DNA of 40,458 bases from an uncultured Bacteroidia bacterium (lineage in GTDB: Bacteria > Bacteroidota > Bacteroidia > Bacteroidales > F082): NCBI GenBank assembly GCA_902767725.1, contig CACXIM010000019.1, positions 1-40,458 on the forward strand, written 5' to 3'. Shown here piece by piece: positions 1 through 40,458 of the stretch (positions within the stretch are counted from its first letter, which is position 1; every line of letters begins with the position of its first letter). Both the position numbers and the translations under genes were made by a program. The notes under the pieces are model-generated. The model had not been told where the DNA came from. It made no database searches and saw only the letters and a list, made by a program, of their open reading frames with translations.

Positions 1-1
1 A

Positions 2-1176
2 ATCACATCATCACAACAAGCTATGGACCTGGAAGCCAAGTACGGTGCCCATAACTATCACCCGCTGCCGGTCGTCCTCGCCAAGGGTAAGGGCGCCAAA
101 GTATGGGACGTCGAAGGCAAGGAATACTTTGACTTCCTGTCGGCTTATTCTGCTGTCAACCAAGGTCACTGCCACCCGAAAATCATCAAGGCCATGACCG
201 ACCAGGCCGAGCGCCTCACCCTCAGCAGCCGCGCCTTCTATAACGACGCACTCGGCGTGTGGGAGAAATATGTGACTGAATATTTTGGCTACGACAAGGT
301 GCTGCCTATGAACTCGGGTGCCGAAGCCGATGAGACGGGCCTGAAGCTCGCCCGCCGTTGGGGTGTCGTCAAGAAGGGTATCCCGAACGACAAGGTGAAG
401 ATCGTGTGCTGCGAAGGCAACTTCCACGGTCGTACGATTACCATCATCACGATGAGTAACGACCCTGAGTCGTATGCCAACTATGGTCCTATGACCCCTG
501 GTTTCATCCGCATCCCTTACAATGATCCCGACGCACTGGAACAAGTGTTGGCTAAGGAAGGCAACGAAATCGCTGGTTTCCTGCTGGAGCCTATCCAAGG
601 TGAGGCTGGTGTCTACGTGCCGGATGATGGCTACCTGAAGAAGTGCTACGACATCTGCAAGAAGTACAACGTGCTGTTCATGGCTGACGAGGTGCAGTGC
701 GGTATCGCACGTACGGGTAAGATGCTGGCCTGCGACCACGAAGGCGTGCGCCCCGACATCCTCATCCTGGGTAAGGCCCTCGGTTGCTGAACATCAAGCC
801 CGGTGAGCACGGCTCGACCTTCGGCGGCAACCCGATTGCTGCTCGCGTGAGCATCGCTGCCCTTGAAGTCATCAAGGAAGAGCACTTGATGGAGAATGCC
901 GAGCGTCTCGGTAAGATCTTCCGCGAGGAAATCGGCAAGATCAAGAGCCCGATGATCGAGAAAGTCCGCGGTAAGGGTCTGCTGAACGCAGTTATTATCA
1001 AGCCTAAAGACGGTAAGGAAGCTTGGGATGTGTGCCTCAAGATGCGTGACCTCGGCCTGCTGGCCAAGCCCACCCATCAGCACATCATCCGTTTCGCTCC
1101 GCCCTTGGTCATCACCGAGGCTGAGCTTCGCGAAGCCATCGAAATCATCAAGAAGGCCATCGCCTCGTTCGAATGA
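2..1176 (+). pseudogene. rocD: Ornithine aminotransferase, 5'-partial and broken by an internal deletion
   Basis: PLP-dependent class III aminotransferase that transfers the delta-amino group of ornithine to 2-oxoglutarate, giving glutamate semialdehyde (arginine/proline metabolism, cytosol). The reading frame is already open at base 2 and residues before the ATG at 23 (TSSQQAM) look like the usual N-terminus, so the true start is probably outside the window. Visible motifs are [13 protein letters not shown], the [12 protein letters not shown] segment, [19 protein letters not shown] and the PLP-lysine motif ILGKALG. Right after KALG, at about 784/785, the frame hits TGA (788-790). The sequence resumes in another frame with [17 protein letters not shown] and ends normally at 1176. 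The family has about 15 residues here (GG-YPVSAVL-DDDI); a loss of 46 nt restores both length and frame. The identification is firm; whether the lesion is biological or an assembly error is not known. Confidence 0.88.
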
Positions 1177-1187
1177 TGAAACGAATG

Positions 1188-1213
1188 AAAAAGCCACCGC
1201 AAGGTGGCTTTTT
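1188..1213. terminator. Bidirectional intrinsic terminator between rocD and dus
   Basis: Perfect inverted repeat AAAAAGCCACC / GGTGGCTTTTT with a GCAA loop. The flanking A and T runs let it work in both directions, so it can end the convergent rocD (+) and dus (-) transcripts. Its last base is the first base of the dus stop codon on the complementary strand. Confidence 0.85.
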
Positions 1214-2169
1214 CATTTGATTGCTATCTCTTTGAAAATCGTTTCCACCGCATCTTCATATTCCTTCAGTGCATTAATCTTTTTGATTTTTCGCCAAACC
1301 ACTTGCGGCTCTTCAAAGCTGTTCATCAGATAGGACCACAGTTCTTTCATTCTGCCTAAAACCTTTGGGCTGCCGCCAGCATGACGGAGGCGGTCTTCGT
1401 ATAGGTCGAGGACGTAGGCATGCAGGCGTTTTATCCTTTCGGACGAATTCGATGCGTCCCTACAGATGTCTTCCGCCAAAAAAGGATTGGCCAGCAAACC
1501 GCGTCCCAACATAAACTGGTTCACAGGTTGCACCAAATCCCTGATGCGCTCGAAACTTTCCACCGAAACAATATCCCCATTATACACCAACGGTGCATTA
1601 ATTAAAGGTATTATTGCCTTGAATCGCTCCACGTCAGCCTCGCCTTTGTACAATTGTTTACCGATACGCGGATGGATAATTAATTCGCTCAAACGAAACT
1701 TATTGAAAACTGGAATGATGGCGTCAATCTCCTCTGGGTTGAAATATCCCAAGCGACATTTTATGCTGAATTTGATGTCGATTTCTTCGAAAACCCTGTC
1801 CAGCATGGCCTCCACATTGTCAGGATAGGGTAGGAGTCCGCAGCCGCGTTTCTTGTTAGCAACCCTTGGGAAGGGACAACCCATATTCAGGTTGATTTCC
1901 TTGTAACCAAGTTGTCGGCATTGTTTGGCGAAACGAAGAATCTCTTCTGCGTCTGTGCTGAGGATTTGGGGTGTCAGTGTCTCGACGTCATTGCAGCGCG
2001 GGTCGATTTCCTCTCCTTGCAGGTTCTTTGCGTGTTCCTCTTTGTGAATGCCAGTGAAGAATGGTGTGAAGAACTTGTCGATGCCACTGAAATGTCGTTT
2101 GAATACATTGCGGAATGGGGCATCGGTAATGCCTTGGAAGGGGCCTAAAGAAAGAGACAATTCGCTCAT
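1213..2169 (-). CDS. tRNA-dihydrouridine synthase family protein
   Basis: 318-residue flavoenzyme of the Dus family, which reduces uridine to dihydrouridine in tRNA D-loops using FMN and NAD(P)H. The N-terminus has the barrel start LGPFQGITDAPFRNVF, then NLNMGCPFPRVANKKRGCGLL carrying the conserved catalytic Cys region. IKCRLGY and the HPRIGKQLYKG segment belong to FMN/phosphate binding. Length is normal for the family. It is the second gene of an lnt-dus pair: its ATG overlaps the lnt stop in an ATGA arrangement at 2166-2169, which suggests translational coupling. Which of DusA/B/C it matches in specificity cannot be settled here; Bacteroidota usually carry a single copy of this subtype. Confidence 0.88.
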   Translation of the reverse strand: MSELSLSLGPFQGITDAPFRNVFKRHFSGIDKFFTPFFTGIHKEEHAKNLQGEEIDPRCNDVETLTPQILSTDAEEILRFAKQCRQLGYKEINLNMGCPFPRVANKKRGCGLLPYPDNVEAMLDRVFEEIDIKFSIKCRLGYFNPEEIDAIIPVFNKFRLSELIIHPRIGKQLYKGEADVERFKAIIPLINAPLVYNGDIVSVESFERIRDLVQPVNQFMLGRGLLANPFLAEDICRDASNSSERIKRLHAYVLDLYEDRLRHAGGSPKVLGRMKELWSYLMNSFEEPQVVWRKIKKINALKEYEDAVETIFKEIAIK

Positions 2170-3854
2170 TTTTTCTTTCTCGTACCAGAGACTTTAGCTG
2201 CTTTTCGTGACTTGCCCAAGTCAAGGAACGACTTGGCGATCCATGTGATGAGCAACACGAAAGTGACATACACCGCGATGCGGCTGAGATAGTCACCGTT
2301 TTTGGCATAGAAGGTGGCTTCCGAGTTTGCTTTTAAGGTAGCCTTGATGGCATCAGGCTCCCAATAATTGGTCTGTTGCAACACATCGCCGCGTTGGTTG
2401 AAGAAACCGGAACGTCCTGTATTGGCTGAACGTGCAACGCAACGACGGTTTTCAATGGCTCTCAACTTGGAGAACTCAAAATGTTGCTTATAGCCTGGCG
2501 TATCTCCCCACCAGCCGTCGTTGGTGATGACGAAGAGCAAGTCGGCACCTTTGGCGCAGAACGAGCCAACATATTCACCGAAAGCCGACTCGTAACAAAT
2601 AGCAGCTCCGATTTTGTGGTTTCCAGAAGTCATCACCTTGGCCTCGGGATCGCCTTTCAACGTTCCACGTGCGATGCCCACGGTGAGACTGAAGTTGCGC
2701 AAAAAGCCCATCCACTCGGGAATGGCCTCCACGACTGGTGTGAGCTGCGACTTGTTGCGGTGCTGCAAATCGTCGCGGTTAATCAGCAGGGCGGAGTTGT
2801 GACAATAATAATATCTGTCGCCGTTGGCAAGCTTGCGTGCGGGGAAGTCGTCTTCCATCCCTTTGGGTACCCATTCGTATGTAGTACCACCGATGACGAA
2901 GGCCAATTCGGGGAATTGGGCAACATAGTCGTGCAGGGTGTTGAGAGCCTTGGCCTTGTTGGCTTCATGTAGCCAGATGCCTTCTTGGATGGCGGACTCG
3001 CTACTGATAATAAACCGTGTTTGGGGCGATACCAAAGGCCTCGAAAGATTAATGTTGTTTTGAATGACTTCGTCATAATAATGGTTGTCGAACTGCTCGT
3101 TCCAAGGATCACAGTTTTGCTGGACGACGATGACTTCCGTGTCAACACCTTTGTCTTCATAGTTTTTGTAAACGCGAGTACTTACAAGGATGGGTAGGAG
3201 GAGGATAAGCACTTCAAGGACGATGCTGGTTAAGATGGGCTTGGCCTCTTTTGTCTTGAAGAATTGTATGATGTTGGCAATGAGTATGTTCACTACCAAC
3301 ACCCAAAGTGTTCCACCAGGCACACCCGTATATTCGTACCATTGAATCCAACTGACCTTACTGGAGAAAACACCTCCCAAGTTGAGCCAAGGCCACTTGA
3401 TGGCCCACCAATACGTAAGCAGTTCGAAAGCCATCCAATAGGGGATGAGGAAGAAATTACCCCAAGGATTATTGCATACCTTTTTCTTTGTCAGGTGAAA
3501 TATAAAAAAAACAGTAGCCATGAATAGTGCATTGAGTATCCAGGCCAGCGTAGCGGCAGGAGTGGCATTCCACACCCACCAAGTGGTAGCCACGTTCCAT
3601 GTCAGAAAGGTCAAGAATGAAAGCCAAAACACGCGCCCTTTTTCACCTTGCGCTACCCGTCCTTCGACCAACAGTAAGGGGACAAAACCTATGAAAATGG
3701 CGGGAGCAATACCCCCAATGGGCCATGCTGCTGTTAGCAATCCTCCGCTTAATAGAGCGAAAAAGATATTGCGTAACCGCATTCCTTTATTGGTTGTTAA
3801 GTTTGTTGAAGCACTGCTTTTTGTGGTTTCGCGTCTGTTCGTCTTCCTTTTCAT
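2166..3854 (-). CDS. lnt: Apolipoprotein N-acyltransferase
   Basis: Inner-membrane enzyme that adds the third acyl chain to the N-terminal cysteine of lipoproteins, the last step of lipoprotein maturation. The 562 residues start with a basic tail, then several membrane segments (about 28-225) and a periplasmic nitrilase-type domain (about 240-510). The family catalytic triad fits Glu286 (IISSESAIQEG), Lys368 (HRNKSQLTP) and Cys420 (GAAICYESAF). The segment FVITNDGWWGDTPGYKQH is also typical. A last membrane helix precedes a basic C-terminus. The start at 3854 is 30 nt downstream of a -7 element; an alternative start is the Met at residue 25 (MRLRNIFF), closer to the first helix. The several lipoproteins elsewhere in the window would be its clients. 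Confidence 0.93.
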   Translation of the reverse strand: MKRKTNRRETTKSSASTNLTTNKGMRLRNIFFALLSGGLLTAAWPIGGIAPAIFIGFVPLLLVEGRVAQGEKGRVFWLSFLTFLTWNVATTWWVWNATPAATLAWILNALFMATVFFIFHLTKKKVCNNPWGNFFLIPYWMAFELLTYWWAIKWPWLNLGGVFSSKVSWIQWYEYTGVPGGTLWVLVVNILIANIIQFFKTKEAKPILTSIVLEVLILLLPILVSTRVYKNYEDKGVDTEVIVVQQNCDPWNEQFDNHYYDEVIQNNINLSRPLVSPQTRFIISSESAIQEGIWLHEANKAKALNTLHDYVAQFPELAFVIGGTTYEWVPKGMEDDFPARKLANGDRYYYCHNSALLINRDDLQHRNKSQLTPVVEAIPEWMGFLRNFSLTVGIARGTLKGDPEAKVMTSGNHKIGAAICYESAFGEYVGSFCAKGADLLFVITNDGWWGDTPGYKQHFEFSKLRAIENRRCVARSANTGRSGFFNQRGDVLQQTNYWEPDAIKATLKANSEATFYAKNGDYLSRIAVYVTFVLLITWIAKSFLDLGKSRKAAKVSGTRKKK

Positions 3855-3883
3855 CTTATCTTATTTTTCCAAAAAAAAACGTG

Positions 3884-3891
3884 CAAAGATA
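3884..3891 (-). promoter_or_regulatory. Promoter -7 element for lnt-dus
   Basis: On the minus strand this reads TATCTTTG followed by CACG, a full match to the Bacteroidota TAnnTTTG element. It lies about 30 nt before the lnt start and faces away from the element at 3905-3912. Confidence 0.7.
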
Positions 3892-3904
3892 CGTTTTTTT
3901 GGCC

Positions 3905-3912
3905 TATCTTTG
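3905..3912 (+). promoter_or_regulatory. Promoter -7 element for the kinase-peptidase-PqqD cassette
   Basis: TATCTTTGCAC on the plus strand, 17 nt before the ATG at 3929. Because the element sits upstream of that ATG, it rules out the longer reading frame that opens at 3725 inside lnt. The two divergent -7 elements lie only 13 bp apart. Confidence 0.75.
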
Positions 3913-3928
3913 CACAAAATTTTGTTCA

Positions 3929-4798
3929 ATGAAAAGAGTGTATCAAGTTGCAGGTCATAGGTTCGCTGTCGTTATGCCCGACAACCATTTGGCATGGAAT
4001 GAGATGAAGCCATACGAACCTTTCCTTGCGGAAAATGACGGTGACTTGATTTTCACCGCTGAAATGGTTGATGTAATGCCAGATACATCTGATAAGCAGA
4101 AGATTACGGTGAATTGCGATGGTGCTGACATGCCTCGTATCGAGCTTTATGAATGTCAAGGTCAATGGTTGTTGGAGATAGCTCCTCTGCTTGAGGCTCC
4201 TGTTCGCGTTTATCTTATCACGGACAAGGCTTTCCATACGGCCAAGTTTAGAGTGCTCGGTAGCATGAGGTTTTCTTTGGGTACAGTGCTGATGCTGATG
4301 TTTGCTTTTGCAACGGCGAAAAAGAATACGCTGCTGATGCATTCTTCGGTGACTGTGAAAGACGGCAAGGCCTATCTCTTCTTGGGCAAGAGTGGTACGG
4401 GAAAGAGTACCCATAGTCAGCTGTGGATTAATACTATAGAAGGATGCGAATTGCTCAACGATGATAATCCTGTGCTACGGGTTATGGATGATGGATCTGT
4501 ACGCGTCTTTGGCTCACCATGGAGTGGCAAGACCCCCTGCTACCATAATTCGGATTATCCTGTAGGCGCCATTGTCGACCTCCATCAGGCTAAGGTGAAT
4601 AAAATCAGGAGATTGTCGCTTTTGGAGGCTTATGTTTCCATGTACGTTTCCTTCTCGGGTTATCGTTTCATCAAGGAGATGGCGGATGGTCTTCATGCCA
4701 CCAATGAGAAGATTGTTGGAACAGTGCCTTGCTATTCTTTGGATTGTTTGCCTAACGCCGACGCGGCTTACTTGTGCTATAATACTGTGACGCAGTGA
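3929..4798 (+). CDS. HPr-kinase-like P-loop kinase of a PqqD/S26/nucleotidyltransferase cassette
   Basis: 289 residues. The C-terminal half has the HPr kinase/PEP carboxykinase-type fold signature: P-loop FLGKSGTGKST at about 151-161, then ELLNDDNPVL with the acidic pair seen after the P-loop in HprK proteins, then GSPWSGKTPC. The N-terminal ~110 residues are not recognisable. It is not classical HprK: there is no HPr or PTS gene nearby. The family is known as HprK-related kinases next to PqqD-like chaperones, and relatives in paeninodin-type lasso peptide loci phosphorylate the precursor peptide. It is the first gene of a tight four-gene set and its stop overlaps the next start by one base. 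By inference it phosphorylates a peptide or protein substrate, perhaps the one encoded at 6761. The frame extends upstream to 3725, but the promoter at 3905 excludes that start. Confidence 0.8.
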   Translation: MKRVYQVAGHRFAVVMPDNHLAWNEMKPYEPFLAENDGDLIFTAEMVDVMPDTSDKQKITVNCDGADMPRIELYECQGQWLLEIAPLLEAPVRVYLITDKAFHTAKFRVLGSMRFSLGTVLMLMFAFATAKKNTLLMHSSVTVKDGKAYLFLGKSGTGKSTHSQLWINTIEGCELLNDDNPVLRVMDDGSVRVFGSPWSGKTPCYHNSDYPVGAIVDLHQAKVNKIRRLSLLEAYVSMYVSFSGYRFIKEMADGLHATNEKIVGTVPCYSLDCLPNADAAYLCYNTVTQ

Positions 4799-5232
4799 TG
4801 GAAATGACAGAGGCGGTAAATGCCGAATTTTTCGAGCAGCTTGGTAAAGGTAAGGTGGTACCGCTTGTTCCCCGAGGCATTAGTATGTTGCCTTTCATCC
4901 AAGGGGGACGTGACATGGTCTTGATCCATAAGGAGGAGAAGGTAGGCATAGGAGACATCGTTTTGGTCCCTCATGACGGTCGACTGATTTTGCATCGGGT
5001 TTATGCCATAGATGGGACAAGGCTTATACTGATGGGCGATGGCAACCTTAAGGGAAAAGAAACGGTTGACAAGTCGGAGGTGTTGGGCACTGTGAAGGAG
5101 ATTATCAAGGCGGGTGGAAGTTGTCGCACGCCACATAAGGCTTGGTTTTGGCGGCATTCACTGCCTTTGAGGTGGGTGATGCTCAAGCTGCGCCGCAAAT
5201 GGTATAAAATGAGAGGCTTAAATCCAGAATGA
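4798..5232 (+). CDS. S24/S26 (signal-peptidase-like) family peptidase
   Basis: 144 residues. It shows the signal peptidase motifs RGISMLPFI (candidate nucleophile Ser29), KVGIGDIVLVPHDG, LILHRVYAIDG (candidate base His66) and MGDGNLKG. The Ser/His pairing resembles the SipW/ER-type class rather than the Ser/Lys class of LepB. No N-terminal membrane anchor is visible; the C-terminus is basic and could be amphipathic (RWVMLKLRRKWYKMRG). The ATG at 4798 uses the last base of the kinase stop codon, so the two are probably translationally coupled. A GTG at 4795 in the same frame is an alternative start. By context it could remove the leader of a modified peptide; that is inference. Confidence 0.8.
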   Translation: MEMTEAVNAEFFEQLGKGKVVPLVPRGISMLPFIQGGRDMVLIHKEEKVGIGDIVLVPHDGRLILHRVYAIDGTRLILMGDGNLKGKETVDKSEVLGTVKEIIKAGGSCRTPHKAWFWRHSLPLRWVMLKLRRKWYKMRGLNPE

Positions 5233-5257
5233 GTAAACAATAGAAATACGATAAGTT

Positions 5258-5524
5258 ATGAAAACAAAGAAAGGTTTTGTATTGCGCTCTTTAGGTAGAG
5301 AGTATATCTTATTGGCTGAGGGCCTTGAGGTTGCCGATGCCAATAAGTTGATATCGATGAACGAATCGGCTGCTTTCCTTTGGAAGGCCGTAGAGGGCAA
5401 GGAGTTTGATGCCGACACATTAATTAATCTTTTGATGGAAGAATATGGCATCACGCATGAGGTGGCCGAAAAGGATGTCGTTTCGTTGTTGGAGACTTGG
5501 AAGCGGGCGGATATTATTAATTAA
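5258..5524 (+). CDS. PqqD-like peptide carrier / RiPP recognition element protein
   Basis: 88 residues matching the PqqD family: short N-terminal beta region, the central LISMNESAAFLWKAVEGK motif where the helix begins, then a helical C-terminus (LINLLMEEYGITHEVAEKDVVSLLETW). PqqD-type proteins bind leader peptides of ribosomally made, modified peptides and present them to modifying enzymes. It stands 25 nt after the peptidase gene and 13 nt before the nucleotidyltransferase gene, inside one apparent operon. Its presence is the main reason to read this region as a peptide modification system. Confidence 0.85.
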   Translation: MKTKKGFVLRSLGREYILLAEGLEVADANKLISMNESAAFLWKAVEGKEFDADTLINLLMEEYGITHEVAEKDVVSLLETWKRADIIN

Positions 5525-5537
5525 TAAGGTGTAGGGA

Positions 5538-6644
5538 ATGAATGCTGCCGAAACCCAGTATTTTGCCCTGTTGCGTGCCGCACTTTGGGATGCGCCTGTT
5601 GCCATCGATTGTCCCATCGATTGGAAAGCTGTCATGCAGATCGCTTATTATCATGGCAATCACGTATTGCTGTCGGATGTCGCTGTCCGCATGTCTGACG
5701 ACCAAAAGCCTTCTCCAAAGATGATGGCAAAAATGCAGGAATACATGCGCGGGAATTTGATGCTGCAGATGCGTCAGAAGCGCATCTTGTTTTCGGCAGT
5801 CAAATTACTTCGCGAGCATGGCATTGAACCAGTGCTACTAAAAGGTTTTGGTTTGGCGTCGCTCTATCCCAACGCTTGTCTGCGTCAGTCTGGAGACATT
5901 GACTTGTATGTCGGACTGGATAGTTTCCATGAAGCTTGTGCTTTATTGCGGACGCTTCCCGGATGCTACTATTGGTGCGATGAGGTTGACGTGGGTCGGC
6001 ATTACAACATCGAGTTTGGCGATGTGGTTATGGAGATACACCGTGTCAGTGCTGATGTGGTAGATGCCTGCGAACATCAGGTTTATACCGCTATTGAACA
6101 GGAAGGCTTGAAGGAGCAACCTCAACGTATTAATGTCGACGGTTTTGAGCTCAGCATTCCTTCTCGCGAATTCATGGTGTTTTTCACTTTCTATCATGCT
6201 TGGCACCATTTCATTACTTCGGGTGTGGGCTTGCGTCAGCTCAGTGACGTGGCCATGGCGTTGCATGCCTACCGAGGCCAGCTTGATCTGGAAAAGCTTC
6301 GCGAATGGCTCACTTCAATGCATTTGATGCTTCCTTGGCAGACTTTCGGCTTTTTGCTGGTGGATCGACTCGGGTTGCCGCAAACGGAGATGCCGTTTTT
6401 CAATGCTTCGTGCCGTCGTCGTGCGCAGATCGTTTACAAGCGTTTGATGAAAGACGGCAATTTCAAGCGTAAACGCAACATTAAACGCAATCGCCCTAAA
6501 CGTCGCTTATGGCAAAAGCTTCATGCTTTTATTTGCATGTTTATCGATTTCTTCCATTTGGTGGGCGTGTTTCCGAAGTTGGCCTTCCGAGAATTACGTA
6601 CCGCTTTGAAAGCGGGTTTGAGAAAAAATTTTCAAAAAAAGTGA
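5538..6644 (+). CDS. Nucleotidyltransferase family protein
   Basis: 368 residues resembling the uncharacterised nucleotidyltransferase family (PF14907-like). The core LLKGFGLASLYPNACLRQSG is followed by DIDLYV, with metal-binding aspartates at about 120 and 122; a helical region and a very basic C-terminus (KRKRNIKRNRPKRR) follow. Family members recur beside PqqD and HPr-kinase-like genes, including paeninodin-type lasso loci, but the substrate is generally unknown. Transfer of a nucleotide to a peptide or small molecule is inferred. It is the last gene of the four-gene set that begins at 3929; a new promoter follows at 6675. Confidence 0.8.
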   Translation: MNAAETQYFALLRAALWDAPVAIDCPIDWKAVMQIAYYHGNHVLLSDVAVRMSDDQKPSPKMMAKMQEYMRGNLMLQMRQKRILFSAVKLLREHGIEPVLLKGFGLASLYPNACLRQSGDIDLYVGLDSFHEACALLRTLPGCYYWCDEVDVGRHYNIEFGDVVMEIHRVSADVVDACEHQVYTAIEQEGLKEQPQRINVDGFELSIPSREFMVFFTFYHAWHHFITSGVGLRQLSDVAMALHAYRGQLDLEKLREWLTSMHLMLPWQTFGFLLVDRLGLPQTEMPFFNASCRRRAQIVYKRLMKDGNFKRKRNIKRNRPKRRLWQKLHAFICMFIDFFHLVGVFPKLAFRELRTALKAGLRKNFQKK

Positions 6645-6654
6645 CATTTTTTGC

Positions 6655-6682
6655 TTGGATATGAATTAATTAGTTATTTTTG
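6655..6682 (+). promoter_or_regulatory. Promoter for the small peptide gene
   Basis: A TTG at 6655-6657 and TATTTTTG at 6675-6682 (followed by CAGC) are 17 bp apart, close to Bacteroidota -33/-7 spacing. The predicted transcript has an A-rich leader of about 70 nt before the ATG at 6761. It gives the peptide, and perhaps the lipoprotein after it, expression independent of the modifying genes. Confidence 0.7.
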
Positions 6683-6760
6683 CAGCGTCAAACAGTGTGA
6701 AAAGGGAAAACGAAAACAAATTAATCAACAATAAATCAAACAATTAAACACTAATTAAAA

Positions 6761-6895
6761 ATGAAAAAGATGAACAAAATGTACGAAGCCCCCAAGGCTG
6801 AAATGATCGAAATGCACATGCCCGTCGTCTTGATGGGATCTGGAACAACCTCTCCCGAATTTCCTGGTACTGGAGATGGTATGGGTGAAGAATAA
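6761..6895 (+). CDS. 44-residue candidate modified-peptide precursor
   Basis: Small open frame with a good promoter and a long A-rich leader. The N-terminal part (MKKMNKMYEAPKAEMIEMH) has the Y-x-x-P pattern often seen in short Bacteroidales and Prevotella peptides of unknown function. After a short hydrophobic stretch (MPVVLMG) comes a small-residue segment rich in Gly, Ser, Thr and Pro (SGTTSPEFPGTGDG) that ends acidic (MGEE). That is the layout of a RiPP leader followed by a core: a PqqD-binding leader, a possible cut near LMGSG, and Ser/Thr residues open to phosphorylation. It follows the kinase-peptidase-PqqD-nucleotidyltransferase genes directly. No cysteines are present, so thioether chemistry is unlikely. 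The gene call is fairly secure; the precursor role is inference. Confidence 0.7.
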   Translation: MKKMNKMYEAPKAEMIEMHMPVVLMGSGTTSPEFPGTGDGMGEE

Positions 6896-6912
6896 TAACC
6901 ATGGTTGTTATT
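6891..6912. repeat. Palindrome over the stop codon of the small peptide gene
   Basis: A 22-bp near-perfect palindrome centred on CCATGG, with one T/G wobble pair. It covers the TAA at 6893-6895 and has no T run, so it is not a standard terminator. It could be an operator or an RNA hairpin that sets the ratio of peptide to downstream lipoprotein message. Confidence 0.5.
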
Positions 6913-6953
6913 AAGAGAGATAAGAGAGAAAAGTCAAACAGAAAAAATTACTG

Positions 6954-7943
6954 ATGATGAAAAAAACGAACAAATTGTTTCTCACGATGTGCGTGGCTGG
7001 CTCTTTTGCCCTGCTGTTCGGTTCGTGCAAGAAAAATGAAGACACCCAAAAGGTAACGATTAACTTGCCTACATTTGAAGAGGAAGTTGACGGAAGAGCT
7101 TACATTGACTATGCCAATGGCAATAAGTTTATGTGGAATGGCAATGATAACGTCATTGTCTATAACCTTGACCAAGAAGGTCTTGCGTCTGAAAAAGCCC
7201 TCTATGCTACCGGTGCCGACGCAGAAGGTCGTCAACTCGCTACGTTCTCCTATGAATCTGGCGATCCTATCACCGCCAAGAAGTATGGTTACTTTGTGTT
7301 CTATCCTGCAGCCAAAGCTGAAGCAGCTTTGCTTGAAGGCAACTATCAAACCTTCACTGTTCCTGCCGAACAGACCTACACAATCGACAACGGTGGTACG
7401 CCTACCCTTGACGCCGCTGGTATGGCTTTGGCTTGCGATGTTGCCGACGTGAATACCACTTTTGCATTGAAGCATATCTTTGGTGCCTTGAAGCTCAGAC
7501 TGACTGGTTATGGTAATGTTACCAAGATTGAAGTTATCGATAACAGATATAACCTTTCTGGCAATGTTACTATGAAACTTCATGAAGTGACAATGGACCA
7601 ATTCCAATCAATTCAAACTAGCTTCATCGGAACGGAAGATCCTGATAACAACTGGGGTTTCATGACCTTATGGAGCGAATATAAGGATCAGTTAGGTTAT
7701 TCCGCTGAAGGTGAAGGCAAGGTCATGACCTTAAATTGCCCTGAACCTGTTGCTTTGGATCCTCAAGAAGAGACCCTCTTCCCCATCGGTCTCCGTCCGG
7801 GTGCCTTGAAGTATGGCTTCACCCTGAATGTGTATATGGAAGATGATCAAGAGCCGTATTCATTCGTGTTCGATCGTCCTGAATGGAATTATGGCATCAA
7901 GGCTGGTGTTAACAAGAACCTGGTCGTGTCATTGCCTTACTAA
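6954..7943 (+). CDS. Fimbrillin-like surface lipoprotein
   Basis: 329 residues with a lipoprotein signal peptide whose lipobox LLFGSC puts the acylated Cys at residue 25. The mature part resembles fimbrillin-family (Mfa/FimA-like) proteins: the MWNGNDNVIVYN segment, YGYFVFYPA, and FALKHIFGALKLRLTG, the usual link between the two beta-sandwich domains. It would be exported and lipid-anchored, perhaps surface exposed. It follows the 44-residue peptide gene by 58 nt in the same direction with no separate promoter seen, so it may share that transcript. A strong terminator follows at 7970. Whether it is a pilin, an adhesin or a partner of the peptide system is not decided by the sequence. Confidence 0.7.
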   Translation: MMKKTNKLFLTMCVAGSFALLFGSCKKNEDTQKVTINLPTFEEEVDGRAYIDYANGNKFMWNGNDNVIVYNLDQEGLASEKALYATGADAEGRQLATFSYESGDPITAKKYGYFVFYPAAKAEAALLEGNYQTFTVPAEQTYTIDNGGTPTLDAAGMALACDVADVNTTFALKHIFGALKLRLTGYGNVTKIEVIDNRYNLSGNVTMKLHEVTMDQFQSIQTSFIGTEDPDNNWGFMTLWSEYKDQLGYSAEGEGKVMTLNCPEPVALDPQEETLFPIGLRPGALKYGFTLNVYMEDDQEPYSFVFDRPEWNYGIKAGVNKNLVVSLPY

Positions 7944-7969
7944 TCTATTTAGGTAGAAAACATCTAACA

Positions 7970-8000
7970 AAAAGCGCTTCCTTTCGGAGGCGCTTTTTTT
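7970..8000 (+). terminator. Intrinsic terminator after the fimbrillin-like gene
   Basis: Stem AAAAGCGCTTCC / GGAGGCGCTTTT with a TTTC loop and a run of eight T, 27 bp after the stop codon at 7943. It closes the peptide-lipoprotein unit. Confidence 0.85.
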
Positions 8001-8039
8001 TGTGTTCTTACCTGACGGCCTCCTGTTTTTTATGGAATA

Positions 8040-8067
8040 AAAAAAGAGACGCAATCATTGCGTCTCT
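8040..8067 (-). terminator. Terminator of tRNA-Phe
   Basis: Read on the minus strand, the inverted repeat AGAGACGCAAT / ATTGCGTCTCT ends in a run of T. It lies 7 nt past the 3' end of the tRNA-Phe gene, in the correct orientation to end its transcript. Confidence 0.75.
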
Positions 8068-8074
8068 ACAAGTG

Positions 8075-8147
<73 letters not shown>

Positions 8148-8337
8148 TCCCTTTAACTAGGTTGAATCTTTCGATTTGCGGCTGCAAAAATACGACAAAA
8201 ATCCGTAACGGCAAGAAAAAATCTTCAAAAAATTAGTTTTTTTTATTTTTTAAATTGTTTTGCATTGATATTCAGTAAAATAACATGACGTGCTTGTAAT
8301 TATGACAATAAAAACTTGCTCAACGAGTTAAAAAATC

Positions 8338-8345
8338 GGATATTT
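8338..8345 (+). promoter_or_regulatory. Possible -7 element for the outer-membrane protein gene
   Basis: GATATTTGCACG matches TAnnTTTG except at the first base and lies about 55 nt before the ATG at 8400. It is an imperfect match and should be treated as tentative. Confidence 0.35.
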
Positions 8346-8399
8346 GCACGCCCAAAGTGCCCTCTTGAAGGGTGGAAGAGCGTGCTTAAGATAACGTTT

Positions 8400-9701
8400 A
8401 TGAAAATACCTTTCCTTAAAAGTATATTGTTAGCCTTCCTGTTGGCCTGCTTCGGTATTGTGGCTGTGGCTCAGGCTGACGTTGACTCACCCTATTCATT
8501 GTTCGGCATTGGCCAAGTGAACAACCGTTCGATGAACACCAGGCTTAAGGGCATGGGTGGCGTGGCCAATGCCATGTACGGCGGTGGTCTCATTAATGCC
8601 GAAAATCCAGCCTCTTATGCCAAGATCGACTCGTTGGCATTCCTTTTCGATGCTGGTCTTTATTTCAAAACATCAACCTTCAGCACATCCAACCTTTCCG
8701 AAAAGGCAAACAATGCCTCATTTGACCATGTGACGATGTGCTTCGGCCTAACGCCATGGTGGAAGACCGCCATTGGAGTCAAGCCCTTCAGCACCTCGGG
8801 CTACACCATGTTGATTGATGACGTCGAGCCGGGCATAGGCAAGACGACTACGCGTTTCAAGGGCAAAGGAGGACTCAATAGGGTTTTCTGGGGCAATGCC
8901 TTCAAAATTGGCAAGCACTTTGCTTTGGGAGCCAACGCTTATTATGTGTTTGGCAACAGCCAAGCTGAGACTTCGCTTTATTTTCCTGATTCGGCTTATT
9001 ATATCGGATCGCGCCGCAGTGTTGATGTGATGGTACGTTCCTTCATGTTCGACTACGGTGTGTTGTTCAATACGAATGTGGGCGACGATATGCAGATTGG
9101 CGTCGGCCTTACCTATACCCAAAAGATTAACCTGAAAGGCGAACAGACCTTGTTCATCCGCTCGTTTGAGGAAGACGTGGATACCGAGGTGGAATATCTT
9201 ATCGACACCATTTCCTATGGCGTCAGCGAGATGAAGACAACCATGCCCCAAGGCTTCGGAGTAGGCGTTTCGTTGCAGAAAGGCAGTGATTGGGCAGTAG
9301 GTGCCGATTTTAACTGGACGCAATGGTCGCAGTTTGCAAGACAAGGGAAGACGGATAACCTTCAGAACTCATGGATGACTTCGGTCGGCGCTGAGTTCAC
9401 GCCCAGGCATACTTCTATTTCAGGTTATTTCTCGCGTGTCACCTACCGCTTTGGCGGCTTCTATGAGCAAGGTTTTATCAACTTGCCAGGCAACGATGGA
9501 TTGGACCATTCCATTAATAAGGTGGGCGTCACTGCTGGTATGTCGTTGCCGTTGCCACGCACCTTGTCGAAAGTCAACATGGCCTTGGAAATAGGTCAAT
9601 ATGGTACCCGCGAAGGTGGTTTGATCCAAGAGCGTTATGCCAAGGTAAACGTTGGAATTTCAGTGTTTGAGCGCTGGTTTATGAAACGTAAGTACAAGTA
9701 A
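8400..9701 (+). CDS. Outer-membrane beta-barrel protein
   Basis: 433 residues from the ATG at 8400, which begins a clear signal peptide (MKIPFLKSILLAFLLACFG, cut near VAQA). The frame opens earlier at 8316 with a TTG, but that stretch overlaps the likely promoter and encodes no signal. The mature N-terminus SPYSLFGIGQVNNRSMNTRL and GGLINAENPASYA are typical of a conserved Bacteroidota outer-membrane family whose members resemble FadL-type barrels. Alternating aromatic beta strands run to the end. It leads a block (TPR protein, LptC, CNNM transporter, PpiD) that recurs together in Bacteroidales, which points to envelope assembly; the substrate is unknown. Confidence 0.75.
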   Translation: MKIPFLKSILLAFLLACFGIVAVAQADVDSPYSLFGIGQVNNRSMNTRLKGMGGVANAMYGGGLINAENPASYAKIDSLAFLFDAGLYFKTSTFSTSNLSEKANNASFDHVTMCFGLTPWWKTAIGVKPFSTSGYTMLIDDVEPGIGKTTTRFKGKGGLNRVFWGNAFKIGKHFALGANAYYVFGNSQAETSLYFPDSAYYIGSRRSVDVMVRSFMFDYGVLFNTNVGDDMQIGVGLTYTQKINLKGEQTLFIRSFEEDVDTEVEYLIDTISYGVSEMKTTMPQGFGVGVSLQKGSDWAVGADFNWTQWSQFARQGKTDNLQNSWMTSVGAEFTPRHTSISGYFSRVTYRFGGFYEQGFINLPGNDGLDHSINKVGVTAGMSLPLPRTLSKVNMALEIGQYGTREGGLIQERYAKVNVGISVFERWFMKRKYK

Positions 9702-9775
9702 GAGTTCCGACGCTGAACATTTTGGAATGATATTTGAACAAGAGCAAACAAGTCTAACACTAAAAATAAGAAGAG

Positions 9776-11227
9776 ATGAAAACGAAAAGATTAATGATGA
9801 TTGCCGTTATCTTTGGAATGGCAATGAGCGTATCCGCCCAAGAGGTGTCAGAGTCGAAGTACGGAGCCGACAGCGTTGCGTGCGTGACCAACCTGTCCAT
9901 CTACGGTGAGGCCTACAAGCAGTGGGAAGCAGCCAAGTTTGCACCGGAAGCAGCCACTACTGAAATGGTCAATGCCTGGAGAGCAGTATTCCTCAACTGC
10001 CCCCGTTCCAGCCAGCTCATCTACACGAGAGGTGAGAAGATCATGGACTACTTCATCCGCAAGAATCCTGCCCAAAAGGATGCCTATATCGACACCATCT
10101 GCATGATGATGGACAGCAGAGCCCAATATTTCCCGGTTGACCCGAAGACAGGCAAGTCACAAGTGGCCGGCATCATGGGCCGTAAGGGCTTACTTATCTA
10201 CACCTACAATAAGAATCGCTATGAAGAGGCTTACAACGTGCTGAAAGACGCCGTCGCCCTCGACGCCTCGCAACTGCAAGGCGCTTACATCGACGCCTAC
10301 TTCAAGGCCACGATCGACATGGTGAACAACGGTAAGGCTGAAAAGATGACTATCATCAATGTCTATCAGGAACTCTCCGAAGTGCTCGATAACAACATCG
10401 GTGCCTTGGCTACGACTGAGACGGAGCTTGAGACTGCCAAAGAAGAGGCTGTTGCTAGCGGCGATGCCGATGCCGTGGCAGGCTTCGACAAGCAGTTGGA
10501 GAAGAATGAGAAGAACATCAACATCAACAAGGGTGTGAAGAACAACCTCGACAACCTGTTCCAACCCTTCGCTTCGTGCGATGACCTGATCAAGGTGTTC
10601 AGCGCCAAGATGAAAGAAACACCCGATGACGTTACCCTGCTCAAGCGTATCACCACCATCCTTGATAAGAAGGACTGCACGGAGTCGAAGCTCTTCCTCG
10701 ATGCCGCTGTCAGACTCAACGAATTGGAACCCAGCCCCGAGGCTTCGTATAGCTTGGGTATCAAGTTCTTCAAGGACAAGAAGTATAGCGAAGCCGCTAC
10801 CTTCTTCGAGCAAGCCACGAAGACCGACAACAACGACCGTAAGTATCGTGCCTACCGTAACTTGGCCATGTGCTATCAGAACATGGGTAGCCTGGGCAGA
10901 GCCCGCGACATCGCGAGAAGAGCCGCACAAGTTGACCCGACCGCTGGCGAGCCTTACCTCATCATCGCCCAACTCTATGCCTCAAGCGCCTCGCAGTTCA
11001 GCGGTGACATCGAAAGCAAGGCTGTGTACTGGGCCGCTGTCGACAAGTGCATCAAGGCCAAGTCCATTGACCCCTCAATCGCTGACCGCGCCAACCGCCT
11101 GATAGGCTCCTACACTGCCGGCTTCCCGTCGATGGAGACCATCTTCTTCAACGACTATAGCGAAGGTCAGACCTTCCACGTCGGTGGCTGGATTGGTGAA
11201 ACCACCACGATCAGAGCCAGAAAGTAA
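9776..11227 (+). CDS. Exported TPR-repeat protein
   Basis: 483 residues with an N-terminal signal peptide (MKTKRLMMIAVIFGMAMSVSAQ). Helical repeat units follow, clearest toward the end, where ASYSLGIKFFKDKKYSEAATFFEQA and YRNLAMCYQNMGSLGRARDIARRA are two tetratricopeptide units. A charged middle section (about 205-250) looks like a coiled coil. TPR proteins of this kind act as periplasmic scaffolds; the gene's constant place before lptC suggests a role in envelope biogenesis. Its TAA stop is followed at once, in the same frame, by the TTG start proposed for lptC. Confidence 0.8.
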   Translation: MKTKRLMMIAVIFGMAMSVSAQEVSESKYGADSVACVTNLSIYGEAYKQWEAAKFAPEAATTEMVNAWRAVFLNCPRSSQLIYTRGEKIMDYFIRKNPAQKDAYIDTICMMMDSRAQYFPVDPKTGKSQVAGIMGRKGLLIYTYNKNRYEEAYNVLKDAVALDASQLQGAYIDAYFKATIDMVNNGKAEKMTIINVYQELSEVLDNNIGALATTETELETAKEEAVASGDADAVAGFDKQLEKNEKNININKGVKNNLDNLFQPFASCDDLIKVFSAKMKETPDDVTLLKRITTILDKKDCTESKLFLDAAVRLNELEPSPEASYSLGIKFFKDKKYSEAATFFEQATKTDNNDRKYRAYRNLAMCYQNMGSLGRARDIARRAAQVDPTAGEPYLIIAQLYASSASQFSGDIESKAVYWAAVDKCIKAKSIDPSIADRANRLIGSYTAGFPSMETIFFNDYSEGQTFHVGGWIGETTTIRARK

Positions 11228-11788
11228 TTGAAACGCATCCTGAAAATAGGAATACTACTCAACATCACAGCCTTCGTGGCTGTGATGTTGTTTTCGTGTT
11301 CAAACCCCGATGCCATCGTGCAGGCTATGGGGTCTGACGACACGCTGTCGGGCATCATTGCCGATAGCGTGGTGTTCTATCGTAGCGACTCAGGGCGTAT
11401 CAGCCTCGAATTGCATACACCACGCATGGTGCGTATGGAAACCGATGACGACATCATGGAGTTCCCTCTCGGCTTCGACGTCTATATGTACGACAAAGGC
11501 GAGAAGACCACAGAGCTTCATGCCGACTATGGAAAGAACTATGGCAAAATGCAAATGATTGAGGCTCATGGTAATGTCATCGTGCAGAATTTCGGTAGCA
11601 ACGAAACAATGTATTCTGATAAGTTCTTTTGGTATCAGGACCTGAAGTTGATTCGGACCCGCTCGCATGTAAAGATTGTGACGCCCGACAAGCAAATCGA
11701 AGCCGATAGTCTTGTAGCGGCAGAGGATTTTTCGGAATATACCATGTATTCGGGCAGTGCCCTGCTTGATGTGGATGAGGAGGAATGA
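11228..11788 (+). CDS. lptC: LPS export protein LptC, lipoprotein type
   Basis: 186 residues. LptC takes lipopolysaccharide from the LptB2FG extractor and hands it to LptA across the periplasm. The N-terminus carries a hydrophobic segment ending in lipobox MLFSC (Cys24), as usual in Bacteroidota LptC. The beta-rich body shows the family pattern of a repeated strand unit: SGIIADSVVFYRSDSGRISL, GNVIVQNFGSNETMYSDKFFW, HVKIVTPDKQIEADSL. The start is a TTG at 11228 directly after the stop of the TPR gene in the same frame; no better ATG exists before the signal, so reinitiation after termination is likely. The CNNM gene begins 3 nt after its stop. Confidence 0.8.
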   Translation: MKRILKIGILLNITAFVAVMLFSCSNPDAIVQAMGSDDTLSGIIADSVVFYRSDSGRISLELHTPRMVRMETDDDIMEFPLGFDVYMYDKGEKTTELHADYGKNYGKMQMIEAHGNVIVQNFGSNETMYSDKFFWYQDLKLIRTRSHVKIVTPDKQIEADSLVAAEDFSEYTMYSGSALLDVDEEE

Positions 11789-11791
11789 GCC

Positions 11792-13078
11792 ATGAACAGT
11801 TGGATTATCGTTGCCGTCACATTGTTCTTTTCAGCCCTTTGTTCGGGGTTGGAGATTGCCTTCAATAGCATCAACCGCTTGCAGCTGGAGGTGGAGCTGA
11901 CGAAAAACACCTTCTCAGCCAAAATCATCAGGCTGTTTTTGAAAGATCAGTCGCGTTTTCTCACGTCGCTACTTTTGGGCAACAATATTGCGCTCATCCT
12001 CTATGGCATGAGCATGTCGCAACTGCTCGACGCACCTGTCAACCATTGGCTGCAGTACATTGCCTTCGACAATGACTTCATGGTGCTGCTGGTGAAAACC
12101 ATTCTTGCCACGTTGCTCGTGTTGTTGGTGGCCGAGTTCCTCCCCAAGATGTTGTTTCGCATTAATCCGAATGCCATCCTTTCGTTTTTTGCTCTGCCCA
12201 CCTTTATTGTCTATTGCCTGCTTTATCCTCTGATTCTTGTTTACACAGGCATTTCGGAATTCATCATCCGTTATATCCTTCGCCTCAAGGTGGACCGGCA
12301 AGAATACCGTTTTTCCACCGTCGACCTCAACGATTACATTGCAGAATATGCCGATCCCGAAGAAGCCGATGAGGACATGCAGCAGGAGATACAGCTTTTC
12401 CAAAACGTGATGGAATTCCGCTCGGTGAAGCTCCGCGAATGTATGGGCCCGCGTAACGAGATTGAGTCGGTGAAACAGACCGATAACATTGAGACGGTGA
12501 AGGAACGTTTCGAGGAGACCAAACATTCGAAGCTAATTGTTATTGGCGAAGGTATTGATGACATAGTGGGCTATGTCCATCTGAACGACGTGGTGCGTGT
12601 TGTGGCTGAGCACAGGGAGGTGGCACTTTTCGACATCATTCGTAAGATCGACTTTTTCCCTGAAACCTATACTGCGGACCGGCTTCTAAAGCATTTCATC
12701 CAACACCGCCAGGGAGTAGCTGCTGTTGTCGACGAGTTTGGGGGCACAGCGGGTATTGTTACCATGGAAGATGTGGTTGAAGAGATTTTTGGTGAGATTG
12801 ACGATGAATATGACGTTGAAGAAGAGGTTGAGAAAGTGGTGAACGATAATACCTTTGTCTTCTCGGCCCGACTTGAAATCGACTATCTTAACGACACCTA
12901 CAAGCTCGACCTACCCGTTTCGGACGACTATGAAACCTTGGCGGGTATGATTCTGCATTATTGTGAAAGCATTCCAGAGCAAGGTCAAGTGCTCAAAATA
13001 GGCAATTATAGGGTTAAAATCCTCAAAGCTTCCCACATGAAATTGGACGAAGTGGAGCTACAAATCCAAAATAATTGA
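11792..13078 (+). CDS. CNNM/CorC (HlyC) family transporter protein
   Basis: 428 residues with the standard order of this family. An N-terminal CNNM/DUF21 membrane domain with about four helices (1-170) is followed by two CBS domains (about 200-330, including YVHLNDVVRVV and VVDEFGGTAGIVTMEDVVEEIFGEI). A C-terminal CorC/HlyC transporter-associated domain (about 345-425, ARLEIDYLNDTY to the end) completes it. Members handle Mg2+ or other divalent cations. In Bacteroidota the related GldE protein sits in the same family, and this could be that type. It follows lptC after 3 nt and probably shares its transcript. The name hemolysin often seen for this family is historical. Confidence 0.85.
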   Translation: MNSWIIVAVTLFFSALCSGLEIAFNSINRLQLEVELTKNTFSAKIIRLFLKDQSRFLTSLLLGNNIALILYGMSMSQLLDAPVNHWLQYIAFDNDFMVLLVKTILATLLVLLVAEFLPKMLFRINPNAILSFFALPTFIVYCLLYPLILVYTGISEFIIRYILRLKVDRQEYRFSTVDLNDYIAEYADPEEADEDMQQEIQLFQNVMEFRSVKLRECMGPRNEIESVKQTDNIETVKERFEETKHSKLIVIGEGIDDIVGYVHLNDVVRVVAEHREVALFDIIRKIDFFPETYTADRLLKHFIQHRQGVAAVVDEFGGTAGIVTMEDVVEEIFGEIDDEYDVEEEVEKVVNDNTFVFSARLEIDYLNDTYKLDLPVSDDYETLAGMILHYCESIPEQGQVLKIGNYRVKILKASHMKLDEVELQIQNN

Positions 13079-13172
13079 CTGGTTTCCAGCTTGTTTTGCT
13101 GAATATGGGCGAGAATTGGTAGTGTTGAAAAATAAAATTCAAACAAAATTCCCTGCGAGTTGAAATCTTTAC

Positions 13173-13180
13173 TAAATTTG
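13173..13180 (+). promoter_or_regulatory. Promoter -7 element for ppiD
   Basis: TAAATTTG followed by CACG matches TAnnTTTG and lies about 44 nt before the ATG at 13224. It suggests ppiD has its own transcript in addition to any read-through from the CNNM gene. Confidence 0.65.
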
Positions 13181-13223
13181 CACGCTCAAAATTGAAGTTT
13201 AATAGTAATTAGAAAATAGCATT

Positions 13224-15338
13224 ATGGCAGCAATTGAAAAAATCAGAAGACGCTCCGGATTGTTGATTGCAATCATCGGTATCGCATTGTTAGCGTTTGT
13301 CTTACAAGACCTTTTCCAGAGTCAGGGCGGACAGTCGGGTCCAACCGTGGCCGTTGTTGATGGCGACAAGATTTCGGTGAGAGATTATGAAGAGGCAAAG
13401 GAAAGGAATGTTGGAGGCAGAAACAACCTCACTTCCGACCAAACTTATGAAATTTCCAATAGTACTCTTGAGCAGATGATCAAGGACAACATCATGGGTA
13501 AGGAGTATGAAGCCGCTGGTTTCGGTGTCACTACCGATGAGCTCATGGATCAGTTGACGGGCGAAAAGCCACACCAGTGGGCCATTCAAAACTTTGGTGA
13601 TGGCAACGGCAATGTCGACAAGCAGCGTGTTAATGACTATATCCAGAACTTAAGCACCATGCCGGCTGAGTATTATAACCAATGGGTTGAAATCGAGAAA
13701 TATCTGAAGAAGGACCGTTTGGAACAAAAATTCAACAATTTGGTGAAGTCTTCCTTTTTCCTTCCCACCGCTTTGGCTAAGAAATACTACGAGAATAAGA
13801 ACATGAAAGCCTCGGCTGATGTCATCGCCTTGCGTTACAGCACCATTCCCGATTCGACGGTGAACATTACCGATGCCGACAAGAAGGCTTTCTATGAAGA
13901 GAACAAGTCTCGTTACGAGATGGTTGAAACTCGCGATATCGAGTACGTCGTGTTTGATGTTGTTCCTTCATTGGAAGACCGTCAGGCTGCTTTGAAGGCT
14001 GTGCAAGAACTGAAGCCCGAATTTGAAGCCACTGAAGATCCTATCGCTTTTGTGAATGATAGCTATTATTCCTCAAAGCGTTACGATAGCACATGGGTTG
14101 GCAGTAACGATGTCCCTGAGGCGATTGAGCAGGCCATCTTTGAAAACGGCAATGGTGTGGGTTATGTTTATGGCCCCTACGAAGATGAAGGCGCTTTCAA
14201 TCTGGTTCGTATTGTTGAGATGGAAAACCGTCCCGACTCCCTGCGTGCCAGCCATATATTGATTGCTTACAATGGCGCGTTGAGATCTACTGATACAGTT
14301 ACTACCAAAGAACAAGCCGAAGCAAAAGCCAATGAATTGCTGGCTCAGTTGAAAGCTGCAAAGAACAACGATGAGTTGTTTGCCTCTTTGGCTTCTGAGT
14401 ACAACACGGATGCCACGAAGGATAAAGGTGGTGACCTGGATTGGTTCACAGATGGTGCAATGGTTGACGCTTTCAACCAATATACACTCAACAATCCTGT
14501 AGGTTCTTTGGGCGTTGTGGAAACTCCCTTTGGCTTCCATGTCGTGAAGGTCACGGGTAAAACCGAACCCAAACCGAAAGCACGTTTGGCATTTGTTCAG
14601 CAGGATATTACTGTTTCCGAAAAAACTCGTCAAGGCATCTTTGTTGAAGCCAATAAGTTCGTCACGGAAAACAGAACCTACGACCAATTTAACAAGGCTA
14701 TTGAAGAACAAGGCCTGACCAAACGCACCAAGGAAGGTTTGAACAAATCGACTTATCAGATTCCTGGTCTTGAGGAGCCTCGTAGAATCGTACAATGGGC
14801 TTTCATGGATAAAACCAAAAAAGGTGATATTGATATTTTTGATCTCGGCAACAACAAGCAGTGGGTTGTGGCTGCCTTGACGGGTATCATTCATGAAGGT
14901 GACGCTCCTATGGAGGGTGTCCTCGATCGCGGCAAGTATCAGCTGCTCAACAAGAAAAAAGGCCAAATGGCTGTTGAAAAGATGAAGGCTTGCGGCAACG
15001 ACGTCAATAGAATGGTCAGTGAACTGGGTGCTGAATCCACCACGGTCTCCGATGTCAATATAGAGGCTCGCGTTTTGGGCAACTTTGGCGTTGAAGCCGA
15101 TATCGTGGGTACCATCCTTGGCATGAAGGAAGGCGAGGAAGTAGGTCCTGTTGCTGGCAACTCCACGGCTTTCATTATCAAGAACGTGAAGTTTACGGCT
15201 CCTGAAGAAACGACTGACTACAGCAATATCATCAGAGAGAAGACCAGCCAATTCACCAACCGTTCAATGAACAACGGTGTTTACAATGCACTGAAAAAGA
15301 AGGTGAAGATTCAGGACAACAGAACTGAGATTTTCTAA
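13224..15338 (+). CDS. ppiD: Periplasmic peptidyl-prolyl isomerase/chaperone, PpiD/SurA type
   Basis: 704 residues. A single N-terminal membrane anchor (GLLIAIIGIALLAFVLQDLF, about 13-32) is followed by a SurA_N-type chaperone region and a parvulin domain at about 340-450 (SHILIAYNGAL, ASEYNTDATKDKGGDLDWF, TPFGFHVVKVTGK). A long C-terminal region follows. PpiD-type proteins are anchored to the inner membrane and help newly exported outer-membrane proteins fold. This fits the preceding barrel, TPR and LptC genes. It has a promoter at 13173 and a strong terminator 25 bp after its stop. Confidence 0.88.
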   Translation: MAAIEKIRRRSGLLIAIIGIALLAFVLQDLFQSQGGQSGPTVAVVDGDKISVRDYEEAKERNVGGRNNLTSDQTYEISNSTLEQMIKDNIMGKEYEAAGFGVTTDELMDQLTGEKPHQWAIQNFGDGNGNVDKQRVNDYIQNLSTMPAEYYNQWVEIEKYLKKDRLEQKFNNLVKSSFFLPTALAKKYYENKNMKASADVIALRYSTIPDSTVNITDADKKAFYEENKSRYEMVETRDIEYVVFDVVPSLEDRQAALKAVQELKPEFEATEDPIAFVNDSYYSSKRYDSTWVGSNDVPEAIEQAIFENGNGVGYVYGPYEDEGAFNLVRIVEMENRPDSLRASHILIAYNGALRSTDTVTTKEQAEAKANELLAQLKAAKNNDELFASLASEYNTDATKDKGGDLDWFTDGAMVDAFNQYTLNNPVGSLGVVETPFGFHVVKVTGKTEPKPKARLAFVQQDITVSEKTRQGIFVEANKFVTENRTYDQFNKAIEEQGLTKRTKEGLNKSTYQIPGLEEPRRIVQWAFMDKTKKGDIDIFDLGNNKQWVVAALTGIIHEGDAPMEGVLDRGKYQLLNKKKGQMAVEKMKACGNDVNRMVSELGAESTTVSDVNIEARVLGNFGVEADIVGTILGMKEGEEVGPVAGNSTAFIIKNVKFTAPEETTDYSNIIREKTSQFTNRSMNNGVYNALKKKVKIQDNRTEIF

Positions 15339-15363
15339 CTGAGTGTTCTGTCATCCATCAAAC

Positions 15364-15399
15364 AAAAGGTGCGTCGGATGCGATTCGACGCACCTTTTT
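15364..15399 (+). terminator. Intrinsic terminator after ppiD
   Basis: Thirteen-base stem AAAAGGTGCGTCG / CGACGCACCTTTT with a 9-nt loop and a T run. Confidence 0.85.
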
Positions 15400-15466
15400 C
15401 ATATTTGCATAATAAGCAAGCGATAATCGCGTTATGGAATAAACAAACCGTAAAACATTCATTAAT

Positions 15467-17128
15467 ATGAAGCAATTGAAGTACTTTTTATGGGTGGCTG
15501 TGGTGGCAATATCCATTGTCGGTTGCCATAAACCCGTCGAAGTGTCGTTCGAAAACGCCACACAAGAGATTGAAGCACAAGGCGGCTCAATTGAGATTGG
15601 ATTGAAGTCGAATGGAGCTTGGACTATTGAATCTACAGCGGAATGGTTAACCGTTTCGCCAATGTCAGGCAGCGGCGATGCTACATTGACCCTTACAGCC
15701 CAAGCCAATGCCACCGGAGAGTCCCGTATGGCCAATGTCAGAGCCTTCTCCAAAGACAATTCATCCGTGTTGACCGTAACTCAAGGATTCACTGAACCTG
15801 AGCAATATGTTAACGTGACGCCCAAAGAACTCCTTTGCGATAGCGAGGGTGATGAGTTTGTTGTGGCTCTGTCGACCAATGTGGATTGGTTTGTTTCCGC
15901 TCCTGACTGGATTACCTGTTCGCCGACAGAGGGATCTGGCGATGCTAGAATCACAATAACTGTCAACCCGGTTGAAAGTGACGTTCAAGAATCTCGTGAG
16001 GCAGAGGTGGTTATCGGTAATCAGTCGGTGTTCGATAAAGTTCACGTTGTTCAAACTGTGGAGCCTGTTCTGGATATCGAGCTAACACCTAACAGCCTTC
16101 AATTTGTTTGCACAGGTGAGACGAAAACCATGAACGTATCCACAGAAGACAGCTGGTCGACCTCTACCGAATCCGACTGGGTGACTTTGAGCCAAACCGA
16201 AGGCCAAGGTGATGCCGAAATCAGTGTTACTGTGGGCGAAAACCCGATCTATTTTAATAGAGTAGCCATAGTGATCTTTACCACTGCCGGAAATGTTCAA
16301 AAAGTGCTTACAATCCATCAAGAAGCCTCGCCTAACCCACATTTCCTTGAGGTTTCACCACGTGAGATTGCATTTGGAAAAGAAGGTGGTGAAAATGAAA
16401 TCACGATAGGCTGTGATACGGATTGGGAGTTTGATTTGGATTGCGAGTGGCTGACACTTTCGCAGTTGTCTGGTTCAGGCAACGCCACCGTGGTGTTGAC
16501 CGCTGATCCGAATATGCTGACGGAAACTCGTTCAGTGGAGTTCTATGCCAAATCGGGCTCGCTTTCCTCTAGGTTAACAGTCACTCAAGCTGCAGGAGAC
16601 ATACCCATTGAGGTTTCTTTTGAGCCCGACACATTGTTTGTTTCCTATACGGGAGGCTTACAACATGTGCAGTTGACATCAAACACTTCATGGACGCTTC
16701 AATATGACTCGTGGATTAGCATCTATGCTGCCACCTCGGGCGAAGGCGACGCTTCTTTCGATATCATTATCGACAGCAATTCGGGCTCAAATAGCAGAAC
16801 TGGTTACGTGAATGCTATCCATAATGGAGAGGTGATATCAGCCTTGGTTATCGTTCAAGAAGGTAAAACTAATGATTTGGAAACTGACATCACAGAACTC
16901 GATGTCCGTCCTGAAGGTGGTGAGTTTGAGATTCAGGTGACCGCAAATCAAGCATGGACCGTGCATACTGATGTGGATTGGCTGCATTGCAATCCCTCAA
17001 GCGGTTTTGGCAATGGTAGTTTCACCATCACAGTGGATGTCCTATCTTCGCCTCGTCCTCGTGAGGGGCATATCAAGGTGGTTGGTGATGCTGGATCCGA
17101 GGTTGTCATCATAGTAAATCAGCATTAA
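15467..17128 (+). CDS. Lipoprotein with six BACON domains
   Basis: 553 residues. The lipobox SIVGC puts the acylated Cys at residue 20. The rest is about six beta-sandwich repeats of 80-90 residues. Each has the BACON pattern: a conserved Trp strand, then W(L/V/I)xxSPxxGxGDAxxxxT, then an Arg before the last strands. Copies begin near residues 25, 112, 200, 290, 380 and 470. BACON domains are common in Bacteroidota surface proteins and are thought to bind carbohydrate or mucin or to act as spacers. No enzyme domain is attached, which is unusual compared with the glycosidases that carry one BACON. It is bracketed by two terminators and looks monocistronic. Confidence 0.85.
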   Translation: MKQLKYFLWVAVVAISIVGCHKPVEVSFENATQEIEAQGGSIEIGLKSNGAWTIESTAEWLTVSPMSGSGDATLTLTAQANATGESRMANVRAFSKDNSSVLTVTQGFTEPEQYVNVTPKELLCDSEGDEFVVALSTNVDWFVSAPDWITCSPTEGSGDARITITVNPVESDVQESREAEVVIGNQSVFDKVHVVQTVEPVLDIELTPNSLQFVCTGETKTMNVSTEDSWSTSTESDWVTLSQTEGQGDAEISVTVGENPIYFNRVAIVIFTTAGNVQKVLTIHQEASPNPHFLEVSPREIAFGKEGGENEITIGCDTDWEFDLDCEWLTLSQLSGSGNATVVLTADPNMLTETRSVEFYAKSGSLSSRLTVTQAAGDIPIEVSFEPDTLFVSYTGGLQHVQLTSNTSWTLQYDSWISIYAATSGEGDASFDIIIDSNSGSNSRTGYVNAIHNGEVISALVIVQEGKTNDLETDITELDVRPEGGEFEIQVTANQAWTVHTDVDWLHCNPSSGFGNGSFTITVDVLSSPRPREGHIKVVGDAGSEVVIIVNQH

Positions 17129-17136
17129 AGCTAAAT

Positions 17137-17166
17137 GAAAAACGGAGAGCGCCGCTCTCCGTTTTT
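17137..17166. terminator. Bidirectional terminator between the BACON gene and the C69 peptidase
   Basis: Perfect inverted repeat AAAACGGAGAGC / GCTCTCCGTTTT with runs of A and T on either side, placed between convergent genes. Confidence 0.85.
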
Positions 17167-17182
17167 TTTTTTTGTTTTTGTT

Positions 17183-18784
17183 TTAGAATCCCATCCCAAA
17201 CCAATACCAGAACTTGTTTTCCATCTCCTTCCAGGCTTGTCGTGTTGAGGCGGCGAAGTCGGAGGTGTATTGGTTGAGTAGCTCTGTGGCTTCCTTGTTT
17301 TTACCTTCTGCAATCAAGGCTTTGGCGCGAGTTTCGAGGGCAGGGATTTCATCGAAAGCCTTTTGCTCGAAGCGGTTGGCGTTATCCATCAAGGTCTTTT
17401 TTGTGCGGCCCCATTGCACGGTGGCCAGTTTGTTGGCTTTGCGGTAGTGCCAAATCCAAGCCTCATCGCGGTAACGCAGTTGGCCGCATTTGTCGAAGCC
17501 TTCGGGTAGGGTGGTGGAGCCTGAGAAGATTGGGATACGCGGACTTTGTCCTGGGTTGTCGCAGGCCATCCAGCAAATGGCGCCGATTTCGTCGGGCATC
17601 CAGCTGCGGCATTGGATGATGTGGTGGTAGCTGCTCCATGCCACGGCCACAGTGCGCTGGAAGTTGATGGTGCCGGGAGCAAGGTAATTAATGGTGTTCA
17701 TCATTGCGCTACTTACCCAGGGGTTGGCCACGGGGCTGATGATGGTGTCTTCAACTACGCCGTTGTCGGTGCGTTTCTTAGCGACCATCTTTACGTTGCG
17801 GGTCATGTCCATGTCGGTACCTTCGTAGGTGCTACGGAAGAGTTCCATCACCTTGCGCACGTCAACGTTTTCGTCGGGTTTCACGGAGAAAGGTAGCTCG
17901 GGCATGTCGCGGTTGAGGTTCAGCGAGGGAGCCAACTGACTAAGAATAAAGAACTCGCGGTCGCTGTAGTTTTTGCCACCGCCATATTCGGCTCGGAAAG
18001 CCTTCCAGAAGACGAAGTCGCCCTTGCCGTCCCAAAGTCCATATTTCTTCGCCACGGCTTCGCAGTTGTCGGAGCAATAAAAGTCCTTGCTCTTGCGCTC
18101 CAACTTGCCAATGCGGGCGATATTGGCCGAAACCCCCACTTCGTCGTCGGGGATGCGTTTGGCAGCCCACACGCCTCCGATTTTGTCGGGGCCTTCGCCG
18201 AGGATTTCCATTTGCCACACTTCGTTCTTGTCGGCGATGGTGATGCACTCGCCGCCATCACCGTAGCCGTATTCCTTCACCAGTTTACCGATGAGTTGGA
18301 TGGCGTCGCGGGCATTATCGCAGCGCATCAAGGCTACGCGTTCCAGTTCCTCAATCATGAACATGCCTTTGTTGTTGACCAAGGTGTCGGGACCGGAGAA
18401 TGTGGTCTCGCCGATGGCCAGTTGTTTTTCATTGAGGCAAGGATAGGCCGTGTTGAGGTAGGCGTAGGTATGCTCAACCTGTGGGATTTCTCCTGCCAGT
18501 TCCACTTTGCGGTTGTCGAAGGGGTCTTCGGTGTGCATGGTGCCTTTGTAGACTTTGTGCATCTCACCTTTTTCGTGGTCTTCGGCGGCTTCCCAGCGCA
18601 TCCAGGTGCGGTAGCGTCCGTCGCAGGTGTGGGAGGTGATGACGGAGCCGTCGGTGGAGGCTTTCTTGCCCACCATAATGCTAGTGCAGTTGGCGCCGAC
18701 ACGTTGTTCGTTTTCGTCTTGTGCCATCGTGTTCAGGCCGATGAGCAGAAGAGCGGAGAGGAGTAATGATTTGAATTTATGCAT
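17183..18784 (-). CDS. Secreted C69-family dipeptidase
   Basis: 533 residues with a signal peptide (MHKFKSLLLSALLLIGLNTMAQ). C69 peptidases are Ntn-hydrolases that use a cysteine exposed by processing as nucleophile; here that is Cys33 in GANCTSIMVGKKAS. Other family features are TDGSVITSHTCDGR, EYGYGDGGECITIADKNEVWQMEILG and IGAICWMACDNPGQSP. Length fits the roughly 500-550-residue secreted members. It would release dipeptides in the periplasm or outside the cell. It is transcribed alone from a -7 element at 18867-18874 with a leader of about 80 nt. Confidence 0.88.
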   Translation of the reverse strand: MHKFKSLLLSALLLIGLNTMAQDENEQRVGANCTSIMVGKKASTDGSVITSHTCDGRYRTWMRWEAAEDHEKGEMHKVYKGTMHTEDPFDNRKVELAGEIPQVEHTYAYLNTAYPCLNEKQLAIGETTFSGPDTLVNNKGMFMIEELERVALMRCDNARDAIQLIGKLVKEYGYGDGGECITIADKNEVWQMEILGEGPDKIGGVWAAKRIPDDEVGVSANIARIGKLERKSKDFYCSDNCEAVAKKYGLWDGKGDFVFWKAFRAEYGGGKNYSDREFFILSQLAPSLNLNRDMPELPFSVKPDENVDVRKVMELFRSTYEGTDMDMTRNVKMVAKKRTDNGVVEDTIISPVANPWVSSAMMNTINYLAPGTINFQRTVAVAWSSYHHIIQCRSWMPDEIGAICWMACDNPGQSPRIPIFSGSTTLPEGFDKCGQLRYRDEAWIWHYRKANKLATVQWGRTKKTLMDNANRFEQKAFDEIPALETRAKALIAEGKNKEATELLNQYTSDFAASTRQAWKEMENKFWYWFGMGF

Positions 18785-18866
18785 ATTAGTAGTTTAATTG
18801 TTGATTGTTTAATTGTTTAATTGATTCAGAGTTCATGACCATGATTCATGGTTGATTACGGGAGTT

Positions 18867-18874
18867 CAAAAATA
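18867..18874 (-). promoter_or_regulatory. Promoter -7 element for the C69 dipeptidase
   Basis: TATTTTTG on the minus strand, about 83 nt before the start codon at 18784. The leader holds AT-rich near-repeats of TTTAATTGTT (about 18795-18822) and a small inverted repeat around CATGATTCATGG. Confidence 0.6.
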
Positions 18875-18947
18875 GGAAAGAAATTGGTAAGTTAAGTCAA
18901 TCTGTCGATTATTTTTGTGGAATTGGTAACTAAATCGAAATATTGTC

Positions 18948-18955
18948 TAATTTTG
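18948..18955 (+). promoter_or_regulatory. Promoter -7 element for the small barrel protein
   Basis: TAATTTTG followed by CAA, with a TTG 22 bp upstream at 18923. It overlaps the upstream in-frame TTG at 18943, so translation must start at the ATG at 18985. Confidence 0.65.
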
Positions 18956-18984
18956 CAATAATAACCATATTAAATCTAATCATT

Positions 18985-19566
18985 ATGAAAAAAGTTAGTT
19001 TACTTATCACAATCGTCGTTCTTTCGATGAATGTGTTTGGTCAAAAAGAAGGTGAGAGGTATGTTTCACCTTGTTTGTCGGCATCGTTTGGTCTTACGAA
19101 TTACAATTCTTTCCAATACAGCAGGTCAAATAATAATACAGAGTGGAACAATGTGTATATTTCGCCTAGTGTTGAATTTGGAAAATTTTTAACCGACAAT
19201 TTACGCTTTGGGTTTTCGATAGGGAATCCGTTTTCTTATTTTGTGGAAGATAAAGCTGCGATGCTAGGTACGTTAGTTTCACCCAACCTTGGTTTTTATG
19301 TACCTATTACAGATCGTTTTAGCTATGCACCTGAAGTTGGTATAGGCGGTGAATTGGGTTTATATAATGGACATTGGTATTATAAAGCCATGGCATATAC
19401 CAATTTGCTTGTTTTTGATTTTCGGGTTAAGGAAAATGTTTCCATCGCAATGCATATGGGCGAGATTGGCTATTGTTTCTCGAAGTTATTTAATTCCAGT
19501 GGATACTCGAATCAGTTTTATTACAATTTCAATTCGGGTGTGATTTCCGTTAGGTTCTATTATTGA
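18985..19566 (+). CDS. Small outer-membrane beta-barrel protein
   Basis: 193 residues from the ATG at 18985. It has a signal peptide (MKKVSLLITIVVLSMNVFGQ) and then alternating amphipathic strands with many aromatic residues, ending in Phe-Tyr-Tyr (ISVRFYY) as barrel proteins do. It resembles the outer-membrane beta-barrel families of about 200 residues (OmpA/OmpX-like), but no specific function is recognisable. Its base composition is lower in GC than that of its neighbours. It ends one base before the stop codon of the convergent hemW gene and no terminator separates them. Confidence 0.65.
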   Translation: MKKVSLLITIVVLSMNVFGQKEGERYVSPCLSASFGLTNYNSFQYSRSNNNTEWNNVYISPSVEFGKFLTDNLRFGFSIGNPFSYFVEDKAAMLGTLVSPNLGFYVPITDRFSYAPEVGIGGELGLYNGHWYYKAMAYTNLLVFDFRVKENVSIAMHMGEIGYCFSKLFNSSGYSNQFYYNFNSGVISVRFYY

Positions 19567-19567
19567 T

Positions 19568-20782
19568 TTATGATTCCCAAAACAATTCCTCGGCCACCCC
19601 GTCGGCAAAGAGCATTTGCTCGTCGGTGAGATAGAGGAATTCCCGTGTCTGTGAGAGCTTTCCTTGTGCAACCAAATGTTTTGCGTGTTGCTCGCAATAA
19701 GTTGAGAATCGTTCCCCCATCTCGCGTTTGAGCCATTTTAGGTCAATGCCCCAATGGGTACGCAGACGCAGCATGACGTATTCGTCGTAGAGCTGTTCGG
19801 GAGAGAGTTGTTCTTTTTCTGACACGGGACGCGGGACTTTTTGGTCTTGCAGTCTCGCAGTCTCGCGTCTTGCGTCTATATATTTCTCAACGCTGGAAAT
19901 GTTCCATTGCCGAGAAGTCCCATCGAAGGAATGTGCAGAAGGCCCGAAGCCTATGTATGGTGTCCCGAACCAATAACTGGCATTGTGCTTGGAATGCATA
20001 CCACAGCGGCAGAAATTGGAAATCTCGTAGTGCAGATAACTGTTTTCAGCGGCACGTTGGCATAGGATTTCATAATCGCGCAAGGCATCTTCCTCGCTGA
20101 CGGGTGGCAATTTTCCTTGTTTGATTTGTTTGGTCAAAATAGCATTGGGCTCCAAGGTGAGTGCGTAGGCCGAGAGGTGAGGCAGGCTGTATGCAAAGAA
20201 AATGTCCAGATTTTTGTTCCATTGCTCGGCATTGGAAGTGGGCAGGCCATAGATGAGGTCGATGCTGATGTTGCTGAAGCCTGCTTGTTTGGCCCAATCG
20301 ATGCATTGGCGGGCATGTTGTGAGTCATGGCGGCGACTCAGATACTTCAAGTCGTTGTCAAAAAAGCTTTGGATGCCGATGCTGAGCCTGTTGAATCCGA
20401 TTTGTCGCAAACCTTTGAGGTATTCCAACGACAGCGTGTCGGGGTTGGCCTCAAGTGTGATTTCGGCATTAGGGGCAACTGGATAATGCGTATTAATAAG
20501 GTGCAGCAGCTCGCCGATTTCTTTTATGGATAGTAAAGAAGGCGTGCCGCCTCCGAAATAGATGGTGTTGATGGTGGGCATGCCGTGATTACCCTTCGGC
20601 GCGGGGGATTGCGGGTCAAGCTCGCAATGAGGCCCGCGCTGAAGGTACTGCTTCCGATCCACAATCTCTGCTTTCAAAGCCTCCAAGAAGCGTTCTTCCA
20701 GTTTCAAGGAAGGCAAGGAATAGAACCCGCAATAGGCGCATTTCGAGTTACAGAAAGGGATGTGGATGTAGATGCCAGCCAT
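19568..20782 (-). CDS. hemW: Radical SAM HemW-type heme chaperone (coproporphyrinogen III oxidase-like)
   Basis: 404 residues from the ATG at 20782. The N-terminus MAGIYIHIPFCNSKCAYCGF carries the CxxxCxxC iron-sulfur motif of radical SAM enzymes, followed by TIYFGGGTPSLL, EANPDTL, RLSIGIQSF and IDLIYGLP. The C-terminal HemN-like part follows. HemW proteins insert heme into target proteins and are often misnamed HemN. The frame opens earlier at 20809, but a -7 element at 20787-20794 ends only 4 nt before this ATG, so the message is probably leaderless. Two stretches lengthen the protein: about 18 residues near GPHCELDPQSPAPKGNHG, encoded by a palindromic DNA element, and about 7 extra near RRETARLQDQ. 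Both fall between conserved blocks. Confidence 0.88.
   Translation of the reverse strand: MAGIYIHIPFCNSKCAYCGFYSLPSLKLEERFLEALKAEIVDRKQYLQRGPHCELDPQSPAPKGNHGMPTINTIYFGGGTPSLLSIKEIGELLHLINTHYPVAPNAEITLEANPDTLSLEYLKGLRQIGFNRLSIGIQSFFDNDLKYLSRRHDSQHARQCIDWAKQAGFSNISIDLIYGLPTSNAEQWNKNLDIFFAYSLPHLSAYALTLEPNAILTKQIKQGKLPPVSEEDALRDYEILCQRAAENSYLHYEISNFCRCGMHSKHNASYWFGTPYIGFGPSAHSFDGTSRQWNISSVEKYIDARRETARLQDQKVPRPVSEKEQLSPEQLYDEYVMLRLRTHWGIDLKWLKREMGERFSTYCEQHAKHLVAQGKLSQTREFLYLTDEQMLFADGVAEELFWES
20593..20645. repeat. 53-bp palindromic element inserted in frame in hemW
   Basis: Long imperfect inverted repeat. The left arm runs CCTTCGGCGCGGG then ATTGCGGG; the right arm runs CTCGCAAT then CCCGCGCTGAAGG. 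It can fold into a hairpin over nearly its whole length. It coincides with residues that other HemW proteins lack, so it looks like a mobile palindromic element tolerated inside a coding region. Confidence 0.6.
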
Positions 20783-20786
20783 GGTG

Positions 20787-20794
20787 CAAAAATA
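20787..20794 (-). promoter_or_regulatory. Promoter -7 element for hemW, probably leaderless
   Basis: On the minus strand TATTTTTG is followed by CACC and then the ATG, leaving only 4 nt. With the usual distance from -7 element to start site, transcription would begin at or next to the A of ATG. Confidence 0.6.
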
Positions 20795-20796
20795 AG

Positions 20797-20822
20797 AAAA
20801 GTCCCGCATTTGCAGGACTTTT
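20797..20822 (-). terminator. Terminator of the T9SS cargo gene, abutting the hemW promoter
   Basis: On the minus strand the stem is AAAAGTCC / GGACTTTT around TGCAAATGCG. It lies 15 bp past the stop at 20837, and the hemW -7 element starts 3 bp after the stem. Confidence 0.65.
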
Positions 20823-20836
20823 CAGGTCTTTTCTGT

Positions 20837-22804
20837 TTACTTCTCAATAACTAGTTTGAGAGTCTTTTCTCCATTGTTGGTTTTGAGACGCACGAAATAC
20901 ACTCCACTTTGCAGGTGGCTGATGTCGATTGTCTCTAAGTTTTCGTTGATGCTCAACACACTTTGACCCATGATATTGAACACCTCTACTTGAGTGAGAC
21001 CAGCACCTTCGACATGAAGCGTGTTCTTGGCAGGGTTCGGATAGATCTTGTCCTTTTTGCTGTATTGAGGGACGGCATCAGGAATCACCTCTACCGAAAG
21101 TGGGGCGCAGGCCGACCCGCAGTTATCGTCGAACACAGCGATAACAACGTATTCGTATGTTTGGAAGAACTCAACCTCGTTATCCACATATTCAGGCATT
21201 TCCAAAAACTCTTGCAGAAGCTCGCCATTCTTCTGGATGAGGTAGCCTAACAGATTGCCCGTTGAGCCAGGTTCAGGCTCGGTCCAATGCAGATACACTT
21301 GTGATACATCTCCGCCGGTTTCTGCTTTCAAATCGCGGACGGGATTGCAGCTTACAACCACCTCTTCTTCGCGAATCCACCCCATACGGTCGTTGCTACC
21401 TTTGTAGGTGCCAAAGACCAGGTTTCCAACAGGTTGGTTCAAGGCGTAGGCCGTGACATACACGGGGTCATCAGGAGAGAAATTCTGCACATAGGTCAAG
21501 GTGACGATTTCCAGCATGCCGTCACCGTTGATGTCGCCGAGATTGGCTCCATTCATAAAGGAAAGACCTTGTGGACGGAGCGGGAAGCCCTCAGTCACTT
21601 CGGTGCCATTCATCTCCCAAGCACGGATGTAGCCTTGCTCGCTATCCATCAGGTTGAAGTCGGTGATGATTTCGTTTTCTCCATCGCCGTCGATGTCGGC
21701 CACGGAAATGAAACCTTCGATACCCGAAGTCAGGTTGAGCGGGAATCCAGGAGCCACGTTGCCGTTCATGTCGTACTTGTAAAAAACGTTGCCTTCGCCC
21801 GACACGCCCATAAAGATGGTGTATTGGTTGCCGTTTTTGACCACTGTCGGAGCGGAATAAGTCCAATAGGAGACGGGTTTAGGCCATCCTGAGCGGTATT
21901 CGCCTGTTCGGGCATCGCGCACATAATGGTTTGGGTTGTCGCCATGACAGGCTCCCACAAAGCTCCAGTTGCCATCGCCTTCGAAATCGACCACGAGCGG
22001 TGACTGATAGGAGTATTTGTAGGCTTCTTCGCTGTCCACCCTATACATCTCTTCGCCAGTGTGACTGACACAATACAAAGCGGAGGTTGTTGAAACGAAC
22101 ATTTCAAGGAAGCCGTCACCGTCGATGTCGGCTAAAGTAGGCGTAAAGGCGGGAGTTGAGGGTAGCTCGAAGGGAAAACCTTCGATCTCTTCGCCTTGTA
22201 GGTTCCAAGCATGGATGCCAGCTGAGATATTGGCCGAGGCCTTTCCTCGACCGCAGAATATGATCTCCAATTCACTGTCGTTGTTGAGATCGGCCAAAAC
22301 GGGAGCGCAGATAAGCGGGTTGTTGTTGGTGACCGTTGCCATCAAGACGTTGCCCGAAGCATCGAAAACGTTGATGCCGCCACGGGCGTTGCCATAGGCA
22401 GTAAGGGATACGATTTCAAGTATTCCGTCTTTGTTGATGTCGCCGACGGCAGCTGGGTATTGGGCCATACCACCAACAAGGGTCTGAGTCCAAAGCACAT
22501 TGCCTTGCCCGTCGATGACGTTGATTTCTTCGTTGTGGCAAAGGATGATCTCATCGGCACCGTCGTTGTTGAGGTCGGCAAGGGCCAGACCACGCATGGG
22601 TTTGTATGTGGTGTTGGAGCTGAAGCTTAGCGGGAAGCCAGGCATGGGTGTCAAGGCGTCGCGACTTGTTGGCGGTAGCTGGGTGAGTACGCTTTCGGTT
22701 TTGATGATACCGTCTTCGTCAATGAAAGCGCGTGTGGCAGGTTGCTGTGCTGCCAAGCCTAATGAAAGGGAGAAGAGGGCAAGCAATAGTAGTGTCTTTT
22801 TCAT
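20837..22804 (-). CDS. Secreted FG-GAP/VCBS repeat protein with T9SS C-terminal sorting domain
   Basis: 655 residues with a signal peptide (MKKTLLLLALFSLSLGLAAQ). About seven calcium-binding FG-GAP/VCBS blades follow (about 70-470), recognisable by DLNNDGADE, DINKDGILE, DLNNDSELE, DIDGDGFLE, DIDGDGENE and DINGDGMLE. A fibronectin-III-like domain lies at about 485-580. A type A type-IX-secretion sorting domain ends the protein: KIYPNPAKNTLHVEGAG, VFNIMGQSVLS, LQSGVYFVRLKTNNG. It should be exported by the type IX system and attached to the surface. No enzymatic domain is seen, so adhesion or binding is the likelier role. It shows the strain should encode the type IX machinery, which is not in this window. 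Confidence 0.85.
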   Translation of the reverse strand: MKKTLLLLALFSLSLGLAAQQPATRAFIDEDGIIKTESVLTQLPPTSRDALTPMPGFPLSFSSNTTYKPMRGLALADLNNDGADEIILCHNEEINVIDGQGNVLWTQTLVGGMAQYPAAVGDINKDGILEIVSLTAYGNARGGINVFDASGNVLMATVTNNNPLICAPVLADLNNDSELEIIFCGRGKASANISAGIHAWNLQGEEIEGFPFELPSTPAFTPTLADIDGDGFLEMFVSTTSALYCVSHTGEEMYRVDSEEAYKYSYQSPLVVDFEGDGNWSFVGACHGDNPNHYVRDARTGEYRSGWPKPVSYWTYSAPTVVKNGNQYTIFMGVSGEGNVFYKYDMNGNVAPGFPLNLTSGIEGFISVADIDGDGENEIITDFNLMDSEQGYIRAWEMNGTEVTEGFPLRPQGLSFMNGANLGDINGDGMLEIVTLTYVQNFSPDDPVYVTAYALNQPVGNLVFGTYKGSNDRMGWIREEEVVVSCNPVRDLKAETGGDVSQVYLHWTEPEPGSTGNLLGYLIQKNGELLQEFLEMPEYVDNEVEFFQTYEYVVIAVFDDNCGSACAPLSVEVIPDAVPQYSKKDKIYPNPAKNTLHVEGAGLTQVEVFNIMGQSVLSINENLETIDISHLQSGVYFVRLKTNNGEKTLKLVIEK

Positions 22805-22824
22805 AGTCGTTTGTTTTAGTAAAT

Positions 22825-22871
22825 GAAAAAGGCCGTTTCATTTGCCGGAATCACCAGCGAATGAAACGGCC
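22825..22871 (-). terminator. Strong terminator after aqpZ
   Basis: Minus-strand stem GGCCGTTTCATT / AATGAAACGGCC (12 bp, perfect) with a 17-nt loop, followed by five T. It separates aqpZ from the T9SS gene, for which I see no clear promoter. Confidence 0.85.
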
Positions 22872-22905
22872 AGTAAGTTTTTGATATTAGCTTATTCGGC
22901 AGAGA

Positions 22906-23616
22906 TTATTTCTCGCACTTCTTGCAGCCGCCGAGGCATTTGTAAGCCAGACCAGCGAGGCCAGCGCCAACAAGCGGAGCCACGATGAAGACCCACAAGT
23001 GGCTGAGAGCCGAACCACCAGCGAATATGGCTTGTGAGATGGAACGGGCAGGGTTGACAGAGGTGTTGGTCAGCGGGATGCTGATAAGGTGGATGAGCAC
23101 CAGGGTGAGACCGATGGCCAGACCGCCGAACTTGCCGTTGGCGTGGCGATCGTCGGTAACGCCGAGGATGACAATCAAGAATACGAAGGTCAAGACGGCC
23201 TCAATGATCAAGGCACCCCACATGCTGATGTCCCAATAGTTCGGACCGCACTTGGCGAGGTCGGCACCAAAGTCATTGGCGGCGAAATTGCCAGGCTCGA
23301 TGTTACCGCATTTCACAATACCGTAGATGAGGGCGGCAGCGCAGATGGCTCCGATGATTTGAGCCACCCAATAGATGAGCATGTCTTTGAAACTCATGCG
23401 GCCATTGGCCCATACTCCGAAGCTGACGGCAGGATTGAGGTGGGCACCCGAGATGTGGCCGACACCGTATGCCATGGCCACAACGGTCAAACCGAAGGCG
23501 ATGGAAACACCAAGGAATCCAAAGGCTCTACCGGCAAAAACAGCGGTACCGCAACCGCCAAACACCAAAACGAATGTGCCGAGCAATTCGGCGAAGAATT
23601 TGTTACCTGTTTTCAT
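22906..23616 (-). CDS. aqpZ: Aquaporin (MIP family)
   Basis: 236 residues with six membrane helices and both pore motifs of the family: HLNPAVS in the first half and SVNPARS in the second. The second-half motif has the aquaporin-type residues (TNTSVNPARS) expected of water channels rather than glycerol facilitators. It conducts water across the inner membrane. The C-terminus is unusual: KCLGGCKKCEK places three cysteines in a short lysine-rich tail. Transcription starts from a -7 element at 23702-23709, leaving a leader of about 85 nt. Confidence 0.9.
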   Translation of the reverse strand: MKTGNKFFAELLGTFVLVFGGCGTAVFAGRAFGFLGVSIAFGLTVVAMAYGVGHISGAHLNPAVSFGVWANGRMSFKDMLIYWVAQIIGAICAAALIYGIVKCGNIEPGNFAANDFGADLAKCGPNYWDISMWGALIIEAVLTFVFLIVILGVTDDRHANGKFGGLAIGLTLVLIHLISIPLTNTSVNPARSISQAIFAGGSALSHLWVFIVAPLVGAGLAGLAYKCLGGCKKCEK

Positions 23617-23701
23617 AACGTTTTGAATTTTAATTAGTTATTAGTTTAATTTGGTTGTTTTTCCGAATTATATCTTCTTAGGTTGCTATATTTGAATACT
23701 G

Positions 23702-23709
23702 CAAAAATA
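23702..23709 (-). promoter_or_regulatory. Promoter -7 element for aqpZ
   Basis: TATTTTTG followed by CAG on the minus strand, 86 nt before the aqpZ start codon at 23616. Confidence 0.65.
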
Positions 23710-23767
23710 CAAAAATCTTATCAGAATACAATTTTTCTTGAATTTTATCATTTTGGTGTTTTTTTTC

Positions 23768-23775
23768 TATTTTTG
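23768..23775 (+). promoter_or_regulatory. Promoter -7 element for the tolC-mac efflux operon
   Basis: TATTTTTG followed by CAC, 20 nt before the ATG at 23796. No further promoter is evident until after the response regulator gene, so it may drive six genes. Confidence 0.7.
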
Positions 23776-23795
23776 CACATGATAACTAATGTATT

Positions 23796-25100
23796 ATGGT
23801 GGTTTATAAGAAGATATTTCTATCCATCTTCCTTGTGTCCCTTGCATTTTTAGGTATAGCGCAAGAGCAACAGTCCTATCGTTTCACGTTGGAGGACTGC
23901 TTACGTTTTGCTATGGCCAATAGCTACGAGCGCAAGTCGATGGAATTGACAGGCAAGTCGCTGGAGACCTCCTACGAGCAGTCGAAGCAGCAAAGATTGC
24001 CTAGTGTGAGTGCTTCGGTGGGACAAAATTTTTCGAACAACGAGAACGGTTGGTCCACCTCGGGCAACGTAGGTGTGGGCTCTTCGGTGACGATTTACCA
24101 AGGTGGTAACATCAACAATACCATTGAGCAGAATCGCCTTAACGTGGAGCGCAACGAGGTGCAGCTGCAGCGCTATGATAACCAACTCACCTTACAAATA
24201 TTGCAGAGTTTTCTCACCATCCTGGGCAATCAGGAATTGGTGAGTTACCAGCAAGAGTTGCTCAACACCAGCCGTGAGCAATTGAAGCAGGGCCAGGCGC
24301 GACATCGTTTGGGGACCATCCTCGAGAGTGACCTTTTATTGCTTGAGGCACAATATTACAGCGACTCGAATAATGTGGTGGACACTCGGATCAACATAGA
24401 GAACAACCTGCTGGATCTCAAGGTGATGCTCTCGATGAACCCCTCCGATGATTTGGAAATCGTAGCTCCTAATACCGATGACCTTGAGATGCTGAAAGCG
24501 ACTTTGCCAACCGAAGAAGAAGCGGTCAATCTGGCCATGGAAACCATGCCCGACCTGCGCATGAGCGACTACGATATCCGCTTGGCTGAGAAGAGCGTTG
24601 ACCTGGCACGGGGCAATTATTTCCCGTCCATCTCGGCCAATGCCAACGTGGGCATGGGCATCTTGTCGTATGACAGTGACGGCAACTCAAAATGGTATGG
24701 CACGCCGACCGAATCGTTAGGCGTTTCGATGAGCATCCCAATTTATAGTCGTGGACAAACCAAGGCCAACGTGAAGAAGAGCCGCATCGCCTTGGAGCAA
24801 GCCCAGTTGGATTACGAGCAGTCTACTCTCACTGTTCGCCAGACTGTGGCTCAGGCTTACCGAAATGTGGTGTCGGCCTACAATGCCTACCAAGTTTCGC
24901 AAATCAAGGAAAATGCCTACAACAAGAGTTTCAATGCCTACAACATGCAGTATCAATACGGTAACATCACCACGGTGGAGTTGCTGCAACAGCAAAACAA
25001 TTATCTGAACGCCCTTAATTCTTATATACAGAACAAGTATTCCCTGTTGATGAAACGGAAGATCTTGGATGTCTATATGGGCAAAAACATTACACTATGA
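23796..25100 (+). CDS. tolC: TolC-family outer-membrane efflux protein
   Basis: 434 residues with a signal peptide (MVVYKKIFLSIFLVSLAFLGIAQ) and the two-fold repeated TolC layout. LEDCLRFAMANSYERK opens the first half; long periplasmic coiled-coil helices and short barrel strands follow in each half (ASVGQNFSNNENGW, SANANVGMGILSYDSDG). It forms the trimeric outer-membrane duct for the MacA/MacB-type exporter encoded next. A palindromic repeat follows its stop and separates it from macA. Confidence 0.88.
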   Translation: MVVYKKIFLSIFLVSLAFLGIAQEQQSYRFTLEDCLRFAMANSYERKSMELTGKSLETSYEQSKQQRLPSVSASVGQNFSNNENGWSTSGNVGVGSSVTIYQGGNINNTIEQNRLNVERNEVQLQRYDNQLTLQILQSFLTILGNQELVSYQQELLNTSREQLKQGQARHRLGTILESDLLLLEAQYYSDSNNVVDTRINIENNLLDLKVMLSMNPSDDLEIVAPNTDDLEMLKATLPTEEEAVNLAMETMPDLRMSDYDIRLAEKSVDLARGNYFPSISANANVGMGILSYDSDGNSKWYGTPTESLGVSMSIPIYSRGQTKANVKKSRIALEQAQLDYEQSTLTVRQTVAQAYRNVVSAYNAYQVSQIKENAYNKSFNAYNMQYQYGNITTVELLQQQNNYLNALNSYIQNKYSLLMKRKILDVYMGKNITL

Positions 25101-25104
25101 CAAA

Positions 25105-25174
25105 CGGCCCTTCGACGGGCTCAGGGACCTGAATTATACGATGGTCTAAGGTGCCTGAGCTTGTCGAAGGCCCG
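25105..25174. repeat. Intergenic inverted repeat between tolC and macA
   Basis: Two 25-bp arms, left CGGCCCTTCGACGGGCTC and onward, right ending GAGCTTGTCGAAGGCCCG, with four mismatches and a 20-bp spacer. There is no T run, so it is not a normal terminator. Its form is that of a REP-like palindromic element and it could stabilise or attenuate the tolC message ahead of macA. Confidence 0.6.
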
Positions 25175-25190
25175 ACAATGAACAACAACT

Positions 25191-26388
25191 ATGAAGAAAA
25201 AAAGAAAAATATGGCTGATTATCCTAGGCATCGTTGTTTTGGCCATTGCCGCGATAGTCATCGTCAAAATGACGAAATCAGCAAACAAGGAATTGGTGAT
25301 CAGAACCCATGTGGTGGGGGAGTATACCGTTGAAAACACTGTCACTGCGACGGGTACCATCGAGCCGGTGGAGACCGTGGAAGTCGGTACCCAAGTGTCG
25401 GGTAAGGTTGAAAAAATCTATGTCGACTTCAACGACGTGGTGAAGAAAGGTCAGCTGATGGCTGAACTGGACAAGCAGACGCTCAACCAGAGTCTCAGCC
25501 GTGCCAAGGCGAGTCTCACATCGGCAGAAAGTCAGCTCAACTACGCCAAGCTGACTTACGAGCGTACCAAACAACTCTATGAGGCGAATGCTGCCACCTT
25601 GGCTGCCTACCAAGAGGCGCAGAACTCCTACACCCAGGCGCAGATGAGCAAGCGAAACGCTCAAGCTTCATACGACCAGGCGCGTGTTGATTTGGCATAC
25701 GCCGAGATTTATTCGCCTATCGATGGCATCGTGCTCGACCGTGCCGTAGAGGTGGGCCAGACTGTGGCTGCCTCGTTCAGCACACCTACATTGTTTACCT
25801 TGGCCAACGACTTGACCCGTCGACGCTTACATGGACGATGTTTTCAACGGCACCGTCAACCAGATCCGTATGAAACCCACCACGACGAGCAATGTGGTGA
25901 CCTACACCGTCATCATCGAGGCACCCAACCCCGACCAGAAACTCTTTCCCGGCATGACCGCCAGCGTGACCATCGTCACGGAGGAACAAACTGGTTTGGC
26001 TGTACCCGCCGAAGCCTTCAACTTCACGCCCGACGAGGCAGTGTTGAAAGCCATCCGCAAAGCTGACAAACCTGATGGTCAACGTCCTGAGCCACCACAA
26101 GGTGAACGTCCTCAGATGGACAAGTCATCGGCAACAAGTCATTCGGTGGTGTGGTTGAAGAAGGGCGACGATATGATGCCGCGTCCCGTGAAAGTGGGCA
26201 TGAGCGATGGCGCCTACAAGATTATTGAACAAGGTGTACAGGCTGGCGATTCAGTCGTGTTATCGGCACAATTTGTCACCAAGGAGAAGACCGTGAAGAA
26301 GGGAGAGAATCCTTTCATGCCAGGCCCTCCCGGAAGGAATAGGAACAATAACAACAATAAAAGTGGCAACTCAGGTGGCCAGAAATAA
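25191..26388 (+). pseudogene. macA: MacA-type periplasmic adaptor, frameshifted by an internal deletion
   Basis: Membrane-fusion protein that links a MacB-type ABC exporter to TolC. The first frame (25191 to about 25820) has the membrane anchor, the VENTVTATGTIEPVETVEVG strand, GTQVSGKVEKIYVDFNDVVKKGQ, a coiled-coil hairpin and the lipoyl part (YSPIDGIVLDRAVEVGQTV), up to FTLANDLTR. The next family segment (about 24 residues like MQV-A-VDEADIG-V-EGQ) is absent. The sequence resumes in another frame at VDAYMDDVFNGTVNQIR and continues through PGMTASVTIVTEEQ to a normal end at 26388. A loss of about 74 nt near 25820/25821 accounts for both frame and length. The first frame would run on to 26066 as nonsense. 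The distal part is intact, so a recent mutation or an assembly fault are both possible. Confidence 0.85.
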
Positions 26389-26390
26389 TC

Positions 26391-27055
26391 ATGAGCGAGC
26401 GGCAATCCATCATCAAGGTTGAGAACCTCAAGCGGACGTTTGTCGTCGGCAGTGAGGAGGTGCATGCCCTCAAGGGCGTGTCGTTCGACATCTGCCAGGG
26501 GGAGTTTGTGAGCATCATGGGCTCGTCGGGCAGCGGCAAGTCGACCTTGCTCAATCGGAGATACGTAACCGTAAGATTGGGTTTGTGTTTCAATCCTACA
26601 ACCTTTTGCCGCGCACCTCTGCTTTGGAGAACGTGGAGTTGCCTTTGGTCTATAATCCTGATGTGTCGCACCGCGAGCGTCACGAGAAGGCGCAACACGC
26701 CTTGGAATTGGTGGGTTTGAAGGACCGTATGGGACACATGCCCAACCAGCTCTCGGGTGGTCAGCAGCAGCGTGTGGCCATAGCGCGTGCCTTGGTCAAC
26801 GACCCGGTCATCGTGTTGGCCGACGAAGCCACGGGTAACCTTGATACCCGCACTTCATACGAAATCATGAGTCTCTTCCAGAGCCTTCACGAACAGGGGA
26901 AAACCATCGCTTTTGTGACGCATGAATCTGACATTGCGGTGTTTACCAGCAGAACGATATTTCTGCGCGACGGTCATATCCTCCGTGATGAGCCGGTAGC
27001 GACAAAGTCGGCAGCGGAAGCGTTGGCAGCATTACCCAAAGATAACGATTATTGA
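26391..27055 (+). pseudogene. macB: MacB-type ABC transporter ATPase, frameshifted by an internal deletion
   Basis: ATPase of a MacB/LolD-type exporter. The first frame (26391 to about 26555) gives [27 protein letters not shown] and Walker [13 protein letters not shown]. The family next has about 29 residues (TLGCLD-PTSG-Y-LDG-) that are missing. The sequence resumes in another frame at [20 protein letters not shown] and holds the ABC signature [15 protein letters not shown], Walker [14 protein letters not shown] and the switch histidine AFVTHES, ending normally at 27055. The gap is about 85-90 nt and not a multiple of three. As written neither fragment is a working ATPase. Start and stop keep operon spacing: 2 nt from macA, 1 nt to the permease gene. 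Confidence 0.87.
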
Positions 27056-27056
27056 T

Positions 27057-28277
27057 ATGGATATTCTGAACCTCATACGCATATCGGCAAAAGCCTTGTT
27101 ACGCAACAAGACGCGTACGGCGCTTTCCATGCTTGGCATCGTGATTGGTATCGCTGCTGTCATTGCCGTGGTCAACTTGGGCGAAGGATTGAAACAGAGC
27201 ACGGCCAACCAACTCTCTGACATGGGCACCAACCTCATCATGGTGATGCGTGCTAATCAGAGGCGCGGCGGTGTCAGCATGGGTTCTGGCAACGTGCAGT
27301 CGCTCAAGGTCAGGGATTGTGAGTTGATAGCCAAAGGCGCCAAAAACGTTACTATGGTTAGTCCCGTAGTGAACAGTGCTGGTCAGTTGGTGAACGGTTC
27401 CAAAAACTGGTCTGGAACAGTGTACGGAGGCTCGCCCGACTATTTGGAAATCAGGAAATACGAAATAGCCACAGGCGTTAACTTCACTGAAGAGGATGTG
27501 AAGAAATATGCCAAGGTCGGCTTGATAGGTCAGACCATCGTCAAAGAGCTGTTTGACACGGGTGAAGACCCTATCGGCAAGACCATCCGTATTGGAAACA
27601 TGCCTTTCAAGGTCATTGGAACGTTGAAAGAGAAAGGCCAAAACGGTATGGGCATGGACCAGGACGACCTTGTGGTGATGCCCTATTCTACAGTGCAGAA
27701 GCGCATGTTGGGCGTTGACTATATCCAGCAAATTGTGTGTTCTGCCGCTTCCGAGGATGTAGCGGAGGCCGCTGTGGAGGAAATCGAGAACATTTTACGT
27801 GTCTCTCACAAGATTCCTGACGGTGGTGTGAACGATTTCGAGGTGCGCACCCAGCAGGAGATGTTGGAGATGATGTCGTCGATGACAGGCATGATTACCA
27901 CCGTACTGGTTGCCATCGCATTGATTTCTTTGTTGGTAGGCTGTATCGGCATTATGAATATCATGTACGTCACGGTGACTGAGCGCACTAAGGAGATCGG
28001 TTTGCGCATGTCCATTGGCGCAAAGAACTCTGCCATTTTGATGCAGTTCCTTACCGAGAGCATCATCCTGAGCCTTATTGGTGGCGTGATTGGCCTTTTG
28101 CTGGGCTTGTTGCTCTCTTATGTGGTTTCTTTGGCCATGTCGATGCCTTATATCATCAATGTGCCATGGATGTTTATTTCCTTCGTGTCGTGCGCCATCT
28201 TAGGTCTCATCTCGGGATTCTTCCCTGCCTTGAAGGCCTCGCGTACCGACCCCATCAATGCCTTGAGGTACGAATAA
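27057..28277 (+). CDS. MacB-type ABC transporter permease (FtsX family)
   Basis: 406 residues. An N-terminal helix (SMLGIVIGIAAVIAVVNLG), a large periplasmic MacB-PCD domain (about 45-265), then three C-terminal helices of the FtsX domain (MITTVLVAIALISLLVGCIGIMNIMYVTVTERTKEIG, about 275-310, and two more to the end). The ending FPALKASRTDPINALRYE is standard. It couples to the ATPase encoded just upstream (here frameshifted) and works with MacA and TolC to expel a substrate from the periplasm. Length is normal and no lesion is seen. Confidence 0.92.
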   Translation: MDILNLIRISAKALLRNKTRTALSMLGIVIGIAAVIAVVNLGEGLKQSTANQLSDMGTNLIMVMRANQRRGGVSMGSGNVQSLKVRDCELIAKGAKNVTMVSPVVNSAGQLVNGSKNWSGTVYGGSPDYLEIRKYEIATGVNFTEEDVKKYAKVGLIGQTIVKELFDTGEDPIGKTIRIGNMPFKVIGTLKEKGQNGMGMDQDDLVVMPYSTVQKRMLGVDYIQQIVCSAASEDVAEAAVEEIENILRVSHKIPDGGVNDFEVRTQQEMLEMMSSMTGMITTVLVAIALISLLVGCIGIMNIMYVTVTERTKEIGLRMSIGAKNSAILMQFLTESIILSLIGGVIGLLLGLLLSYVVSLAMSMPYIINVPWMFISFVSCAILGLISGFFPALKASRTDPINALRYE

Positions 28278-28292
28278 CAAACCATTTGTGTT

Positions 28293-29501
28293 ATGAATAA
28301 ACACACAATTAATACGGTCGACAACTACCTTTCGCTGAAAAGGATTATTACATTATCTCTTGCCATAACGATTGCCTATTATGCCCTGTTTGCTCTGAGT
28401 CACTATTTCGGTCGGCCTTCTTTTGCCAGTTCAAATGAAGAGGAAGAGGTCGAACCGGAAAAAGAGCATGTGGTCGGTCAGAACGAATTGGCATTTGGCG
28501 AGATTCAAAAACGATGGCCTGCCCTTTTTCAGGCCGAACGGTTCCAACCAGGCTACAAATTTGTCAAACCGAAGTTTTCCACCATCTTGCTGTTTAATAT
28601 CCCGTTTACTTTCCTGATGATGTTTTCCGTGTTCCTCTTCAACAGGTGGATTATGGGCAGGACCTACAACCGACATCGAAACGAGTTGTTGGCAAATATC
28701 ATTGGCACTTTGTTACTTGCAGGTTTGTTGAGTTCGATTTGTACGCTTGTTCAATTGTATATATGGCCACATGGGCCTGGCCCGCAGCGCTCGTTGATGG
28801 GGTATATCAGCCGAGGCATGTTGGGCGATTTCATGTTGGTGGCCATCGCTTTTGTGTTCAGCTATCTGCAACGTTCCCTTTACTATGAGAAGAGGATTGC
28901 GGTTGAAAACGAAACGCTTCGTGCCGAGAACCTCAACTCGCGTTACGAAGCATTGAAGAACCAGCTCGACCCCCATTTTCTCTTCAATTCGTTGAACACG
29001 TTGTGGTCGCTGATTGAGGACGATGCAGACAAGGCCGAAGACTTCATCCAACAATTGTCGGATGTGTTGCGCTATACATTGCAGAACAAGGAGGTGGTGA
29101 CTTTGGCTGAAGAGCTGGATTGTGTGCGTTCCTATTGTCGAATGATGAAAATACGCTATGGCGACAACTTGGCTTTTGACCATGGCATCGATCATGATGC
29201 GTACGATTACCATTATGTGTTGCCGCTTTCCATCCAAGGGCTGATTGAAAATGCCATCAAACACAATGTCATCTCTTCTAAGCAGCCGCTGACGGTGCAT
29301 ATTCATACCGATGACGATAACCACTTGATAATTAGTAATAAAATCCAACCAAAAATAGGCAAAGAAGAGGGAACGGGTATTGGTTTGGCCAATTTGGCGG
29401 AACGTTATCGGATAAAATGGAACGAAAATGTGGAAATTTTCAACGATGGAAAGAATTTTAGTGTAACTTTGCCTCTTAAACAAAACGATCAAACATTATG
29501 A
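28293..29501 (+). CDS. LytS-type sensor histidine kinase
   Basis: 402 residues. Four membrane helices (about 18-40, 95-117, 131-155, 175-195) are followed by a short coiled coil and a His_kinase domain with phosphoacceptor His228 in KNQLDPHFLFNSLNTLWSLI. An HATPase region follows with the N box SIQGLIENAIKHNV and the GTGIGLANLAERY glycine box. Between helices 1 and 2 an acidic extracytoplasmic stretch (SSNEEEEVEPEKE) may sense ligand. It overlaps the response regulator gene by an ATGA, and it probably controls the efflux operon it belongs to. Confidence 0.9.
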   Translation: MNKHTINTVDNYLSLKRIITLSLAITIAYYALFALSHYFGRPSFASSNEEEEVEPEKEHVVGQNELAFGEIQKRWPALFQAERFQPGYKFVKPKFSTILLFNIPFTFLMMFSVFLFNRWIMGRTYNRHRNELLANIIGTLLLAGLLSSICTLVQLYIWPHGPGPQRSLMGYISRGMLGDFMLVAIAFVFSYLQRSLYYEKRIAVENETLRAENLNSRYEALKNQLDPHFLFNSLNTLWSLIEDDADKAEDFIQQLSDVLRYTLQNKEVVTLAEELDCVRSYCRMMKIRYGDNLAFDHGIDHDAYDYHYVLPLSIQGLIENAIKHNVISSKQPLTVHIHTDDDNHLIISNKIQPKIGKEEGTGIGLANLAERYRIKWNENVEIFNDGKNFSVTLPLKQNDQTL

Positions 29502-30256
29502 AAGCACTTATAATTGAAGACGAAGTGATGGCTGCCAAGACGCTGAAGAAGCTTCTTGTGGAGGTCAGCCCAGGTATCGAAATCGTTGGCATACTTGAAT
29601 CTATTGAGGACAGCGTGGATTGGATAGCGAGTCATGCAATGCCCGACCTTATGTTTATGGACGTCCATTTGGCCGACGGCTCCTCGTTTACCATTTTTGA
29701 ACGCGTTACCATCACCTGTCCGGTCATCTTCACCACGGCATACGACGAATATGCCCTCAAGGCCTTTGAAGTGAATAGCATCGACTATTTGCTGAAGCCT
29801 ATCAGCAAGGAAGCCTTGGAGCGTGCCATGAACAAATACCATGCATTAGTGGAGAAGCCTGTTGGCAACAGCCAGATTGAAGCGCTCTTGACCCAATTGA
29901 GCGAGAAAAAGAAATACAGGAATTATTTCCTTTTGCCCGAACGTGACAAGTTCATACCGCTGCCGGTCAACAATATTGTCTACATATATATTGATGCCAA
30001 GACGTTGAAGATTGTGACTACAGACGGGAAGACATTCTATATGAACCACACTTTGGACGATGTGATGAGCGAGCTTGATCCGCATGAATTCTTCCGTGCC
30101 AACCGTCAGTTTGTCGTCGCGCGCCAGTCCATCAAGGATGTGTCGGTATGGTTTGGCAACAAGTTGGCCATCAATCTGTACGTCGAAACACCCGAAAAGA
30201 TCATTGTCAGCAAGGCGCGCGTAGCTGAGTTTAAAGTTTGGTTTACAAAGCAATAA
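29498..30256 (+). CDS. LytTR-family response regulator
   Basis: 252 residues. The N-terminal receiver domain has acidic residues EDE at 7-9, phosphoacceptor Asp55 (LMFMDVHLADG), TTAYDEYALKAF and Lys in YLLKPIS. The C-terminal LytTR DNA-binding domain starts near residue 145 (FLLPERDKFIPLPVNNIVYIY) and holds FFRANRQFVV. It is paired with the kinase through an ATGA overlap, and such LytS/LytTR pairs in Bacteroidota often lie with MacB-type exporters. Confidence 0.92.
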   Translation: MKALIIEDEVMAAKTLKKLLVEVSPGIEIVGILESIEDSVDWIASHAMPDLMFMDVHLADGSSFTIFERVTITCPVIFTTAYDEYALKAFEVNSIDYLLKPISKEALERAMNKYHALVEKPVGNSQIEALLTQLSEKKKYRNYFLLPERDKFIPLPVNNIVYIYIDAKTLKIVTTDGKTFYMNHTLDDVMSELDPHEFFRANRQFVVARQSIKDVSVWFGNKLAINLYVETPEKIIVSKARVAEFKVWFTKQ

Positions 30257-30308
30257 GCTGGTTTACAGCTTTTTGTGGTAAATAGTAATTTTTTTGAAGA
30301 AAAAACAT

Positions 30309-30337
30309 TGTGGGAACAAAAAAAGGTTGTATTTTTG
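30309..30337 (+). promoter_or_regulatory. Promoter of tRNA-Lys
   Basis: TTG at 30309-30311 and TATTTTTG at 30330-30337 (then CACC) with an 18-bp spacer, about 38 nt before the mature 5' end of tRNA-Lys. Confidence 0.7.
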
Positions 30338-30375
30338 CACCCACAAACCGAAAGGTTCAACGTAGTTAAAACGAT

Positions 30376-30448
30376 GCTTCCGTAGCTCAGTTGGTAGAGC
30401 ACCTGACTCTTAATCAGGGTGTCCAGGGTTCGACCCCCTGCGGGAGTA
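30376..30448 (+). tRNA. tRNA-Lys (CTT)
   Basis: A 73-nt cloverleaf. The acceptor pairs GCTTCCG with CGGGAGT (two G-T pairs) plus discriminator A. The D arm is GCTCAGTTGGTAGAGC, the anticodon loop CTCTTAA (anticodon CTT), and the T arm GGGTTCGACCCCC. CCA is not encoded. Its 3' end is the target of the integrated element that follows; insertion keeps the tRNA whole. Confidence 0.95.
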
Positions 30449-30449
30449 C
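30436..30449. other. Attachment site attL
   Basis: CCCTGCGGGAGTAC, covering the T-arm/acceptor 3' end of tRNA-Lys and one base beyond. It is identical to the copy at 36061-36074. Confidence 0.8.
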
Positions 30450-30451
30450 TG

Positions 30452-30500
30452 AAAAAGACCTTCCATTTAGTTGTGAATCAACATTTTGGAAGGTCTTTTT
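30452..30500 (+). terminator. Terminator just inside the left end of the element
   Basis: Fourteen-base stem AAAAAGACCTTCCA / TGGAAGGTCTTTTT with T run, 3 nt past the tRNA-Lys 3' end. It is element DNA and replaces the original tRNA terminator, which now lies beyond attR at 36083. Confidence 0.8.
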
Positions 30501-30509
30501 GTTTTCCAT

Positions 30510-30533
30510 ACTTGCACTTTACTTGCACTTTTT
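30510..30533 (+). repeat. Left terminal direct repeat of the element
   Basis: Two tandem copies of ACTTGCACTTT followed by TT, 60 bp inside attL. The identical 24 bp recur in the same orientation at 35924-35947. They are likely arm-type sites for the integrase. Confidence 0.65.
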
Positions 30534-30582
30534 CTTGAAATCAGGCCTTTTTCTGCCAGTTTTTGAAAGAAAAGAAATCCTT

Positions 30583-30607
30583 CATGTTGAGCATTGCAGC
30601 CAACATG
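30583..30607 (+). repeat. Hairpin repeat, copy 1
   Basis: A 25-bp unit, CATGTTG, then AGCATTGCAGC, then CAACATG: a 7-bp perfect stem with an 11-nt loop. It lies 33 nt before the ATG at 30641. Copy 2 at 31017 differs at one stem base, which leaves a G-T pair. Confidence 0.6.
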
Positions 30608-30640
30608 ATTCTTCACTATTATTCACCAAACCTTTTCAAA

Positions 30641-30922
30641 ATGGAAAACAAAAATGTAGAAAGCACCATCCATGCAATCCTTCAGGATGGCCAGCACCCA
30701 CTTCAAGTGACTTCCCAAACAAGGGAAATTCTAACTATCATTTCTGCTTATAGGTGCCTTTATGCAGATCTGCTTGAATGGCTTGAAAAGTACCATGCTT
30801 CAGATGATAGCCTGAATGATGAAGCCTTCCAGCACTGGCAGCCATTTATTGACTACCTTGAAAAATGGCTTGTTGAAAGCATCACACAAAACACTTGCAG
30901 CACACCCTTTAAGGGGATTTGA
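30641..30922 (+). CDS. Small acidic protein of the element, function unknown
   Basis: 93 residues from MENKNVESTIHAIL, mostly helical and acidic, with several aromatic residues (YLEKWLVES). I do not recognise the family. The frame is open from an ATG at 30563 (119 residues), but that N-terminus would be encoded by hairpin repeat copy 1, so the start at 30641 is preferred. It is the only gene of the element clearly on the plus strand. It is flanked by two copies of a hairpin repeat and has no obvious promoter directly upstream. In a circular form of the element the promoter at 35971 would point toward it. Confidence 0.5.
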   Translation: MENKNVESTIHAILQDGQHPLQVTSQTREILTIISAYRCLYADLLEWLEKYHASDDSLNDEAFQHWQPFIDYLEKWLVESITQNTCSTPFKGI

Positions 30923-30932
30923 TCCTGAAGTT

Positions 30933-30995
30933 CTCTTTGTTCGCTCTTTGTTCGGCTCTTGCTTCGATGCCTTTCTCGGAGTTCGTTCGGAGTTC
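30933..30995. repeat. Short tandem repeats downstream of the small acidic gene
   Basis: CTCTTTGTTCG occurs twice back to back (30933-30943, 30944-30954), followed by a diverged copy (GCTCTTGCTTCG). TCGGAGTTC then occurs twice, 11 bp apart (30976 and 30987). The stretch 30923-31098 holds no convincing gene. Confidence 0.55.
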
Positions 30996-31016
30996 ATCCG
31001 GCACAATAGAAGAATC

Positions 31017-31041
31017 CATGTTGAGCATTGCAGCCAGCATG
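31017..31041 (+). repeat. Hairpin repeat, copy 2
   Basis: Same as copy 1 at 24 of 25 bases. Here the stem extends outward (GAATC before, GATTT after) to about 12 bp including G-T pairs on the plus strand. It lies between the small acidic gene and the HTH gene at 31099. Confidence 0.6.
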
Positions 31042-31098
31042 GATTTCTTTGTGTGTGCGGATGATACTAAGAAACTCGATGAAGGCAGCCTGCTTCAA

Positions 31099-31629
31099 TC
31101 ATTGATTGCTTCCTCTTGCAATATCCGAAATAGAAGGTGCTACAGCCCTATTTTCATCATCATCTTGCAAGTGGAATTTTTCCAAAAGTTTCAAGTATTC
31201 CTTTTCGTGATAACTATTCCAAAATGAAAAGTTGCCTGAAGGATGCACCATTTCTTTCAGTGCTGAATGTGGGTCAGTTTCACCGATGCCTGTTGCACTG
31301 GCTCTTTCTATAAGCCATATTGCGGCCTTCAGTTTGATTGCGGGATTGTCGCCGGTTAGAATGTCTTTGATGGCTTTGAAGGCATCATCCTGAATGCCAA
31401 ACAAGCCAGCCTTAATCCTTTCCCTTATGATTTCACACTGCTTGTTATAGAAGCATTTGAAAGTCAGGATGTCCTGCCATTCATAAAGGGTGCTTCTATT
31501 GATTTCAAGTTTTTCTGCTATTGCGGTGATGGTTTCACCGGATGCCAAAAGGATGGCTGCTTGTTCCTGAAGGGGTGTCAGCCCTGATTCAGTTCTATAT
31601 TGTTGGTTTTTGTCGGTTTTTGTTTCCAT
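31099..31629 (-). CDS. HTH protein of the element (terminase-small-subunit/transposase-like HTH)
   Basis: 176 residues from METKTDKNQQYRTE; a longer frame to 31665 would overlap the -7 element at 31653. The N-terminal third has a clear helix-turn-helix, LTPLQEQAAILLASGETITAIAEKLEINRSTLYEWQ, of the type found in phage small terminases and Helix-turn-helix-23/29 families. A helical middle (DDAFKAIKDILTGDNPAIKLKAAIWLIERA) and a charged tail follow. It probably binds DNA, perhaps as a regulator or as a packaging/replication factor of the element; the sequence does not decide which. It has its own promoter. Confidence 0.65.
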   Translation of the reverse strand: METKTDKNQQYRTESGLTPLQEQAAILLASGETITAIAEKLEINRSTLYEWQDILTFKCFYNKQCEIIRERIKAGLFGIQDDAFKAIKDILTGDNPAIKLKAAIWLIERASATGIGETDPHSALKEMVHPSGNFSFWNSYHEKEYLKLLEKFHLQDDDENRAVAPSISDIARGSNQ

Positions 31630-31652
31630 GTTACCTGCTTTTTCTTTGATTG

Positions 31653-31660
31653 CAAAAATA
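31653..31660 (-). promoter_or_regulatory. Promoter -7 element for the HTH gene
   Basis: TATTTTTG followed by CAATC on the minus strand, 24 nt before the ATG at 31629. Confidence 0.65.
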
Positions 31661-31698
31661 CACATTTCTTCATGTATAAGGGTGTCCGAAATTCATCT

Positions 31699-31730
31699 GC
31701 AAGTTGCCTACAAGTTGCCAGCAAGTGACC
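31699..31730. repeat. Three phased 10-mers upstream of the HTH gene
   Basis: GCAAGTTGCC (31699), ACAAGTTGCC (31710) and GCAAGTGACC (31721) stand 11 bp apart, about one helical turn. An inverted relative, GTGACTTGCA, lies at 31841. All contain CAAGT, as do the terminal repeats in reverse. They may bind the element's HTH or integrase proteins. Confidence 0.55.
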
Positions 31731-31820
31731 TGCATCTAAATTATATATCTATAAAATATATATCTTGAAAAATATTCGTCCGTCTTATTTTATTGATATT
31801 TAATTATTAAGTCTTTATTA

Positions 31821-31947
31821 TAGGTGCTGCTTTCTTGTCGGTGACTTGCATTTAATGTGTAGGTGTCTTTTCCTGATGTTTCTTTCATCTTTAATTATTT
31901 TAGGTGCTGCTTTTCCCATCATCTATAATAATATTATAGGTGCTTTT
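31821..31947. repeat. Iteron-like repeats in an AT-rich gap
   Basis: TAGGTGCTGCTTT at 31821 and 31901, TAGGTGCTTTT at 31937 and TAGGTGTCTTTT at 31859: four copies spaced 36-42 bp. The preceding stretch 31735-31820 is very AT-rich, with alternating ATATAT. Together they look like a replication origin or a multi-site operator. The gap 31661-31933 has no gene that I can support. Confidence 0.5.
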
Positions 31948-32644
31948 GCTTGTCCTCTATCCCTAGCATCTGCAAGGCTCTATTTCGGACTGCTTCTTGT
32001 TGTGCCTTCCGGCTGGTTTCCTTCTGCTTTGACTGCAGCTTCCTTCTTTCTGCTATCAGTGCCAGTTCCTGAAGTGGGATGGTGCCGATATAAAGTCCCC
32101 TTGTATGGCTTGAATAGATGGAAATTCCCCAGTGCTGCATCAGTCCCTTCTTGATCTTGTCAAACTTATATCGGGTGCAGAATGGCTTGATGGATTCGGG
32201 AAGTTCCGACTTGCAGTCAGGGAAGCCTGCCATCCGGTGAAAGATGATTTCCTGCTTTCCCAGCTTGCACCATTCCTTGAAGCCGACAATGCTTTTAATG
32301 GCCAAAAATGCAAGCAAGATGGCCTTTTCTTCATCGGTCTTTTTGCCGAAAGGACTTTCATCAAGGTAGAATTCCCAAAACATTCCGACTTCAAGGCCAG
32401 TTCTAGGCTGATTTCTCGATGTGCTATTGAAAACCACTCTTGCATCTTCAACAAAGTTCATTATGTCGTAAGGCTCTGCCATGTTGAACATTTTTCTTGC
32501 CTCATCAAATGGCCTCTGATGCACTTCCATTTCATAGATGATGCAGTAATCAAGTATGTTGCCCAAAGTCCCCTTCGTGGCTTCCATGAAGCCCTGAAGC
32601 AAAGATATTGGGAAGTTCAGAAATTTTGGTTTGTCCTTCTTCAT
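31934..32644 (-). CDS. Element protein of unknown function (236 aa)
   Basis: The family is not recognised. The N-terminus MKKDKPKFLNFPISLLQGFM is followed by a mixed helical protein with a central EVGMFWEFYLDESPFGKKTDEEKAI stretch. The C-terminus is very basic, with KQKETSRKAQQEAVRNRALQ, and could bind nucleic acid. The gene ends inside the iteron-like repeats and its start overlaps the previous gene's stop (ATGA at 32641-32644), so the two are translationally coupled. The position next to iterons would suit a replication protein, but no Rep motif is visible. Confidence 0.6.
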   Translation of the reverse strand: MKKDKPKFLNFPISLLQGFMEATKGTLGNILDYCIIYEMEVHQRPFDEARKMFNMAEPYDIMNFVEDARVVFNSTSRNQPRTGLEVGMFWEFYLDESPFGKKTDEEKAILLAFLAIKSIVGFKEWCKLGKQEIIFHRMAGFPDCKSELPESIKPFCTRYKFDKIKKGLMQHWGISIYSSHTRGLYIGTIPLQELALIAERRKLQSKQKETSRKAQQEAVRNRALQMLGIEDKQKHL

Positions 32645-33234
32645 TTTTCTAGTTTTTCATTCGACAATTCATCACTTTCCACTATCTTTGCGGCTGAATT
32701 GATGGCTTCTTTGAAGTCTATCGGTTTATATCCCGATGGGGTGGCCATGTCAGCCATCCCTTTTTCTTTTCGGTCTATAATGGCCAGCACACATTCCTTT
32801 TCGGTGGGGTTGGTGACACCGGCACAAAAGTAGATGTGCAGCACACCTTCACCAGCATTGCAGATGGCAGCCAGCCCTTCTTCAGAATCCCTTGAAATCT
32901 TTCCTTCCTCGTTGCTGATGCCTATAATGGCATATCCCATTACTGATGGTGTAAGTTCAGGCTTGAAGATTTTGGAATGGATGTCAAATGGTGGGTGCTG
33001 CTTCAAGGGTGATTGCTCAACCTTTTTGAATCTGCCTTTCACTTCACCGATGATTTCTTCAGCCAGCATCCGGCCTTTCTTTTGGGCATGGGACAATTCA
33101 GCACCAAAACTGATGCTCATCCTATCAGGCAGAATTCGGCTCCCTTCCTGCCAATAGTAGGAAGTTTCGGTGCCTTCCTTCAGCTTGTAGAAAGCTTCGT
33201 GGATTGTGCCTTCGATGGCTTTTTCATCTATCAT
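32641..33234 (-). CDS. Element protein of unknown function (197 aa)
   Basis: No family recognised. It begins MIDEKAIEGTIHEAFYKLKEG; a middle region reads PSVMGYAIIGISNEEGKISRDSE and GVLHIYFCAGVTNPTEKECVLAII, consistent with an alternating strand/helix fold. The end is acidic-basic mixed and overlaps the next gene. It starts 12 nt after the excisionase-like gene and forms one unit with it and the 236-residue protein downstream. Confidence 0.6.
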   Translation of the reverse strand: MIDEKAIEGTIHEAFYKLKEGTETSYYWQEGSRILPDRMSISFGAELSHAQKKGRMLAEEIIGEVKGRFKKVEQSPLKQHPPFDIHSKIFKPELTPSVMGYAIIGISNEEGKISRDSEEGLAAICNAGEGVLHIYFCAGVTNPTEKECVLAIIDRKEKGMADMATPSGYKPIDFKEAINSAAKIVESDELSNEKLEK

Positions 33235-33246
33235 GTTTCATCCCTT

Positions 33247-33567
33247 TCATTGCTTTGCAGTGATGTAGTGGGATTGCATGAAGGCTTCCAAATCTGCCTT
33301 CTTAACATAGATCTTGCGCCCAAACTGACTGAAGGGGATGATTCGATTGTCCCTATAAGTCTGCCATGTCTTTTGTGAAATACCCAGCATCTTTCGGGCT
33401 TCGCCGGATTCAATCCATTCATTCATCATGTCGGACTGGTTCCGATTTGTCACCAGCTTTGCCAGTTCTTCAAGTTTTTGCTTCAGTCCTTCCCATTCGT
33501 TTTGAGGAAGAAGAATCATGGTTTGGGGTGCTACTTGTTGCGAAATACTTTGTAACATATCATCCAA
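33247..33567 (-). CDS. Excisionase-like HTH protein
   Basis: 106 residues. The C-terminal half is a MerR-like winged helix of the HTH_17/excisionase type: EARKMLGISQKTWQTYRDNRIIPFSQFGRKIYVKKADLEAFM. The N-terminal part (about 20-45) looks like a coiled coil. Such proteins act as recombination directionality factors in Bacteroidota integrative elements and can also regulate. It leads the three-gene unit that ends at 31934 and has a -7 element at 33619-33626. Confidence 0.8.
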   Translation of the reverse strand: MDDMLQSISQQVAPQTMILLPQNEWEGLKQKLEELAKLVTNRNQSDMMNEWIESGEARKMLGISQKTWQTYRDNRIIPFSQFGRKIYVKKADLEAFMQSHYITAKQ

Positions 33568-33618
33568 TAATCAGGGAAACCGATTGGAAACTTTTCCTTT
33601 CGGGTCTGATTGTTGCGG

Positions 33619-33626
33619 CAAAAGTA
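33619..33626 (-). promoter_or_regulatory. Promoter -7 element for the excisionase-like operon
   Basis: TACTTTTG followed by CCG on the minus strand, about 52 nt before the start codon at 33567. Confidence 0.6.
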
Positions 33627-33676
33627 TTTCAAGAAAATAGGGTGTAATGGAAAATAGAATCAAGCTTTTTGAATGT

Positions 33677-34444
33677 CTATTTCCCAATGACTTTAAGATA
33701 GGATGCTTCCCATGATTTCACCTTGTCTGCCTTGTCTTTGTTTGTCAGGACTGATTCCCATTCCACTTGCTCAACCGGTGAAGCATCAGCTGCCTGCATC
33801 ATGTCACCAATCAGGCAATATTTATCGGTGGGTGTCAGTGCTGCCAGCCCATCACCACCAGCATTGATAAAACCATGCACCATTCTTCCAAGCTTTGGAA
33901 TCTCGGTTTTTGTCCTTTCAAATCTTCCCATCATGGCCTTTTCTTCCTCGATCCTTGAAGATTGATAGTTGATGATGTCAGCCAGTTCTTTATCGGTGTG
34001 GGGCTTTTTGAATTTGATTGTAGATGAATATTCAAGAAAAGGCATATATTCCAAAAGGACTGCATCTTCCCTTTCCATATTGCCAAGCAAGGCATTGAAG
34101 GTGAAGAAGGCCAGCTGCTGAAGAAGGCCTTCAGTTTCAATTATTAGCTTGAAATCACCATCGGGCATGGATGCCTTGATAGTGATGTTTTCCCCATCCT
34201 TGAAGATGCTTGTAAGGGTGGCCAAATCCTTCACAAATTGGAAATCTTCCAAATCTGCCTTTTGATATTGAAGATAATGGAAATATAGAAACACATAGAA
34301 GCCTTGCTCAGCCAGCCTTTCAACTTCTTCAGGATCTGCCAGCCCATAACCTTTGCAGATTTCCTTGTAGGGTTGCAGATGTTCTTCGATGGGCGTTTGA
34401 TTCAGCCACAAATAGGATCTTTCGGAATTGGGGTCTTTCTTCAT
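33677..34444 (-). CDS. Element protein of unknown function (255 aa)
   Basis: Starts at MKKDPNSERSYLWLNQTP. The same frame opens at 34600, but that extension is the shifted C-terminal coding region of the integrase and reads as low-quality sequence. The protein is largely helical and acidic, with YKEICKGYGLADPEEVERLAEQGFYVFLYFHYLQYQ and a later SSRIEEEKAMMGRFERTKTEIPKLGRMVHGF. No family is recognised. It begins 25 nt after the integrase stop and is probably co-transcribed with it. Confidence 0.6.
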   Translation of the reverse strand: MKKDPNSERSYLWLNQTPIEEHLQPYKEICKGYGLADPEEVERLAEQGFYVFLYFHYLQYQKADLEDFQFVKDLATLTSIFKDGENITIKASMPDGDFKLIIETEGLLQQLAFFTFNALLGNMEREDAVLLEYMPFLEYSSTIKFKKPHTDKELADIINYQSSRIEEEKAMMGRFERTKTEIPKLGRMVHGFINAGGDGLAALTPTDKYCLIGDMMQAADASPVEQVEWESVLTNKDKADKVKSWEASYLKVIGK

Positions 34445-34469
34445 GGTGCCAGTTTTTGAAGTTGAGCAT

Positions 34470-35876
34470 TCAGGCCTTCCTTTGGATGGTGGCCAGTAGG
34501 GAAGTGATTTGTTCTGCATCCATGCCTTCAAGGATGGCCAACAGCTTTTCTTTGTCGGTGGCTTCTTCCTTCTTGCTGAAGATGTGCTGCAAGGCTTCAT
34601 CGGTCTTTTTGGTGTCGAAACTTCCCATGTAGGTTTCAGTGACCTTGATAGAAGAATGTGCCATCAGTTCCTTCAGGTGCAAATTGTCGGTGCCTTCTTC
34701 CTTTGCCACTTTTGCAAATGAATGTCGGCTGATGTGCATGGAAACCTTCTTTTTGATGCCAGCCATTTCTGCCATCTTCTTAAGTTCCTTGTTCATCAAG
34801 GCATTTTTTGCGGCCATATCATTCAGCATCCTTTTCTTCAATTCAATGGGCAAGGTGTCCCGATCTTCTTGGGTGATGGCAGAAGAATAGGGCTTGCTAG
34901 CATCCATGAAGGGGAAGATGAAATCGGTGGCCTTTGAGGTGGGTTTCCGATATTTCTTCAGGATGTCGGCTGCTTGCTCGACCAGTACCAAATCCCTTGT
35001 TTTGTGGTTTTTCCCCATCTGATAATTCAGCCTGCCATCTGAAGTGATGTTGCACCACCTTAATTGCAGCAAGTCACCAGCCCTGATGCCAGCGCAATAG
35101 AAGCTGAATAAAAAGGCATTCCTGCAATTCCATATCAAACTGCCTTCTTCCAGTGAAAGTGCCTCTATCAAGCCAATTTCAACCAAATTCAGCTTTTCTT
35201 TTTCGGTTTCTATATGGGTGGCTGAAAAGGACTTCATGCTGATAGGGTGTTCGATATAGTCTTTATCCATTGCGGCCTTGTACATAGCCCTGAAGGACTT
35301 CATCAGCACTTGAATATAGTTGGGGTGCAGCATCTTTTCAGGGTGTCTTTCGTTCTTCAATGTGTGAAGATATGCGGTGAATCCCGAAATGAAGGTGGGT
35401 GTGATTTCATCAAACATTAGATCTTTCTTCCCTTCTTGCTTTAAGTAGGCTTCTAATTTCAGGATGAAGCAATTGTATTTCTTCCAGTTCCTGAAGCCTC
35501 CGGCATTTAGAATGTCGGCCATCCTATTCTTCACAAAGGCCATGAAAGAATTAGTCTTATCGGTGTCCGATGAAGGTTTCATTTGCTCAACAATCATGGC
35601 AGGGGTGACAGTAGAATGCAGCTTCACCAGTTCTTCATAGGTTTCCGATGCTGAATCTTTTAATTCCTTCAGCCTCTTATTCATTTTCTTGTAGTCTGCT
35701 TCCCTTGAATGCACCCAGCTATCATTTTTTCCATCAGGAAGGAAGTTGGCAGGGGATTTCAATTCGACACCCGACACCATGAAAGCCCTATCTTTCTTTA
35801 TGGTGATACGAAGCATGATGGCAAATTTGCCACTCTTTGAAGGCTTGTTGTTAAGCACAAAATTGAATTTGGCCAT
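34470..35876 (-). CDS. int: Tyrosine recombinase/integrase of the element
   Basis: 468 residues with the three-part layout of Bacteroidota integrases: an N-terminal arm-binding domain (FNFVLNNKPSKSGKFAIMLR and on), a SAM-like core-binding domain (about 105-210) and a catalytic domain. Catalytic residues are visible: Arg265 (CAGIRAGDLLQL), Lys292 (GKNHKTRD), His381 and Arg384 (HISRHSFAKV), His407 (LMAHSSIKVTETYMG) and the nucleophile Tyr416. It catalyses integration and excision at the tRNA-Lys site. It is transcribed from a -7 element at 35900 that sits just inside the right terminal repeat, so the integrase may repress its own gene by binding there. Confidence 0.95.
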   Translation of the reverse strand: MAKFNFVLNNKPSKSGKFAIMLRITIKKDRAFMVSGVELKSPANFLPDGKNDSWVHSREADYKKMNKRLKELKDSASETYEELVKLHSTVTPAMIVEQMKPSSDTDKTNSFMAFVKNRMADILNAGGFRNWKKYNCFILKLEAYLKQEGKKDLMFDEITPTFISGFTAYLHTLKNERHPEKMLHPNYIQVLMKSFRAMYKAAMDKDYIEHPISMKSFSATHIETEKEKLNLVEIGLIEALSLEEGSLIWNCRNAFLFSFYCAGIRAGDLLQLRWCNITSDGRLNYQMGKNHKTRDLVLVEQAADILKKYRKPTSKATDFIFPFMDASKPYSSAITQEDRDTLPIELKKRMLNDMAAKNALMNKELKKMAEMAGIKKKVSMHISRHSFAKVAKEEGTDNLHLKELMAHSSIKVTETYMGSFDTKKTDEALQHIFSKKEEATDKEKLLAILEGMDAEQITSLLATIQRKA

Positions 35877-35899
35877 GTCTATCAGTTTTATATCCGATG

Positions 35900-35907
35900 C
35901 AAAGATA
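35900..35907 (-). promoter_or_regulatory. Promoter -7 element for int
   Basis: TATCTTTG followed by CATCGG on the minus strand, 23 nt before the ATG at 35876. The terminal repeat at 35924-35947 overlaps the expected -33 region. Confidence 0.7.
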
Positions 35908-35923
35908 GGGAAAAATCAATTTT

Positions 35924-35947
35924 ACTTGCACTTTACTTGCACTTTTT
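35924..35947 (+). repeat. Right terminal direct repeat of the element
   Basis: Two tandem copies of ACTTGCACTTT plus TT, identical over 24 bp to the left repeat at 30510-30533 and in the same orientation. It is about 113 bp inside attR. Confidence 0.65.
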
Positions 35948-35970
35948 TTTCATCGTATTACTTTTTATTA

Positions 35971-35978
35971 TATCTTTG
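35971..35978 (+). promoter_or_regulatory. Outward-facing promoter at the right end of the element
   Basis: TATCTTTG followed by CAG on the plus strand, pointing across attR. Integrated, it meets the old tRNA terminator at 36083. In a circular form it would read across attP toward the left-end genes. Confidence 0.55.
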
Positions 35979-36060
35979 CAGTCGGTTTTGAACAAGTAAA
36001 GCAATGAAAATCAGTGCATATTATTTTTATTCAAATGTAAATGGAAATCCTTATAGTAGT

Positions 36061-36074
36061 CCCTGCGGGAGTAC
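36061..36074. other. Attachment site attR
   Basis: CCCTGCGGGAGTAC, the second copy of the tRNA-Lys 3' end, followed directly by the terminator that presumably served the tRNA before insertion. Confidence 0.8.
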
Positions 36075-36082
36075 AAAATCTC

Positions 36083-36120
36083 AAGCCCCTAATTCATCAG
36101 AGTTAGGGGCTTTGCTTTTT
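36083..36120 (+). terminator. Original tRNA-Lys terminator, displaced past attR
   Basis: Perfect 10-bp stem AAGCCCCTAA / TTAGGGGCTT with a 10-nt loop and a TGCTTTTT tail, 9 bp after attR. It also blocks read-out from the element's outward promoter, and may help end the opposing zinc-ribbon operon. Confidence 0.75.
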
Positions 36121-36143
36121 CCAGACGTATCTTATCTTAGGTC

Positions 36144-36386
36144 TCATTGTAGCTTAAACCCGCATTCACAGCAGAATACCGAATCTCCAATGATGGCATT
36201 GCCGCATTGTGGACACACAGGCACATCTGACGGGGCCTTGTCTTTTGTTTCCTCAACCTCTTGGGGCGCAGGGGCGCCTATTGGGTTTTGTCTTAGGCTT
36301 AAAACATAAGCGTCAGGCCCGTTGGCGTATGCACCGTATAAATACACTCCGGTAGATTCATCAATTTTGGTTTCTTCTTTTTCCAT
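36144..36386 (-). CDS. Small zinc-ribbon protein
   Basis: 80 residues. The N-terminal half is acidic and unstructured in appearance (MEKEETKIDESTGVYLYG, VEETKDKAPSDVP). The C-terminal half is a zinc ribbon, CPQCGNAIIGDSVFCCECGFKLQ split as CPxCG and CxECG, with two CxxC pairs. Such ribbons bind zinc structurally; no function is indicated. It follows apbE by 8 nt as the last gene of the divIC operon. Confidence 0.65.
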   Translation of the reverse strand: MEKEETKIDESTGVYLYGAYANGPDAYVLSLRQNPIGAPAPQEVEETKDKAPSDVPVCPQCGNAIIGDSVFCCECGFKLQ

Positions 36387-36394
36387 ATCGATGT

Positions 36395-37381
36395 TTAATC
36401 TAGGACGCTAAACCCTTCTGTGGCAAAGGTCTCCAATTCGTTTTTCTCGTTGACATAGATGTAATACGCTTCCACGCCGTCTAGGCTCTCAATGAGCGGC
36501 AATGACTTCTCCATGCCCATTACCATGCAGATGGAAGCCAAAGCATCGGCCCAAACGGAGTTTTCGGCCAATACGGTCACACTGAGCAGCTGATGCTCGA
36601 CGGGATAACCCGTGTTCGGGTCGATGCAGTGTGAATAGCGTTTGCCGTTGCGTTCCACGTACTTTCGAGTGCTGCCCGAGGTGACCAAGCCCTTGTCGCG
36701 CAAGGCTACGCGGGTTTGAACCACTTGTTCCGAGTCCCAGTTTTCGGCAGGCTTCTCGATGCCCACAATCCATGGCTGGCCGTTGGGCTTGCAGCCTTGA
36801 GCCATGATCTCTCCACCCGTGTCGACCAAGTAGTTCTTGATGCCTCGACTATCCAAAAAAGAGGCAATCAGGTCGGAGGTATAACCTTGCGCAATGGCAT
36901 TGAAATCCAAGGTCATGGAGGGGTTGGATTTGACGACTTTTCCGTTTTCGATGCGGATGTTGCGGTAGTCGACCAATTGCTTTAGGCTGTCGATGAGTTG
37001 GGGCGTGATGCTGTCGCCATGCTTGTAACTGAAGCCCCATGCGGTCACGATGGGCGAGATGGTGGGGTCGAAATAGCCGTTGGACAGCCGTGCCGCCTCT
37101 TGGGCGATGCGGAAGTTGTCGATAAAAATGGAGTCGAGCGTGACCTCCTCGTTGCGATTGACTTTGGAGATGACCGATGTGTCGACCCACAAATTGACCG
37201 AAACGTCCACGGCATGGAAGATGGAGTCGATGTCGTGCTGGAAGTTGCGGCCCAACGAATCATAATAGGTGACAGCGTAATATGAGCCTTGTGCCTGGCC
37301 TTGGAGGACCATCTTTTTGGGCTGTTTTTCACATGACGCAAACATCATCAGCCCTATCATCAATAAAAGTATCTTTTTCAT
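36395..37381 (-). CDS. apbE: FAD:protein FMN transferase ApbE, lipoprotein
   Basis: 328 residues. The lipobox MFASC gives acylated Cys17. ApbE transfers FMN from FAD to a Thr in target proteins such as NqrB/NqrC or RnfG. Family motifs are the QGSYYAVTYY start, DPTISPIVTAWGFSYK, MTLDFNAIAQGYTSDLIA, NYLVDTGGEIMAQG, GLVTSGSTRKYVERNGKRYSHCIDPNTGYPV and SVWADALASICMVMG. Length is normal. It begins 9 nt after the DUF5686 gene's stop and shares its operon. Confidence 0.93.
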   Translation of the reverse strand: MKKILLLMIGLMMFASCEKQPKKMVLQGQAQGSYYAVTYYDSLGRNFQHDIDSIFHAVDVSVNLWVDTSVISKVNRNEEVTLDSIFIDNFRIAQEAARLSNGYFDPTISPIVTAWGFSYKHGDSITPQLIDSLKQLVDYRNIRIENGKVVKSNPSMTLDFNAIAQGYTSDLIASFLDSRGIKNYLVDTGGEIMAQGCKPNGQPWIVGIEKPAENWDSEQVVQTRVALRDKGLVTSGSTRKYVERNGKRYSHCIDPNTGYPVEHQLLSVTVLAENSVWADALASICMVMGMEKSLPLIESLDGVEAYYIYVNEKNELETFATEGFSVLD

Positions 37382-37390
37382 AACTCTAAA

Positions 37391-39856
37391 CTAAAAATCA
37401 ATCGAAGCGCTGTATTTCCAGGCAAAATTATCCCATACATTGGGCAGACTATAAGGCCCATAGCGGTAGAACACGCCCAGACCTAGTTTGGCCATAGGAT
37501 TAGCCAAGATTCCGTCGATGACGATGCCACTCTCAAAATAGCCCTTCTCCATGGTATTGAAATTCTTGTCGGGATAATCCTCAGTACGTTTCATATCGCC
37601 CCAACCTATGTTGGTGACGATTGAGAGTTCGGGCTTGAACCACTGCGAGTTGGTCTTCCAAAGCATGCCATTGAAATTGTGGCTCAGATAGAGTGCCACG
37701 AATCGGTCGCAGAAAAACTCGTCCAAGCGCATCGTGCTGAAGCTGCCTGGTGAGTACATGCCAAAGCGCTCGTATGTGCCCAAGATGTTGAAGGTCTCCA
37801 TAACGGGACACGACTCGGTGGCGTAGCCGGCCTGCAAGAGGATCTTGGAAACGCCGAGATAGCGCGTGTAAAAATACTTGGAAGCCTCAAACTTGAAACG
37901 GTCGTATTCATACTCGCCGCCCAAAACGTTGGGGAAGGCGTGTTGGTAAGCCATCCATACGATAGGATAAAGCGTGCCCAAGGAACGGATGCCTTGTGGG
38001 GTGCTGAGGAACTTCTCCTTGTAGGCAAACCTGAGCTTGAGCTCGGCTACGGTGAAGCGGCCTTCAGTCGGTGCCTCGGAAGGGCTGAGGTAGAACTGTT
38101 CGTTGTAGTATTTATGGCTTCTGCTGAGGTTGAGATAGGCCTTGAAATGATGGGCAAAGCGGGTCGAGTAGCTGAGGTCGAAGCGGTCGCGCCGTGTGCG
38201 GATGTTCTCATAGAAAGTGTATTTGTAGTTGTCGGAAGAGAGGATGGAGCCATTGTCAAGCTCCAGCATGCCGCCAAATTCACCCATAGGCTCCGACTTG
38301 CGGTTATATTGGAAGCTAAGTTCCATCTGCCGCTGTCGGTTGAGTTTCAGTTTTAGTCCTCCACCGTAGTCCCATGTTTTGATGCGCGTCCAATAGCCAA
38401 ACGAGCCATTGATGCTGAACCAGCGTGAGAGTCGGTCGTTGGTGCTGCCGCCCAAGCCAATATATATACCTCTTGTGTTTGAGATATTGATGATGTGGTC
38501 GATGTCGAGGTTGAACCAGCCGATGGGAAGGGCAGATTCGGTCATCAGTTTTTCGGTCATGCCAAGGACGCGGTCGAAGATGTCGGTGCCTTGGGTGAGG
38601 GAGTCGACGAGGATGTAGGTGGCTTTCACCCGTTCTGTCAGCGAGTCGATGCGATGCTCGTCCCAAAAGGTTTCATCGCGAAAGGCCGCATCAGGGTCTA
38701 CTTTGACTTCGATATCGGAGAACTGCCGTTTACTGATGTCAGGGTTGATTTGTATGTCGCTCAAATAACTCTTTCCGATGGCGGCCATGGGGAATATGGA
38801 ATTGTCCATGCTGACCGCTATGCTGGGAAATATTAGGTTGAGATTCAGTTGTTTAGGGAACCATTGCCCTTCCACTTTTTGGTACAGCTGCTGGATGTCG
38901 GCCTTGAAGAGTCCGTCTTGTGCGTCGGGGGCTGCTTTCACGCTTTGCAGTGCCCAACCGTCGCTGTTGATGGTCATCGTGCCTCGGAGGCCGTTGAAAG
39001 AGCTGCCGCGCATGGGGTGAAACGAAATCACGTAGAGCGAATCGCCTTGCCCGATGGGGTTGACCGATTCCAAGGTGAAGAAATAACGTGTCTTGCTGCC
39101 GCGGCTGATGGGGTTGACATAGTCGGTGCCAGTGATGCTTACAGTTTCGTCGTAGAAGCTGACGCTTTGCATGCTGCTGACCATATACATGAAAGTGGGT
39201 TCCTTCATGCCTGCAATCTTGGTGCCCAGCACATGTTGCAGCTTGCGGTCGGGCGCCATGAACATTACTTCCGAGGCCGTTTCCATTACCATCAGGTCGC
39301 TCTTCTTCATGATACTGTCGAAGTAGTGCAGATCGGCCATCTGCATGGCTGTGTCGTTGGCCACGGCCTGGCCGAAGCTGCTGCTGTCGATGGTGATGAC
39401 CATCTTGTCGTAGATATTGTAACTATACGAGTTAAGCGAATTGGGATTGTTGGTCTTGCGATGGGCCATAAGGCTGTCGATGATGCGATGGGCGGGGTTT
39501 TCACCGGCTTCGACGGTGACTTCGCCCAATTCAAAAGTCTTGGGGGTGAGTGCGACATTGCACTTGTTTTGGCCAGCTTGCAGCACGACATCCTTGGGCT
39601 CGTAGCCGATGGACGAGAACTTCACCTTCAAAATAGGCTCGTCGGCGGTGATGCTATATCTACCATCGATATCGCTAATGACGCCTTGCAGTCCTTCATT
39701 AATAACCACGTTGACGAAGGCCAAGGGCTGTCGATTGCGTTCATCAGTGATTTTGCCGCTCAAAGAATGCGACTGGCCGATAAGTGTTTCGGTTGAGAAG
39801 AGTATAATAGCAAAAAGTAGGAGGGGAAGGACCTTTATGCAGAAGGAAGGCTTCAT
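37391..39856 (-). CDS. DUF5686 / carboxypeptidase-regulatory-like outer-membrane protein
   Basis: 821 residues with a signal peptide (MKPSFCIKVLPLLLFAIILF). A CarboxypepD_reg-like beta-sandwich comes first (SLSGKITDERNRQPLAFVNV, GVISDIDGRYSITADEP, KFSSIGYEPKDVVL; about 30-115). The long DUF5686-type region that follows ends in a beta-barrel-like half rich in aromatic strands, and the last residue is Phe. These proteins are found in the outer membrane of Bacteroidota; their role is not established. Its ATG overlaps the divIC stop in an ATGA arrangement. Confidence 0.82.
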   Translation of the reverse strand: MKPSFCIKVLPLLLFAIILFSTETLIGQSHSLSGKITDERNRQPLAFVNVVINEGLQGVISDIDGRYSITADEPILKVKFSSIGYEPKDVVLQAGQNKCNVALTPKTFELGEVTVEAGENPAHRIIDSLMAHRKTNNPNSLNSYSYNIYDKMVITIDSSSFGQAVANDTAMQMADLHYFDSIMKKSDLMVMETASEVMFMAPDRKLQHVLGTKIAGMKEPTFMYMVSSMQSVSFYDETVSITGTDYVNPISRGSKTRYFFTLESVNPIGQGDSLYVISFHPMRGSSFNGLRGTMTINSDGWALQSVKAAPDAQDGLFKADIQQLYQKVEGQWFPKQLNLNLIFPSIAVSMDNSIFPMAAIGKSYLSDIQINPDISKRQFSDIEVKVDPDAAFRDETFWDEHRIDSLTERVKATYILVDSLTQGTDIFDRVLGMTEKLMTESALPIGWFNLDIDHIINISNTRGIYIGLGGSTNDRLSRWFSINGSFGYWTRIKTWDYGGGLKLKLNRQRQMELSFQYNRKSEPMGEFGGMLELDNGSILSSDNYKYTFYENIRTRRDRFDLSYSTRFAHHFKAYLNLSRSHKYYNEQFYLSPSEAPTEGRFTVAELKLRFAYKEKFLSTPQGIRSLGTLYPIVWMAYQHAFPNVLGGEYEYDRFKFEASKYFYTRYLGVSKILLQAGYATESCPVMETFNILGTYERFGMYSPGSFSTMRLDEFFCDRFVALYLSHNFNGMLWKTNSQWFKPELSIVTNIGWGDMKRTEDYPDKNFNTMEKGYFESGIVIDGILANPMAKLGLGVFYRYGPYSLPNVWDNFAWKYSASIDF

Positions 39857-40149
39857 TCTTTTGTCTCAATTAGATAGATGACTTCGTTGTCGCGCTTCAT
39901 CAAATACTGTTCGCGGGCCACTTTTTCCATGGTGGTAGTGTCGGTTTGCAAGGCCTCAAGATAAGCCTTGCTTTCAGGTACCAGCTTTTCGTAGTATTCG
40001 ATCTGCTGTTTCTTGTCTTTCAGTGAGCGGTTTAGTTTGAATTGGTCAAAGAGGTTGAACTGGTCGATGAAGAGGATGACAATCAGAAACAGCAATGTGG
40101 CGTACACGTAGCGGTTGTTGAGTTTGCGTATGACTTCCCTAAAGGTCAT
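39853..40149 (-). CDS. divIC: Septum formation initiator, FtsB/DivIC family
   Basis: 98 residues from MTFREVIRKLNNRYVY. The longer frame opening at 40176 overlaps the -7 element at 40174, so it is not used. One membrane helix (YATLLFLIVILFIDQFNLF, about 16-34) is followed by a coiled coil (LKDKKQQIEYYEKLVPESKAYLEAL) and the conserved tail TMEKVAREQYLMKRDNEVIYLI. DivIC/FtsB forms the FtsQLB-type complex that triggers septal peptidoglycan synthesis. It leads a four-gene operon. Confidence 0.85.
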   Translation of the reverse strand: MTFREVIRKLNNRYVYATLLFLIVILFIDQFNLFDQFKLNRSLKDKKQQIEYYEKLVPESKAYLEALQTDTTTMEKVAREQYLMKRDNEVIYLIETKE

Positions 40150-40173
40150 AAGGTCTTTGTGTTTTTCAGTGTG

Positions 40174-40181
40174 CAAAGGTA
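40174..40181 (-). promoter_or_regulatory. Promoter -7 element for the divIC operon
   Basis: TACCTTTG followed by CACAC on the minus strand, 25 nt before the ATG at 40149. Confidence 0.65.
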
Positions 40182-40214
40182 ATATATTTCGATAAATGCG
40201 ATGAGCTTTTTTCT

Positions 40215-40222
40215 TATTTTTG
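40215..40222 (+). promoter_or_regulatory. Promoter -7 element for ridA
   Basis: TATTTTTG followed by CGC, about 52 nt before the ATG at 40274. It is divergent from the divIC promoter. Confidence 0.65.
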
Positions 40223-40273
40223 CGCTCACAAATCCAATAAAGTTATCAACAATAATTCAAAACCCCTGTAATC

Positions 40274-40458
40274 ATGAAAAAAGCAATTGCAACAACAAAG
40301 GCTCCCGGAGCTATCGGACCTTACAGTCAGGCTGTTGAAGCCAACGGAATGGTGTTTATCTCGGGTCAGCTGCCCATCAATCCTGCCACGGGCGAGATGC
40401 CTGAAGGCGTCACCGCCCAGACCGAGCAGAGCATGAAGAACCTTGAGGCCATCCTCAA
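40274..40458 (+). CDS. ridA: RidA-family enamine/imine deaminase, 3'-partial
   Basis: The first 61 residues are present before the window ends. MKKAIATTKAPGAIGPYSQA, then MVFISGQLPINPATGEMP, then QTEQSMKNLEAIL match RidA/YjgF closely. RidA hydrolyses reactive enamine and imine intermediates such as 2-aminoacrylate made by PLP enzymes. The full protein should be about 125 residues. Confidence 0.93.
   Translation, partial: MKKAIATTKAPGAIGPYSQAVEANGMVFISGQLPINPATGEMPEGVTAQTEQSMKNLEAIL

Follow-up and report, generated by a model that had tools for sequence, protein, structure and literature searches.

A probable linear phosphopeptide locus of Bacteroidales that pairs its precursor with a pilin-fold lipoprotein

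What would a bacterium make with an HprK-like kinase, a Ser-His S26-type peptidase, a PqqD protein and an NTP_transf_5 protein encoded in one operon directly upstream of a 44-residue peptide? This question is raised by a stretch of 40,458 nucleotides from an uncultured gut Bacteroidia bacterium (the window), in which the original prediction had recognized these five features, all of which we confirmed. Our analysis indicates that the locus probably encodes a Bacteroidales RiPP of the linear polyphosphorylated peptide (LPP) type, whose core would be phosphorylated and cut out but not cyclised, and which would be paired with a surface lipoprotein.

Operon architecture and proposed maturation enzymes

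All features lie on the forward strand. The kinase gene (3929–4798, 289 aa) overlaps the peptidase gene (4798–5232, 144 aa) by 1 base, and gaps of 25 and 13 bases precede the genes for the PqqD-family protein (5258–5524, 88 aa; PF05402, 9.9e-16) and the NTP_transf_5 nucleotidyltransferase-like protein (5538–6644, 368 aa; PF14907, 3.9e-35), respectively. The gap before the precursor peptide gene (6761–6895) measures 116 bases and contains, at 6650–6682, TTTG followed by TAnnTTTG, which we take to be a Bacteroidetes-type promoter, here of the cassette formed by the peptide and the lipoprotein gene behind it. The same motif was found 5′ of 15 of the 29 orthologous peptides (mean of 0.16 in dinucleotide-block shuffles), bearing out the suggestion that the peptide gene has a promoter of its own.

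Profile matches of the HprK/PEPCK-like P-loop kinase were weak: PEPCK_ATP (1.6e-5) and HprK_rel_A (8.9e-6) scored below their curated cut-offs, the latter being, with ScmC, the top NCBIfam match (both about 9e-6), and sequence comparison to the PDB returned PEPCK 1ii2 (E 0.0034). The P-loop (GKSGTGKST) and His138, Lys159, Asp178 and Asp179 nonetheless show no substitution in either of two alignments, one of 15 and one of 33 homologs; the predicted HPr-kinase-like identity thus holds for the P-loop and HKDD residues but is matched by HprK profiles only under cut-off, and an LppK/PadeK-like role is proposed. The serine peptidase is of S24/S26 type and belongs with the Ser-His (SipW/Sec11) enzymes; it matches Peptidase_S24 (PF00717) above cut-off (5.6e-6) and has weak PDB matches to LexA (0.0016) and SEC11A (0.05), with no N-terminal TM helix visible in its sequence. 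Its Ser29, His66 and Asp81 are invariant in an alignment of 15, and these catalytic residues, together with 32% identity to the corresponding enzyme (S24/S26) of a Bacillota cluster that resembles those of LPPs, correspond to the SipW-like Ser-His-Asp enzyme of LPP systems; we propose it as the leader peptidase. The PqqD match is the single one in the assembly, which is listed as 79.6% complete. In the NTP_transf_5 protein, for which no PDB relative was found by sequence, K102, G103, G119, D120 and D122 are invariant (alignment of 14), and a second modification is its proposed task.

A kinase, a PqqD protein and a nucleotidyltransferase also occur together in paeninodin-type clusters (PMC9266682), and a lasso pathway with its cyclase and B2 protease genes elsewhere would share this enzyme set. 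We rejected this reading as scarcely credible, because the lasso B2 domain (PF13471) had no match in any of the genus's 33 genomes with the kinase, several of them incomplete. Moreover, the S26-type peptidase appears in place of B2, and a Pfam scan of eight window proteins found no Asn-synthetase domain (lasso cyclase), both of which agree with what had been predicted.

A conserved leader, a variable core and an adjoining lipoprotein

The peptide is a real gene and not a chance occurrence, since an open frame is kept at the same position in 29/29 syntenic loci, with a conserved YxxP leader (Y8-x-x-P11) and a hypervariable tail. Residues M1, K2, Y8, A10, P11, A13 and E14 are invariant across these loci, and neither Pfam (E up to 1) nor NCBIfam (E up to 10) returned a match to the 44-aa sequence. 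Conservation drops after L24-M25-G26, at the start of the predicted core (residues 27–44, positions 6839–6892). Counting from the leader Pro of the invariant YxxP, a hydrophobic residue occupies P+13 and a mostly small one P+15 (P+10/P+12 in LPPs). Ser27 is a candidate phosphorylation site: Ser stands at the first predicted core position in 44/47 sister peptides dispersed elsewhere in the genomes, compared to 13/29 operon peptides, the candidate residue being absent from the other 16. Operon cores are rich in Gly, Ser, Thr and acidic residues, Lys or Arg making up 0.8% of 496 residues. We also considered whether the core is a copy of a lipoprotein strand and rejected this, the peptide's own lipoprotein ranking at a median of 20.5 of 44.

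The gene at 6954–7943 encodes a lipoprotein that structure comparison with VIA-align assigned to the fimbrillin (type V pilin, FimA/Mfa) fold. It adjoins the peptide gene at all 29 loci and belongs to the unit, since a relative lies within 600 bp 3′ of 44 of the 47 dispersed sister peptides; the boundaries originally drawn (3905–6895) cover the five genes named above but leave it out. Divergence within the locus is highest in the core and the lipoprotein (median distances of 1.03 and 0.82, versus 0.30–0.54 for the enzymes), and in four pairs with Lnt 97–99% identical, leaders are 84–100%, cores 9–46% and lipoproteins 42–90% identical. Leaders covary with PqqD (r 0.47) and S26 (0.34), beyond the kinase and the NTP_transf_5 protein, and no covariation between core and S26 was found. 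Cores covary with lipoproteins at 0.23 (0.50, uncorrected, in 44 dispersed cassettes). Because leader–lipoprotein covariation (0.40) exceeds this value and core–kinase covariation amounts to 0.22, the signal is not specific and may be explained by shared inheritance of neighbours.

ABC exporters were sought by profile, a simple LSGGQ pattern having been dropped because it missed known exporters. None was found beside the operon at any of 12 loci tested within the window's clade, and the genome's top ABC match reaches 26% identity; among more distant Bacteroidales, by contrast, an exporter lies near 65/99 loci.

Given so close a pairing, the enzymes might instead act on pilin-fold lipoproteins or their assembly, with the small peptide as an accessory (a chaperone, or donor-strand-like) and no released product. 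The constant adjacency of the two genes, their fusion in one open frame at locus L294, the missing neighbouring exporter in the clade and the leader–lipoprotein covariation would all fit, as would the distribution of the lipoprotein family, which tracks the kinase (32/33 kinase-bearing versus 11/57 other genomes of the genus). We nevertheless consider this alternative unlikely: the split into YxxP leader and core and the covariation of leader with PqqD fit a RiPP precursor, cores are unlike their own lipoprotein, and in other families 12/23 fetched peptides have no lipobox protein or fusion alongside.

A second alternative concerns role and is compatible with the chemistry of our preferred explanation: after modification, the peptide would act as an antibacterial toxin, with the lipoprotein either shielding the producing cell or acting as the toxin's target. 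The marked divergence and covariation of core and lipoprotein speak for such a bacteriocin and immunity pair, as do the presence of several cassettes per genome and the changing presence of the operon among relatives. Against it stand the lack of an exporter beside the operon in the clade and cores nearly without Lys and Arg, from which the usual membrane-active bacteriocins differ; on balance we regard it as doubtful.

A proposed shared operon for dispersed precursors

The kinase was found in 34/35 peptide-bearing genomes among 149 relatives (E up to 1e-3) and, at the order level, in 12/13 among 393 genomes (E up to 0.01); four of these 13 were already in the earlier set, and among the nine new ones the kinase is present in 8. 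Leader-like peptides occur in G041 and G379, where no kinase was detected, and a looser threshold (E up to 0.1) adds weak matches in the kinase-less G020, G036 and G099. The leader profiles (A1 and A5, the latter with one wrong letter outside YxxP in the row for L159) derive from peptides encoded in genomes with the kinase, a choice that favours finding peptides in such genomes; across the order, the profile finds the peptide in 12/61 of them. No peptide was found in nine operon-less close relatives; about 8/30 kinase-bearing close relatives, read by eye, also have no dispersed peptide, and the absence in the nine therefore amounts to three to five independent changes. Phyletic P-values (8e-10 and 2e-23) were computed ignoring phylogeny. 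Apparently, one operon per genome serves many dispersed cassettes, a view supported by the co-occurrence of kinase and peptide and not by biochemistry.

Gut and rumen Bacteroidales frequently carry relatives of the kinase (at least 586 confirmed), and a plasmid collection contained 5 records with such relatives, three of which were inspected. Whether a YxxP peptide recurs beside the gene set, as had been proposed for checking the prediction, depends on distance: it does so throughout the clade (29/29), but by eye such a peptide was seen in the fetched flanks of only about 8/80 distant kinase loci for which gene order was obtained, and of 2/20 further ones. NTP_transf_5 lies near 21/99 distant kinases. 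Outside the clade, these counts speak in part against the prediction, which had named a gene set usually lacking a nearby small peptide as refuting evidence. The rarity of the peptide at distant loci would suit a coincidence, in which four enzymes with another task happen to neighbour an unrelated small ORF; we judge this very improbable in view of the conserved position and leader within the clade, the near-constant co-occurrence at both levels and the lack of the peptide in operon-less close relatives.

In the LPP-type reading that we prefer, PqqD would bind the 44-aa precursor at its YxxP leader, and the HprK-like kinase would phosphorylate a core Ser, most likely the one after L-[CM]-x where present, by analogy with LPPs and paeninodin. 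The S26-type Ser-His peptidase would then cut near the L24-M25-G26/S27 boundary, and the NTP_transf_5 protein could conceivably place a further group on the phosphate, as the example of PsmN faintly suggests. No cyclisation step is expected, lasso B2 not having been found. Judging from co-occurrence, the same operon would process precursors encoded elsewhere in the genome, and the mature peptide's partner may be the fast-diverging co-encoded lipoprotein of the pilin-fold family, as receptor, carrier or immunity protein.

More tentatively, it is possible that the operon acts in trans to make a family of phosphopeptides, each with a cognate pilin-fold lipoprotein, such that ligand–receptor or effector–immunity pairs co-diversify. 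If true, the cognate pairs would give an initial hold on what LPP-type RiPPs do and connect RiPPs with type V pilin-like proteins for the first time. The pairing of precursor with lipoprotein, together with the lack of peptides in close relatives without the operon, yields a concrete hypothesis on peptide function, and the locus represents a natural multi-precursor system open to simple genetic tests.

Relation to LPPs and lasso peptides

No earlier report of this system in Bacteroidales was found in the open PMC literature, nor, in the open PMC library, one combining "fimbrillin-like" and "RiPP". Paeninodin and pseudomycoidin, lasso peptides with PadeK, PsmK and PsmN, share with the present locus an HKDD-type kinase, a PqqD-type B1 protein and a nucleotidyltransferase (PMC9266682); they differ in that here the peptidase is of S26 type, B2 was not found and no lasso cyclase was seen beside the operon.

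LPPs are closer, so that a kind of system called unassigned in the original prediction has since been described. Published in 2026 with their role unknown, they are described as restricted to Bacillota and as defined by an HprK-like kinase, a SipW-like signal peptidase I, a discrete RRE, an NTP transferase and an MsbA-like exporter, with a precursor motif YxxPxVLxHQxIxFETxxS (Px9Fx[T/A]) and, as hallmarks, polyphosphorylated core Ser and RRE-dependent leader cleavage (PMC13381572). For the Paenibacillus alginolyticus cluster, the same paper reports that phosphorylation and leader cleavage were shown and that the final product was not found (PMC13381572). The original prediction of a phosphorylated or nucleotidylated peptide that loses its leader without cyclisation is thus supported, because these experiments demonstrated such processing and our operon shares the enzyme classes and the YxxP leader. 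In one Bacillota cluster, a YVKP peptide accompanies genes for PqqD, an S24/S26 peptidase, an ABC protein and a nucleotidyltransferase; the cluster has homologs of the kinase (32% identity, 7e-26), S26 peptidase (32%, 6e-16) and PqqD protein (30%, 3e-13) encoded in the window, with E-values from a four-sequence comparison.

Judged against the LPP report, the two systems have in common a kinase, an RRE, a Ser-His peptidase, an NTP transferase, a YxxP leader, a variable C-terminus and no cyclase (PMC13381572), and the ABC exporters near many related Bacteroidales operons add to the likeness. In contrast to LPPs as described there, the host is a member of the Bacteroidales, and some three additional leader residues separate the Pro from the likely cut (PMC13381572). 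Furthermore, the operon of the window's clade has no exporter beside it, several dispersed precursors apparently share one operon, and a lipoprotein of the pilin-fold family adjoins most precursors in the genus.

Layout and recurrence of the gene set

The window derives from a Bacteroidales genome with uncultured Bacteroidales MAGs, many of them labelled ruminant, as its named relatives. Six co-directional genes lie between the divergent lnt (2166–3854, minus strand) and tRNA-Phe (8074–8147, minus strand). These encode an HprK-like kinase (3929–4798), an S26-type peptidase (4798–5232), PqqD (5258–5524), an NTP_transf_5 protein (5538–6644), a 44-aa peptide (6761–6895) and a lipoprotein (6954–7943). 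The first two genes overlap by 1 base, the next two gaps measure 25 and 13 bases, and the 116 bases between the NTP_transf_5 and peptide genes hold a Bacteroidetes-type promoter of the peptide's own. The promoter motif precedes 15 of the 29 orthologous peptides, compared to a mean of 0.16 over dinucleotide-block shuffles, as well as 8/47 related peptides encoded away from the operon (shuffled, 0.25) and 3/29 kinase genes (shuffled, 0.44). The original observation of a tight four-enzyme operon followed by a small, separately promoted peptide is borne out. Separately, ~16 kb from the peptide cassette, a putative efflux set (TolC-like, HlyD-like and FtsX-like), together with a sensor and LytTR-like regulator, was noted at 23796–30256, as judged by ORF appearance.

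A search of 149 genomes, the window's own included, recovered the kinase in 44 (33/90 within the genus, 11/59 elsewhere), and wider loci were fetched for 40 of these and for the window itself (G079, G115 and G136 being omitted). Gene order was the same in 28 fetched loci and the window, with kinase, S26 peptidase, PqqD, NTP protein, a 37–49 aa peptide and lipoprotein in 29/29; in these loci the small YxxP peptide proposed as the check on this system does recur beside the gene set. The remaining three same-genus fetched loci (G014, G060, G025) are arranged differently, with NTP-kinase-S26-PqqD-ABC retained in G014 and G060.

Residues M1, K2, Y8, A10, P11, A13 and E14 of the peptide are invariant, and conservation drops past about residue 26. 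Lnt is 97–99% identical in four of the 11 species pairs examined; in these four, identity was 84–100% for the leader, 9–46% for the C-terminal core and 42–90% for the lipoprotein. Because the kinase too is only 80% identical in one of the four (G016/G071), the operon may have been exchanged in that pair. In the G016 locus, the operon peptide precedes two tandem lipoproteins of the window's lipoprotein family, which suggests duplication of the peptide's partner.

Dispersed peptides and their co-occurrence with the operon

The window's genome encodes five further peptides of the operon type elsewhere, yet a single PqqD match. Across 44 fetched loci holding 47 such dispersed peptides, a relative of the operon lipoprotein (operon-lipoprotein profile, E < 1e-3) follows 44/47 within 600 bp and 39/47 within 100 bp. 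Ser occupies Pro+16 in 44/47, mostly after L-C-[AST], and core type tracks lipoprotein type (Mantel 0.50; leader-lipoprotein, 0.30). Among 23 fetched peptides of other families, a lipobox protein follows 10, one more is in frame with a lipoprotein, and neither applies to 12. The in-frame case (L294:1504–2613, genome G332), where an LCASGG-type YxxP leader peptide and lipoprotein share one open reading frame, is either a natural fusion or an assembly error. One family of YxxP peptides, several with a W-G-D/E-D/E end, had no adjoining lipoprotein in its six loci (L290, L293, L300, L301, L309 and L315; genomes G199, G298 and G379); we take these to resemble small Prevotella proteins.

With a wide leader-peptide profile (A5, E up to 1e-3) the peptide was found in 35/149 genomes, 34 of them with the kinase (exception, G041), and within the genus in 32/33 kinase-bearing vs 1/57 kinase-less genomes, counts that carry a bias, since the profiles were built from kinase-bearing genomes. 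In an order-wide sample of 393 genomes, 12 of the 13 with a peptide (E up to 0.01) carry the kinase, against a background of 61/393 (E up to 1e-6); the exception, G379, has W-G-D/E-D/E-family YxxP peptides and no detected kinase.

On an Lnt tree of 52 genomes, operon presence must have changed five times, and well-supported branches force at least three of these changes. Nine operon-less genomes nest within the operon-bearing clade, and none gave a peptide match at E up to 0.1 (A5 profile). In three of these (G045, G022, G030) the kinase-to-peptide genes are missing, yet a family lipoprotein still adjoins lnt; in the other six, lnt adjoins the gene found downstream of the cassette in the window. 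The lipoprotein profile matches 32/33 kinase-bearing and 11/57 other genus genomes, strongly among the latter only in G045, G022 and G030.

Enzymes and the wider kinase family

The window kinase gave weak profile matches only; its P-loop and H138, K159, D178 and D179 are invariant in alignments of 15 and 33 homologs, and this His-Lys-Asp-Asp set is reported essential in lasso kinases (PMC9266682). The peptidase matches PF00717, with Ser29, His66 and Asp81 invariant among 15 homologs and no N-terminal membrane helix visible; in LppS, the leader peptidase of linear polyphosphorylated peptides (LPPs), mutation of S29, H68 or D93 is described as abolishing cleavage (PMC13381572). PqqD and NTP_transf_5 assignments are clear by profile. 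The NTP protein's role is the least certain among the enzymes: the lasso nucleotidyltransferase PsmN has been linked to hexose on phosphate (PMC9266682), and lppN deletion reportedly brought no change in the published host (PMC13381572).

A genome contig scan confirmed at least 586 kinase relatives, the best 80 of 586 being retained. Near the kinase (same strand, within 6.5 kb) in 99 loci outside the syntenic clade, some cut by contig ends and some possibly from one genome, we counted S26 in 85, PqqD in 79, an ABC exporter in 65 and NTP_transf_5 in 21. No ABC exporter adjoins the operon in 12 tested loci of the window's clade (0/12); in the window's genome, the nearest ABC match shares 26% identity. 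At L317:5941–8366 (G472), a YxxP peptide and lipoprotein are encoded within the operon; a PDDEXK_2 transposase-family gene comes next, then PqqD and an ABC exporter. A kinase-S26-PqqD operon occurs in Prevotella sp. oral taxon 299 (L342), and the order PqqD-NTP-ABC-kinase-S26 in Phocaeicola massiliensis (L344); in neither case did we recognise a precursor peptide in the 12–13 kb fetched.

Relation to linear polyphosphorylated peptides

The LPP core, published in 2026, is described as an HprK-like kinase, discrete RRE, SipW-like peptidase, NTP transferase, MsbA-like exporter and YxxP leader, with a linear phosphorylated intermediate (PMC13381572). LPPs are there termed restricted to Bacillota, and the word stem 'bacteroid' is absent from that paper's main text. 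A rumen Bacillota plasmid, pNP243 of Butyrivibrio fibrisolvens (L343:5680–7703), carries an LPP-like cluster of HprK-like protein, YVKP peptide (57 aa, with abundant Cys, Pro and Tyr), PqqD and S24/S26 peptidase, adjoining polysaccharide genes (PssD/PssE); the window's kinase, S26 and PqqD have matches in this cluster. Because its gene set equals the LPP core but for the exporter, the window system would, judging from gene content, work like an LPP system. Since that exporter is absent at the window locus and the leader spacing differs, we call it an LPP variant rather than a plain member.
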